A stretch of DNA of 60,521 bases from positions 1 through 60,521 of the forward strand of contig LFTI01000087.1 in assembly GCA_001513285.1 (NCBI GenBank), written 5' to 3'. Shown one piece after another: positions 1 through 60,521 of this stretch. A model generated the notes under the pieces. That model was given only the letters and a program-made list of their open reading frames with translations. It was not told the DNA's origin and made no database searches. This DNA comes from Rikenellaceae bacterium DTU049 (GTDB lineage: Bacteria > Bacteroidota > Bacteroidia > Bacteroidales > DTU049). A program made the position numbers and the translations under genes. The first letter of the stretch is position 1, and the number at the start of each line of letters is the position of its first letter.

Positions 1-98
1 TCAATTTTTCTTTATTTTTTTTAAAATAAAATATTCAAATTGACTTTTTAAGGGATGACTAATTAATATTTTATATCATAATATTTTAAGAATTATTA

Positions 99-174
99 GG
101 TTAATATTTAACTGTCCAATAATATATAAAATTATTCTCTTTTAATTTTTACCCATATAAAACGTTATAGAACC
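99..174 (-). repeat. Copy C of a dispersed repeat with terminus GGTTCTATAAYGTTTT (related to 15736 and 53999)
   Basis: Reverse complement reads GGTTCTATAACGTTTTATATGGGTAAAAATTAAAAGAGAATAATTTTATATATTATTGGACAGTTAAATATTAACC, closely matching 15736-15835. Confidence 0.75.
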
Positions 175-191
175 AAACTTTTATAAGCCCA

Positions 192-3143
192 TTAATATAT
201 AACTAATACTTTCCCAATTAAATTATGAAATTCTCCTTTTTCTAAATCAGCAAATTTAATGACATAAACATAACTATCTGATTTTACTAATTGACCATTG
301 AATGTACCATCCCACCCTTGATTTATATCTATAGTATAGAATAATTGTTTTCCCCATCTATCATAAATTCTCATTTCAAAAGTATTCGGATTTATGTTAG
401 TCCCCTTAATATTAAATAATTCATTTAAATCGTTTCCATTTGGTGTAAATGCATTAGGAATATAAAAGGTACTAGCCTCTTCTTTAATAATTATATTTGC
501 TCCCACTGTATCTACACATCCATATTCGTCTGATACTAATAAAATAACATGGTATTCACCAGGATTTGTATATGAATATGTAGGAGAATATTCTGTTGAT
601 ATATTTCCATCACCAAAATCCCATTCATAAAAACTCGCACCAGTAGAATAGTTTTCAAAATATATTATTGGATCTTCAATAGTTGTGATTTGTGGTTTAG
701 GTGCAAAATTTGCTTGAGGCATAGGGGCTTCTGTCAGCGTTATAGAAATAGATGAGCTACATCCATTAGCATCGATAACTGTTAAATTATAATTTCCAGC
801 AGAAATATTATTTAAATTTCCACTATTCGCTCCATTAGACCATTGATAAACATATGGAGGAATACCACCAGTTACATTGGTTATTATATTCCCATCTGAT
901 TGTCCACAATGTGATTGTGTAGTGGTATAATGAATTGTTGGCAATGGATGAACAGTTATTGTAACTTCTGCTGTGCCAGTACAACCTTCATTAGTAGTTC
1001 CTGTAACAGAATACGTTGTAGATGTAGATGGTGCTATAGTAATATTATTTCCCGTGAAATTATTACTCCAAACAAAAGATGTGACAGGTATATCAGAATT
1101 AGCTATCAATGTTGTACTTGAGCCAATACAAATCGATAATTGTGAAGGATCAATACTTACCGTCGGCAATGGATTTACCGTTACACTTATAGTGGCAGTG
1201 CCTGTACATCCTGCATTTGTCCCTGTTACTGTATATGTCGTCGTTGCATTTGGTGTTACTGTTATACTTGCTGTGCTGTCTCCTGTGCTCCAACTATATG
1301 AACTTGCTCCACTTGCCGTTAATACTGAGGTGTCACCTGAACATATTGACGATGGTGTAGCTGTAACATTAATTGTTGGTGAAGAACTCACTGTAATTGT
1401 AACAGTTGCAGTATTTGAACATCCTACTCCATTTGTTCCCGTTACAGTATATGTCGTCGTTGCATTTGGTGTTACTGTTATACTTGCTGTGCTGTCTCCT
1501 GTGCTCCAACTATATGTACTAGCTCCGCTGCCATTTAAAACTATAGAATTTCCAGTGCATATTTGAGGATTGTTTGGAGTTATTTGTACAGAGATGTCAT
1601 TAATGTTTAAAAAAGTACTTATAGAATCTTCCATACAAGATTCAGGTCTTGTAAAATACATTGTTAAATTATATGTACCTGAAGATTGATAACTATGTGA
1701 AATATTTACTCCATTTGCAGTATTACCATCACCAAAATCCCAATGTATATTGTAAATATGAGAAGATGTATCAGCTATAAATGTTATTAATTGGTTATTG
1801 CAAATAGTATCATGGAATAAGCTATATGGTATAGTATCATTATTAATTACAATAGATAGCTCTATTTGTAGAGCTTTAACATTGGCTCCAGCCAAGTAAC
1901 CATAAGAATCTACATTACCAAAGCCATAAACTATAGCTGTAAATCCGCTATCCGAATCTAGAATATGAGTTCCTTGATCAATATTTATTCTTATGTATGA
2001 AAATAAATTATTTGATGGTACAGTTGACCATCCAGTTAAAGTACTACCATCTAAAGTAACCAAGTTAGTATTGGCTGTTTTAGTAATAATATTAGTATAA
2101 AATTGATTAATTACACTAGTACTAAAAGCTTGAAAAACAATATTATCAATAAATTGCTCAACAGGAGATAAAATTATCATAAATGGATCAGAAGTAACAT
2201 TATCGCAAGATGTACCTTGGCTATATTGAGCAACAGATATAGGATTATTTGATGTAATAAAAGAAGCTTGACTTAAAGAAGTTTCATAATATTGGCCAGC
2301 ATTTAAATTAATTGGTGTTCCACCATTTATCTGAATTGATGTAGAATTTTCCATTGCTAATATTCTAAATTGGTCACTACTACGAGTCATTAGAGGTGAA
2401 GTAATATAATTTTTACCCCATGTTTTTAAAGGTAGCATTTGTTCATATAGGTGATCACAATATGAACATGTGGTTGGTACATTAGCACATTTATTACCAG
2501 CAAATACTGCGAAATTATTACAAGAATTTAGATTTGTTGCTTTTACAGTGGAACCAGTGAGATCGCCATAAGATTGGACCATATAAACTTCTCCAGCATT
2601 TAATGTAATGTCGAATGGTACATTTGCTCCTACACCTCCTATTACAGCAGCTTTAGGTATTATTTGTATAGATGTATTATTTTCTATACCAATAATTATA
2701 AATTCAGATGGATTATTTGATAATACTGTATATGACATTATCATATATTGGTCACCAAGAGCTTGTACTGGCAAGACTAAAGTGGCATCTGAGGAAGCAT
2801 TTCTTTGATTAGCAGCATATACTGCTATAGGATTGTTAGATACTACATGAACACCTTTATTTAAAACCACATTACTATTCTCAATATTTGGATTTTGAGC
2901 AGCAGGTATTTGAATTCCTATCGATGCGTTAGCTCCAACAGTGAAATCTTGGCTCCATCCACTACCAGGCATACTTACAGTACCTGTTGCACCTTGTGGA
3001 GATGTAATATAGATAATACAATTGGTAGGAACATTATAATTTTGCATAAAAGATACCCAAAAATCATTTCCTAAGGTAGAATATTGTGCATTTAAATTTA
3101 AAAAATTTAATAAAAATGCAAATAACAAAAGAAATTTTTTCAT
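192..3143 (-). CDS. Secreted adhesin-like protein: IgGFc-binding-like N-terminus, PKD/Ig-like repeats, T9SS type-B (gliding motility-associated) C-terminal domain
   Basis: Signal peptide; FDFGDG-type PKD motifs; C-terminus IPNAFTPNGNDLNELF...IYDRWGKQLF...WDGTFNG. Confidence 0.85.
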   Translation of the reverse strand: MKKFLLLFAFLLNFLNLNAQYSTLGNDFWVSFMQNYNVPTNCIIYITSPQGATGTVSMPGSGWSQDFTVGANASIGIQIPAAQNPNIENSNVVLNKGVHVVSNNPIAVYAANQRNASSDATLVLPVQALGDQYMIMSYTVLSNNPSEFIIIGIENNTSIQIIPKAAVIGGVGANVPFDITLNAGEVYMVQSYGDLTGSTVKATNLNSCNNFAVFAGNKCANVPTTCSYCDHLYEQMLPLKTWGKNYITSPLMTRSSDQFRILAMENSTSIQINGGTPINLNAGQYYETSLSQASFITSNNPISVAQYSQGTSCDNVTSDPFMIILSPVEQFIDNIVFQAFSTSVINQFYTNIITKTANTNLVTLDGSTLTGWSTVPSNNLFSYIRINIDQGTHILDSDSGFTAIVYGFGNVDSYGYLAGANVKALQIELSIVINNDTIPYSLFHDTICNNQLITFIADTSSHIYNIHWDFGDGNTANGVNISHSYQSSGTYNLTMYFTRPESCMEDSISTFLNINDISVQITPNNPQICTGNSIVLNGSGASTYSWSTGDSTASITVTPNATTTYTVTGTNGVGCSNTATVTITVSSSPTINVTATPSSICSGDTSVLTASGASSYSWSTGDSTASITVTPNATTTYTVTGTNAGCTGTATISVTVNPLPTVSIDPSQLSICIGSSTTLIANSDIPVTSFVWSNNFTGNNITIAPSTSTTYSVTGTTNEGCTGTAEVTITVHPLPTIHYTTTQSHCGQSDGNIITNVTGGIPPYVYQWSNGANSGNLNNISAGNYNLTVIDANGCSSSISITLTEAPMPQANFAPKPQITTIEDPIIYFENYSTGASFYEWDFGDGNISTEYSPTYSYTNPGEYHVILLVSDEYGCVDTVGANIIIKEEASTFYIPNAFTPNGNDLNELFNIKGTNINPNTFEMRIYDRWGKQLFYTIDINQGWDGTFNGQLVKSDSYVYVIKFADLEKGEFHNLIGKVLVIY
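1231..1300. repeat. 70-bp direct repeat, copy 1 (identical to 1447..1516)
   Basis: GTATATGTCGTCGTTGCATTTGGTGTTACTGTTATACTTGCTGTGCTGTCTCCTGTGCTCCAACTATATG. Confidence 0.9.
1447..1516. repeat. 70-bp direct repeat, copy 2
   Basis: Same 70 nt as 1231..1300; encodes the YSWSTGDSTASITVTPNATTTYT repeat. Confidence 0.9.
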
Positions 3144-3281
3144 ATATAATATTTTTAAATTTTATAAACAATTTTTTCTCTAAACAAATTTAATATATTT
3201 TTTTAATTATCTCTATTTTTTAAATATTTTAGCTATAATATATAATATTTTATTTTTAATTTAAAATAAAAGTATATTTTA

Positions 3282-5630
3282 TTAATGAATAACATTAATA
3301 ACTCCTCTATAAATTTTATCTTTCATATTTAAAGTTGTAAATTTTATTACATAGATATAGGTATTAGAATTTATTTCTCTATCATTTTTGTCAGCAATAT
3401 TGCCATCCCACGGCTTATTAATATCAGTAGTATGAAACATTAATTTACCCGTTTTGCTATAGATAAAAATTTCATAACTTTCTGTATCTATCCCCTGTAT
3501 AAATGGAGTAAAATAATCATTTAGATTATCTCTATTTGGTGTAAAGGCATTAGGTATAAATATTTGAAAATTCTCAATAACAACGATTGAATCTTCATAT
3601 ACGGATGTGCAATTATATTGATCTGTAGCATACAAAGTAACTACAAAAGTGCCATCATTTGTATATCTATGAGTTGGATTAGCTTCTTCGCTATAAGTGC
3701 CATCACCAAAATCATATAAATAATTTGTAGCTCCTATAGTATAATTATAAAATTCAATAGGTTCACCATCCATATACCAAGTATAAACACTTGGAGTAAA
3801 TCTAGCATTAGGTCCAGACCAATAGGGAACATTGATGCTAGCTTCTTGAGTACATAAATCATCTGTTATAGTCACGAAATAAGTACCACTTTGCAAATTA
3901 TATAATTCATTAGTATCTAAAATAGAGTTATGACTCCAATGATAAGAAATAGGGAATAAATTACCAGTAACGTTTATAATAATTGTACCATCTCGATTTC
4001 CACAATGTTCTGGAGAAGATTGTGTTGTAAAAGTAAAAGGTGGCTTAGTTTCAATGAAGGTTTGCCCAACAGTTCTACAACCATTAGCATCGGTTACAGT
4101 TACAAAATATACCCCACCACTTAGCTCAGTAATAGTTTGTGTAGTTGCTGGAGGAATAGTATTCCATAAATATTGATATGGTGGAGTACCAGTCAAATTA
4201 GTGATTTCTGCTAATCCATTATTGGCATTACAATAAGCTGGTTGAGTATTTATGTCAAAGCTAGGTAGAGGATTTACAGTAATAGTAACTGTGGCAGATG
4301 AACTACAATTTGTTCCAAGGAAACCTGTTACAGTATATGTAGTAGTTTGATTAGGTATAATCATTAAATTTGCACTATTGCTACCATTACTCCAATGATA
4401 ATTATCTGCACCAGTTACGTGTAGATATGCTGTATCACCAATGCAAATTGCAGTATCATTAACAACAAGTTGTGGATTGGTTAATACTGTTACGATAGCA
4501 GTTGCACTGTTTGTGCAACCATGATTATCTGTTCCTGTAACAGAATATGTGGTAGTAGTTGTTGGATTTACTTGAATAGTATTAGTATTTTGTCCATTGC
4601 TCCAGCTGTAATTTGTAGCTCCTTGTGCAGATAAAATAGCTGTATCTCCTAGACATATAGTTTGATTATTTACAGTGATAGTAGGCAAGGAATAAATATT
4701 TATAGTAATTGAATTTGAATCAGTACAACCCTCAAGACTAGTACCAGTAACGCTAAATGTAGTTTGTTGATTAATAATTGGATTGATAGTTTGAGTATTT
4801 TGCCCATTTGACCACAAATAACTATTAGCTCCGTTAGCGGTAATATCGACTGAAGAACCTTCACATACGGTAGAAGGATTGGCTATAATAGTAATATTAG
4901 GTAAAGGATTTACTACAATAGTAGCTGTAGCACTAGCAGTACATCCTAAAGAACTAGTACCTGTAACTGTATAAATAGTAGTTGTAGTAGGATTCAAATT
5001 TAATGAAAATTGATTGCTACCATTATTCCATTGATAGCCAATGGCGTCGCCAGTTACTGAAATTGTACCAGTTTCACCATTACAAATTGTATCATTAGTA
5101 GTCGAAATAGTTGGACTACTTGCTATTAAAATAAATATTGATAAAGTAGAATAGCATCCATTGGGTGCCGTGCCTGTAACTTGAAAAAGTGAAGAAGTAT
5201 CAACAGAAATTATTATTTGATTTGTATTATCGCCAGTATTCCAATTGTAATTTGTTCCTGGAATATCAGAACTAACAGTTATGGTATCATTACCGCCAAT
5301 ATCACAAAAAACAGTTGTAGTAGCTGAATAAGATAGATTAGGTTTAGGTAAAACTGTTATCGTTACTGTCGCAGAAGCAGTTTCACTAGCTGGAGATGTT
5401 CCTGTAACTGTGTAAGTAGTTGTAAGTGTAGGAGATACATTAATAGAATTTGTAGTACTGTCATTAGACCATAAATATGTAGTGCCAGGAATATTACTGT
5501 TTGCATTCAAACTAATAATATCGCCATTACAAATAGATGTGTCACTCGGTGAAATGCTTACTACCAATTGCCCATAAGTAAAACTTATGTTAGTTAAAAA
5601 TAAATAAAATAAGACTAAATAATTCTTCAT
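3282..5630 (-). CDS. Secreted Ig-like/SprB-repeat/PKD protein with T9SS type-B C-terminal domain
   Basis: Repeated YSVTGT/YTVTGT modules; LWNT...GVYFVTVTDANGC SprB-like repeats; IPNAFTPNRDNLNDYF C-terminus. Confidence 0.85.
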   Translation of the reverse strand: MKNYLVLFYLFLTNISFTYGQLVVSISPSDTSICNGDIISLNANSNIPGTTYLWSNDSTTNSINVSPTLTTTYTVTGTSPASETASATVTITVLPKPNLSYSATTTVFCDIGGNDTITVSSDIPGTNYNWNTGDNTNQIIISVDTSSLFQVTGTAPNGCYSTLSIFILIASSPTISTTNDTICNGETGTISVTGDAIGYQWNNGSNQFSLNLNPTTTTIYTVTGTSSLGCTASATATIVVNPLPNITIIANPSTVCEGSSVDITANGANSYLWSNGQNTQTINPIINQQTTFSVTGTSLEGCTDSNSITINIYSLPTITVNNQTICLGDTAILSAQGATNYSWSNGQNTNTIQVNPTTTTTYSVTGTDNHGCTNSATAIVTVLTNPQLVVNDTAICIGDTAYLHVTGADNYHWSNGSNSANLMIIPNQTTTYTVTGFLGTNCSSSATVTITVNPLPSFDINTQPAYCNANNGLAEITNLTGTPPYQYLWNTIPPATTQTITELSGGVYFVTVTDANGCRTVGQTFIETKPPFTFTTQSSPEHCGNRDGTIIINVTGNLFPISYHWSHNSILDTNELYNLQSGTYFVTITDDLCTQEASINVPYWSGPNARFTPSVYTWYMDGEPIEFYNYTIGATNYLYDFGDGTYSEEANPTHRYTNDGTFVVTLYATDQYNCTSVYEDSIVVIENFQIFIPNAFTPNRDNLNDYFTPFIQGIDTESYEIFIYSKTGKLMFHTTDINKPWDGNIADKNDREINSNTYIYVIKFTTLNMKDKIYRGVINVIH

Positions 5631-5645
5631 TTATTAAAAATTAAA

Positions 5646-8393
5646 TCATTTTACAACTGTAATTGAACCTTTATATACTTTATTAGGATTGTTTGGTCCA
5701 TTTCCTGTAAATAAAACATAATAATATGTACCACCTGGCTGGTCTTTAGCATCCCAAGTATTATCATAACCATTAGCTTCATAAACAGTATTTCCCCATC
5801 TATTTAAAATAGTAAGTTCAGAATAAGGATATTTATCAATATTTTCAATATAAAATACATCATTTATGCCATCACTATTAGGAGTAATTACATTAGGGAT
5901 TTTTAATATATCATCTAATAAGACCACATCATAATAACTAGTATCTGAGCATCCCCATCCATTAAATGCAACTAGCGTGATAGTGTATTCACCTTCATTC
6001 ATATATGAATGAGATACATAATCTATAGTAGACGTTGTAGAATCTCCAAAATCCCATAATATATGAGTATCTCCATTACTTTCATTATAACATTGAATAG
6101 TGTAGGTAGGATCATTACTTGCATATATTATCGTTGGATATATATATCCATTAGCATTTGGTCTAGGATAAACTGTTATTAAATCTTCATAATGAGCTGT
6201 AGTATCACAACCAAATTCATTGGTTACAGTAAGCCAAACATCTATATTCCCTGGTGTATTAAATTTATGTAAAGGATTATAAATAGTATCACCAAAACTC
6301 CATAAATATTTATTAGTAGGAAAATATTCATAATTAGTTTCAACAAATTGTACATATAGTGGTTGACAACCAATGGTAGGTTCTGCCATAATATTCACAG
6401 GTGGTAAGTCATGAAGTTCAATTAGAGAAATACTATCATTAACATAACAACCATAATCATCATAAACGTATATTGTATAATTACCTTTTGGTAGACTATC
6501 GAAAATATTTAAGTTAGAATTGATATTATTAGGCAAGAGTGTATAATTATAAGGTGGTGTGCCACCATTAGCGTTTATCATTATTATACCCGTTGAATCA
6601 TGCTCACACCAAATATCAACTTTATCTAAATTCACATATATTGGTGGATTACTAGCAACATTTACGCTATCACTCACACTGCAGCCGCCTTCATCTGTTA
6701 TTGTAACACTATAAGTACCCACTCCTACCATTATTGAATCAATTGGAATATTTGTAATAGTATCTCGATTTGTAGACCAATGAAAATTATATGGAGGCAT
6801 ACCATTATTTCCCCAAGCTATTATTACTCCATTTGTCATACCTTGGCATAAAACTGTATCCCCTACAATATTCATATTTAATGATGGAGCAGAAGTCATT
6901 AGTTCTGGTGGAAATATAGAATCATGAAATCCTGCTATTTCCCATGTATCATCCATCCATGTCAAAGCAAAATCAGTTATATGCAAGGTATCATCTAGAA
7001 AAGGACCGAAATGAAAACTAAAATTAGCTTTATCAGCTGATAAATTTTGTTGTTGTCCACTAAAACATGCTTCATTAACTTCATCTATATCTACACATAA
7101 ATGAGGTAAATCATTTATTGCTTGCTTTATTAAATTTAAATCAATATTAAGAGTAAAATCCAAACCAGTAATACCAAAATTAAGAACTATACTATCCCAT
7201 ACATGATTATTGAATTCATTTTCCATAAAATGTAATATTGGTCCAGTAGATAAACTATCCAGTCCGAAACAAGGCCATAAAATATTCAGATTATTACCAA
7301 CTTTGAAAGTAATTGTATCATTTATGCCACTTTGAACAATGTTATTATTAGTATCAACTTCTTCATATTGAACAGGTGTTGGGAAATGAAAAGTAGTATA
7401 TAAAGTAGGGCAAAAAGTTAAATCTTGATGTAAATAATGATTAGTAAATAAGCTTGCTTGATCTATTAAGGTATAATCTAAGCTAATATTAATATTAGCA
7501 TCATTAACAATTTGAATTGTACCGCTCAAAAGATCAATAAAGTCATTAATAGCATCTGCAGTAGACCCTCCTATTATTTCTCCCATAAATTGGATAAATT
7601 GTATTATATCTAGTCCTAGAGTCATGTAATAATCTTGTCCTTTAGCTATTAAGCATTTATTAGGTAATATGTAATCATTGTATGAAGCAATATATGGTAT
7701 ATCAGCCCATAGAGATAGACCTATTCCACCTATATCATTAATAATAAGTGGGATAACTTGACTTTGACATATATCAGGATAATCATTTACAATACATGGA
7801 TAAGTGGCAATCCCAGTATAAGTATTTAACTCAATTAATGTTAAGGAATCATAGGGGACACCCACATTAAAAATATTTATTGGAGTACAACCTCCGACAC
7901 ATAACTGTCCACTTAAATCTATATTTGCGCCAAATGAAAAATTCATTCCTATAATTCCTTCTTCAGGGAAATGAGGATTTAAGTAAGCACTTGGCAAAAC
8001 TGTATAATCGGAGTTTATAGTAGCCCATTGACCTGGAATGATTGTACCATAATCAGGAAATGTGAGAGTAATATCAACTGGATAATTAATATCTACCCAT
8101 CCATTATTAAATCCACTAGCATAATATGTTAGTGCCATAGATAAATATGCATTTAAATCAAATTCTGCTCCCCAGTCTCCTAAAATTCCTAGATCTTCAA
8201 TGTGCCCAAAAGTTTGGTTTTCGCTAAAAGTATAATTGAAAATATCTTGGTGTATATTCAAACTCCAAGTACTACCATTAGGCCCCCACATATATTGATG
8301 ATTCAAAGCCCAATCGATAGGGTGATGTACTGTATATGTTTGACAAAAAATATTTATTGGCAAAATAAATAATAAAATATATATTTTTCTCAT
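5646..8393 (-). CDS. Secreted SprB-repeat/PKD protein with T9SS type-B C-terminal domain
   Basis: SYSVTITDEGGCSVSD, ILWDFGDSTTST, IPNVITPNSDGINDVFYIEN...LNRWGNTVYEANGYDNTWDAK. Confidence 0.85.
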   Translation of the reverse strand: MRKIYILLFILPINIFCQTYTVHHPIDWALNHQYMWGPNGSTWSLNIHQDIFNYTFSENQTFGHIEDLGILGDWGAEFDLNAYLSMALTYYASGFNNGWVDINYPVDITLTFPDYGTIIPGQWATINSDYTVLPSAYLNPHFPEEGIIGMNFSFGANIDLSGQLCVGGCTPINIFNVGVPYDSLTLIELNTYTGIATYPCIVNDYPDICQSQVIPLIINDIGGIGLSLWADIPYIASYNDYILPNKCLIAKGQDYYMTLGLDIIQFIQFMGEIIGGSTADAINDFIDLLSGTIQIVNDANINISLDYTLIDQASLFTNHYLHQDLTFCPTLYTTFHFPTPVQYEEVDTNNNIVQSGINDTITFKVGNNLNILWPCFGLDSLSTGPILHFMENEFNNHVWDSIVLNFGITGLDFTLNIDLNLIKQAINDLPHLCVDIDEVNEACFSGQQQNLSADKANFSFHFGPFLDDTLHITDFALTWMDDTWEIAGFHDSIFPPELMTSAPSLNMNIVGDTVLCQGMTNGVIIAWGNNGMPPYNFHWSTNRDTITNIPIDSIMVGVGTYSVTITDEGGCSVSDSVNVASNPPIYVNLDKVDIWCEHDSTGIIMINANGGTPPYNYTLLPNNINSNLNIFDSLPKGNYTIYVYDDYGCYVNDSISLIELHDLPPVNIMAEPTIGCQPLYVQFVETNYEYFPTNKYLWSFGDTIYNPLHKFNTPGNIDVWLTVTNEFGCDTTAHYEDLITVYPRPNANGYIYPTIIYASNDPTYTIQCYNESNGDTHILWDFGDSTTSTIDYVSHSYMNEGEYTITLVAFNGWGCSDTSYYDVVLLDDILKIPNVITPNSDGINDVFYIENIDKYPYSELTILNRWGNTVYEANGYDNTWDAKDQPGGTYYYVLFTGNGPNNPNKVYKGSITVVK

Positions 8394-8407
8394 ATTATAT
8401 ATTTGTT

Positions 8408-8887
8408 TTAATTTTTAATTTCTAAAGTTTTAAATGATTCTGTTAGATAGGTGAAAAAGATTTCATCTATTTCATTGGGATATGCCGCTGTTAATATTAC
8501 TATATGTGAGTCATCGCCTGTAAAATATGTTGTTCTAATAATATTAATTTTTTTATCACCTTCATTTATCAAAATATATCCTTTTAATAATATTCCACTT
8601 TTATAATCTATCTGATAATTATTTTCAATTAATAGTGGAATGATATTATTTTTTTGAAAAAAATTATTTGTATCAAAATTCTTTTTAAAATTTTCAAAAT
8701 TTTTATTTGGAAGAATTTTTATTTGAATATTAATAAATCCTAATGAATCTTGATAATTATAAATATCATTTGTTGCAGAATTATCTATATATTCAATTCC
8801 CTCTGGTGGATTATAATTAATAGTTTGACTAAATAAAATTTGAGAAAAAATTAATAAAATGCTAATTAATAAAAATTTATTATTCAT
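8408..8887 (-). CDS. Small secreted hypothetical protein
   Basis: 159 aa ORF with N-terminal signal peptide, directly upstream of 5646..8393. Confidence 0.7.
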   Translation of the reverse strand: MNNKFLLISILLIFSQILFSQTINYNPPEGIEYIDNSATNDIYNYQDSLGFINIQIKILPNKNFENFKKNFDTNNFFQKNNIIPLLIENNYQIDYKSGILLKGYILINEGDKKINIIRTTYFTGDDSHIVILTAAYPNEIDEIFFTYLTESFKTLEIKN

Positions 8888-9079
8888 TTGTTTTTTATTT
8901 ATTGCAAATTTAAAATAATTTTTTAAATAAATGATTAATTTAATAAAAAAAATTGATTATTTAGAAATTAAAATTTAAAAAAATACACTGATAATTAATA
9001 TAATTATATCTAAAGTAATTATAAAAATTAAATCTAGAGAGAAATATAAAATGGGAGATTATGAATAGAAAAATAATAT

Positions 9080-10087
9080 TTATGTTAGGTTTTCTATTGG
9101 TTTATTTCTAAGCTTAATATATTCGTACCATGCACGCCTATCTGACGCCGCTAAATTTAATATCCTCCCCACATCCTCTATTAATTTATTTAATAAATAC
9201 TTGTGCTTCACTATATACCACATTATATAACTCTGTAAATATTTCGTAGCTACTCCTCTAAACTGCTTGTCTATCCACTTCGCAAACCTTACTGTATGCT
9301 GTCTCACTGTATTTATGTTGTATGTATCATTCTGATCTTTCACTAGTTCTCTTTTTACTGTCTTACTCTTTAAATTCTTTGACCTAAATTTCTTGAATTC
9401 TTTCCTATCTTCTCCACATATAGTGCTACTTGTAGATACTTTTTTTCTTAATATCTTTTCTATTTTCACCTTCTTTATTTTATCAAAGCATATTAGATTG
9501 AATAGCATATTGCCACTTCTGTCTTTCATCGCTAGCACTGCCACATTGTGCTGCTTCTTCTCCTGAGCTATCAAATATTCTTCTTTGCTTTTATATCTTC
9601 TACCTTTTTCTGAATATTTCATCAGCAACTCTTCGAGTTCCATTATCCCAAAAAAGTTAACATTATCATCGAAGCTCCTCAATGCTGTCAATATTCTATG
9701 TCTCCATTCGAAACTTGTCGTTAGATCTATTCCTATTTCTTTAGCACATTGGCGTAAACTTTTTCCTTCGAGCATACAGAGAATGTAGTCCAGCATTAAT
9801 TCTTTTTTATGCAGATTGTAAACAAAAGTACCGGTTGTAACTCGGAAGTTTTTGCCACATTCTTTACATTGATAGAGCTGCTGACCTTGTTGATGACCAT
9901 TCTTTATAATGTTTATGCTCTCACATTTGGGACATTGTGGCGATACACTTTGAGCCTTGAGACCTTGGTAGTCTACTACATCTGCATCTTTTTGTTTTAA
10001 TAGGTAAAAAAGTCCATCGAGGAATGCTAAATGCTCTTGTTTGCCCATAGATAAATGTTCTACTAGATTATCAACTAATTGTTTCAT
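9080..10087 (-). mobile_element. IS1595-like transposase-family protein (copy 1), zinc ribbon + DDE-like domain, catalytic residues questionable
   Basis: CPKC..KNGHQQGQQLYQCKECGKNF zinc ribbon; TGTFVYN; SFEWRHRIL; FRGVATKYLQSYIMWY. Confidence 0.8.
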
Positions 10088-10223
10088 AATTAATTATTTT
10101 TTATAAAATTAATTAAAATTTGGAAATGTAATCAAATAAATTTCCAAACAATAATTATTTTATTTCTCCCACATTTTCAATCAATACATAATTTTTTAAT
10201 ATTTTTGTAAAAAATTTTTGCCT

Positions 10224-10670
10224 ATGCTTTTTAGAAAACAAAACATCGTATTGTTCATCGCCTGGATTTTATTGATTTTATTATTCTTTATACCCTTTAT
10301 TAAGTTATTAACTCCTAGTTTTATACCTCTTTCTATTTATGATACTAATTCTCCGGTTCATCCTATCGGCTGGTTATATACTTTGATGGTAGTTCATATT
10401 TTAATGGTTTTATTAATACCCATTATTATTTATTATGTTAGAAATTTGGTAGTTCAATTAAGGTTAAATGCTGTAGCTTTTTTCCTTAATGTACTTTTAT
10501 TACTTGGTATGTTGCTAATACCTGATATCTGGGCTAAAAACGGTTTTTTATTTAAATATGATACTTTTGGTGTTTTAATACCTATTATTTCTTTTATAAT
10601 GATAATTTTAGCAAATAAATATATTAGATCAGATATTCAAAAAATTAGCAGTGCTAGTAGGTTAAGATAA
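10224..10670 (+). CDS. DUF4293-like four-TM membrane protein
   Basis: About 149 aa, four hydrophobic segments; Bacteroidota-type DUF4293 by appearance only; the ORF-track start at 10218 is a TTG, ATG is at 10224. Confidence 0.5.
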   Translation: MLFRKQNIVLFIAWILLILLFFIPFIKLLTPSFIPLSIYDTNSPVHPIGWLYTLMVVHILMVLLIPIIIYYVRNLVVQLRLNAVAFFLNVLLLLGMLLIPDIWAKNGFLFKYDTFGVLIPIISFIMIILANKYIRSDIQKISSASRLR

Positions 10671-10701
10671 TTAATAATTTTTTTAAATAAAAAAATTTAT
10701 G

Positions 10702-10709
10702 TATCTTTG
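10702..10709 (+). promoter_or_regulatory. Bacteroidota TAnnTTTG promoter element for the SRP RNA
   Basis: TATCTTTG ending 5 nt before the predicted RNA 5' end. Confidence 0.6.
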
Positions 10710-10714
10710 CAATT

Positions 10715-10812
10715 GGGGTAAGTCTTACACAACCAGCTCCTGCGAACTCCCCCAGGTCCGAGAGGAAGCAAGGGTAAGTGGTCGTAGCGGTGTGATGTAA
10801 GGTGCTTACCCC
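10715..10812 (+). ncRNA. ffs: Small bacterial signal recognition particle RNA (4.5S type)
   Basis: Apical CAGGTCCGAGAGGAAGCAAGGG; closing helix GGGGTAAG...CTTACCCC; flanked by promoter and TTTTT. Confidence 0.85.
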
Positions 10813-10842
10813 TTTTTATTGTTTTAAAAATTTTACTCTATT

Positions 10843-11460
10843 ATGAAATTATTTATTAATACAATAAATATCGAAGATGTTAGAATTATTAAAGATTTTG
10901 ATATAATAAGTGGTATTAATATTGATCTATCTGATATAGAAGCTTTAGGTATTAAAGATAATAATCAGATTTTAACTCATTATAATTCTATCTGCAATTT
11001 AATTAAAAAAGAATTATTAGTAAATATTAAAGCTAAAAATTATGAAGATATTTTAAGAGAAGTAGATATTTTAATGTCTATTAATGAACTTATTACTGTA
11101 AAATTGCCTGCTACTACTGATGGAATAAAAGCTATTATTAATTTATCAAAACAAAAAATTAACACTTTATGTGATAGCATTATGTCCTCTTCTCAAGCAA
11201 TTTTAGCTGCTGAGGCAGGTGCTTCTTATATTAATATACCTATTATAAACACCAAGCAATCAGGTATCGATTCTATGCATTTAATTTCTCAGATTGTTAA
11301 TATATATAATGAGCAAGGATATGATACTTTTATTTTAGCTGACCAGATTTCTAGTTCTATAGAGTTATCTCAAATAGCTATTTTAGGTGCTGATGGCCTT
11401 ATCACTAATATGAGCACTTTCCTAACTTTTTTTAAAAATACAATAAACATCATTGATTGA
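10843..11460 (+). CDS. Divergent transaldolase / fructose-6-phosphate aldolase-like (TalC/FSA family) protein
   Basis: MKLFINT N-terminus; TVKLPATTDGIKAI (Schiff-base Lys region); STxxQAILAAEAGASYI-like segment. Confidence 0.65.
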   Translation: MKLFINTINIEDVRIIKDFDIISGINIDLSDIEALGIKDNNQILTHYNSICNLIKKELLVNIKAKNYEDILREVDILMSINELITVKLPATTDGIKAIINLSKQKINTLCDSIMSSSQAILAAEAGASYINIPIINTKQSGIDSMHLISQIVNIYNEQGYDTFILADQISSSIELSQIAILGADGLITNMSTFLTFFKNTINIID

Positions 11461-11511
11461 CATTTCGTTTAAAATATATAACAAATTTGATAATTAATAA
11501 AATAAAAAAAT

Positions 11512-12159
11512 ATGTTATTAAAGATTCATCCAGAAGATCCTCAACAAAGGCAAATTAATAAAATAGTAGAGATACTAAATGGAGGTGGTATTGTGATTAT
11601 TCCTACAGATAGTGTTTATGCTTTTGCTGCTAATCCATTTAATAAATCTGCAGTAGAAAAAATTTCTATGATAAAAAAAATAGATTTCAATAAAGCTACT
11701 TTTTCGTTTTTAGGCTCTAATTTATCTATTCTAAGTGAATATACTAAACCTATTCCTAATGAAATTTTTAGATTAATGAAATCTGTCTTACCAGGTCCAT
11801 ATACATTTATTTTACCTATTAATAATAAAATACCTAAAATTTTAGAAAATCGTAGAAAAACTATTGGAATACGTGTACCAGATAATAAAATTGTTCACGC
11901 CATTGTAGACACTATTGGGCATCCCATAGTTTCTTCTTCTATTAAAGTAAATGAGCAGATAGGCAATGAATATATTTCAGATCCAGAGCTTATCTATGAA
12001 ATGTATATGGATTTAGTAGATGCTGTTATAGATGGAGGTCCAGGTGGTCTCATACCTAGTACTGTGATAGATGCTACTGGTGAAATACCCGTTTTAGTTA
12101 GGGAGGGAGCAGGATCAATTAATTTTTTAGATTTGTTAGATGAAGGAGAAAATATTTAA
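11512..12159 (+). CDS. tsaC: L-threonylcarbamoyladenylate synthase (YrdC/Sua5)
   Basis: GGGIVIIPTDSVYAFAANPFN; VLPGPYTFILP; IGIRVPDN; VSSSIKVNEQIG. Confidence 0.9.
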   Translation: MLLKIHPEDPQQRQINKIVEILNGGGIVIIPTDSVYAFAANPFNKSAVEKISMIKKIDFNKATFSFLGSNLSILSEYTKPIPNEIFRLMKSVLPGPYTFILPINNKIPKILENRRKTIGIRVPDNKIVHAIVDTIGHPIVSSSIKVNEQIGNEYISDPELIYEMYMDLVDAVIDGGPGGLIPSTVIDATGEIPVLVREGAGSINFLDLLDEGENI

Positions 12160-12463
12160 CTTTTTTCATTATACGATTAAAAATAAATCCATTGAAAATT
12201 ATTTTAATGTTCTAAATAATGATTCCATTAGAATAGAACGAATTATTTCCTTTGGGCAGCAAAGTCCCCCAGATTTTTGGTATGATCAAGATGAGAATGA
12301 ATGGATAATGTTGCTAAAAGGTAAGGCTAAATTAGAATTTATAGATAGAAAAATTACTCTACAAAAAGGAGATTGCTTACTCATACCTGCTCATGAGAAA
12401 CATAGAGTAGCTTATACTCATAAATACAAACCTACTATTTGGTTAGCAGTTTTTTTTAGATAA
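12140..12463 (+). CDS. Cupin-domain protein
   Basis: 107 aa; EWIMLLKGKAKLEF...LQKGDCLLIPAHEKHRVAYT; overlaps tsaC end by 20 bp. Confidence 0.8.
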   Translation: MKEKIFNFFHYTIKNKSIENYFNVLNNDSIRIERIISFGQQSPPDFWYDQDENEWIMLLKGKAKLEFIDRKITLQKGDCLLIPAHEKHRVAYTHKYKPTIWLAVFFR

Positions 12464-12534
12464 ATCTATCTATAGTATAGTATATAGCTCAATCAAATTA
12501 GATGTAATCAACTAATATACTATATATCAATATC

Positions 12535-14484
12535 TTACTGAAATTTTAGTTTCCACTTGTCTATTTCTATTTTTTTAAAATCTATGCTATCTGGCAGGCT
12601 ATTTATTTCTTTTTTATTTCCTATGATATATACATCATCAGCATTAGAAATTATAGGATTATTAATATAAAATGAATGAGTTTTTACTTTTTCATTTATT
12701 TCATATTTATTTTTTTCTTTACAGAAATAATATGTACAAAAATCATCTATTTTTGACTGAACATTTGGTAAATCTACTGAATCTGGTTTAATAACAAGAT
12801 AATTAAATTTTTGTTGTTCTTTTTGCCCAATTATTGCATATTTATAATTTAATGATTCAAAAGAGGGATTGTATTGAATTCTTTTTATTAACGAAAAATT
12901 ATAGGTTATACCAAAGAGTAAGACAGCAGTTAATAAATATGGAAAAATTTTTATTTCTTTAAAATAAATTTTAATTGTTATCAATATAATTATTATTCCT
13001 ATCATTATTGCTGACAATGGCGTTAGAAAAATATTAGGTATAGTAGAGTAAGGTAAATCAGATATCATTCCGATAAAATTTATAAATATTTTAACTAAGA
13101 ATGAAAATATTATTGCAATAAATTCACCTATTACGGGTATAAACGAGAATATTATTGTAATAAATCCCGCATAAATCAATAAAGAAGCGAATGGTACTGC
13201 CATTAAATTTGCAATTATAAAATAAGTAGGAAATTGATGAAAATAAAATAATGTAAATGGTAATGTGCCTAACTGTGCAGCCATGGTAACTGATAATGAA
13301 CCAATTACCCATTTAAGCCATTTTTTATTCGTTTTGAAAATATTTATTAATGGAGTATAAAAAAAGAATATACCTAATACAGCTGAAAAGGATAACTGAA
13401 AACCTAATGAGTATAATTGCAAAGGATTAACAACTAAAATAATCAATGCTGCCGCTGCTAATGAATTATATTTATTCACATTTCTATTAATTACTGGACC
13501 TATTTGTAATAGTGTAAGCATAATGGCAGCCCTTACTACTGATGGCATAGCTCCAACCATAAATGTATATAGCCATAATGTTATTATTGCTAATGGTATT
13601 GTAATTTTATTTTTATATTTTAATGGAATTATTAATGAAAATAGTAAATATATTGCTCCATAAATTATAGCTACATGAAGTCCAGAAATAGCTAAAATAT
13701 GTACAACTCCTGCTTGTTGAAAGTCTTTTATTATATCTGCATCCATTACATCTTTATATCCTAATAGCATTGCACTTATTAAGTTAGCAGATGTGTTATC
13801 TTGAATATTTTCATAAATTAATTTTATTAGTTTATTTCTAAATATTAAAAATTTCTCTAATATATTACTTTTGCGTTCAACAATTTTGAAATCATAATCA
13901 TTTATATAACCGATATGATATATTTGGAGGTTTGCTAGATATTTAGCATAATCAAATTCATATGGGAATCTGATTTCGTTAGGTGATTGTAAAGAGTTTC
14001 TAAATAAAATCGAATGATTTGAACGATTAAAACTATCAAGAGGTAAGTTGAGATATAATAATACTTTACCATTGGTATTAATCCATTGACTATCTATTAG
14101 CATTTTATTGATCTTTACTGTAGCTTTAGTTTTAGTTTGAGAAAAAGACTTTGTATTTAGTATATCTCCATATAGATATGATGCTTTATCAATATAATTT
14201 TCATAGTAATCTACCCTATTCTTTTCATCAATAGAATAACTTCTAAAATATCCTAATGATAATATGGCAATAAATATAGCTATTGATAAAAATTGCGTTG
14301 ATGATATGATGGATTTAGTATAAAAAAGATAAAAACCATAAGAAATAAATAATAGAAAAGTTGTAGTCAATGTTATGAAATAATAAATATTATGATTTGG
14401 CCAAAAATGATATATGCTTATACCTATTATATATAATAATGCTATTCTAACTATTGGTGCTTTTGACCAATTCATAATCATCAA
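12535..14484 (-). CDS. ComEC/Rec2-type competence membrane protein
   Basis: GVVHILAISGLHVAIIYG motif and multiple TM helices. Confidence 0.9.
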   Translation of the reverse strand: MMIMNWSKAPIVRIALLYIIGISIYHFWPNHNIYYFITLTTTFLLFISYGFYLFYTKSIISSTQFLSIAIFIAILSLGYFRSYSIDEKNRVDYYENYIDKASYLYGDILNTKSFSQTKTKATVKINKMLIDSQWINTNGKVLLYLNLPLDSFNRSNHSILFRNSLQSPNEIRFPYEFDYAKYLANLQIYHIGYINDYDFKIVERKSNILEKFLIFRNKLIKLIYENIQDNTSANLISAMLLGYKDVMDADIIKDFQQAGVVHILAISGLHVAIIYGAIYLLFSLIIPLKYKNKITIPLAIITLWLYTFMVGAMPSVVRAAIMLTLLQIGPVINRNVNKYNSLAAAALIILVVNPLQLYSLGFQLSFSAVLGIFFFYTPLINIFKTNKKWLKWVIGSLSVTMAAQLGTLPFTLFYFHQFPTYFIIANLMAVPFASLLIYAGFITIIFSFIPVIGEFIAIIFSFLVKIFINFIGMISDLPYSTIPNIFLTPLSAIMIGIIIILITIKIYFKEIKIFPYLLTAVLLFGITYNFSLIKRIQYNPSFESLNYKYAIIGQKEQQKFNYLVIKPDSVDLPNVQSKIDDFCTYYFCKEKNKYEINEKVKTHSFYINNPIISNADDVYIIGNKKEINSLPDSIDFKKIEIDKWKLKFQ

Positions 14485-15614
14485 TAATTAAAAGTATTGA
14501 TCTTAGTATTTGGATAATAAAAGTCTAAAATTTCAGTAAAAGTTTTACCTTCTTTAGCCATTTCTATTGCTCCCTCTTGGCTCAAACCTACCCCATGTCC
14601 ATAGCCTCGTCCATTAAATATCACTTTGTCGCCTTCAGTAGTAATATTAAAATAGGTTGATTTGAGATTGAAATCTTCTCTTATTTTCCTTAATGTTAGC
14701 GTATCTATAAAGAATTTTTTTCTTAACGGTTGGTAAAAATTAGTAACATTTTCAAAATTTTTATTTGTAGAATCTATGCCAAATTTAGCTAAGTAAGACA
14801 GCCATTGCTCTTTGGGCATAGTGTATGTCCATGTACTATTCTTAGATTTAGTGCTATATTCATCATTTTTAGTAATAAGATATGGAAGAGATTTGCCCCA
14901 ATAATTTTCTGAACTATTTGTCAGTCCTCCACTATTAGAATGGTAAACAGCCAAAATAGGTAAATTATCATTGTCTACAATTATCATATTTTTTGTTTCA
15001 TTACATGCATTAATTATTGTTTGATTATTGCATTTACCTCTATACAACTGACAATGCGTCGTATTACATAAATCATATTTATCATTTATATGTTTTTTTT
15101 CTATATTTATCATATAAATAGTATATGTACGGACAACTATCGCTTTGGCTTTATAAAATTCATAAGGTAAATTAGGATATGTCTCTGATAATATCACAGA
15201 AGCAACGTATTTATCTATATCTATTTGATTTATAAATGTAATGTTATTAGCATTTTTAGGATAAAATATTGCATTATCTTCATATTCTATCCATTTACCA
15301 TTAATTTGGGTACTAAAAGAACTATTTTCTTTTTTATTAATTAATAAAATGCTGTCTCCTTGTATATTATCTACTCCATATCTTACATTTAATTTATTAG
15401 AATTATTATCAAGAGTAATACTATCATTCTTTTTCAAAAAAATCGTATCATGCCCGTTAGTTAGAGCATAATCACCTTCTGATATTTTGATTTTCAGATT
15501 GCGTAAATCATTTTTAATGCCTATTCTAACTAAAACTTGTGCTTTTACAGGACAATTTAAAAATAATAAATTTAACCAAATAAATAGGTACAAACTAATT
15601 TTGGGGAAACTCAT
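14481..15614 (-). CDS. SpoIID/LytB-domain protein
   Basis: VIL.ETYPNLPYEFYKAKAIVVRTYTIY; YHSNSGGLT; GRGYGHGVGLSQEGA. Confidence 0.9.
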   Translation of the reverse strand: MSFPKISLYLFIWLNLLFLNCPVKAQVLVRIGIKNDLRNLKIKISEGDYALTNGHDTIFLKKNDSITLDNNSNKLNVRYGVDNIQGDSILLINKKENSSFSTQINGKWIEYEDNAIFYPKNANNITFINQIDIDKYVASVILSETYPNLPYEFYKAKAIVVRTYTIYMINIEKKHINDKYDLCNTTHCQLYRGKCNNQTIINACNETKNMIIVDNDNLPILAVYHSNSGGLTNSSENYWGKSLPYLITKNDEYSTKSKNSTWTYTMPKEQWLSYLAKFGIDSTNKNFENVTNFYQPLRKKFFIDTLTLRKIREDFNLKSTYFNITTEGDKVIFNGRGYGHGVGLSQEGAIEMAKEGKTFTEILDFYYPNTKINTFNY

Positions 15615-15735
15615 AAATAATAAACTCTATTTACACAAATTATTCATTTGGCAAATTTAAAGAAAAAATTTTTGCCATTCATTAATGTTATTTTAAAAAA
15701 ATAATTAAGATTGGCATTTAGACAATAAATTTTTC

Positions 15736-15855
15736 GGTTCTATAATGTTTTGAGTGGGTAAAGATTAAAAAAGACTAATTTTATAAAAATGAATTTTATT
15801 TATTATTGGACAGTTAAATATAAACCACAGAGTTCTCAAAGAATGCACCAAGAAC
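15736..15855 (+). repeat. Copy A of the GGTTCTATAAYGTTTT dispersed repeat
   Basis: GGTTCTATAATGTTTTGAGTGGGTAAAGATTAAAAAAGACTAATTTTATAAAAATGAATT..., near-identical to 53999-54059. Confidence 0.85.
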
Positions 15856-15869
15856 ACAGAGTATGATAG

Positions 15870-15943
15870 AAATTTACCCCGTGAGATAATTAAATATTCT
15901 AATTTTAATGTATAATTTATTCTGTATCTCACGGGGTAAATTT
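15870..15943. repeat. 19-bp perfect inverted repeat (AAATTTACCCCGTGAGATA / TATCTCACGGGGTAAATTT), 36-nt spacer
   Basis: Read directly: arms 15870-15888 and 15925-15943. Confidence 0.95.
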
Positions 15944-15967
15944 AGTGAGATAACTACTATCCCACTA
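15943..15967. repeat. Small hairpin TAGTGAGATA-actac-TATCCCACTA
   Basis: 9/10 complementary arms, 5-nt loop. Confidence 0.8.
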
Positions 15968-16019
15968 ATCTAACAAATCCCAAGATGACTAAATAGCATG
16001 AGCGGAGACTTTTCTTTTG

Positions 16020-16054
16020 TTACTTTTCTTTGTGTGGTTGACAAAGAAAAGTAA
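16020..16054. repeat. 14-bp perfect hairpin TTACTTTTCTTTGT-gtggttg-ACAAAGAAAAGTAA
   Basis: Read directly. Confidence 0.9.
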
Positions 16055-16226
16055 ATTAGATAAAAATTTATTCAAATTCAAATTATATTCTTAAAAAATA
16101 TAGATATTACTGGCACATTCACAAAATAATTTGGTTATTATTAAACACCTAATTCAAATATCTTTATGTGTAATTTTTAATTACAATAGTCTATACTGGT
16201 CTTATTCACAAAGCGATAAAATAAAA

Positions 16227-17162
16227 TTATGTATTTCTATCAAAAAAACGTAACGCTAATTCTCTATCCTTGTATATTTGTTGTATTAAATCCTCTACAT
16301 TATCAAATTTTATTTCATCACGTATTTTCAAAAGAAATTCTATTTTGATTGATTTATTATAAATATTATTATTAAAATCGAAAAGGTGTGCTTCCAGATA
16401 AATATTATTATGTGAATATTGAAACGTAGGTCTAAAGCCGATATTCATTATACCTCTATATTGTTCATCTTCTACAAAAGCTCTTATTATATATACACCA
16501 CTACCAGGAATGATTTTTTCATCAGCTACTTCTCCAATATTAGCGGTAGGAAATCCAAGCTTACGACCTATTTTACTACCTTCTATCACTCTTCCTTTAA
16601 TGAAATAATTATATCCTAAAAGTTTATTTGCTTCAGAAACAAAACCTTTTATTAATAAATTGCGAATCTTTGTTGAGCTGATAAAGACGCCATCATCTAC
16701 AAAAGGTTGAAATTTATGTAAAAAGAAATTATATTTATATGATAATGCTTTTATATCTTCATAAGAGCCAGATCTATTTACACCAAAGCTATGATCATAT
16801 CCCATAACTAAAGCTTTCATATTAAAATTTTCTTTTAAAATTTTTATAAACTCTTCTGGTGTCAACTCTGAAAACTCTTTAGTAAATTTTTGAATATATA
16901 CAATATCTACAGGTATTCGAGACAATATCTCTAATTTTTCTTCTAAAGTTGTCAGTAAAAAATGAGCTTGTATTTCCTTTGCTAACACAAAACGTGGATG
17001 TGGATCGAATGTGATTATCATATTAGTATATTGGTATCTTTTAGCTAATTCATTGGCATACTCTATTACAAATCTATGTCCACGATGCACACCATCAAAA
17101 GTGCCAACAGATATAATAGTAGGTAGATTAATTTGTTTTGGTGTATATAAAATTTCCATCAA
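16227..17162 (-). CDS. ribF: Bifunctional riboflavin kinase/FAD synthetase
   Basis: VGTFDGVHRGH; GRKLGFPTANI; GVYIIRA. Confidence 0.92.
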   Translation of the reverse strand: MMEILYTPKQINLPTIISVGTFDGVHRGHRFVIEYANELAKRYQYTNMIITFDPHPRFVLAKEIQAHFLLTTLEEKLEILSRIPVDIVYIQKFTKEFSELTPEEFIKILKENFNMKALVMGYDHSFGVNRSGSYEDIKALSYKYNFFLHKFQPFVDDGVFISSTKIRNLLIKGFVSEANKLLGYNYFIKGRVIEGSKIGRKLGFPTANIGEVADEKIIPGSGVYIIRAFVEDEQYRGIMNIGFRPTFQYSHNNIYLEAHLFDFNNNIYNKSIKIEFLLKIRDEIKFDNVEDLIQQIYKDRELALRFFDRNT

Positions 17163-17240
17163 TTAAGTTTATCAGTATGCAAAATTAAATCTTATTTAAT
17201 TCATCAACAAAATAAAAAATTTCTATTCCTTTTACTAATT

Positions 17241-18119
17241 CTACTTTCTATTATCTTGTCCCCACATTAGTTTATTTCTTAATACTTTGTAAAAAGAATT
17301 ATCCTCAAACTCTATCAATGGGAAATAATTTTTAGATTTTTTCAGAGTAATTTGTTGGCCAGCCATAATAATATGATTATTAGCATCAGCAGTCAATAAA
17401 ATAGGAATATCAGGATATTTGACAATTAACGTTAACTCTGTATCATCACGTATCACTAGAGGACGACTTGTTAGATTATGTGGAGCTATGGGAGTAATTA
17501 CAAAATTAGCTGCTGTAGGTTCTAATATAGGACCACCACAACTTAATGAATAAGCTGTAGATCCAGTAGGGGTAGCTACTATCAATCCATCAGCCCAATA
17601 TGAACAAACAAAATTATCATTGATTAATAAGTCTATAGATATCAAATAATGATCTTTATATTGCTTAATAGTTACCTCGTTTAGAGCATTATGAAATAGC
17701 GAAGTATGATCTTTAATGTTTAGCTCTATAGTTGTCCTTTTAGAAATCTTATATTCCTTGTTTTTAATTCCATTCAAATACTCTATGATATATTGTGGAT
17801 CTCCCCAAGTGAGAAAACCTAACTTACCATAATTTATACCATAAACTGGTAATTTATATTTTAAACTAATAGGTAAAGTATCTAATAAAGTGCCATCGCC
17901 ACCAAGAGAAATTATACAACAATATTGATTTTTAAAATTATTATTTTCAATAATTATATTATCAAATTGTGAAATTTTATCTTTTATCCCCTCATTATCG
18001 CTTTGATTGTCAAAATATATTCCCACAATACCATTTTCTTTTTCACAAAATAAACATATAGCTTGTATTGTATCAAAGAAGATATCTCGCCATTGAGAAA
18101 AGAAAATTAAAATATTCAT
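17241..18119 (-). CDS. nadK: NAD kinase
   Basis: SLGGDGTLLDT; GKLGFLT; ATPTGSTAYSLSCGGPI. Confidence 0.93.
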   Translation of the reverse strand: MNILIFFSQWRDIFFDTIQAICLFCEKENGIVGIYFDNQSDNEGIKDKISQFDNIIIENNNFKNQYCCIISLGGDGTLLDTLPISLKYKLPVYGINYGKLGFLTWGDPQYIIEYLNGIKNKEYKISKRTTIELNIKDHTSLFHNALNEVTIKQYKDHYLISIDLLINDNFVCSYWADGLIVATPTGSTAYSLSCGGPILEPTAANFVITPIAPHNLTSRPLVIRDDTELTLIVKYPDIPILLTADANNHIIMAGQQITLKKSKNYFPLIEFEDNSFYKVLRNKLMWGQDNRK

Positions 18120-18122
18120 ACA

Positions 18123-18785
18123 TTAAATATTTAAAAATCTCATTAGAAAGTCGTAATTATGTTGCAATTCTTCGTAAAATTCTTCCTCTTGATATGAAGC
18201 ATATATTATGTAATCGTATCTATTAAAGGTTTGCACAATGGGGGCTAAATCCATTTTGTCTAATTTCAAAAAAACATATAACAAATTTTTATCTGAATCT
18301 GCATGAATAAATGTAGCCAGAATGTGAGCATCATTAGATTCTACTATACTAGCTATTTGCGTCATAGTATAATCTACTGGTTTAATTTCTAAAATGATAG
18401 TACCACCAGGATTATCTATATTCATAAATGGAGATAACTTTTGCAAAAGATCTATACCAATTATAGAACCTAAATATTGCATATTAGAACTAGTAACTGG
18501 ACAAATAGACAATTTATATTGACCCAAAAATTGTAATATATCAAAAATATGCGAATCTGACTGCACAGATACAATTGGAGTAGATAAATCTACATTACCT
18601 ATTGGTGTACTAACATCATTGATAGCTAATAAATCTTCTTCATTTAAGATGCCAAGTAAAATATCATTATTGACAATAGGTAAATGAGAAACTTTCCATT
18701 CATTCATTAGCTCTCTAGCCTCTCTAATAGTAGTAGAAGTTTTAATTGCTACAAATGATGAATATATAAAATCCTTTGCAAACAT
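18123..18785 (-). CDS. CBS-domain-pair protein
   Basis: EARELMNEWKVSHLPIVNNDILLGILNEEDLL; start refined to MFAKDF. Confidence 0.8.
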   Translation of the reverse strand: MFAKDFIYSSFVAIKTSTTIREARELMNEWKVSHLPIVNNDILLGILNEEDLLAINDVSTPIGNVDLSTPIVSVQSDSHIFDILQFLGQYKLSICPVTSSNMQYLGSIIGIDLLQKLSPFMNIDNPGGTIILEIKPVDYTMTQIASIVESNDAHILATFIHADSDKNLLYVFLKLDKMDLAPIVQTFNRYDYIIYASYQEEEFYEELQHNYDFLMRFLNI

Positions 18786-18945
18786 TTTTTCAAAAATTAT
18801 TATATTGATAAAACAAAAATACAAAAAATATTATAATTATGATATTGATTAGACTTATTTTCTTAATAAATTTAATTTCAAAAAAATAGCAATATAAACC
18901 AACATATAATTTCATAATTTTAACGTAAATTTGTTAAAAAAAAAT

Positions 18946-19740
18946 ATGGAAACTAAATTTTATGACACTTCACAAGGTAAAATTTCTTATAGTATCAATG
19001 GAAGTGGCCCTGTAATATTATTTTTTCATGGATTTCCCTTTAATAAAACTATATGGTATCCTTATATGAAAAAGATGAATGAATTCACAACTTTAGCAAT
19101 TGATCTACCAGGTCATGGAGATAGTGATCTATTCAGTGAACCAGATTTATACCAATGGTCACAAAAAATTTATGAACTTTTAATATTTTTATCAATAAAT
19201 CATGTTACTATCATAGGACATAGTATGGGAGGCTATCTAGCATGCAGTTTTGCTGAATTATACCCTAGCATGATCAAAGGCTTAGGACTATTTCATAGTT
19301 CAGCCAGAGCAGATACTGATGAGAAAAAACAAAATCGAGATCGTATAATAAAAACTATCGAAGAAGATCATATTAAATACATTGCCAATTCCATCCCTTC
19401 ACTTTTCTTTCCCGATAATCGCATAAAATATAATAAGGAAATAGCAACATTAATAGAACAATCAAATAAAATGGATAAACAAGCCTTGATAAATGCTCAA
19501 CTAGCTATTAGAGACAGAGAAGGACATCTAGAGATGTTAAATACTGCTCTATTTCCATTTTTATTTGTTATCGGCAAACAAGACCCTAGTGTACCATATG
19601 AAACATCATTGGCACAAGCTACTCTAACTAAGGTATCACTAATATTAATGTTAGAAAACTGCGGACATATGGGCTTCATAGAAGAGTTCAATAAAACATT
19701 AGTAGCTATAAAAAGCTTTGCTACACTTTGTAATGAATAA
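18946..19740 (+). CDS. Alpha/beta-fold hydrolase
   Basis: FFHGFPFNKTIWYP; IGHSMGGYLA nucleophile elbow; NCGHMGF. Confidence 0.88.
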   Translation: METKFYDTSQGKISYSINGSGPVILFFHGFPFNKTIWYPYMKKMNEFTTLAIDLPGHGDSDLFSEPDLYQWSQKIYELLIFLSINHVTIIGHSMGGYLACSFAELYPSMIKGLGLFHSSARADTDEKKQNRDRIIKTIEEDHIKYIANSIPSLFFPDNRIKYNKEIATLIEQSNKMDKQALINAQLAIRDREGHLEMLNTALFPFLFVIGKQDPSVPYETSLAQATLTKVSLILMLENCGHMGFIEEFNKTLVAIKSFATLCNE

Positions 19741-19753
19741 AAATCAACTATTC

Positions 19754-20950
19754 ATGTACAATAAAAATTTGCTAATTATTACTAATCTATTCCCATATCC
19801 AGAAAATGAAACTCGCGGAATATTTATATCCCGCAGATTAGAATTTATGAAGAATTATGGCATTACATTTGACGTTTATTGTCCTATTCCTAAAGAAGGT
19901 AATAGCTTGAAGGTAGTTAGAAAAATTATTGGAAGTGAAGGAATTAATGTTCATCAACCTTTCTATGAATTTGGTGGTATTAGATACAAATATGTGTTTT
20001 ATGATAAAAATCTCTTTGATGTTTTTTCTAAAAAGGTGCTTAAAAAAAATGAAGAAAAGAAATTATCCAAACAAATTGCAACCAAAATATACAGTAATAA
20101 TAACCTAGATTTTGATATAATTCACGCTCATGGAATGTTTGATCCGCCAGCTGGCTTGGTGGCAAAGCTTTTATCAGATAAATTGAATATTCCATATGTT
20201 GTTACTTGCCATGGTAGCGATATAAATTTAAGAATGCCAAACAACAAAGAATTATACAATGATGTTTTAGAAAATGCTGCCAAAGTAATTTTTGTAAGTA
20301 ATGCGTTATTGAATAAGGCAAAATCTTATAGCTATTCAGGAAGTAATTCAGTTGTAATTCCTAACGGAATAGAACCAGATTTATTCAAACCTTTAGATAG
20401 AGAAAAGATAAAAAGAGAGTTAGGACTGAATAAAAAAGTGGTGGGTTATGTTGGGGGATTAAAACCTATCAAAAGGGCAGATAAATTTCATGAAATATTT
20501 GAAACTATAGCTTCAACCCAAGAAGTTGAATTTTTGGTAGTTGGAGATGGTGAGTTAAGAGAAAAGATTGAAAAAGAATGCAAACAAAGAAAGATAAATG
20601 TAAAATTTGTAGGTAGAGTTCCTAACGATGAGGTTCCATATTATATTAATGCTATGGATGTATTGATATTACCTAGCAGAAATGAGGGATTTGGTACAGT
20701 AGTTATAGAAGCACAATCTTGTGGAGTGCCAGTAGTAGGTAGTGATAATGGTGGCATACCAGAAGCTATAGGCGATGGTGGGATTGTTGTCAAAGAAGGT
20801 GATTATTTTGAAAAAAGATTCTCTGAAGCTGTAATAGAATTATTAGGCAATCCAAAAGATAGAGATATACTTAGACAAAGATCTTTAAGTTTTTCATGGG
20901 AAAATATTGTTAACAAGGAATTAGAGATATATGAAAATTTAATTAAATAA
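19754..20950 (+). CDS. Glycosyltransferase family 4 protein
   Basis: TNLFPYPENETRGIFISRR; HAHGMFDPPAG; LPSRNEGFGTVVIEAQSCGVPVVGSDNGGIPEAI. Confidence 0.9.
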   Translation: MYNKNLLIITNLFPYPENETRGIFISRRLEFMKNYGITFDVYCPIPKEGNSLKVVRKIIGSEGINVHQPFYEFGGIRYKYVFYDKNLFDVFSKKVLKKNEEKKLSKQIATKIYSNNNLDFDIIHAHGMFDPPAGLVAKLLSDKLNIPYVVTCHGSDINLRMPNNKELYNDVLENAAKVIFVSNALLNKAKSYSYSGSNSVVIPNGIEPDLFKPLDREKIKRELGLNKKVVGYVGGLKPIKRADKFHEIFETIASTQEVEFLVVGDGELREKIEKECKQRKINVKFVGRVPNDEVPYYINAMDVLILPSRNEGFGTVVIEAQSCGVPVVGSDNGGIPEAIGDGGIVVKEGDYFEKRFSEAVIELLGNPKDRDILRQRSLSFSWENIVNKELEIYENLIK

Positions 20951-20975
20951 TTTTTTATTATTAAAAATAAATTAT

Positions 20976-20983
20976 TAATTTTG
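20976..20983 (+). promoter_or_regulatory. TAnnTTTG promoter element upstream of the tRNA pair
   Basis: TAATTTTG, 16 nt before tRNA-Pro. Confidence 0.55.
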
Positions 20984-20998
20984 CAAACGAAAAATAAA

Positions 20999-21073
20999 CG
21001 GGGCATAGCGTAGTCCGGTTATCGCGCCTGCTTTGGGAGCAGGAGGTCGCAGGTTCGAATCCTGCTGCCCCGA
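20999..21073 (+). tRNA. tRNA-Pro (TGG)
   Basis: CGGGGCA/TGCCCCG acceptor; anticodon loop CTTTGGGAG; GGTTCGAATCC arm. Confidence 0.95.
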
Positions 21074-21091
21074 TTTATATTTTACTTCTAA

Positions 21092-21165
21092 GGTCTCGTA
21101 GCTCAGCTGGATAGAGCGGCAGCCTTCTAAGCTGCGGGTCGTGGGTTCGAATCCCGCCGGGATCA
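21092..21165 (+). tRNA. tRNA-Arg (TCT)
   Basis: GGTCTCG/CGGGATC acceptor; anticodon loop CCTTCTAAG; GGGTTCGAATCCC arm. Confidence 0.95.
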
Positions 21166-21171
21166 CAAGCA

Positions 21172-21834
21172 ATGAAAAAAATTTACCTTTTTTTATTTTT
21201 CAATTTTTTAATATTCAATCTAATAGCTCAAAATTTTATTGGCATAGCTAATGTAGGTTTTAATATTTCGCAAGTTGATGGAGATGAGATTTATGGATTT
21301 AGAAAATTTGGAGCTAATGTAGGTCCTAGCGTTATGTACTCTTTTGGCAAAAATAACCAATGGCAAATAATTTTGGAAACTAATTTTAGCCAAAAAGGTT
21401 CTTATCAGAAATATCCCAATACATACGTAGATACTATGAAATTGCCATACTATAACTTAAGATTAAATTATGTAGAAATACCATTTCTTATATTATATAA
21501 TGATAAAAATTTAATCAGCTTTGGTGGTGGTTTTAGCTATGGTAGACTAACAAATGCCAAAGAATATGAATATGGTAATTTGATTAATTATAATACACTA
21601 CGAGGACCTTATGATGCTAATGATTTTGAAATTATTGCAGACGTACGTTTTAGAATATACCAAAAGCTATATGGTAATATTAGATATTCATATAGTATAA
21701 GCAAAATAAGAACTAGAAGTTATGATAATGGAGTAAACAGGTGGACGAGGGACCAATATAATAATGTAATATCAATAAGGTTTTTGTGGTATTTCAATCA
21801 GAAAATAGAAGATAAGCCGTCAAATAAAAAATAG
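21172..21834 (+). CDS. Outer-membrane beta-barrel protein (PorT-like)
   Basis: Signal peptide; alternating aromatic beta-strands; starts 6 nt after tRNA-Arg. Confidence 0.75.
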   Translation: MKKIYLFLFFNFLIFNLIAQNFIGIANVGFNISQVDGDEIYGFRKFGANVGPSVMYSFGKNNQWQIILETNFSQKGSYQKYPNTYVDTMKLPYYNLRLNYVEIPFLILYNDKNLISFGGGFSYGRLTNAKEYEYGNLINYNTLRGPYDANDFEIIADVRFRIYQKLYGNIRYSYSISKIRTRSYDNGVNRWTRDQYNNVISIRFLWYFNQKIEDKPSNKK

Positions 21835-21878
21835 TAAATTATTCAAATGTGTTAAGAGGGAAAGTAAACATGTTAATA

Positions 21879-21890
21879 TGTTATACTTTA
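21879..21890. repeat. Left inverted repeat of IS1595-like copy 2 (TGTTATACTTTA)
   Basis: 12-bp perfect inverse of 22943..22954. Confidence 0.6.
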
Positions 21891-21918
21891 AATATTTTAT
21901 TATTTTAATAAATTTTAT

Positions 21919-21926
21919 TAATTTTG
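21919..21926 (+). promoter_or_regulatory. TAnnTTTG element upstream of transposase-like copy 2
   Basis: TAATTTTG, 16 nt before ATG. Confidence 0.5.
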
Positions 21927-21942
21927 TACAAATTTTATAATT

Positions 21943-22935
21943 ATGAAAGAATTATTAGAAAACATCGATAAATACTTGGCTCTACCTAAGGATCACAAGC
22001 GTGATTTCCTGGATGAGCTATATCAATATCTCGTTAATCACAATGCTACAGCTGTAGATTATCAAAAAGTAAAAATTCAATCTACCGCAGCCATATGTCC
22101 AGACTGCAAAAGCGAAAATGTCATAAAAGCGGGGAAAAGAAATGGCAGACAAGTTTATAAATGCAAAACATGCGGTTATCAATTCCGTGAAACTGCCCGC
22201 ACCTTTGTCTATCGTATGAGAAAATATCCATTAATGCTCAATTATATGAGATGTATGCTAGAAGGTAAAAGTCTGCGTGCTTGTGCTGATGAGGTCGGTA
22301 TTTGTCTAAAAACAAGCTTCGAATGGCGACACAAAATATTAGCTGCAATAAGAGCATTAGAAGGTGGTATAAGCTTCTCTGGTATAGTGGAAACTGATGA
22401 ACTGCTAATGAATTATTCAGAAAAAGGTAGAAAATTTAAAAGCAAAGAAGAATATCGACGAGCTAAAAAGAAAAAACATCCCAAAGTAGCAGTATTAGTA
22501 GTTACAGACAGAGAAGGCAATTTACTTTTCAAACAAGTTGGAGAGAAAAAAGTAAAAAATGAGCAATTGAGAGATGAACTCAAAAATAGATTGTCAGAAA
22601 ACAATCTGATATGTGTGAAGCCAAAGAAAGAGTTTAGAAAAGCAGTTAAGAGTTTACAAAGTAAAAAGGTCATAGTAAACAAAAGACAAATTAAACGAGG
22701 GATATATAGTGTAAAGATAGTAGAAAGCAAAATAAGTGATTTCAAGATGTGGTTGAGTAGATTTCATGGAGTAGCTACGAAGTATTTGCAAAGCTACTTG
22801 ATGTGGTTTGTGATAGTGAATAAGTACTTAAAAGAGTTGATAGAATCTGACATTGGCAGATTACTAAACCTGTCATCTCACGACAGATGGGCGTGGGACA
22901 AATATAGAGAGATAGTCAGTCAAAGATATGATTAA
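21943..22935 (+). mobile_element. IS1595-like transposase-family protein (copy 2), zinc ribbon + DDE-like domain
   Basis: CPDCKSENVIKAGKRNGRQVYKCKTCGYQF; SFEWRHKIL; VETDELLMNYSEKGRK; FHGVATKYLQSYLMWF. Confidence 0.8.
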
Positions 22936-22942
22936 CATATTG

Positions 22943-22954
22943 TAAAGTATAACA
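22943..22954. repeat. Right inverted repeat of IS1595-like copy 2 (TAAAGTATAACA)
   Basis: Inverse complement of 21879..21890. Confidence 0.6.
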
Positions 22955-23108
22955 AAAATTTGATACTTCATAACCCCTCCCTCTCCTTTCTTCTCTACAT
23001 CCTCCCTATTAAAAATTTTTTGACTTTTTAACAATTCTTTCAAATAATGATATTTATTCTATTTGCTTTTTATATAAACTAATATTATTAATTTTGTGAT
23101 ATAATTAT

Positions 23109-24203
23109 TTGATGATGAAAGAAAAAATTTTAGAAGCTTTAAAATCAGTAATTGATCCTGATCTCAAAAAGGATATAGTATCTTTAGGAATGGTTCAAAA
23201 TTTGGAAATCAATGGTAGTAAAGTTAGTTTTTCTATAGTTTTAACTACTCCTGCGTGTCCATTAAAAGAAATGTTTAAAGATCAAGCCATTAATGCAGTT
23301 AAGTCTGTAATGCCAAATGCAGATATTGATGTTAAGATTACTTCTAATACTACTACGGCTAGGGCTCATTCAATTATGGGAAATATTAAAAATATTGTAG
23401 CTGTAGTTTCAGGCAAAGGTGGCGTTGGCAAATCTACTATTGCAACTAATTTAGCTGTAGGTTTAGCTCTTAGAGGTGCTAAAGTTGGGTTTATTGATGC
23501 TGATATTCACGGTCCTAGTGCTCCTTTAATGTTTGGCTTGGAGAATGCTCAACCTGAAGTGGTTGAAAACAATGGTAAACAAATTATTACTCCATTAGAA
23601 AAATATGGAGTGAAAATAATGAGTATGGGGTTTTTTATTGATCCAGAAAAAGCCCTTATATGGCGTGGCCCTATGATTGGCTCTGCTTTTAAACAAATTA
23701 TGGAGGATACTAATTGGGGAGAGTTGGATTATCTCATTATTGATACTCCTCCTGGTACAGGAGATATTCATCTGACACTTGTTCAGAATTATAGTCTTAC
23801 TGGTGTTGTCATCGTTACTACTCCTCAAAAAATTGCTATTAATGATGCAGTGAAAGCTATTAATATGTTTAAGGACTCCAATATTAATGTGCCTATTTTA
23901 GGAATTGTAGAAAATATGTCTTATTTCATCCCCCCAGATGCTCCAGATAAGAAGTATAATATTTTCTCTGGACTTGGCTCTATAAATGATATTGCTAAAA
24001 AATTTCATACAAATATTCTTGGACAGATTCCTATCGATCCACAAATATGTGATGAAGCAGATAACGGCCGTCCAGCTATATTAGATGATAATACAGCTTA
24101 TTCTTTAGAGCTTAGAAAAATGGTAGATGCTACTACTCAGGCTATTTCTATTCGTAATGCTACTCTTCCAGAGACTAAAATTGTAGAAATTAAAAATCAA
24201 TAA
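23109..24203 (+). CDS. Mrp/NBP35 family Fe-S carrier ATPase
   Basis: VSGKGGVGKSTIATNLAVGLA; DADIHGPSAPLMFGL; IDTPPGTGDIHLTL. Confidence 0.93.
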   Translation: MMMKEKILEALKSVIDPDLKKDIVSLGMVQNLEINGSKVSFSIVLTTPACPLKEMFKDQAINAVKSVMPNADIDVKITSNTTTARAHSIMGNIKNIVAVVSGKGGVGKSTIATNLAVGLALRGAKVGFIDADIHGPSAPLMFGLENAQPEVVENNGKQIITPLEKYGVKIMSMGFFIDPEKALIWRGPMIGSAFKQIMEDTNWGELDYLIIDTPPGTGDIHLTLVQNYSLTGVVIVTTPQKIAINDAVKAINMFKDSNINVPILGIVENMSYFIPPDAPDKKYNIFSGLGSINDIAKKFHTNILGQIPIDPQICDEADNGRPAILDDNTAYSLELRKMVDATTQAISIRNATLPETKIVEIKNQ

Positions 24204-24214
24204 ATTTTAAAATC

Positions 24215-24457
24215 ATGGAATACGAAGAAATTAAAAAAAGAGTCCTTTATCTTCTAGATCAAATGCGTCCATATTTACAAAATGATGGTGGTGATATGGA
24301 ATTCATAGAATTGACAGATGATTTTATTGTAAAATTAAAATTAACTGGTGCTTGTCATTCTTGCCCAATGTCTGTGATTACTATAAAAAATGGAATTGAA
24401 GAAACTCTAAAAAAATATATACCTGAAATCAAGGAAGTTGTAAATGTATTAAGTTAA
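24215..24457 (+). CDS. NifU C-terminal domain protein
   Basis: LDQMRPYLQNDGGDMEFIEL; LTGACHSCPMSVITIKNGIEETLK. Confidence 0.93.
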   Translation: MEYEEIKKRVLYLLDQMRPYLQNDGGDMEFIELTDDFIVKLKLTGACHSCPMSVITIKNGIEETLKKYIPEIKEVVNVLS

Positions 24458-24489
24458 AAAAAAGTTAATATCAACTAACTTTTTTTAAC
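24453..24489 (+). terminator. Putative terminator after the mrp-nifU operon
   Basis: GTTAAAAAAAAGTTA-atatcaac-TAACTTTTTTTAAC. Confidence 0.5.
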
Positions 24490-24526
24490 CAAGTACTTTC
24501 ATTTATTAACCTAAAGTGTAATTGTT

Positions 24527-24739
24527 TTATTTGTGCTCATTTGTGTGTATTGGTGGATAATAAATAACAACCCACAATGCCCATAATTTCATCCACAGAT
24601 TTACACAAATTAACAATGATGAAATAGTTTTTGATTGAATTTATGAATTAATTCACATCTAATATCTTACTAAACTGATCAACTTTTCAACTCATCAACT
24701 TTAATTTCTTATTTGTGCTCATTTGTGTGTATTGGTAGA
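24527..24739. repeat. Intergenic pair of 31-bp direct repeats TTATTTGTGCTCATTTGTGTGTATTGGTRGA
   Basis: Copies at 24527-24557 and 24709-24739, one mismatch. Confidence 0.9.
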
Positions 24740-24840
24740 CGTTTTTTAATCACATTTTCCAATAATTACATTATATTTTAAAATTATTATTAGCAAAATT
24801 TAAAATATTGCTACTTTTACTAAATTATTTATAATTTTTT

Positions 24841-26181
24841 ATGGAAACAATTGTTACCGAATTTATCAATAAAAAAATCTGTATTTGGGGATGGGGACGA
24901 GAAGGCAAAAGCACATTACAATTTATAAATAAATTTGTTCAAAGTCCAGATGTAGTGATTGCTGATAAAAATTCTATTGATAATATTGCCATTCCATATA
25001 TTTCTGAAAATGAGCTGATTGCTAACATAGATAAATTTGATATTATAATTAAAGCTCCAGGTATTAGTCTATATAATTTGAATATTAAAAAAACTAATAA
25101 TATTACAAGTCAAGTTGAATTATTCTTAAAATATTTTAAAGATAAAACTATTGGTATTACTGGTACCAAAGGCAAATCTACTACAACTAATTTAGTATAT
25201 TTTTTATTAAAAAATTTAAATTATAATGTACAAATTGGTGGAAATATTGGAATACCTGTATTTGACCTTTTAATGAATGATAAACAACCAGATTGGTACG
25301 TCTTAGAATTATCTTGTCATCAATTAGATAGTATAAATTATTCACCTCATTTAGCAATTTTATTAAATATTTTCCCAGAGCATCTAGATTACTATCAATC
25401 CTTTGAATCGTATAAAAATGCTAAATTTAATATCATTGCTCATCAGAATAATAATGACCTTGCTATAATAAATAACAATATTTCTGATATTCCAAATATA
25501 GATAGTGAAATTTGGAATTTCGGTGAAAACATTAAAAATAGTCAAAGAGGATTATTTTATATTAACAATAATTTAATTTTTAAAGATGCTAACAACACTA
25601 AAAAATTATCAATCGATCAAACCAAATTAAAACTACAAGGTCAGCACAACATTCATAATATTTGTGCAGCATTACTAGCTACACATTTTGTTACTGGCAG
25701 AGAAATAGAAACATTTTTACATGAAATTTATGAATTTCAGCCTTTACCACATAGATTGGAGTATGTAGGTAAATTCAAAAATATTCATTTTTACAATGAT
25801 AGCATCTCTACAATACCACAATCTACTATTGCAGCATTAGAATCACTGCACGATGTAGACACTTTAATAATAGGTGGGATGAATAGAGGTATAAATTATT
25901 CTGAACTTTTTGATTATTTAAAAAAATCTAAGGTAAAAAATATATTTTGCATAGGAGAATTAAAAGATTTTTTATATCAAAATTTAGACAATTATAAAGA
26001 TAAAAATGTAATTAAATTTGAAGATTTACAACAAGCTGTGGATGCTGCTTTTCAATTTACCTCTCCTGGTAAAATTTGTTTATTATCGCCTGCAGCAGCT
26101 AGCTATGATCAGTTCAAAAATTTCGAAGAGCGTGGTGATAAATTCAAACAATATATAGAAAATTTTTATACAAAAATCTAG
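24841..26181 (+). CDS. murD: UDP-N-acetylmuramoylalanine--D-glutamate ligase
   Basis: GITGTKGKSTTTNLV; LELSCHQLDSI; ILLNIFPEHLDYY; LLSPAAASYDQFKNFEERGDKF. Confidence 0.92.
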   Translation: METIVTEFINKKICIWGWGREGKSTLQFINKFVQSPDVVIADKNSIDNIAIPYISENELIANIDKFDIIIKAPGISLYNLNIKKTNNITSQVELFLKYFKDKTIGITGTKGKSTTTNLVYFLLKNLNYNVQIGGNIGIPVFDLLMNDKQPDWYVLELSCHQLDSINYSPHLAILLNIFPEHLDYYQSFESYKNAKFNIIAHQNNNDLAIINNNISDIPNIDSEIWNFGENIKNSQRGLFYINNNLIFKDANNTKKLSIDQTKLKLQGQHNIHNICAALLATHFVTGREIETFLHEIYEFQPLPHRLEYVGKFKNIHFYNDSISTIPQSTIAALESLHDVDTLIIGGMNRGINYSELFDYLKKSKVKNIFCIGELKDFLYQNLDNYKDKNVIKFEDLQQAVDAAFQFTSPGKICLLSPAAASYDQFKNFEERGDKFKQYIENFYTKI

Positions 26182-26216
26182 TTTAAGGTTAATAGTTATA
26201 TGCTTCTATACCATTA

Positions 26217-26753
26217 TTATACAAATTTTTCTTTTTCTTCTTTATGAAATAACCAAGACCTTATTAATTCAGCAATGCAAATAAATATAATAGTAAAAAC
26301 TATTTCTTCGATAATAAAAAAGAATCTAATATGCATCCATGAAGAGAGATAATTTATGATATTTACTAAAAAAGTAAAAATTGTTGAAAAAATAGTTATA
26401 TATATTAAAAAACTCCTCCATCCTAGCAAATTTGAATTGGCATAAAGTGAAGTATCTATCTTTTTAAATTTATTATATTGTGGTAATAAAAAATAATAAT
26501 GCTGAATAAAAATAATAGCTATAGCACCAAAAGCATATAATCCATAAGTGAATGTAAATAAATCTCGTAAAAGACCAATCAAAAAAGCAATAAATATCAA
26601 AGATGTTTTATTTATATTAAATGGGATCAAACATAAAATAATATAGATGAATAAATTAATCTGTACTCCATACGATAGTGGTAAATGATCTAATATTAGA
26701 ACTTGAAAAAGGAAAATTAATATAGCAAATAATACTTTTTTAAAAGTCTGCAT
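26217..26753 (-). CDS. mreD: Rod shape-determining protein MreD
   Basis: Membrane protein directly after mreC. Confidence 0.75.
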   Translation of the reverse strand: MQTFKKVLFAILIFLFQVLILDHLPLSYGVQINLFIYIILCLIPFNINKTSLIFIAFLIGLLRDLFTFTYGLYAFGAIAIIFIQHYYFLLPQYNKFKKIDTSLYANSNLLGWRSFLIYITIFSTIFTFLVNIINYLSSWMHIRFFFIIEEIVFTIIFICIAELIRSWLFHKEEKEKFV

Positions 26754-26756
26754 GAA

Positions 26757-27584
26757 TTATTTATTTTGATTAAGTTGCATTATTTGATCATTATCAATAA
26801 ACTTAACTACATAAACGAAATATACATTGTATAAATTTTCTAAATAATTAAATTTATATGTCATCGATTGATTGTCTGGGTTAAAATATTTAGAAGTAAC
26901 AACTCCAATAGGTATATTTGGTGGAAAAAAAGTTGAATAAGCACTAGTAAAAATAGTATCACCAAGATTAATTTTAACAGTGAATGGTACATTTACTATT
27001 TCACCCGTTCCTATATGTTTTCTATCCCATTGAGCTATACCAACGTAGTTATTATTTATTGCAGCGGAGATTTTGACATCAGGATGCATATAAGTTTTTA
27101 GCAAACTATATCTATCAGAAACAGAGCTTACTATCCCTAGGATTCCATTAGGTGTAAAGACACCACTATTTTCGCTTATGCCATCTCTCCTACCCTTTTC
27201 TATAATTGCATAATTCTTTGATTCATGAATGGTCATAGACAATAATCTAGCAGGGAAAAAAGAATATAAATTTTTTAACGAGTCTGGTATTAAAAACGTA
27301 CTATCAGAAACAGATATGCATTTAACATTCATAGAATTATGCAATCTATCATTTAGGATTAAATTCTCTATAACTAGTTCTTCGTTTTCTTTTTTTAAAG
27401 AAAAATAATAAGAAATATTACTCGACAATTTATTGAATGGAGAAACTATGAAAGATGAAATTTTAAAAAAATAAGCTTTATGAATTTCAGAATTATAAAT
27501 AAAAAGCCATAAACAAAAAATAGATAATATGAGAAAAGTAATAGTAAAATTATATTTTTTAAAAAATCTTAGCCAGCTCCACAT
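26757..27584 (-). CDS. mreC: Rod shape-determining protein MreC
   Basis: N-terminal TM, coiled coil, RLLSMTIHESKNYAIIEKGRRDGI; between mreB and mreD. Confidence 0.88.
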   Translation of the reverse strand: MWSWLRFFKKYNFTITFLILSIFCLWLFIYNSEIHKAYFFKISSFIVSPFNKLSSNISYYFSLKKENEELVIENLILNDRLHNSMNVKCISVSDSTFLIPDSLKNLYSFFPARLLSMTIHESKNYAIIEKGRRDGISENSGVFTPNGILGIVSSVSDRYSLLKTYMHPDVKISAAINNNYVGIAQWDRKHIGTGEIVNVPFTVKINLGDTIFTSAYSTFFPPNIPIGVVTSKYFNPDNQSMTYKFNYLENLYNVYFVYVVKFIDNDQIMQLNQNK

Positions 27585-27587
27585 GAA

Positions 27588-28607
27588 TTAAATAAGGAAA
27601 GGGAATTTATTAAAATTTTTAAGAGCTACGCTAGTACCTCTAGCTACAGCTAAAAGAGGATCTTCGCCCAACTGCACTTTTAATTTTATTCTAGATGACA
27701 ATCTTTTATCTAAGCCACGAAGTAATGAGCTACCGCCAGTAAGATAAACACCATTTTTCAATATATCTGCAGATAGTTCTGGTGGAGTATTTTCTAATGC
27801 ACTAATTACGGTATCTTCTATTTTAGAAATAGTTTTATCTATAGCATGAGCTATCTCTTCATGGTTAACATGTACTGAGCGAGGTATACCAGTTATTATA
27901 TCTCTACCATTAACTTCTATAGGGTCAGGTGGATTTTCAATATTAGGTATAGCAGCACCAACATCAATTTTAATACGTTCTGCTGTTCTTTCACCGATAC
28001 TGAGATTATGAGCACGTCTCATATAATCTTGTATATCTTCATTGAGTTCAGTACCACCTATGCGAATGCTTTTATTACTAATAATACCACCTAAAGCAAT
28101 AACTGCCACCTCAGTAGTACCACCACCTATGTCTACAATCATATTACCTGTATTGTCTAATACATCTATACCTATACCTAAAGCTGCAGCCATAGGTTCA
28201 TAAATTAATTTTACTTCTTTAGCGCCAGCTTGTTCAGCAGAGTCGTGTACAGCTCTCATTTCTACCTCAGTGATACCACTAGGAATACCTATTACCATAC
28301 GATAACTATAATTAATGATAGTATTTTTCCAAGGTATCATTTTAATAAATTCCCTAATCATTATCTCAGCAGCATAGAAATCTGCTATTACTCCATCTCT
28401 CAATGGGATAATAGTTTTTATATGTTCATGAGTTTTGCCATGCATCATCATAGCTTTTTTGCCAACAGCCATCACAGTATTTGTAGTATTATCTATCGCA
28501 ACGATAGATGGTTCATTTACTACCACTTTATCATTATACATTATCACTGTATTAGCTGTACCTAAGTCTATTGCTATTTCTTTTGTTAAAAAATTAAACA
28601 AAGCCAT
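27588..28607 (-). CDS. mreB: Rod shape-determining protein MreB
   Basis: IDLGTANTVIM; YEPMAAALGIGIDV; MIVDIGGGTTEVAVIALGGI. Confidence 0.96.
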   Translation of the reverse strand: MALFNFLTKEIAIDLGTANTVIMYNDKVVVNEPSIVAIDNTTNTVMAVGKKAMMMHGKTHEHIKTIIPLRDGVIADFYAAEIMIREFIKMIPWKNTIINYSYRMVIGIPSGITEVEMRAVHDSAEQAGAKEVKLIYEPMAAALGIGIDVLDNTGNMIVDIGGGTTEVAVIALGGIISNKSIRIGGTELNEDIQDYMRRAHNLSIGERTAERIKIDVGAAIPNIENPPDPIEVNGRDIITGIPRSVHVNHEEIAHAIDKTISKIEDTVISALENTPPELSADILKNGVYLTGGSSLLRGLDKRLSSRIKLKVQLGEDPLLAVARGTSVALKNFNKFPFLI

Positions 28608-28623
28608 CTTATTCCTCTATTTT

Positions 28624-30147
28624 TTAATGTTTAAAATTCCTAATATTTGTAAATGACAAAATTAAATCATTTTCTTGACAATAAGATATAATATCTCTAT
28701 CATGTATAGATCCACCAGGCTCTACTATAGCTACGATGCCATTTTTATAAGCTAAATCTACACTATCTGCAAATGGGAAAAATCCATCACTAGCTAATAT
28801 TGCTCCATTGAGGTCGTGACCAAAAATTTTTGCTTTCTCAATTGCTAACTTAACAGCATCTACTCTGCTAGGTTGCCCACATCCCATACCTATCAATTGT
28901 TGATCTTTAACAATAGCAATAGCATTAGATTTTAAATATTTAGCAATGGATACACCAAGCGCCATATCCTCAATCAATTTATCATTTAATTTTTTGTTTT
29001 TAACTATCCATTCCCATTTAGATGTATCAGGGATATAATCATCTCTCTGCTGTACCAAACTACCACCTAAGACACTACGCCACATCCAACTATCAGGTTT
29101 AGCATCTGATATAGAAAGCAAAATTCTATTTTTTTTAATTGATAATTTCTCTATTTGTCCTTCTAAAAATCTGGGAACTATGAGAACTTCAAAAAACAAA
29201 CTATTTAATTTTTCTATAGTTTCATCATCGATAGGTGTATTAAAAGCAAAAATACCACCATAGGCAGATACAGGATCTCCAGCCAAAGTTTTTTCGAAAG
29301 CATCTGCAGGTCTATTGCTCACAGCTACACCACAAGGATTAGTATGTTTAACTACTACACAAGCATTTGGACTCAGTTCATTGACTAGTAACCAAGCACT
29401 ATCTATATCTAAAAAATTATTATATGATAAATCCTTACCATGATGTTTTTGATAGTTCATACTACCATCATGCATATAAAATGCTTGCTGATGAGGATTT
29501 TCGCCATAACGAAGTGGAGTTATTATATTTTTATTTACTATTTCAGTTTCTTTGCCAAAATATGGCTGAGAGAACCACTGAAATATAGCAGCATCATACA
29601 TCGTAGCAATAGCAAAAGCATTTTTGGCTAATAAGCGTCTATCTGACTCTAAACTATTACCATTTTTTATACATTCAAAGAAATGATTGTAATCACTTTT
29701 GTCAGCAGCTACTAGCACATCTTTGAAATTTTTAGCAGCAGCACGTATGAGCGTTATACCTCCGATATCTATTTTTTCGATAATTTCTTCTTCATTAGTA
29801 GCATATTTGCATGTTTCTCTAAAAGGGTAAAGATCTACCAGTACTGCGTCTATTTTTGCTAAATTATATTTGTTTGCTTCTTTTAAATCATTTTCATTAT
29901 CTCGTCTAAGCAATATTCCACCTAATATAGCTGGATGTAGAGTCTTCACTCGTCCATTTAAAAGAGCTGGATAATTAGTTAATTCATCTATTTCTATTAC
30001 ATCAATTCCATATTCATTAAGAAATTTACTAGTTCCACCTGTAGATATAATTTGGCCTCTATAATTTTTCAAAATTTCTATATAAGGTAAAAGCAAGTTT
30101 TTATTATATACTGAAATTAATATAGAATTTATTGGTTTGAGAGACAT
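28624..30147 (-). CDS. purH: Bifunctional AICAR formyltransferase/IMP cyclohydrolase
   Basis: ISTGGTSKFL; VKTLHPAILGGIL; RYGENPHQQAFY; VVKHTNPCGVA; SDGFFPFADSVD. Confidence 0.95.
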   Translation of the reverse strand: MSLKPINSILISVYNKNLLLPYIEILKNYRGQIISTGGTSKFLNEYGIDVIEIDELTNYPALLNGRVKTLHPAILGGILLRRDNENDLKEANKYNLAKIDAVLVDLYPFRETCKYATNEEEIIEKIDIGGITLIRAAAKNFKDVLVAADKSDYNHFFECIKNGNSLESDRRLLAKNAFAIATMYDAAIFQWFSQPYFGKETEIVNKNIITPLRYGENPHQQAFYMHDGSMNYQKHHGKDLSYNNFLDIDSAWLLVNELSPNACVVVKHTNPCGVAVSNRPADAFEKTLAGDPVSAYGGIFAFNTPIDDETIEKLNSLFFEVLIVPRFLEGQIEKLSIKKNRILLSISDAKPDSWMWRSVLGGSLVQQRDDYIPDTSKWEWIVKNKKLNDKLIEDMALGVSIAKYLKSNAIAIVKDQQLIGMGCGQPSRVDAVKLAIEKAKIFGHDLNGAILASDGFFPFADSVDLAYKNGIVAIVEPGGSIHDRDIISYCQENDLILSFTNIRNFKH

Positions 30148-30280
30148 TTTTTTGCAAAATTAAAAATAAAAATGATATTTTTATTATAATCGAGAAAGAT
30201 TATTTTTTTAATATAAACCATTAATATTTCGCAGAAAAATACTGCAAAACATTAAGTAGAATGAAATTATAATTGTAGCT

Positions 30281-31477
30281 TTACCACCTACTTATGCCTG
30301 CTATTCCACCAAATTCATTATACAATTTATCTTTAATATCAGCTTTTACAAATTCTATTTTAGTAGAATATTCTTCTGCTAAATCTGTTATATATTCTCT
30401 TAAATTAATTTCTGCAGGATTATTACAATGTTTTTTTGCCTCATCTAGGAGACCAAATATTAATCCATCTTCGCACCTATAAGCTTTAGCATCAAAATCC
30501 CAAGGCAAAAGTAAAATTTGTAATCTTCCTATTTGCAGAGCTTCTAAAACATCTGACAAACCAATAATTCCATAGCCCTGATAAATTAAATCGAAATAAT
30601 ATTTTTCTTCATCATATTCTGTTTTTTCGAGCAAAGGAGTGATCTTTTCAAGAATTTCTTTATTAGAAATATTATCAGGATTAGTGAGATTAGAGACATG
30701 TCCGATAATTAATTTTTTAACATCATGGCTAAGGTAATTTTCGAAAAAACTAAGTTGCCAATCAGTACCTATCAAAACAAGTCTACTGATATTTAATTGA
30801 TGAATAGACTTTGCTAACATATCAGCTAATCGCTTATATAGTTTGTGAGACCAATTTTGATATTTAGATTTATATTTGTCTTTAAATTTTTCTCGAGCAT
30901 AGAAATGACGTTCTCCATACAGAGTTTGATCAATTGCAGATAAATGATCTTGAATTTCTTTCCATTCATTACTAGTAATTTCAGCAAAAGTATCCGTTAT
31001 TTCCTGAACTTCATTTAAGAAAATTTGGTAAAATCTCCATTTAGTCCCATAAATATGCAAAATACCTGTTCTATCATACTCATCAAATGCATAATAAATA
31101 GGTAAAAGATAAGGTTTCCCATAATGTACATCTATTTTGCCTAGAGTCAAATCTATAGCAGGCAAATCTATTTGTAATTCAAAGGTTTCGCTCTCCAATT
31201 CATTTTTATCATTTACCCAAGCAAATTTAGCTAAAGTCCTTGTCTCTGGATGTACAAATTGTAAAGAAAGTAAAAAATCTTCTAAAAATGTTCTTCCATT
31301 ATTTAATTTTACATCTAGAGATTTAAAATCTTTTAAAGCATTTTTAATTCTAATGATCCAGGCCATATTCTTATTTTCTTCCTTCGATGGATCAGTATCA
31401 CAATAAACGGATAATACTGGTACTGCTAATGACTCAATTCTTTCTTTAAATGCATTGATTTGTTCCAGGGTTATCAT
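30281..31477 (-). CDS. baeRF-like (eRF1-related domain) hypothetical protein
   Basis: PVLSVYCDTDPSKEENKN N-terminus; LVLIGTDWQLSFFENYL central domain; family call by appearance. Confidence 0.5.
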   Translation of the reverse strand: MITLEQINAFKERIESLAVPVLSVYCDTDPSKEENKNMAWIIRIKNALKDFKSLDVKLNNGRTFLEDFLLSLQFVHPETRTLAKFAWVNDKNELESETFELQIDLPAIDLTLGKIDVHYGKPYLLPIYYAFDEYDRTGILHIYGTKWRFYQIFLNEVQEITDTFAEITSNEWKEIQDHLSAIDQTLYGERHFYAREKFKDKYKSKYQNWSHKLYKRLADMLAKSIHQLNISRLVLIGTDWQLSFFENYLSHDVKKLIIGHVSNLTNPDNISNKEILEKITPLLEKTEYDEEKYYFDLIYQGYGIIGLSDVLEALQIGRLQILLLPWDFDAKAYRCEDGLIFGLLDEAKKHCNNPAEINLREYITDLAEEYSTKIEFVKADIKDKLYNEFGGIAGISRW

Positions 31478-31590
31478 GGCACTACAATTTTATGATTACT
31501 TATATAAAAATTAATACAAAAATTATACAAAAATTATACAAAATTTTTACAAAAAATAAATAAATTAATTCAAAGTAAAAACAATTGAGA

Positions 31591-32148
31591 TTAATGATTC
31601 CAGAAAATTTCTGATTTTCCTTTTAATAATAAAATTTTTCTGCCTAATATAAAAAAATAATCGCTTAATCTATTAATATAAGCCATTATTAAATCATAAT
31701 TAGAAATAGATTCATTTTCGGCCAATTCACAAATTTTTCTTTCTGCTCGCCTAACAATAGTTCTAATAATATGACAAAATGACATATCAGGATCACCAAC
31801 TGGTAAAACAAAATTGGTTAATTCACCCAACTCATTAGAATATTGATCAATTTTATATTCTAAAAAAATAACTCTATCATTAGAAAAGACAGGCAATGTA
31901 TCAGTAGAAATTGATTTATTAGCTATATGAGATTCTATAATAAAAATATCATTAATAATAGTAAATAAATCATCACGAATATCAGGTACATCAATTATCT
32001 CATAAAAATATCCAATAAAAGAACATGCTTCATCTAGAGTACCATAAGCTTCTACACGAGGATCATATTTAGGGACATTTTCTCCAGATAATAGTTGAGT
32101 ATATCCTTTATCACCATTTTTTGTATATATTTTTTTAATATTTTTCAT
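31591..32148 (-). CDS. PduO-type ATP:cob(I)alamin adenosyltransferase
   Basis: IYTKNGDKGYTQLLSGENVPKYDPRVEAYGTLDEACSFIG; VRRAERKI; INRLSDYFFILGR. Confidence 0.9.
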   Translation of the reverse strand: MKNIKKIYTKNGDKGYTQLLSGENVPKYDPRVEAYGTLDEACSFIGYFYEIIDVPDIRDDLFTIINDIFIIESHIANKSISTDTLPVFSNDRVIFLEYKIDQYSNELGELTNFVLPVGDPDMSFCHIIRTIVRRAERKICELAENESISNYDLIMAYINRLSDYFFILGRKILLLKGKSEIFWNH

Positions 32149-32173
32149 ATATCTTGATAATTTTTGAGAAAAT

Positions 32174-32686
32174 TTATGCTAAAGGGACATTAATATGAGC
32201 TCTAGCAATAGCCACACGTTGTCTTTGTCCACCAGACAATTCATTAGGTTTATGATGTATTCTATCCTTCAGACCTACTATTTCGAACATAGGCTCTGCA
32301 CGAGCAATACGATCATTCTTATTAACACCAGCATAAATGAGTGACAACATCACATTTTCTAATGCATTATAACGAGAAAGTAAATAAAAAGTTTGAAAAA
32401 CAAAACCTACCTCTTTATTTCTGATACCAGCTAATTCATCATCACCAAGCCCACTAACTAATTGATTATTAAGATAATACTCTCCGCTCGTAGGAGTATC
32501 AAGACAACCTATAATATTCATTAGAGTAGTTTTTCCCAAACCAGATGACCGAGTGATGACGACAAAATCATTTTTATTAATTTTCAAAATAATACTCTGT
32601 AAGACATTAACAACGACTTGACCGATGGAATAAGTCTTTTGAATATTATTAAGAGAAATGATAGAATCCATAAAAAATTTTAACAA
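32174..32686 (-). pseudogene. Truncated LolD/MacB-type ABC transporter ATPase
   Basis: Ends LSGGQRQRVAIARAHINVPLA-stop, so no Walker B; Walker A reads RSSGLGKTT instead of GPSGSGKST. Confidence 0.75.
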
Positions 32687-32722
32687 AGATAAAAGAAAGT
32701 TTTATGAAAAAGGATAAAACAT

Positions 32723-33730
32723 TTAAATGTTATGTATTAAATATGTTAATGATATCAAATTACTGTACCGCTCCCATGCACGCCTATCCGACGCCGCCAA
32801 ATTCAGCAACCTCCCCGTATCTTCTATAATCTTCTCCGCCAAATACTTCCCCTTAACTACAAACCACATTATGTAGTTTGTCAAATACTTTGTTGCAACG
32901 CCTCGAAACTTATAATATATCCAGCCAACAAAATCTGTTATCTTCTTATGAATAGTTGATACACTGTATATACCATCTTTCTTCTTTTTCTTAGAAGATA
33001 TCTCTTTGTGTTTGATGTGCTCAGCATTAACTGTTTTGAAAGCTTTTTTATCGCTGCCGCATACCACTGAATTCTCAGATATCCTATATTTTAGAAAATC
33101 TGATATGTGTTCAGCCTGAACTCGTTTATCTTCTAATTTTTTGAACAAAATATTTCCACTTCTATCTGTAGCAGCTAATACTGCTACATTCGTTGGCTTC
33201 TTTTTCTTTAGCTTTTTTAATTCTTTCTTGTCACGCTTCTTTTTGCCTTTTTCGGAATAATTCATTAGTAACTCTTCTAATTCTACTACTCCAAAGAAAT
33301 TAACATTATCTTCAAAAGATTGCAAAGCACTTAAAATTCTATGTCGCCAAAAGAAGCTCGTTTGCAGACAAATACCTACATTTCTGGCACATTCTCTTAA
33401 AGTCATACCTGCAGACATACATTTGATGTATTCGAGCATTTTATCTCTGTGGTGAATGCCATACATAAAAGTACCGGTTGTAACACGGAATTGCCGTCTA
33501 CAATTTTTACACTTATAATTTTGTACTCCATTTTGTAAGCCATTTTTGATTACGTGGCTGCTATTACAATCTGGGCAAAGTATGCCTGTAGACATGGCTT
33601 TTTGCTCTTGATAATCGACAATGTCTTTGCCTTCATTTTTTATTTTATTATATAAATTGTCGTAATACTTGCGTGCTTCTTCTTTAGTGAGGGCAAAGAC
33701 ATCTATTTCTTCTTCAAATATTTTATCCAT
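32723..33730 (-). mobile_element. IS1595-like transposase-family protein (copy 3), zinc ribbon + DDE-like domain
   Basis: CPDCNSSHVIKNGLQNGVQNYKCKNCRRQF; SFFWRHRIL; FRGVATKYLTNYIMWF; start refined to MDKIFEEE. Confidence 0.8.
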
Positions 33731-33746
33731 AATTATAATATTTTTA

Positions 33747-33754
33747 CAAATATA
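33747..33754 (-). promoter_or_regulatory. TAnnTTTG element upstream of transposase-like copy 3
   Basis: TATATTTG on the minus strand, 16 nt before the refined ATG. Confidence 0.5.
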
Positions 33755-33809
33755 AAAACTTTTTATAACTAAAAACATATTTATTTCAAAACAAAAATTT
33801 TTATCAAAT

Positions 33810-33840
33810 AAGAATAACCTGTTTTTAACAGGTTATTCTT
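33810..33840. repeat. 14-bp perfect palindrome AAGAATAACCTGTT-ttt-AACAGGTTATTCTT
   Basis: Read directly. Confidence 0.9.
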
Positions 33841-33971
33841 ATACCTCTTCAAAACTATTCCCTATCTTTTTGCATTAAAAATATGAGAGTGTTATCTAAC
33901 GATAGATAAAAATATATTTTGAAATTATCTAAAAATATTTATTAATTTTATAAATTAAATTTTTGATATTC

Positions 33972-34469
33972 ATGAAAAAAATCTTCTCTCTCCTTTTATT
34001 AGGAATTTTTCTCATCGGATGCAATTTGGATGATAATTCTTCTGCAGATTTAAATGTAATTTCTGATAGAAAGGATATCCCTTTTAAAGAAATAATTTTT
34101 TTAATTAATTTAAAAACTAATGATAGTAATTATGTAGTAGTTAAAGAAATAGATTCTATTAATATTTATGTAAATACTTTTGCCTGGGCTAAGCTCAACT
34201 CTGCATCTATAGACACTACTAAAATCAGCAAATTTATTGTTAATAATAGGTTTGAGTCTAATAATAAAATAAGTTATTTAGTCGTTGCTAAACAAGAACT
34301 CACTCAATCTAATTTTAATACTGCTGGTGATTATGCTCAATATCTTAATTCATTATATGAATTGCAACCAGGGGAGTATGCATGCTTAATTGAATCATTT
34401 CAAAATACCTTGAATGATTCTACAACTGTGAAATATTATTCATACTTTTATAAAAGTTTCAGAGTGTAG
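33972..34469 (+). CDS. Lipoprotein of unknown function
   Basis: MKKIFSLLLLGIFLIGCN lipobox. Confidence 0.7.
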   Translation: MKKIFSLLLLGIFLIGCNLDDNSSADLNVISDRKDIPFKEIIFLINLKTNDSNYVVVKEIDSINIYVNTFAWAKLNSASIDTTKISKFIVNNRFESNNKISYLVVAKQELTQSNFNTAGDYAQYLNSLYELQPGEYACLIESFQNTLNDSTTVKYYSYFYKSFRV

Positions 34470-34601
34470 TCTAAATATGAGAAGTGTTTTTATTGGTGAA
34501 TTCGGTATAAAATAGATTAATATGAAAAAATTACAATTTATTTTTATAAAATATATAATTTATATTTTTCAATCATGTTACTAATCCTAATCAATTAATA
34601 T

Positions 34602-35123
34602 ATGCCTCTAATAAAAAGTGTAAAAGGTATTTCGCCTAAATGGGGAAATGATTGTTGGATAGCAGATAATGCTACTATTGTAGGAGATGTTATTATCGGT
34701 GAGCAATGTACTATTTGGTTTAACGCTGTTGTGCGTGGTGATGTTCATTATATTCACATTGGTAATAAGGTAAATATCCAAGATCAAGTTGTTATTCATT
34801 GTACTTATCAAACTTCTCCTGTAGAGATAGGTAATAACGTGTCAATAGGTCATAGTGCTATTATTCACGGATGCAAAATTGGAAATAATGTTTTGATAGG
34901 TATGGGAGCAATTATCATGGATGATGTGATTATCGAGGATAACTGTATTATTGCTGCTGGTGCTATTGTTACTAAAAATACTTTTATTCCTTCATACAGT
35001 GTTTTTGCTGGTATTCCTGCTAAAAAAATTAAAAATTTATCTGAAGAACAATTCCAAAAAGAAGTTTTGGATATAGCTAATCACTATCCAATGTACGCTA
35101 GCTGGTATAATGAAATTAAGTAA
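34602..35123 (+). CDS. Gamma-carbonic anhydrase-like left-handed beta-helix protein
   Basis: Hexapeptide repeats; IWFNAVVRGDVHYIHIG; VSIGHSAIIHGC; GMGAIIMDD. Confidence 0.9.
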   Translation: MPLIKSVKGISPKWGNDCWIADNATIVGDVIIGEQCTIWFNAVVRGDVHYIHIGNKVNIQDQVVIHCTYQTSPVEIGNNVSIGHSAIIHGCKIGNNVLIGMGAIIMDDVIIEDNCIIAAGAIVTKNTFIPSYSVFAGIPAKKIKNLSEEQFQKEVLDIANHYPMYASWYNEIK

Positions 35124-35145
35124 TTGAATATTGGGACTAATTATT

Positions 35146-35871
35146 TTATCTATTTTTCTGGAAAATATATAAATATGTTAACCCAAAAGTTAATTTTTTT
35201 ACTTTCAAAGTTTTGAAGCCTAAACTTTCTATGTAAGAGGCTAAATCTTCACCACAAGGGAATTCATCGGATGTATTTTTTAAATATGCAAAAGAATTTG
35301 GATATTTTAATATAAATTTTGAAAAAGTGCTCATAATGATATTTTGATACATCTTATATAAAATATCAAAAGCTATATCAGGCTGACCAAATTCCAATAT
35401 TGCTAAAATACCTTTTGGCTTCAGCACTCTATATGATGACAAAAGAGCCAAATGAGAGTTTTCGAAATTTCTAATGCCAAAAGAAATAGTTACTGCATCT
35501 ACAGATGAGGTAGATAAAGGAATATTTTCTGCAAAAGAATTGTAAAATTCTATATTAGGTTGTTTTAATCTATTTTTTGCTATATTAATCATTTTATCTG
35601 ATGGATCTAATAGCATCAATTTTTGAGGATGTAATTGCAACAACGATTTAGCTTGAGAGCCAGTGCCACATGCTACATCCAAGATTATTTGAGGCTGAAA
35701 ATGTTTTAATTCACTTGTAAGATATTTTCTCCACAGATGATCTATACCAAATGAAAATATTGAAGTAAATTTATCATAATTTGGTGCTATAGCATCAAAC
35801 ATATCTATAATTTCATTTTTACTTTTACCAATAATATGTTTATTGAGCACCTGAGCGATAGCTTTTGCCAT
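35146..35871 (-). CDS. ubiE: Demethylmenaquinone/ubiquinone methyltransferase
   Basis: MFDAIAPNYDKFTSIFSFGIDHLWRK; LDVACGTGSQAK; SFGIRNFEN. Confidence 0.92.
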   Translation of the reverse strand: MAKAIAQVLNKHIIGKSKNEIIDMFDAIAPNYDKFTSIFSFGIDHLWRKYLTSELKHFQPQIILDVACGTGSQAKSLLQLHPQKLMLLDPSDKMINIAKNRLKQPNIEFYNSFAENIPLSTSSVDAVTISFGIRNFENSHLALLSSYRVLKPKGILAILEFGQPDIAFDILYKMYQNIIMSTFSKFILKYPNSFAYLKNTSDEFPCGEDLASYIESLGFKTLKVKKLTFGLTYLYIFQKNR

Positions 35872-35956
35872 AAGTATAAATTTTATATGGCTAAATTAAA
35901 TATTATATATTATTAAAAATACAAAAATTATATATATCATTTTTTTTTAAGTCAAC

Positions 35957-35993
35957 AAAAAAAAGTAGCTTACAGTTTTGTAAGCTACTTTTT
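35957..35993 (-). terminator. Rho-independent terminator of the thrS-infC-rpmI-rplT operon
   Basis: AAAAAGTAGCTTACA-gttt-TGTAAGCTACTTTTT, with T-tract on the minus strand. Confidence 0.88.
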
Positions 35994-36031
35994 ACCAACA
36001 TTAAAATCAATAAGTTAAAAATTTAAAAAAA

Positions 36032-36379
36032 TTAATTTTTTAAACTTTCAACTATTTTAGCAAAAATTTCTGGTTCGTTCATTGCTAAATCGGCTAAAGT
36101 TTTTCGATTCAGAGCAATGTTCTTTTTATGAATTAATCCCATAAATTGTGAATAAGGCATACCATTTAATCTGGCTCCAGCATTAATACGCTGAATCCAC
36201 AATTTTCTATAATCACGTTTTTTTAATTTTCTACCAACGTAAGCGTGATTTTGTCCTTTTTCCCATCTATTTTTGGCTACTGTCCAAACATTTTTATTAC
36301 GACCTATATAACCTTTGGTTAAACGTAATATTTTTTTTCTTCTAGCCCTTGATGCTACATGATTAACACTTCTTGACAT
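36032..36379 (-). CDS. rplT: 50S ribosomal protein L20
   Basis: [30 protein letters not shown]. Confidence 0.97.
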
Positions 36380-36384
36380 AATTT

Positions 36385-36395
36385 ACCTCCTTTTT
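36385..36395 (-). promoter_or_regulatory. Strong Shine-Dalgarno of rplT
   Basis: Minus strand AAAAAGGAGGT-aaatt-ATG. Confidence 0.85.
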
Positions 36396-36452
36396 GTTTC
36401 AGCGGCTAATTTTTATGCTCTTTGGAGCTGATAACAATTTTTTTAAAATTTT

Positions 36453-36647
36453 TTACTTTAATAACATTTGTTTAACATTTTTAGCAGTTTTGCCTTCAAT
36501 AATGGCATAATGCCCAAGATTTCTCTTGCGTTTTTTACTTTTTTTAGTCAAAATATGACTTTTGTATGCATGTTTACGTTTCACTTTACCAGAACCAGTA
36601 ATGACGAAACGCTTTTTTGCACTTGATTTACTCTTCATTTTAGGCAT
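36453..36647 (-). CDS. rpmI: 50S ribosomal protein L35
   Basis: [36 protein letters not shown]. Confidence 0.97.
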
Positions 36648-36660
36648 ATCTTATTATTTT

Positions 36661-37194
36661 TTATTTTTTCTTATTAATTTTAGGAGCTAAAATCATAGAC
36701 ATCTCTTTTCCTTGGAGTTTAGGTAATTGCTCTACTTTTGCAATATCAGATAAAGCATCAGCAAATTTTAATAATTGAAACTCTCCTTGTTCTTTATACA
36801 CAATAGTTCTACCTTTATAGATAATTTTTACTCTTACTTTATTTCCTTCTTCTATAAACCTTTGAGCATGTTTCAGTTTAAAATTAAAATCATGTTCATC
36901 AATATTAAAACCTAGTCTAATAACTTTAACGACCATTTGAAAAGTCTTTGCTTTGATTTCTTTTTCTTTTTTTCTACGTTCAAAAAGAAATTTGCTATAG
37001 TCCATTATACGACATACAGGTGGATTAGCTTGCGGTGAAATTTCAACTAAATCTAAATTTTTTTCATTAGCTAGTGCAATAGCTTTATCAATGGGTAAAA
37101 TTAAAGGTTCAAAATCATCTCCTACTACTCTGACCTCACGAGCTGTGATTTCTTCATTAATTCTATAACTAAATTTTTCTTTCTGTGCTCCCAA
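36661..37194 (-). CDS. infC: Translation initiation factor IF-3 (non-AUG start)
   Basis: YRINEEITAREVRVVGDD; VCRIMDYSKFLFERRKK; start codon at 37192-37194 is TTG. Confidence 0.95.
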   Translation of the reverse strand: MGAQKEKFSYRINEEITAREVRVVGDDFEPLILPIDKAIALANEKNLDLVEISPQANPPVCRIMDYSKFLFERRKKEKEIKAKTFQMVVKVIRLGFNIDEHDFNFKLKHAQRFIEEGNKVRVKIIYKGRTIVYKEQGEFQLLKFADALSDIAKVEQLPKLQGKEMSMILAPKINKKK

Positions 37195-37202
37195 GTTTTT
37201 TA

Positions 37203-39152
37203 TTAAATTTTATTTGTTAAACTTTTATTTAATTCGTCTGAAAATAAATTAATAAATGCCTCAGTATCCATACTACCGAGGTCGCCTTGTCCTTGACGAC
37301 GTACAGACACAGCATTCTCATTTTTCTCCTTTTCGCCCACTATAATCATAAATGGAATACGCTGTAGCTCTGCCTCACGGATTTTTTTGCCTACTTTCTC
37401 GGATCTATCATCCATTTCAGTTCTTATATCTAAATTAGTCAGCAAAGATACAACTTTTTCTCCATATTCAATATATTTTTCACTTATAGGTAAAACTATC
37501 ACTTGTACAGGTGATAACCATAATGGTAATTTACCCGCTGTTTGCTCTAAAAGCAATGATACAAATCTTTCCATTGAACCAAAAATAGCTCTATGTATCA
37601 TCACTGGACGATATTTTTGATTATCAGCTCCTATATATTCTAGATTAAATCTTTCTGGTAAATTATAGTCTACTTGTATAGTTCCTAATTGCCAGCTACG
37701 GCCTATAGCATCTTGCACCATAAAATCTAATTTTGGTCCATAAAAAGCAGCTTCACCTTTAGCAATTATCGTATTAAAACCAGTATTAGAGACACTTTCT
37801 AATATTGCTTCTTCTGCTTTTTCCCAATTTTCTTCGCTGCCAATATATTTTCCTTTATTTTCTGGATCACTCAATGACACTTGTGCAGTGAAATTTTTAA
37901 AATCAAAAGTATTTAAGATTAGCAATACTATTTCCATCACTTTATGGAATTCATCTTTTAGCTGATCATTTGTACAGAAAATATGTGCATCATCTTGAGT
38001 GAAACTACGTACACGTGTGAGACCATGAAGTTCTCCACTTTGTTCATATCTATAAACTGTACCAAATTCTGCTATTCGCAATGGTAAATCTTTATATGAT
38101 CTTGGTTTAAAAGCATAAATCTCACAATGATGAGGACAATTCATTGGTTTGAGCATAAACTCCTCGTCTTCAATAGGAGTAGATATTGGACGAAATGAAT
38201 CTTTGCCATACTTTTCATAATGTCCAGAGGTAATATATAGTTCCTTTTGTCCAATGTGCGGTGTTATAACATGCTGATAACCATATTGCAATTGTACATT
38301 TTTAAGAAATTTTTCTAATTCTTGTCTAACAATTGCACCTTTAGGTAACCACATGGGCAAACCTTGTCCTACTTTAGGACTAAACATAAAAAGTTCTAAT
38401 TCTTTACCCAATTTTCTATGATCTCTTTTGCGAGCTTCTTCTAAAAAATTAAGATAATCATCCAATAATTCTTGTTTAGGAAAGCTAATACCATAGATAC
38501 GTGTCAGCATTTGTCTATGCTCATCACCCCGCCAATAGGCTCCCGCAATATTTAATAGTTTAATAGCTTTTACATATTTAGTGGATGGCAAATGAGGTCC
38601 TCTACATAAATCTACAAAATCACCTAAAGTATATAATGTTAATTGTTGATTTTCTAATTCTTCTATCAATTCTATTTTGTAGGTATTATCAATTTTCTTG
38701 AAATAATCTAGAGCTTCTTGCTTAGTTACTTCTTTTCTAACAAAAGGTATATCTAGTTTAATGATTTCTTTAATCTTGTTTTCTATTTTTTCTAAATCTT
38801 CTTCGGAAACTTTATGATCACCAAAATCAATATCATAGTAAAATCCATGCTCTATGCTAGGTCCTATGCCAAATTTAGCATCTGGGAAAAGAGAACAAAT
38901 AGCTGCAGCCATGATATGAGATGATGAATGCCAAAATATACTTTTACCTTCTGGGTCGTCCCATGTGATAATTTTAATCTGTGCATCGTGCTCTATAGCT
39001 CTATTTAGATCATACATTTGATCATTTACTTTAATAGCTAAAGCTTTATTTAGCAAGCTCTGACTAATAGCCTTAGCTATTTCAAAGCCAGTGATACCAG
39101 CAGGGAATGACTTTTTATTATCATCAGGAAAAGTAATTATTATCTCTCTCAT
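37203..39152 (-). CDS. thrS: Threonyl-tRNA synthetase
   Basis: [51 protein letters not shown]. Confidence 0.97.
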
Positions 39153-39328
39153 ATCTTTTTTAAAAAAATATTTGCAAAATTAATGTAAAATTTTTAAATG
39201 AAAAGTAAACTTATTCTAACAAAATTGTATTATAACTAAACATAAACTAGAAATTTTGTATAAATCAGTTCACAAATTGATTAGTAGATATTATTTAAGA
39301 ATGATAATTCATCTTAAATAAATTTTTA

Positions 39329-40300
39329 TTATGTCAAACCAGGGACAGGTATTTGTAATTTTTTACTAATAGCAATGAGCATTTCTTTAGTCATACGAGC
39401 TAAATCATAGTCTGGTTGCCAACCCCATTCTTCTCTAGCACAACTATCATCTATAGATTGTGGCCAACTATCAGCTATAGCTTGTCTGAAATCTGGATTA
39501 TATTCAATTTTAAAATCTGGAATATATTTTCTAATCTCAGCAGCTAATTCCTCTGGAGTGAAACTCATAGCAGTAACATTAAAATCTGAATGATGTTTTA
39601 GTTTAGTAACATCAGCTTCCATGAGCATAATAGTAGCTTTTATACAATCAGGCATAAACATCATAGGCAATCTAGTATCTGATTTTAAAAAGCAATTGTA
39701 ATATTTATTTTTCACTGCTTCATAAAATATCTCAACAGCATAGTCAGTAGTGCCACCACCAGGTAAAGTTACACTACTAATGATACCAGGATATCTCATA
39801 CCACGTATATCCACACCAAATTTATTGAAATAATAATTTCCTAAAAGTTCTCCCGATACTTTAGTAATACCATACATAGTAGTTGGTTGCAAAATAGTAT
39901 CCTGTGGAGTATTTACTCTCGGAGTTGTAGGACCAAAAACTGCTATAGAGCTAGGAACAAAAACTTTTTCCAATTTCAATTCTCTTGCTACTTCTAGAGT
40001 ATTTATTAATCCATTAATATTGGTATCCCATGCTTTCAATGGATCTTGCTCACCTTTAGCAGATAAAATAGCAGCTAAATTAATAATAGTGCTTATATTG
40101 TATTCTCTACAAATTTCTTTAAATTTATCAGTATTTCTGACATCTAATTGTACATATGGACCAGCTTTAGCTAAATCATCTGGTAATGGAGTACGGTTAT
40201 AAGCTAAAACTACGTTTTCGTTTCCATATTTTTCTCTCAATGCTGGTGTAAGTTCAGAACCTATCTGACCAGCAGCACCTATTACTAATATTTTTTTCAT
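39329..40300 (-). CDS. SDR-type L-threonine 3-dehydrogenase-like NAD-dependent epimerase
   Basis: VIGAAGQIGSELTPALR; YGITKVSGELL; RYPGIIS...GGGTTDYAVEIF. Confidence 0.85.
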   Translation of the reverse strand: MKKILVIGAAGQIGSELTPALREKYGNENVVLAYNRTPLPDDLAKAGPYVQLDVRNTDKFKEICREYNISTIINLAAILSAKGEQDPLKAWDTNINGLINTLEVARELKLEKVFVPSSIAVFGPTTPRVNTPQDTILQPTTMYGITKVSGELLGNYYFNKFGVDIRGMRYPGIISSVTLPGGGTTDYAVEIFYEAVKNKYYNCFLKSDTRLPMMFMPDCIKATIMLMEADVTKLKHHSDFNVTAMSFTPEELAAEIRKYIPDFKIEYNPDFRQAIADSWPQSIDDSCAREEWGWQPDYDLARMTKEMLIAISKKLQIPVPGLT

Positions 40301-40390
40301 GGTTTTATTTTTTTTGCAAACTTACATTAAAAATTTAAATATATAATAATTGAAATATGAGTTGTATTAATAAAAAGTTGATAAGGAGAC

Positions 40391-40426
40391 GGGGAGAGGG
40401 GGTGACTGGGTGAAGAGGTGACTGGG
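40391..40426 (+). other. G-rich tract with G-quadruplex potential
   Basis: GGGGAGAGGGGGTGACTGGGTGAAGAGGTGACTGGG: four G-runs of at least 3. Confidence 0.5.
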
Positions 40427-40432
40427 AGAATA

Positions 40433-40467
40433 AGTGATTAGTGATAAGTGATAAGTGATAGGTGATA
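40433..40467. repeat. Five tandem 7-bp units (AGTGATA)
   Basis: agtgatt agtgata agtgata agtgata ggtgata. Confidence 0.9.
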
Positions 40468-40510
40468 GAGTTGATAAGTTGATTAATTTAAAAGTTTAAG
40501 CAAAATGTTT

Positions 40511-40560
40511 AAACTACATTAAACTACATTAAACTACATTAAACTACAATAAACTAAATT
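40511..40560. repeat. Five tandem 10-bp units (AAACTACATT)
   Basis: aaactacatt x3, aaactacaat, aaactaaatt. Confidence 0.95.
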
Positions 40561-40564
40561 ATTA

Positions 40565-40572
40565 TATTTTTG
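40565..40572 (+). promoter_or_regulatory. TAnnTTTG element of the HD-domain gene
   Basis: TATTTTTG, 21 nt before ATG. Confidence 0.5.
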
Positions 40573-40593
40573 TATTATTAAATAAATATTTTT

Positions 40594-41817
40594 ATGAGAT
40601 TAAATAAAGTAATCAATGATCCGATATATGAATTCATACCTATCCCTGATGAGATAATTCTCTCACTAATAGACCATGAATATTTTCAGAGATTAACAAG
40701 AATAAAACAATTAGGTTTTTCATATTTAGTTTTTCCCGGTGCACATCATACTAGATTTGCTCATAGCTTAGGAGCTATGTATTTAATGCAAAGAGCACTA
40801 AATCAATTAAATGACCAAGGCGTATATATAGATGATAAAACATATTTATCTAGTCTAATAGCAATACTAATGCACGATATAGGGCATGGTCCATTTTCAC
40901 ATACACTAGAAGCCTTGCTTGCCGATAATATCACACATGAATTTATCACCGATTTTGCAATGAAAAAATTAGAAAAATCTTATGGAGAACCTATGACTAT
41001 AGCCAGACAAATTTTTAATAATTCTTATCCAATAAAATTTTATCATCAGCTGGTATCTAGCCAATTAGACATGGATAGATTAGACTATCTCACACGCGAT
41101 AGCTTCTATACCGGTGTGAGTGAGGGTATAATAAATACTCAACGTATTATATATATGCTCACTCTAACAGCTGATGGAGATTTAGGAATATTAGCCAAAG
41201 GAATTTATTCTATAGAAAAATTTATCATTGCTCGCAAAATAATGTATTGGCAAGTATATTTTCATAAAACTACAATGGCTGCAGACGAAATGCTATCTCA
41301 AGTGATTAAAAGAGCTAAATATCTCACTCATAATGGAACAAAGGTATCTGCTACTGAACCATTAGAATATTTTCTCAAATATCACAATAAAAAATTTACT
41401 GAAGATGATTTAGATGTTTTCATGCAAATAGATGACTATGATGTAATGACAGCACTGAAAATATGGAGTAATCATGATGATAATATCCTAAGGCTATTAT
41501 CTCGCAAACTATTGAATAGAAACCTTTTCAGATGTATTATACAAAATAATGATCCTCTAAATGATGAAAAAAGAATTAATGAATTAAAACAAAAAATTTT
41601 AAATAAATATAAAATTGACAAAAATGATTTACATTATTTGATAAGTATTAAATCAATAGAAAATCAAGCATATACACCTCATAGAGATCAAATAAATTTA
41701 GTTTATAATAATGGAGAAGTTAAAGATATCTCTATGGCTTCAGATCAGCTACATATGGAATTGTTACCCAATGATACGATGAAATATTTTTTATTTTATC
41801 CAAAAGAAATAGAATAA
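40594..41817 (+). CDS. HD-domain (dNTPase/SAMHD1-like) phosphohydrolase
   Basis: FPGAHHTRFAHSLGAMYL; LMHDIGHGPFSHTLE; QLDMDRLDYLTRDS. Confidence 0.92.
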   Translation: MRLNKVINDPIYEFIPIPDEIILSLIDHEYFQRLTRIKQLGFSYLVFPGAHHTRFAHSLGAMYLMQRALNQLNDQGVYIDDKTYLSSLIAILMHDIGHGPFSHTLEALLADNITHEFITDFAMKKLEKSYGEPMTIARQIFNNSYPIKFYHQLVSSQLDMDRLDYLTRDSFYTGVSEGIINTQRIIYMLTLTADGDLGILAKGIYSIEKFIIARKIMYWQVYFHKTTMAADEMLSQVIKRAKYLTHNGTKVSATEPLEYFLKYHNKKFTEDDLDVFMQIDDYDVMTALKIWSNHDDNILRLLSRKLLNRNLFRCIIQNNDPLNDEKRINELKQKILNKYKIDKNDLHYLISIKSIENQAYTPHRDQINLVYNNGEVKDISMASDQLHMELLPNDTMKYFLFYPKEIE

Positions 41818-41826
41818 TGAAAAAAT

Positions 41827-42405
41827 CTACCTTTTCACTATACCATATAGCACCATATCTATGAGGCTATCCATCATTTCATCATAATTAGAAATATAAT
41901 CAGGTATGATAAAAGGTAATTCTGAAATTTTCAATGCAGTAGCTATGACAAGAGTTGCATTTTCTATATTAGGGAAATAAAAAATATTTCTTCTATCGCC
42001 CTCTTCTAATATGCCTTTGATAATATTTATTTCTTCTTCATCATATTTTTTTCTAATCTCATTAACAAATGCAACCTGTGGAGTCATCTCATTAGTTTTG
42101 ATCATAAATAAATTAACTAATTCTTTAGTCTTTTTCATTCTTAATTCGAAATAGATTCTCAATTTAGTAATAGGATCTACGGTAGTATTTAATTTTTTTA
42201 TGACTTCATTTTTGAAATTTTCAATTTCATTTTCTAAAACTTCTTTAAATAGTTCTTCTTTATCATTAAAATAGTAATAAATGCTACTTTTAGCTTTACC
42301 AATTTTTTTGGTAATATCTTCGATAGTAGTTTTGTCTATACCTTTAGCTGCAAAAACTTCTGCAGCTTTTTTTAGAATCAAATTTTTGGTTTTATTTTTG
42401 TTCAT
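41827..42405 (-). CDS. TetR-family regulator
   Basis: AAEVFAAKGIDKTTIEDITKKIGKAKSSIYYYFNDKEELF. Confidence 0.92.
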   Translation of the reverse strand: MNKNKTKNLILKKAAEVFAAKGIDKTTIEDITKKIGKAKSSIYYYFNDKEELFKEVLENEIENFKNEVIKKLNTTVDPITKLRIYFELRMKKTKELVNLFMIKTNEMTPQVAFVNEIRKKYDEEEINIIKGILEEGDRRNIFYFPNIENATLVIATALKISELPFIIPDYISNYDEMMDSLIDMVLYGIVKR

Positions 42406-42407
42406 AG

Positions 42408-42713
42408 CTATTCATAAATTAATGTATCAATATTCCATGCTTCCATGGTTATATATTGATTAATATTAGTAACATTTTTATTATAATTTTGAATATTATT
42501 TAATAAAAATTCAAATTTATCAACATCCCTAATTTGTAACATTATTAAAACATTATAACCAGGCCAAATACTATTATTCATACGTGGATCGCCAAGTCTA
42601 TTTTTCACTCTTACTTTATCAATAATTTGGAAGCTACTTATATTACATTGCTCTAATATTGCAATTATTTCGTTTGCTTGAGCAACATCACAATGAATAT
42701 TTACATGTTTCAT
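42408..42713 (-). CDS. Small PII-like protein in the RND operon
   Basis: 101 aa, ferredoxin/PII-like pattern; ATGA overlap with the RND gene. Confidence 0.5.
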   Translation of the reverse strand: MKHVNIHCDVAQANEIIAILEQCNISSFQIIDKVRVKNRLGDPRMNNSIWPGYNVLIMLQIRDVDKFEFLLNNIQNYNKNVTNINQYITMEAWNIDTLIYE

Positions 42714-45700
42714 AAATTTAATGATTTTTTAGGTTTGATATTTGCAAAAAACAATGAGTAAAGCACTGGTATCCAAATTAAAGTAATTAATGTGGCAAAA
42801 GCTAATCCACCAATACTTGTAATGCCAAAAGGAGCCCATATTTCGTGGAGTAGTCCTTTGTTTACAGCCATTGGTAGCATACCCATTATTGTTGTAATTG
42901 TCGTCATCAATACGGGACGTAGCCTAGACCTTCCTGCTATGACAAGGGCATCATATAATGCATAACCGCGTTTAATAAGCATATTTGTATAATCTACCAG
43001 CACTATACCATTATTTAATACTACTCCCATTAGTAATATTATTGCCACAAAAGAAATCAAACTTAAGGTAGTGCCAGTAATATAAAAAGCAAAGATAGAA
43101 CCTACTACAGCAAAAGGTGAGGAGAGAAAGATGATGAAAGGTTGTAATAAACTACCAAACTGTGCAGCCATAATCATATATACAAGTATAATGCTAATTA
43201 TCAATATTAATTGTAAATTTGAGAAACTCTCTTGTTGCTCTTCTACCTGTCCTTTTAATTGTATCATTACATTATTAGGATGATTAATATTATTAATTAT
43301 TTTTTGTACTTCTTTTGACATTGTGCCCAGGTCTATATCATTTGTAATATCAGCACCTACTATAGCTACACGTTGTTGATTATCATGCATTATTTCTGCA
43401 TAGCCATTATCAATATTTACATCAGCTACTTCTCGAAGGGCATAAGAATTACCTGTAAGAGAAGATATTCTAATATTTAAAACATCATTTATTGATGTAA
43501 GTTCATCACGCTTGTATCTGACATTAATAGGAATTTCATTGCCTTGTTCATTATATTTACCTGCTTCAGTACCATATAGGCTCTGACGCACTTGCATGGC
43601 TGCCATAGCAGGATTTATCTTAAGATCTGCCATATGATCTTTATCAAAAGTTACCCGAAATTCAGGTTTTGTATTTGCTAAACTATTTTGAATATTAATT
43701 AAATTAGGATTTTTTTTCAAAGAATCTTCAATAATTTTAGCATATTTACTTAATACCTCTAAATCATTGCCAGTAATAACTATTTCAATTGGTTTAGCAT
43801 TTCCGAGCAAAGCACCACTAAGTATTGATCCACCAGTTACATTAAATTGCTCTATCTCTGGCATTTTTTTCAACTCTTTTTCAACTAATTTTGCTATTTG
43901 TTGAGAACTACGTTTTCGCTGATCTGGTGGCACCATATGATATACGATAGTAGCTAAATTTTTGTTTTCTTTGAAACCAACTGAAGATAAAATACCTTGA
44001 TCAGTTTGTCCTGCTACAGTAAAGCCAAAAACTATTTCTGGTACATTCGATTCAATAAATTTTTCAATTTTTGCAGCAGCTTTTTCTGTTTCTGCAGCAC
44101 TATATCCTTCAGGTAACTGTATAACTGTTATTAAATCGCCACCATCAATATTAGGAATATACTCAGTACCAATGAACCATTTACCAATGACTACTGATAG
44201 ACCTATTATAGTTATCATTATAACTACAATTACTGTTTTATGATGTAAGCACCATTTAATCAATTTGCTATAATAATTCTCTAAACTAACATACCATTTT
44301 TCGGAAATTTCATATATCTTGAGTTTCTTTTTTTGTTTTGCAGGTTCCACAAGCATTTGGCTTGTAAGTGTAGGAGTAAGGGTGAGAGCTATCAATAGTG
44401 AACCAAGCATTGTAGCAGCGCCAATTATAGAAAATTGTTGAAAAAATATACCAACAATACCACCAGCAAAAATCAAAGGAAAAAACACAGCAATAGTAGT
44501 TAAAGTAGAAGCACTGATAGCAAGTCCCATTTCACCAGTAGCAAACATTGATGCTTCTTTCTTTTTTATACCTCTATCAAGGTATTTATTAATATTTTCT
44601 ACCACAACTACACTATTGTCTACTACCATACCTATAGCAACGACCATAGACATAAGAGTGAAAACATTGATCGTAAAACCACTAATCATCATAGTAACAA
44701 GTGCTATAAGCATAGAAAAAGGAATAGAAAGACTTATTATTAAACTAGAACGCCAAGCTCTCAAAAATAACCATACAACTAAAATAACCCACAATCCTCC
44801 CCATAGCAAAGTTTGCACTATATTATTAATAGAACCATTTATGATTTCTGTAGTATTAAAAACCTCGTATAAATTAGTACCTTGTGGTAAAGGGATGTTA
44901 TTGATTTCTTTCATCACAGCATCATAGACTTGTAAAGCATTAGCTTGAGATTGTTTTTGTATTAATAAAGCAGTAGCTCTACTTTGATGAGTTCTAGCTA
45001 TTTCATCTTTTGCTTTTATTTGTTTTTTTACAGTAGCGATATCTTTAAGCCTAATGACCTGACCAGTATATGTATTTAATGGTAAATTTTCTAAATTTTC
45101 TAAAGAATTTACTTGTCCTTTTACAGTTATATTTATATCCCAAATACCAGATTTTAAAGAACCAGCAGGAATATTTAAATTCAAGCTTTTTAATAAAGTA
45201 GAAATATAGTCCATAGATAATCCATATTTTTCTGCTTTTAACGGATCAACCTCGATAGCGATTTCATATTCTGGTTGAGCTATTGGCATTACGCTACCTA
45301 CACCATCTATATGCTGTAAACGTGGAGAAATAACTTTATCTATTAGCTCACTTATATTTACATTCTCATCAGAAGTTTGTAACCCAAGAATAACAACAGG
45401 CATCACAGAAGAGTTAATTTTCATTATCATTGGCTGCTGAGCCTCTCTAGGTAATTGATATTTAACTAACTCTATGAGATCTCTTGCATTAGCCGAAGCC
45501 TCACTAATGTCTGTACCCCAATTGAATTGTAAAGAAATAGTAGATACATTATCTTTTGAAAAACTTTGAATTTTTTTAATATTTTCTGTACTAGCTAAAA
45601 CAATTTCAAGAGGATTAGTTACTTCCTTCTCTACTTGTTCTGCATTAGCACCTGGATATACTGTTATTACTGTCAAAGTAGGTAGCTCTATATCTGGAAA

Positions 45701-45808
45701 TAAATCTCTCGGTAATCTAAATATAGCTAACAATCCAAAAAGTATTATAGCAGCATATACCATATAAATAGCTACTGGATTTTTTACTGATGCATCTGTA
45801 ATTTTCAT
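42710..45808 (-). CDS. RND-family efflux transporter
   Basis: DLFPDIELPTLTVITVYPGANAEQVEKEVTNPLE; 12-TM pattern; GMVVDNSVVVVENI. Confidence 0.95.
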   Translation of the reverse strand: MKITDASVKNPVAIYMVYAAIILFGLLAIFRLPRDLFPDIELPTLTVITVYPGANAEQVEKEVTNPLEIVLASTENIKKIQSFSKDNVSTISLQFNWGTDISEASANARDLIELVKYQLPREAQQPMIMKINSSVMPVVILGLQTSDENVNISELIDKVISPRLQHIDGVGSVMPIAQPEYEIAIEVDPLKAEKYGLSMDYISTLLKSLNLNIPAGSLKSGIWDINITVKGQVNSLENLENLPLNTYTGQVIRLKDIATVKKQIKAKDEIARTHQSRATALLIQKQSQANALQVYDAVMKEINNIPLPQGTNLYEVFNTTEIINGSINNIVQTLLWGGLWVILVVWLFLRAWRSSLIISLSIPFSMLIALVTMMISGFTINVFTLMSMVVAIGMVVDNSVVVVENINKYLDRGIKKKEASMFATGEMGLAISASTLTTIAVFFPLIFAGGIVGIFFQQFSIIGAATMLGSLLIALTLTPTLTSQMLVEPAKQKKKLKIYEISEKWYVSLENYYSKLIKWCLHHKTVIVVIMITIIGLSVVIGKWFIGTEYIPNIDGGDLITVIQLPEGYSAAETEKAAAKIEKFIESNVPEIVFGFTVAGQTDQGILSSVGFKENKNLATIVYHMVPPDQRKRSSQQIAKLVEKELKKMPEIEQFNVTGGSILSGALLGNAKPIEIVITGNDLEVLSKYAKIIEDSLKKNPNLINIQNSLANTKPEFRVTFDKDHMADLKINPAMAAMQVRQSLYGTEAGKYNEQGNEIPINVRYKRDELTSINDVLNIRISSLTGNSYALREVADVNIDNGYAEIMHDNQQRVAIVGADITNDIDLGTMSKEVQKIINNINHPNNVMIQLKGQVEEQQESFSNLQLILIISIILVYMIMAAQFGSLLQPFIIFLSSPFAVVGSIFAFYITGTTLSLISFVAIILLMGVVLNNGIVLVDYTNMLIKRGYALYDALVIAGRSRLRPVLMTTITTIMGMLPMAVNKGLLHEIWAPFGITSIGGLAFATLITLIWIPVLYSLFFANIKPKKSLNL

Positions 45809-45830
45809 ATATTTTACTAATTTAAATAGT

Positions 45831-46880
45831 TTATTGTATTACCTGTACTGTAGTGCCAACTTCTAAATTTTTTTTACTAGAAATGATAACTTTATCACCC
45901 TCATTCAATCCTCCTTCTAAAATTACATTTTCACCCAAATACTGTATAATATATACTTCTTTTTTTTCTATTTTATTTTGATTATTAACAATATAAACAA
46001 AGTAAAGATTACTCTCTGGTTCTTTGATAATAGCTTGTAAAGGAATGGAAATGACATCATTATTAATAATATCGATAAAAACTTTACCTGTCATACCAGG
46101 TTTATATTTCATTGACGTATTATTAATTTTAGCTCTAATAGTAGCTGTAGCTTTAGTAGAATTAAGTGTAGGACTGATGAAATCTATCACACCTGTCAAT
46201 GTATCAGTATTATATGAATTTGCAATGAGTTTTATTTTAGAATTATTTTTTATATGAGGTAAATCTTTCTCACCGACTTCAAATTCGAAATATAAAGGAT
46301 TTATTTTTACTAAATGTAGAATGCCTGTTGACAATGTTTGTCCTATGTCAATGGATGCTGAAAAAAAATAATTCTCTCCTTCATGAGCTAATAATTTATC
46401 GACGACACCATCAAAAGGAGCTTTAATTTCTGTATTTGATTTTAAAAGATTATATCTAGCCTCAGCAGCTTCATACTGTGCTGTAATGTGATCAAGGTCT
46501 TGCTGGCTAACAGATTGTTTTTCAGCTAGATTTTTTACTCTTTGATAATCTTTTTTCAGAGCCTCATATTCAGCTTGTGATTGTAAAAGCATTTCTGAAG
46601 ACATCTGTACAAGAGTTTGACCTTGTCTAACAGCAGAGCCTTCATCCACAAAAATCTTTTCTATTTTACCTGGTATAGTAGTGCCAAGAGTTGCTTCTTT
46701 AAACGGAATAAATTTACCCAAAAACACCAAAGTATTTGGAATGGTTTGTTTACTTACTATATAAACCTCTACTTTTGATATGGTATCGTTTTCAGAGGTA
46801 TTAATAGCTTTATCTTTATTACTACAACTAGTAAGTAAAAAACTCGAAAAGATTGTTATAAATACAATTGTTTTTTTCAT
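45831..46880 (-). CDS. RND efflux periplasmic adaptor (MFP)
   Basis: Lipobox LLTSC; biotinyl-lipoyl motif EIKAPFDGVVDKL. Confidence 0.93.
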   Translation of the reverse strand: MKKTIVFITIFSSFLLTSCSNKDKAINTSENDTISKVEVYIVSKQTIPNTLVFLGKFIPFKEATLGTTIPGKIEKIFVDEGSAVRQGQTLVQMSSEMLLQSQAEYEALKKDYQRVKNLAEKQSVSQQDLDHITAQYEAAEARYNLLKSNTEIKAPFDGVVDKLLAHEGENYFFSASIDIGQTLSTGILHLVKINPLYFEFEVGEKDLPHIKNNSKIKLIANSYNTDTLTGVIDFISPTLNSTKATATIRAKINNTSMKYKPGMTGKVFIDIINNDVISIPLQAIIKEPESNLYFVYIVNNQNKIEKKEVYIIQYLGENVILEGGLNEGDKVIISSKKNLEVGTTVQVIQ

Positions 46881-46897
46881 ATTTTTTAAAAATTTAA

Positions 46898-48379
46898 TTA
46901 TTCTAAAATTCCATAAGCTTTTCTCAATTTAGCATAAAAGGCAAGAACCTCAGCATATGCTTCATAATAAGATGTCTTAGCCTCTAGCCACATAGTCTGA
47001 GCTTGCATTAGATCTGCTAATTTAATAACCCCTTCATGATATAGATCGGTTTGTAATCTTAGGTTTTCTGTAGCTAAATCAACATTTTTTTCAGTAACTT
47101 TTAACTGCATTAATTGTTCTTTTAGTTGATTAGTAGAATAATTAGCATCTATAGAAATTAGATTTTTTGCTTCATCCATTTGCATTTGTGCAATTTTATA
47201 TTGAACTAGAGCAGCTTGGCGTTTATTATATTTTTCTAAAGCATGAAATATAGGCACTCTAATGGTAACTCCTAAAGTATAATCGTCTCCAAATTCTTTA
47301 GCTAAACCATTATAAGGATTAGGATTTACGAAAAAATAATTAGCAGTAAAACCTATTTGCGGTAACATATCAGCTTGTGTTACTCTCATCATGTTTTTAT
47401 TAAATTCTACATTTTGTTCTAATAATTTAATTTCTGGCCTATTATTTATATCATTTTCACTATTAAGGAATAATTGTAAAACTTCTTGATCAAGTATTAA
47501 TAAATCCTGAGGTATGAAATCTGTGTTAATTTCTCTACCCATTTTTTGATTTAGTAATTGCTTTTGCAAATTCAGTCCATTTAATGCTTTAAAAACATTA
47601 ACCTCTGCTTCATTAATTTTTGTTTGTATCATTAAAAGTTGATTATTAGTAGCCATGCCCTCTTGAATATAATTTTTTACATCATTTTCTAATTGTTTCA
47701 ATAAGTCCAAATAATTTAAAGCAAGTTTATATTTTTTTTCAGTTATCCATAGTTTATAATACATATCCTCTATTTCATACAGAAGAGATTGCTTATCTAC
47801 ATCTGTTTGATATTTTGCCATCATCACAGCATTAGAAGTCATTTTATTAGCGTAATAAATCTTGCCACCAGTAAAAATAGGTTGTAATAAAGAGAAATTA
47901 AAAATATAATTATCTTTAACGCCGAATTTAGCCTGATCTGCAGGTAACATGGCATAATTTCTAAAAATAGGATTACCTTCTGCATCAGTAAGTGGCTTGA
48001 GTGTACTAGGATCTATTGCAAAAGTTAATAAACTAATTAAAGGGTTTGTGAAACTGCTAGGATTCAATTGCATTGTCGACAAATCGATTGCTTGATAAGG
48101 TACTACAGGTAAAAATAAATCATTTTCGAACAATTGAAATTGATTGTTCAAACGTAGATATGTACCTGAAAAATTTATATTAGGGAAAAAATTAGCAAAA
48201 GTAGCTCTCTTATTATATATAGCCATATTAATATTTGCACTGTCAATTTGTAAATTTATATTTTCTTTTAAAGCAATTTGTTTACATTGCTCTAAACTTA
48301 ATACTTCTTGAGCTGATAAGTACATTGATAATAATATCAATAAGATAAATACATTTATGCGCATAAATTTTTTGAACAA
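46898..48379 (-). CDS. TolC-family outer-membrane efflux protein
   Basis: LSLEQCKQIALKENINLQ; two OEP repeats. Confidence 0.93.
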   Translation of the reverse strand: MFKKFMRINVFILLILLSMYLSAQEVLSLEQCKQIALKENINLQIDSANINMAIYNKRATFANFFPNINFSGTYLRLNNQFQLFENDLFLPVVPYQAIDLSTMQLNPSSFTNPLISLLTFAIDPSTLKPLTDAEGNPIFRNYAMLPADQAKFGVKDNYIFNFSLLQPIFTGGKIYYANKMTSNAVMMAKYQTDVDKQSLLYEIEDMYYKLWITEKKYKLALNYLDLLKQLENDVKNYIQEGMATNNQLLMIQTKINEAEVNVFKALNGLNLQKQLLNQKMGREINTDFIPQDLLILDQEVLQLFLNSENDINNRPEIKLLEQNVEFNKNMMRVTQADMLPQIGFTANYFFVNPNPYNGLAKEFGDDYTLGVTIRVPIFHALEKYNKRQAALVQYKIAQMQMDEAKNLISIDANYSTNQLKEQLMQLKVTEKNVDLATENLRLQTDLYHEGVIKLADLMQAQTMWLEAKTSYYEAYAEVLAFYAKLRKAYGILE

Positions 48380-48666
48380 AAATATATATTTATTCTAAAT
48401 GGAAAAAATTTTTTTTAATAATTATTAAAAAATATAAAAAATTAATGAATGCAAAATGAATCAAACATAATTATAATCGCAAATTATAGTTTATTTAATA
48501 AAAAAATTAGAACAAAATATATTTTGAATAAAACATTAAATTAGTTCAAAAAAAATTCATAGATTTTTTTATAATTAAATATTAGATTTCCTTAGATTTT
48601 ATCTTGGTTAATAATCTTTAATATTTCTGTTTTTTTTAATAGATAATTTATTTGTCTTATTTTAGA

Positions 48667-50523
48667 TTAATTTTTAATCAATTTTTCCCAAATAATTTCA
48701 TCATTTAGATCAATAATTTTTATCAGATAAAGTCCATTATTTAGATTATGAATATTGATATTTTCTTGCTGATTAAATTCATATTTTTTACCCATTATGT
48801 CGTAAATTTCTATAAATTTAATTTGATTAAAATTTGAAATTGTAAATGAACTATTAGTAGGATTAGGATAAATAATGAATCTTTCTGAATTTGAGAAATC
48901 ACAAATATTATTTGAATGTAATATCGGTAATGAAATACTAGATTTATGATCTGTTTCGTAATATACAACATTAGTAGCTATTATAGTATCTCCTGCGGTA
49001 TACATTTGTTTACCATTATTAAGGTTATTATCATATTTGGGATAATTTGATGATGAAATATCTATTCTGATTTTATGTCCTGGTAAAAATGTATAAGCAG
49101 TATGAGGCAAATCAATATCAATTTTATAGATGACACCATTTATCATAGAAGCTGTATCACTTGTTTGGTAGCCATTTCTGAAACGCATCCTTTTAATTCC
49201 ATCATTTATAAGTATTGACCTATTATCTGGATAAACATCACAGAATCTAATGGCAAAATCTGTATCTTTACAATCACTACTTACGAATAAGGTAATTTTT
49301 ACTTTACCAAATACCCTAATAGGTTCATTAAGTGTAGAAGAAGTAAATATGAGTAAATCACTTCTAGATTCTACAACTTGTGATTGATCATAGGGACCTT
49401 GCAATAAATCTTGTCGTAATGTAGTACCACCATAAGTGGGTGATGGATCTGCTGGATTGTAAATAAAATATTCATTTTGATTTTGTACATCTGGAGGAAT
49501 TGTTGAGAGATAATTATCACTGTTCAAAAACATTTGTAATGTATCAATATTGATAGCAGACAAACTAGTAGCTTGTTGCCATTGGTTATCACCTATTTGG
49601 TAATATTGTACTACAGGTTCATTATTCCATCCATTATTAATATTTTTAAGATAGAAATCAAAAAAACGTAAAGAAAGAGAATCATTCCAATTGCTTGCAT
49701 TGTAAAAAAATAATTCTCCCTGTTGGTTAGACCCTACCTGTGATATTCCATGTCCACCATGTACCCACGGTCCTATTAATAGCTTATGTTGCGAAGCTGC
49801 TGGGGATTGTTGCTGCAAAGCATTAAAAAAACTAAGCAATTGATCTATTGTATGATCGTACCATCCACCAATCATAAAAAAAGGAACATTAATAGAAGAA
49901 GGATAAAAAGTACTATTTTCTACAAATTGCCATTGCAAATTATAAAAAGGATTGCTTAATAGCCAGGTAGAAAAACCAAAACCTAAATTATCTAATTGTT
50001 CCACATATTCTGTCCTATATACTCCACCAGGAAAATATTCTAGATATGTCATTTGTGGATTTGATACTAAAGGCACACAACAAATCAGATGTGGAGGTTG
50101 CTCTTTAGCAGTTTCGAATTGTATTTTGCCTAGAGCTGAAGGTCCATAAGTACCTATTTTCCCATTACTCCATGATTGCTGTGCTATCCATTCTACAATA
50201 TCATAACCATCGAGACCTCTATTATAACCTAATACATTTGCAGATGAGCTACCATAGAACCCTCTCCAATCTGTAATAACAAAATTATATCCATAATCTT
50301 CTATATTTTGACCTACTAATGGTAGATTTAGTCTATAATATATCCTATTATATGGAGTTTGGATTAATATAGTTGGTCGTGGATTTATAGAATCTATAAT
50401 ATATATATCTGCTGCTATTTTTTTGCCATCACGCATAACTATAGAGTCTATAATTGGAGTATATATTTGTGCTATCAAAATATTTGATATACAAATAAAA
50501 ATTAAAACTATTGATTTATACAT
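48667..50523 (-). CDS. CocE/NonD-family hydrolase with T9SS type-A sorting domain
   Basis: TDWRGFYGSS; GTYGPSALGK; IGPWVHGGHG; C-terminal IIYPNPTNSSFTI...GLYLIKI. Confidence 0.9.
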   Translation of the reverse strand: MYKSIVLIFICISNILIAQIYTPIIDSIVMRDGKKIAADIYIIDSINPRPTILIQTPYNRIYYRLNLPLVGQNIEDYGYNFVITDWRGFYGSSSANVLGYNRGLDGYDIVEWIAQQSWSNGKIGTYGPSALGKIQFETAKEQPPHLICCVPLVSNPQMTYLEYFPGGVYRTEYVEQLDNLGFGFSTWLLSNPFYNLQWQFVENSTFYPSSINVPFFMIGGWYDHTIDQLLSFFNALQQQSPAASQHKLLIGPWVHGGHGISQVGSNQQGELFFYNASNWNDSLSLRFFDFYLKNINNGWNNEPVVQYYQIGDNQWQQATSLSAINIDTLQMFLNSDNYLSTIPPDVQNQNEYFIYNPADPSPTYGGTTLRQDLLQGPYDQSQVVESRSDLLIFTSSTLNEPIRVFGKVKITLFVSSDCKDTDFAIRFCDVYPDNRSILINDGIKRMRFRNGYQTSDTASMINGVIYKIDIDLPHTAYTFLPGHKIRIDISSSNYPKYDNNLNNGKQMYTAGDTIIATNVVYYETDHKSSISLPILHSNNICDFSNSERFIIYPNPTNSSFTISNFNQIKFIEIYDIMGKKYEFNQQENINIHNLNNGLYLIKIIDLNDEIIWEKLIKN

Positions 50524-50649
50524 AATTTTTAAAAATTTTTATATAAATTTTTAAAATTAATATTTTTTATATTAAAATGTAAATAAACTATCTCATTAAA
50601 ATTTTTATTAAAAATAAAGATAATTATTTTATTAAAACAAAAAAATATT

Positions 50650-50657
50650 TACTTTTG
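50650..50657 (+). promoter_or_regulatory. TAnnTTTG element overlapping the ORF-track start of the GT2 gene
   Basis: TACTTTTG. Confidence 0.5.
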
Positions 50658-50672
50658 CATAAAATATTATTT

Positions 50673-51407
50673 GTGCATAGTCAAGCTTTAGTAATTATAC
50701 CGACATACAACGAAATAGAAAATATAGAGCTTATTATTAAAACTGTATTTTCATTACCAGAAGCTTTTGATATTTTAGTGGTAGATGATAATTCACCTGA
50801 TGGCACAGCTGATATTGTAAAAAAAATGATTCCGCAATATCCAGATTCATTACATTTATTATTAAGAGAGCAAAAAGAAGGATTAGGTAAAGCATACATA
50901 GCAGGTTTCAAATGGGCTCTAGAGCAAGGTTACGATTATATTCTAGAAATGGATGCTGATTTTTCTCATAATCCTGCCGATTTAGTTAGACTATTAGCTA
51001 CTTGTAGAGACGAAGACTATGATTTATCTATTGGCTCTCGCTATATTTCAGGTATTACAGTGATGAATTGGCCACTATCTCGAGTACTTTTATCTTATTT
51101 CGCTTCTAAGTATGTAAATTTAATCACTGGCATGCCTATTAAAGATTCTACGGCTGGTTTTGTATGCTATAGAGCTAATTTTTTATCTTATATTAATTTA
51201 GATAAAATATCATTTGTAGGATATGCTTTTCAGATAGAAATGAAATATTATGCATATAAGCTTGGATTTAAAATCAAAGAAATACCAATAGTATTTTCTG
51301 AGCGTCTAAAAGGGCAATCTAAAATGAATAAAAAAATTGTTTTTGAGGCTATGTGGGGTGTCCTGCAACTACGTTTTCATAATACAAAAAAAATTGTAAA
51401 ATCATAA
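50673..51407 (+). CDS. Polyprenol monophosphomannose synthase (GT2)
   Basis: VIIPTYNEIENIELI; VVDDNSPDGTAD; GLGKAYIAGFKWAL; MDADFSHNP; ORF track starts at TTG 50655. Confidence 0.88.
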   Translation: MHSQALVIIPTYNEIENIELIIKTVFSLPEAFDILVVDDNSPDGTADIVKKMIPQYPDSLHLLLREQKEGLGKAYIAGFKWALEQGYDYILEMDADFSHNPADLVRLLATCRDEDYDLSIGSRYISGITVMNWPLSRVLLSYFASKYVNLITGMPIKDSTAGFVCYRANFLSYINLDKISFVGYAFQIEMKYYAYKLGFKIKEIPIVFSERLKGQSKMNKKIVFEAMWGVLQLRFHNTKKIVKS

Positions 51408-52741
51408 TGGACAATTATCATATTATAAATGTCCATATTATTAATGAAGGTCAAATATCTTGGGGCGAAGTATTCATTTCTAAAGGAATTATTGAAAAAA
51501 TAAATTTTAATATTACCAGTAAAACACCAACAAATTATCAACAAATTGATGGCGATGGTAATTATTTAATTCCAGGGATTATTGATACGCATGTGCATTT
51601 TCGTGAACCAGGCTATAATGATAAAGCTAGCATTTATTCAGAGTCATTAGCAGCTCTCTATGGAGGTGTCACTTCATTTATAGATATGCCAAATACTCTG
51701 CCACCTACTACTGATAAAAGCCTTCTAGAGCAGAAATTAGATATTGCTAGTAAAGATTCTTTCATAAATTATGGCTTCTATCTGGCAGCTGTAGATGATA
51801 ATTTCTCTGAAATACAAAAAATAGAACCTAGTGAGTTAGCTGGTATAAAAGTTTTTTGGGGCAATACTACTGGCAATCTGTCCCTCAAAAATCCAACTGT
51901 AATTAATCAAGTTTTTCAATTGCCATATTTGATAGCTGTACATGGCGAGGATAATACTACAATCAACTTAAATCAAGAGTTGTATTTAGATCTTTTTGAT
52001 AACGATGTTTTTATTCATCCAATTATTAGAAATATAGATGCGTGCATCAATGCAGCCAAAGATATTTTATCTATTGCAAACAAATATAATACTCGTTTGC
52101 ATTATTTACATATTTCTCACATAAATGAACTAAATTTCATTTATAATTTTAAAAATAAACTTTCTAATTTGTCAGTAGAAACTTGTCCACATTATCTATA
52201 CTTCGATTTATCAGATTATACTACTTATGGCAATTTAATAAAAGTAAATCCATCAATAAAATCTACTCAAGAGCAACGAATGCAATTATTAAATTCTTTA
52301 GATTTGATTGATACTATTGGTAGTGATCATGCTCCACATTTGAAAAATGAAAAATTGAATTCTTATGAATTATCTCCATCTGGCATACCTTCTATTCAAC
52401 ATGAATTAGGTCTGATGTGGGCTCTGGTAGAAAAAAATTTTTTGTCTTTACCATATTTAATAAATAAAATGGCTCATAAACCAGCTCAAATATTTAAAAT
52501 TGATAAAAGAGGTTTTATCCGTGAAGGATATTACGCAGATTTAGTTTTAGTAAAGAATAATGCTCATGAATTAATAACTAGTGATAAACTGAAATATAAA
52601 TGTGAATGGAGCCCATACGAGAATTTTACAATTCCAATTACTATTGATAAAGTATGGATAAATGGACAAATGATACTCGACAATAATTCAATAATTCCAA
52701 ATAAATCTGCATTACCTCTACATTTTAATAATTCGAAATAA
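51407..52741 (+). CDS. pyrC: Dihydroorotase (type I)
   Basis: IDTHVHFREPGYNDKASIYSES; IDMPNTLPPTT; SDHAPH. Confidence 0.9.
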   Translation: MDNYHIINVHIINEGQISWGEVFISKGIIEKINFNITSKTPTNYQQIDGDGNYLIPGIIDTHVHFREPGYNDKASIYSESLAALYGGVTSFIDMPNTLPPTTDKSLLEQKLDIASKDSFINYGFYLAAVDDNFSEIQKIEPSELAGIKVFWGNTTGNLSLKNPTVINQVFQLPYLIAVHGEDNTTINLNQELYLDLFDNDVFIHPIIRNIDACINAAKDILSIANKYNTRLHYLHISHINELNFIYNFKNKLSNLSVETCPHYLYFDLSDYTTYGNLIKVNPSIKSTQEQRMQLLNSLDLIDTIGSDHAPHLKNEKLNSYELSPSGIPSIQHELGLMWALVEKNFLSLPYLINKMAHKPAQIFKIDKRGFIREGYYADLVLVKNNAHELITSDKLKYKCEWSPYENFTIPITIDKVWINGQMILDNNSIIPNKSALPLHFNNSK

Positions 52742-52811
52742 TTTTTAATAATAGAAATATTTTAACTAATTTTGACATTTGATTAAAAATATAAAAGCTA
52801 AATAAATACTA

Positions 52812-53390
52812 ATGAATTTAAATAATTGCTATAAAATATTAGGGATAGATCCAGGATCCAATATAACAGGTTACGCTATAATAGGAGTAGATAATTATAA
52901 TCTATTTACTATAGACATGGGATGTATAAATGTAAAGAAAGTAAAAGATCATTTTGAGCGAATTAAAATAATACATAAAACAGTGAAAGAATTAATAAAT
53001 TCTCACAAACCAAATGTATTGTCAATAGAAGGGCCTTATTATGGGCAAAATGTACAATCTATGCTAAAGCTAGGACGTGCACAAGGTGTAGTGATAGCTG
53101 CTGCATTAGAGTATGGCATTGATGTTTATGAGTATGCTCCTAGAAGAGTAAAAATTTCTGTAACAGGCAATGGTAGGGCATCTAAAGAACAAGTAGCAGG
53201 TATGATAAATAATATTCTTCAAATAAAAGATGATTCTTTACCTTTTGATGCTACAGATGCTGCAGCAATAGCTTTATGCCATTATTATTCTGATTATTCT
53301 AGTATAATACCTAAAGAAGATTTACATTTTAGAAAAAATAAATGGCTCCAATTTATCGAAGATAATCCTGATAGAATCATTAAAAAATAA
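52812..53390 (+). CDS. ruvC: Holliday junction resolvase RuvC
   Basis: ILGIDPGSNITGYAII; IEGPYYGQNVQSMLKLGRAQGV; DATDAAAIALCH. Confidence 0.95.
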   Translation: MNLNNCYKILGIDPGSNITGYAIIGVDNYNLFTIDMGCINVKKVKDHFERIKIIHKTVKELINSHKPNVLSIEGPYYGQNVQSMLKLGRAQGVVIAAALEYGIDVYEYAPRRVKISVTGNGRASKEQVAGMINNILQIKDDSLPFDATDAAAIALCHYYSDYSSIIPKEDLHFRKNKWLQFIEDNPDRIIKK

Positions 53391-53407
53391 AATAAAAAAC
53401 AAATATT

Positions 53408-53992
53408 ATGAAAGAAACAATTAAAAATTTAGTAAAAGCCTTTATAGGAGAAAGTCAAGCTAGAAATCGCTATACCTTTTATGCTAAAATAGCAAAAAAT
53501 GAAGGTTATGAGCAAATAGCTGAAATATTTACTATGACGGCAGATAATGAACGTGAGCATGCTAGCTGGTTATTTAAACATATTAATGAACTAAAAAAGG
53601 AATCTACTGAAAATTTAGATGAAATTACTGTAGAAGCCGGTGCTCCAACTACATTAGGCACAACTGTAGATAATTTAAAAGCAGCAATAGCAGGCGAAAC
53701 ATATGAATTTACAAGTATGTATCCAGAATTTGCTGATGTTGCTGAGAAAGAAGGCTATACTGCTATAGCTAATAGATTGAGAGCTATTGCTGTGGCTGAG
53801 CAACACCACGCTGAACGTTATGATAAAATTCTAAAAGAGGTAGAAGCTGGTACATTCTTTAAAAAAGATCAACCAGTAGTATGGTTCTGCAGAGAATGCG
53901 GTTATGTTCATATCGGTACCGAACCACCTCAAGTATGCCCTGCATGTTCACATCCTCGTAGCTTCTATCAATTAAAAATAGAACAATATTAA
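53408..53992 (+). CDS. Rubrerythrin
   Basis: GESQARNRYTFYAKIAKNEGYEQIAEIF; C-terminal FCRECGYVH...CPACSH. Confidence 0.95.
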   Translation: MKETIKNLVKAFIGESQARNRYTFYAKIAKNEGYEQIAEIFTMTADNEREHASWLFKHINELKKESTENLDEITVEAGAPTTLGTTVDNLKAAIAGETYEFTSMYPEFADVAEKEGYTAIANRLRAIAVAEQHHAERYDKILKEVEAGTFFKKDQPVVWFCRECGYVHIGTEPPQVCPACSHPRSFYQLKIEQY

Positions 53993-53998
53993 TTTTTT

Positions 53999-54342
53999 GG
54001 TTCTATAATGTTTTGAGTAGGTAAAGATTAAAAAAGAGTAATTTTATAAAAATGAATTAATATTGTGTTGTTAAATATGAACCACAAAGTTCTCAAAGAA
54101 TGATAGAAATAATTGTCTGAACCAGAATTAGTGGGAATAAGGATTTTGGGATTTTGTTTTTCAGGGCTAAAGCCCACATCTTTTTCTATGTTCTACCTCG
54201 ACCTAAAGGTCGAGGTTAATAATCTACTCTTTGCTATCTGACCTAAAGGTCAGGGTTAATAGTTTACTCTTTGTGACCTTTGTGTAATATCTTGGTGTCC
54301 TTTGTGGTAAAATAATTAACCTACAATAAACGTTATAGAACT
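53999..54342. repeat. Copy B of the dispersed repeat, bounded by GGTTCTATAATGTTT and inverted AGTTCTATAACGTTT (MITE-like)
   Basis: 13/15-match terminal inverted repeats at 53999-54013 and 54328-54342. Confidence 0.75.
54164..54253. repeat. Three palindromes sharing a CTAAAG core, two in about 40-bp tandem units
   Basis: GGGCTAAAGCCC 54164-54175; ACCTCGACCTAAAGGTCGAGGT 54195-54216; CTGACCTAAAGGTCAG 54238-54253. Confidence 0.9.
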
Positions 54343-54390
54343 GAAATATAGTTAATACCTTGAATGAACTAGTAATAATTTAGTTATTAC

Positions 54391-55080
54391 TTAAACGCCT
54401 ATTTCAATTAACTTATATCCCTGCCTTGGTAAACTTATTAATTCTAAATGTGAATCTTGTTTTATCCATTTCCTTACTTTAGCTATATATACGTCCAGAG
54501 TACGAGATTTGAAATAATCTACATCTCCATATAGGTGCATTAATAATTCATTTTTTGTAGTTATATTATTTATATTTTGGAATAATATTTTCAATATTTC
54601 TAATTCAATAGGTGATAGCTTGATTTCTTCTTTATTATTTAAAATTAAAACATTCCTATTAACATCTAATATAGAATTACCTGCTTCTAATTTTGTAATA
54701 TTTGATTGAGGATAAACCCTATTGAGTAATACTTGCATACGAGCTAATAATATATCTACAGAGAATGGTTTAATCACATAATCATCAGCTCCCACCTCAT
54801 AACCAGTTAATATATCCTCGTTTTGACTTTTTGCTGTAATAAAAATTATCGGTATTGATGGATTGATAGTCCTTATTTCTTTCACAAGAGTAATACCATC
54901 TTTTTTAGGCATCATTATATCTACGAGCATGAGATGATAAAAAGGATTATTTTTATATTTTTCTAATGCAATTTCTCCATTTTCGTACCAATCAACATCA
55001 TAGCCTTTAGTTGTTAAAAAGCTTTTTAGCACATATGCGAAATGTTTATCATCTTCTACTAAAAAAATTTTATATTTCAT
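54391..55080 (-). CDS. OmpR-family response regulator
   Basis: VEDDKHFAYVLKSFL; LMLVDIMMPKKDG; GADDYVIKPFS; winged-helix C-terminus. Confidence 0.95.
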   Translation of the reverse strand: MKYKIFLVEDDKHFAYVLKSFLTTKGYDVDWYENGEIALEKYKNNPFYHLMLVDIMMPKKDGITLVKEIRTINPSIPIIFITAKSQNEDILTGYEVGADDYVIKPFSVDILLARMQVLLNRVYPQSNITKLEAGNSILDVNRNVLILNNKEEIKLSPIELEILKILFQNINNITTKNELLMHLYGDVDYFKSRTLDVYIAKVRKWIKQDSHLELISLPRQGYKLIEIGV

Positions 55081-56792
55081 AAATCATCATTTTTAATAGA
55101 CAGAAAATATAAATCAAAAATTGTGCCCTTATCTATTTCGCTTGTTACTTCTATTTTGCCTTTATGAGCTTCTACTATTGCTTGCACATAGCTGAGACCC
55201 AATCCATAGCCTTTAGTATTATAAATATTTCCTGTAGATACTCTATAAAATCTATCAAAGATATGTTTGATATCTTTCTTTTTTATTCCTATGCCATTAT
55301 CTGCAATTTCTACAATTAAACATTTAGTATTTTGTTGTTTTATTTTAATAGTAATTTCAGGATGATCTTTGGCATATTTGCACGCATTATCTATTAAATT
55401 ATAAAATACTTGTCTCAAGTGCACTTCATCACCCATGATAATTGGATCTTCTATATCAAATTCTGTGTGTACAATTGCATTATAATCTTTTAAAAAAAGT
55501 TCTAGGTCATTTAACAAATTTGTTAAAAAATCATTTAAATTAATTTTAGTTAAATTTAATTGTATAGAAGTTTTATCTAATAGCGAAGTTTGAAGTATTT
55601 TCTCTATCAAAGTTTGCATTCGAGTATTTTCATCTTTAATAATTTTTATCATTCTACTAGCTTCATCTGGTGGTAAATTATTAATAGTTTCACAAGCAAT
55701 GTCAATAGTCGCTATTGGTGTTTTCAGCTCATGTGTTACATTATTTATGAAATCTGTTTTCATTTCAGATAAACGCTTTTGTCTAATTAAATTATATATT
55801 ATGAAAGTAAATGAACCTAAAACGCCTAATATTAGTAATATTGATAAAAATAGAAAATTACTTAATGTAGATAAAATATAGCTTGTTTTATTAGGAAAAT
55901 ATATAATCAAATATTCTGGAGGTGCAAATAAATCGCTTGGATACAATCGAAACATCATACCTTTTTGTAGTATTTTTTCGGCTGATATAGAGTCATTTTC
56001 TAGAAACATAGTTTTTCTATGGGGACTATAAATACCGAAATAGTATTTTATATTTATATTATTTTCTGCTAAAGAGCTGGCAATTAATGAATCTAATGCT
56101 TTAGCATTTATCCTTTGTTCTACGGGAATGAAATGTTTGATATTGAAAAAATCTTCCATCACATCACCTATGATGAAGCTACGTCTGAGAAACCTATCTA
56201 CTGCTTGATAGACAGAATCTACTTTAAATGGCAAAATAATATTAGGTACTCTCACCCACCCTACCATACTATCTAATTGGTCTTTTACTATCTCATCTTT
56301 GCTAACTGGCAAATTAGATTTATTAGATAAATCCAATAATGTCGCACTATCTGCGTGTTGCTTTTCTATGTTTATGATGTGTGTATCTACTTTTTGGACA
56401 AGTTCACCATATTTATTTGTGTATATCTGTACTCTAATTCTTTCTCTACTTATATTAATTACACTGTCTGAGAGAGTGGTGTCTAAGCCTACATCTTTTA
56501 AAGATTTAAATAATTCTTTGTTTAACGAATCTATGGTTTGCATGACTCTAGCACCTTTATATTTACTTAATTTAGTTTCTAATAAATCTGCTATTTCTTG
56601 CTTTTCATATTGGTAAATCACTTTAGACATGCTCTCTTGGATAGTTTTATCGAAATTTGCTAGTGCTGCATTTATTGTTGATGTTATAAAATAATATTGT
56701 ATCAATAATATACCAATGAATGATATACCAGACACTACTAAAATAGTTATTGTCCAGCGTTTTTCTTTATTTTTAATTTTTTGTTTTAACAT
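55077..56792 (-). CDS. Two-component sensor histidine kinase
   Basis: FINNVTHELKTPIATI; NLIDNACKYAK; IADNGIGIKKKDI; GYGLGLSYV. Confidence 0.95.
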   Translation of the reverse strand: MLKQKIKNKEKRWTITILVVSGISFIGILLIQYYFITSTINAALANFDKTIQESMSKVIYQYEKQEIADLLETKLSKYKGARVMQTIDSLNKELFKSLKDVGLDTTLSDSVINISRERIRVQIYTNKYGELVQKVDTHIINIEKQHADSATLLDLSNKSNLPVSKDEIVKDQLDSMVGWVRVPNIILPFKVDSVYQAVDRFLRRSFIIGDVMEDFFNIKHFIPVEQRINAKALDSLIASSLAENNINIKYYFGIYSPHRKTMFLENDSISAEKILQKGMMFRLYPSDLFAPPEYLIIYFPNKTSYILSTLSNFLFLSILLILGVLGSFTFIIYNLIRQKRLSEMKTDFINNVTHELKTPIATIDIACETINNLPPDEASRMIKIIKDENTRMQTLIEKILQTSLLDKTSIQLNLTKINLNDFLTNLLNDLELFLKDYNAIVHTEFDIEDPIIMGDEVHLRQVFYNLIDNACKYAKDHPEITIKIKQQNTKCLIVEIADNGIGIKKKDIKHIFDRFYRVSTGNIYNTKGYGLGLSYVQAIVEAHKGKIEVTSEIDKGTIFDLYFLSIKNDDL

Positions 56793-56913
56793 TTTTTAAC
56801 ATTATTTAACATTTCTTAACTTTAAATAATAAATTTTTTGTATTATTTTGTAATGTAATTTTTTTATATCCATTTATAAAAAAATAAATTTAATGTTTTT
56901 TAGGGTTTGACAC

Positions 56914-56946
56914 AGCGACTCATTAATGAGTCGCTTTTTATTTTTG
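56914..56946 (+). terminator. Orphan Rho-independent terminator-like hairpin
   Basis: AGCGACTCATTAATGAGTCGCT followed by TTTTATTTTT. Confidence 0.7.
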
Positions 56947-57114
56947 TAAAATTAAACAATTTTAATAGATTTGCAAAAATTATTGTTTATCATAATAAAC
57001 TTTTACAATTTTGAAATGTCTAATTAGTATAATGAATTTAGATATTTTGTTTTGCTACTTTAATTTTATGATTATTTTACTTAATTATAATACATGTTTA
57101 AAAAAAATTTTATA

Positions 57115-57122
57115 TAAATTTG
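57115..57122 (+). promoter_or_regulatory. TAnnTTTG element of adhesin module copy 1
   Basis: TAAATTTG in TTTTATATAAATTTGCAT, repeated at 60253. Confidence 0.6.
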
Positions 57123-57145
57123 CATAAAATATTAAATTATAAATT

Positions 57146-57556
57146 ATGAAAAAATTTCTTTTTATTTTAGTTTTAAATATGATTACACTTATATCATATT
57201 CTCAACAATTTGATTCTAGATTAGAGAAACATTTTGGCAGAGATAAATTGATTTATTGGCAAAAAAATTATCCAGATAGTCTAGGATATTACCAATTTGT
57301 AATAGATAATGCTGTATTGATAATGGATGAGAATGTTGCGAAACAAAGATTAGGTGGAGAGCAAGTAAGTGAAATAGAGATTCCAAATTTTGATGAAGCC
57401 ATTAAAAATCATAAACTTCTAGATATTTTTTCACTCGGCATAGAGTTAAAACCCGATACTTATCAATATATTAAAGTAAAAAATGAGCCATATTATTTAT
57501 ATGTAAAATCAAGCAATTATTTATGGAATAAATATCAAGCAGGAAAACAAAATTAA
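57146..57556 (+). CDS. Small secreted protein (module copy 1)
   Basis: Signal peptide; homologous to the partial ORF at 60279. Confidence 0.75.
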   Translation: MKKFLFILVLNMITLISYSQQFDSRLEKHFGRDKLIYWQKNYPDSLGYYQFVIDNAVLIMDENVAKQRLGGEQVSEIEIPNFDEAIKNHKLLDIFSLGIELKPDTYQYIKVKNEPYYLYVKSSNYLWNKYQAGKQN

Positions 57557-57562
57557 AACATT

Positions 57563-60196
57563 ATGAAAAGATTGAAATTATTTATATTATTTTCATTAAT
57601 AATATCGACGGCAATAGCTTTTGGACAAAACCCAACCATTAATTTAAATGCTAGTACACATAATACTGAAATAGAAGCTTGTGGATATTGGTTTTATGAT
57701 GATGGAGGTTCTGGTGGCAACTACTCTAATAATCAAGATAGATGGATAACTTTTTATTCTACTGATCCCACATATAATCACATAAAAATAGAATTCGCAT
57801 CTATGGATTTAGGTGCTGGTGATACATTAATAATATATGATGGACCTAATACAAGCTCACCAGTATTAATAAGGTATTCTCAAGCTAATCCATTAACACC
57901 AGCTAACTCTGCTGTTCAAGCCACTATAAATAATCCTGGAGGCAGACTAACTGTTAGATTCAAGGCTGATGGAACTGGTAATGCTGCTGGATGGAATTCT
58001 GCTATTGGATGTATTAAAATGTGCCAAAGAATCACACCAGTTCTAGATAGTATATTAACTAATCCACTACCTACACCTGATTATTATATTAATTTATGTG
58101 CATATGATACTCTCACTTTAGCTGTGAAAACTGATTCTTCCACCTTTCCAGATAATCACATCATTTATAATCAAACACTAGCAAATACTACTTTTGCATG
58201 GGATATGGGTGATGGTACTACACTATATGGACCAGTTGTTAGTTATCATTATAATATACCATCAGGATACAATGTTTCATTATCCATTATAGACACTATG
58301 GGCTGTACAAATACTTTATCTTTTAACTTCAGAGTTAGAATAAGTGATAATCCTATCACAGGTGTTAATCCTGTGCCAGACATATGTGAAGGTGATTCAA
58401 TAATATTAACTAGCGGAATAAATTTGGGGAATATCGTTGTAATAGATCCATTCACTAATGAAGTAACAGCACAAGGCATATATGATTCTATTACTTTTAT
58501 TCCTGATGGACCTAATTGTCCTACACAATGCTATGGCACACCAGTTAGTTTTGATCAATTCCCTCCAGGTGCTACTGTACAGCAAGCTACTGATATCGAG
58601 TCTATATGTATATTTATGGAGCATTCTTATGCTGGTGATTTATCTTTTAAAATTATCTGTCCTAATGGGCAAAGTGTTATTTTAGATTCATACGATCAAA
58701 GTGGTGGTAATTATTTAGGACAAGCTTACGATTATTCATCAGGATGCGATCCCAATAATCCACAAAATGCTCCTGGCACACCTTGGCTCTATTGTTGGTC
58801 AGAGGTCTCTAATTATTCTTATCAAGGTACATTAAATGTAGTTGATAGGTTAGGACCCTCACCTATCCCTGCTACTGATACAATAAACCATACTAATTAT
58901 TTGATACCAGAAAATCCTCTTAGTAGTCTCATAGGTTGTCCACTAAATGGTACTTGGAGTATAGAAATTTGTGATTTATGGGGAGCGGATAATGGTTGGG
59001 TTTTTGAGTGGATGCTTACTTTGTCTAGTAGCTCTGGTGTAGCTGGCTGGCAATATTCTGTTGAGGTAGACTCTCTCGACTGGGGCGGGCCTTATTTTTA
59101 TCCTATTAATGATACTACTGTTCTATTCAAACCAGATAGTAGTGGCACATACAGTTTCTTAGTAACAGCTTATGACGAATATGGTTGTATATATAATTCT
59201 AATATGCCTATAAATTTAAATGTAATACCAAATCCTGTTGTTGATTTAGGTGATGATACAATATTATGTAACGGCACTATATTTACACTAACTCCAGGAC
59301 CCGATTTTGATGAATATTATTGGAGCAATTATTCTACGACTCCTAGCATCACAATAGATAGTGCTGGTATTTATTCTGTGACAGCTATAAATTATAATAG
59401 CAGTGGGTCAGTATCATGCTCTAGTAGTGATACTATTGAAATAATGTATGTACCTGTAGCATCTGTAGATTTAGGTCCAGATTTATGTGTTACAGAAGGT
59501 CCAATAATTTTAGATGCTTCTCAACCAGGATCGGGTTTTACTTATATCTGGTCTACAGGAGCAAATACTCCTTCTATACAAGTAAATAATTTAGGGAATT
59601 ATTGGGTTAAAGTATATTATGGTGATTCAAATGCCTGCGGCGATGCAGATACAATATATGTAAAATTGCTACCTACTCCTATAATAAATCTCCCAGAAGA
59701 GATTACCGCATGTCATAATGATATTTTCGAATTATCAGCTCTACAACCTCACAATCCTAATTTATATACCTACAAATGGTCTATAGGGTTAAAAGAACCA
59801 GTATATTATGTTTATCGTCCACCTGTAGGAATTTATCCTATAGAAGTAATGGTAATAGGTTGCGATACTGCTACTGCTACTGTAAATATGACAATCGAAG
59901 ATTGCACTATTTACCCACTAGTTATAGTACCTACTGCCTTCACTCCATATAATTCTGATGGGGTCAATGATTATTTTCATATTGTAGCTGATGGCATAAA
60001 AAAAGAAAACTTCTCATTTAGAATTCTTAATAAATGGGGAGAAACTATTTTCTATACTAATGATCCCAGTTTTAGATGGGATGGTAGATATAGAGGTGAT
60101 ATATGTCCCCAAGATGTTTATACTTATAAGATTAGCTATACTACAGAGAATAATATTACAAAAGATGAATATGGATATTTTATTTTACTACATTAA
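57563..60196 (+). CDS. Large secreted protein: CUB-like, PKD, proprotein-convertase P-like domains and T9SS type-B C-terminus
   Basis: GGSGGNYSNNQDRWITFYS...DTLIIYDGP; GTWSIEICDLWGADNGWVFEWMLTL; VPTAFTPYNSDGVNDYFH...ILNKWGETIF...WDGRYRG. Confidence 0.85.
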   Translation: MKRLKLFILFSLIISTAIAFGQNPTINLNASTHNTEIEACGYWFYDDGGSGGNYSNNQDRWITFYSTDPTYNHIKIEFASMDLGAGDTLIIYDGPNTSSPVLIRYSQANPLTPANSAVQATINNPGGRLTVRFKADGTGNAAGWNSAIGCIKMCQRITPVLDSILTNPLPTPDYYINLCAYDTLTLAVKTDSSTFPDNHIIYNQTLANTTFAWDMGDGTTLYGPVVSYHYNIPSGYNVSLSIIDTMGCTNTLSFNFRVRISDNPITGVNPVPDICEGDSIILTSGINLGNIVVIDPFTNEVTAQGIYDSITFIPDGPNCPTQCYGTPVSFDQFPPGATVQQATDIESICIFMEHSYAGDLSFKIICPNGQSVILDSYDQSGGNYLGQAYDYSSGCDPNNPQNAPGTPWLYCWSEVSNYSYQGTLNVVDRLGPSPIPATDTINHTNYLIPENPLSSLIGCPLNGTWSIEICDLWGADNGWVFEWMLTLSSSSGVAGWQYSVEVDSLDWGGPYFYPINDTTVLFKPDSSGTYSFLVTAYDEYGCIYNSNMPINLNVIPNPVVDLGDDTILCNGTIFTLTPGPDFDEYYWSNYSTTPSITIDSAGIYSVTAINYNSSGSVSCSSSDTIEIMYVPVASVDLGPDLCVTEGPIILDASQPGSGFTYIWSTGANTPSIQVNNLGNYWVKVYYGDSNACGDADTIYVKLLPTPIINLPEEITACHNDIFELSALQPHNPNLYTYKWSIGLKEPVYYVYRPPVGIYPIEVMVIGCDTATATVNMTIEDCTIYPLVIVPTAFTPYNSDGVNDYFHIVADGIKKENFSFRILNKWGETIFYTNDPSFRWDGRYRGDICPQDVYTYKISYTTENNITKDEYGYFILLH

Positions 60197-60252
60197 ATTC
60201 CCATCTTATTTAGAATTTTTTTTAATTTATAACATTTTTAAAAAATTTTATA

Positions 60253-60260
60253 TAAATTTG
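60253..60260 (+). promoter_or_regulatory. TAnnTTTG element of adhesin module copy 2
   Basis: TAAATTTG in TTTTATATAAATTTGCAT. Confidence 0.6.
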
Positions 60261-60278
60261 CATTAAATATTAAATAAT

Positions 60279-60521
60279 ATGAAAAAAATTCTTTTGATTT
60301 TAGTTATAAATATGATTGCACATGTATCATATTCTCAACAATTTGATTCTAGATTAGAGCAACATTTTGGCAAAGATAAATTAATATTTTGGCAAAAAAA
60401 TTACCCTGATAGTTTAGGTTACTATGAGTTTGTAATAGATGATGCTTTTCTAATAATGGATGAAAAAATAGTAAGTGCTAGGCTGGGAGATGAAAAAGTA
60501 AAAGAAATAGAAATACCTAAC
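60279..60521 (+). CDS. Small secreted protein (module copy 2), truncated by the window end
   Basis: MKKILLILVINMIAHVSYSQQFDSRLEQHFGKDKLIFWQKNYPDSLGYYEFVIDDAFLIMDE..., similar to 57146..57556. Confidence 0.85.
   Translation, partial: MKKILLILVINMIAHVSYSQQFDSRLEQHFGKDKLIFWQKNYPDSLGYYEFVIDDAFLIMDEKIVSARLGDEKVKEIEIPN

Follow-up and report, generated by a model that had tools for sequence, protein, structure and literature searches.

Tandem modules at the contig end

The window analyzed here, 60,521 nucleotides in length, is the entire contig LFTI01000087.1 (contig C44 of genome G000, a 1.54-Mb, 64%-complete MAG). The contig stops partway through the second copy of a module of two genes (Table 1). 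In the first copy, a gene for a 136-aa Sec-secreted protein, S1, is followed after 6 nt by the gene for B1, an 877-aa T9SS cargo; the second copy begins with S2, which is open at the contig end and is 75% identical to S1 across the 81 aa available. The string TTTTATATAAATTTGCAT has exact matches at two positions, 57108 and 60246, compared to a chance expectation for the window of 0.25 with two mismatches allowed, and since the window has no others, the repeat period is approximately 3.13 kb. Inside each copy of the string lies TAAATTTG, which we take to match the -7 promoter consensus of Bacteroidota, TAnnTTTG.

Table 1. Positions of the module and second-locus features in the window
Feature	Position	Strand	Remarks
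TAAATTTG, putative promoter element of the first module	57115..57122	+	Inside TTTTATATAAATTTGCAT, 57108-57125
S1, 136-aa secreted companion	57146..57556	+	Signal peptide ends SYSQ; no lipobox, no T9SS C-terminal signal
B1, 877-aa T9SS type-B cargo	57563..60196	+	CHU_C, 48 bits; TIGR04131, 42.6 bits
B1 front end (CUB-like, PKD, P-domain)	57680..59062	+	Alignment A3; PKD_4, 49 bits; P_proprotein, 25 bits
B1 CHU_C/type-B T9SS sorting domain	59924..60178	+	Pfam PF13585, residues 788-872
TAAATTTG of the second module, putative promoter element	60253..60260	+	String at 60246-60263
S2, first 81 codons	60279..60521	+	Gene cut by contig end; rest of the gene predicted from synteny in G001 and from contig C7
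159-aa secreted protein, second locus	8408..8887	-	Companion family unrelated to S
915-aa CHU_C protein, partner of the 159-aa protein	5646..8393	-	N-terminus with MWGPNGSTW
782-aa CHU_C protein, further cargo	3282..5630	-	Second locus
983-aa IgGFc_binding/PKD/CHU_C protein, further cargo	192..3143	-	Second locus

The genus-mate G001 carries a complete S-B-S-B array with a spacing of 3131 nt and the same flanks as in the window: a histidine kinase and a response regulator on one side, and lipoprotein-like and asparaginase-like genes on the other (names assigned from sequence). Contig C7 of G000 terminates in a B protein whose C-terminal half shows 44% identity to B1, and this fragment adjoins downstream genes shared with the G001 array. 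On the basis of the G001 synteny and the end of C7, contig C44 very probably joins C7 and the S2 copy very probably continues into a CHU_C protein, as the original prediction had anticipated for the gene following 60279. The other parts of that prediction concerning the array, i.e., a tandem module with a repeated upstream string and a window that ends within the second copy, are borne out by the two occurrences of TTTTATATAAATTTGCAT, the similarity of S1 and S2, the open reading frame of S2 at the contig end, and the array of G001. Within G000, S is found only in the two modules, plus one weak partial match elsewhere, although roughly a dozen contigs encode proteins with B1 repeats or a CHU_C tail. 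Genome G003 has a single module. In G004, a 6.3-kb contig (C34; locus L043) has two upstream-type modules, with one B ORF interrupted, and the contig ends overlap by exactly 55 bases, which suggests a longer tandem array. An IS1595/ISXO2-like transposase gene that scores below the Pfam cut-off lies near the S-B array end on C7 (L042:12487-13503, minus strand).

B1 exceeds the curated cut-offs for TIGR04131 (42.6 versus 35 bits) and PF13585 (48 versus 27 bits), and its N-terminus, MKRLKLFILFSLIISTAIAFGQ, is a typical hydrophobic signal-like stretch as judged by eye. Of the domains first proposed for B1, the PKD, P-domain, and CHU_C assignments are supported by Pfam, while the CUB assignment falls below the cut-off (13 versus 21.4 bits); the description of B1 as a “giant” adhesin overstates a protein of 877 aa. 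We treat B as a bacterial CUB-PKD-P T9SS adhesin-like protein (PF18911, PF01483, and PF13585 or PF18962) with a tail of type B or type A.

The companion family and its linkage to B proteins

Neither Pfam nor NCBIfam has a match for S1, and the 46 members of alignment A2 have no consistent match in these databases to any described family, chaperone families included. A sequence profile search of the PDB with S returned CD8 alone, an implausible match at an E value of 0.02, and a Foldseek comparison of the S model with the PDB and with viral models gave nothing at E <= 0.001. These searches speak against a known family and agree with the earlier statement that the small protein has no recognized one; S is an undescribed family in the databases searched. 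We likewise rejected a mobile or viral origin, S being absent from the viral contigs and plasmids searched.

S bears a Sec-type signal peptide (judged by eye), which ends in Q in 98% of the A2 members. None of 60 S proteins has a lipobox Cys after the signal peptide, and neither Pfam nor NCBIfam gave a match to a type-A or type-B T9SS C-terminal domain in S. The conserved positions of A2 form the motif D-x-R-L...P-x-x-hydrophobic-x-Y-x-N/Q-F and a C-terminal motif, F/L-N...Y-x-I...L...Y. The AlphaFold2 model of S1, calculated from 11 sequences, is a confident alpha/beta fold (mean pLDDT, 87.5) with helices in residues 24-55, a C-terminal hairpin at 107-120, and a helix at 123-135.

A profile of 14 S members (A1) was searched against 295 Bacteroidales genomes and found strong homologs (E < 1e-10) in 34 of them. 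The full tally for A1, 54 genomes, includes weak matches, several to the signal peptide only, and several class-wide matches with E values above 1e-5, in which mainly the signal peptide was aligned, were discarded on inspection. Most of the genomes compared are MAGs; E values are per genome with limited candidates scored in each, and the tallies are lower bounds.

For linkage, we searched with an S-only profile and then inspected the next gene. In 52 of 53 separate S loci, the next gene encodes a protein with the CUB-PKD-P core, usually within 40 nt; at the single exception, L150, the gene after S encodes a large PKD protein that is truncated where the contig stops. The gap between S and B has a median of 8.5 nt over 60 pairs, being 60 nt or less in 56, and the two genes abut or overlap in 17. 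The arrangement is kept in the 34 Bacteroidales genomes with strong S matches and extends beyond the order to other families of the class in five genomes (G347, G343, G319, G528, and G666), the partner in G666 being a PKD cargo without the full core. The genes around the pair vary by family (a kinase gene, LepA, and ribosomal or enzyme genes), and so the linkage is not mere synteny. S is almost always encoded directly upstream of one class of large Bacteroidota surface protein, and the widespread unlinked occurrence that would have weakened the predicted tie to T9SS cargo was not seen. A search of open-licence papers found no conserved upstream companion gene described for CUB-PKD-P proteins; the “two tandem genes” reported for spreading (PMC9950754) are polysaccharide genes and not an S-B pair.

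At one locus S and B are a single protein. L108:1674-6926, in G087, is a single ORF of 1751 aa that has only one signal peptide. In it, S is joined directly to PKD in the order S domain, PKD, P-domain, repeats, and CHU_C, and core positions 1-150, the CUB part, are absent. S can thus be covalently built into a cargo, in a fusion known from one MAG contig; in the genus-mate G190, a contig edge retains just the first 24 residues, which are 96% identical. Two other S genes, both in G091, are truncated: at L124:6750-8906 the reading frame of a shortened S continues into the start of B, and at L125:6271-6567 S ends early, at 98 aa. These may reflect decay, phase variation, or assembly error. We rejected L124 as a true fusion, given that S is truncated and B retains an internal signal-like start.

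A shared operon does not require contact between S and B, and B often occurs without S, so S might act alone, say as a sensor or ligand-binding protein that is periplasmic or secreted, and merely be coregulated with the adhesin. We regard this as rather doubtful: B occurs without S, but an S without an adjacent B front end was almost never found (the 52 of 53 loci above). The S-PKD-P fusion of L108 and the joint conversion tract of S and the front end, described below, also speak against it.

Front end and tail of the cargo

The B front end is far commoner than S, being present in 185 of the 295 genomes at E <= 1e-10. Among 40 loci with a full-length front end and no S in the A1 search, a closer look found S in six (L189, L202, L204, L208, L213, and L214) and none in most of the others. 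In a tree of 98 front ends, a quick tree under a simple model, sequences with and without S are mixed, with 20 changes between the two states, at least 15 of them forced by well-supported branches. Within the family of the window, G006 has the order kinase-B without S, and G007 and G009-G011 have kinase-S-B; the orders S-B-B and B-S-B are found at L213 and L146, respectively. This repeated loss or gain, at least 15 to 20 changes, indicates that S is not essential, and we conclude that this front end is often accompanied by S but can do without it. PKD-P proteins of 531 to 640 aa without CUB were also found in three genomes (L241, L242, and L243, in G240, G144, and G031, respectively); their N-terminal region differs, and none has a CHU_C match.

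The common occurrence of S-less B genes also bears on the idea that S neutralizes B until export, as an inhibitor or immunity protein. A small secreted protein encoded upstream of an obligate large partner would fit such a role, and T9SS polymorphic toxins exist in Bacteroidota (PMC7073777). However, the scanned B proteins have no protease, nuclease, or other catalytic domain, and their C-terminal third varies independently of S, and we consider this role very improbable.

Tails could be read in 42 S-linked cargoes, of which 38 are type B and 4 are type A; the type-A label comes from a four-sequence profile, and a Pfam check in two cargoes, L115 and L122, confirmed Por_Secre_tail. Relatives without S also have both tail types (23 B and 7 A). 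A comparison of B1 with copy 2 of G005 showed mostly 90 to 100% nucleotide identity from the S gene through P, apart from one 200-column stretch at 68%. In the last third of the unit, identity falls to 48 to 66% between copies, compared to approximately 84 to 100% for the same copy across other species. This pattern is the mark of gene conversion of S and the front end, with the CTDs staying distinct. The divergence of S is also correlated more with that of the front end than with that of the tail (partial Spearman, 0.29 versus 0.12; 38 pairs, with kinship ignored), both correlations being weak. From the type-A partners, the conversion tract, the L108 fusion, and the divergence correlation, S tracks the cargo front end (CUB-PKD-P) rather than the type-B signal.

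The original prediction had cast S as a possible companion of type-B cargo as such, a reading that we rejected on account of the four type-A partners and the copy-specific CTDs. How far S might nonetheless be a type-B-specific accessory, such as a shuttle, an anchor, or a CTD chaperone that resembles or works with PorP/SprF, has to be weighed in its T9SS setting. The secretion system is present in this organism: SprA occurs in four genus-mates, although it was not found in the 64%-complete G000, and G000 has homologs of PorP/SprF on contigs other than those of the modules. Among the listed genes downstream of S-linked B, compared by N-terminal sequences, there is no PorP/SprF; these genes encode further S or B-like proteins or are unrelated. 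S itself has no NCBIfam match to TIGR03519 (PorP/SprF), and its model has short strands and is not a barrel, in line with the earlier view that the small proteins are not beta-barrels.

In Flavobacterium johnsoniae, type-B cargo needs a PorP/SprF-like protein encoded directly downstream, “orphan” type-B cargo without such an adjacent gene shares a distant shuttle, and the extrusion of orphan cargo from the translocon is still to be understood (PMC12618676). With no adjacent PorP/SprF gene and homologs elsewhere in the genome, the S-B modules are orphan cargo units with another kind of neighbor. The pairs SprB-SprF, Fjoh_3952-Fjoh_3951, and PG1035-PorP resemble S-B in that a cognate partner gene adjoins a CHU_C cargo (PMC12618676, PMC9143113). 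However, SprF-like proteins, at about 300 aa, form outer-membrane barrels, are encoded directly downstream, and act through the CTD, whereas S is a 115-aa soluble protein that is encoded upstream, is linked to the front end, and is found with type-A cargo as well. The preponderance of type-B tails among S-linked cargoes and the missing neighbor, whose place another factor could take, would suit a type-B accessory, but we find it unlikely: type-A partners exist, S-less relatives have both tails, tandem copies keep S together with the front end and not with the CTD, the small, soluble, alpha/beta S protein has no similarity to TIGR03519, and genuine PorP/SprF genes are present elsewhere in the genome.

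A proposed role for S, and other small upstream proteins

We think it reasonably likely that S is dedicated to binding the CUB-PKD-P front end of this class of T9SS surface proteins. The proposal draws on the tight two-gene unit with S first, the Sec signal without a T9SS signal, the linkage to the front end, and the fusion. S and B would be made together and both would enter the periplasm by Sec, where S could bind the front end and hold it soluble and correctly assembled, a protection that would last until the T9SS takes up the CTD of the cargo. It is about equally probable that S is an escort released in the periplasm and that it is a subunit that leaves with the folded cargo. A more specific version, which we put forward only tentatively, is that S, lacking a T9SS signal of its own, binds the folded front end and is carried with it through the SprA pore to become a noncovalent subunit of the adhesin; if so, the type IX system would be exporting a protein that has no signal for it, and the S-PKD-P fusion would represent the covalent form of this arrangement. 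A read-through fold of S and the front end, with the TAA stop read as a residue, gave no usable complex (pLDDT, 50; pTM, 0.29).

The periplasmic T9SS helper Skp/SkpA is, like S, small and Sec-exported, and a likeness in function can be supposed; SkpA, however, is a general translocon component encoded outside cargo operons (PMC10994853), whereas S is cargo specific. Work on T9SS cargo has so far centered on the C-terminal signal and the shuttles PorV and PorP/SprF, and the pre-export handling of such surface proteins is largely unstudied. Our finding points to a second layer, in which dedicated proteins would act before export by recognizing the opposite end of the cargo, and it gives an undescribed family a candidate function that is relevant to orphan type-B cargo with no adjacent sprF.

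The second adhesin locus of the window (8887 to 192) has the layout that was claimed for it, with a 159-aa secreted protein followed by three type-B proteins. The “same logic” attributed to the two loci holds for this arrangement and not for homology: the S profile gives the 159-aa protein a total of 1.9 bits, no real match, which rules out a single small-protein family for both loci. Elsewhere in the genus and family, homologs of the 159-aa protein occur in six more genomes, plus a weak match in G001, and in all six fetched loci the gene lies directly upstream of that for a CHU_C protein of about 915 aa with the shared N-terminus MWGPNGS..., the CHU_C end being cut off in L233. Since the window has at least two unrelated families of small proteins encoded upstream of their partners, a small companion encoded upstream may be a general principle.

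The cargo at 192-3143 of this locus has an IgGFc_binding domain (273 bits) alongside its PKD repeats, and an IS1595/ISXO2-like transposase gene adjoins the locus (9080-10087, minus strand). A third small secreted ORF, unrelated to the other two, of 129 aa and without a Pfam family, was observed in two genomes of one genus (L240:938-1324 and L239:3221-3610, in G087 and G190). A gap of 13 nt separates it from the downstream gene, which encodes a PKD-P protein without CUB that has a CHU_C tail in L240 and is a split ORF in L239.
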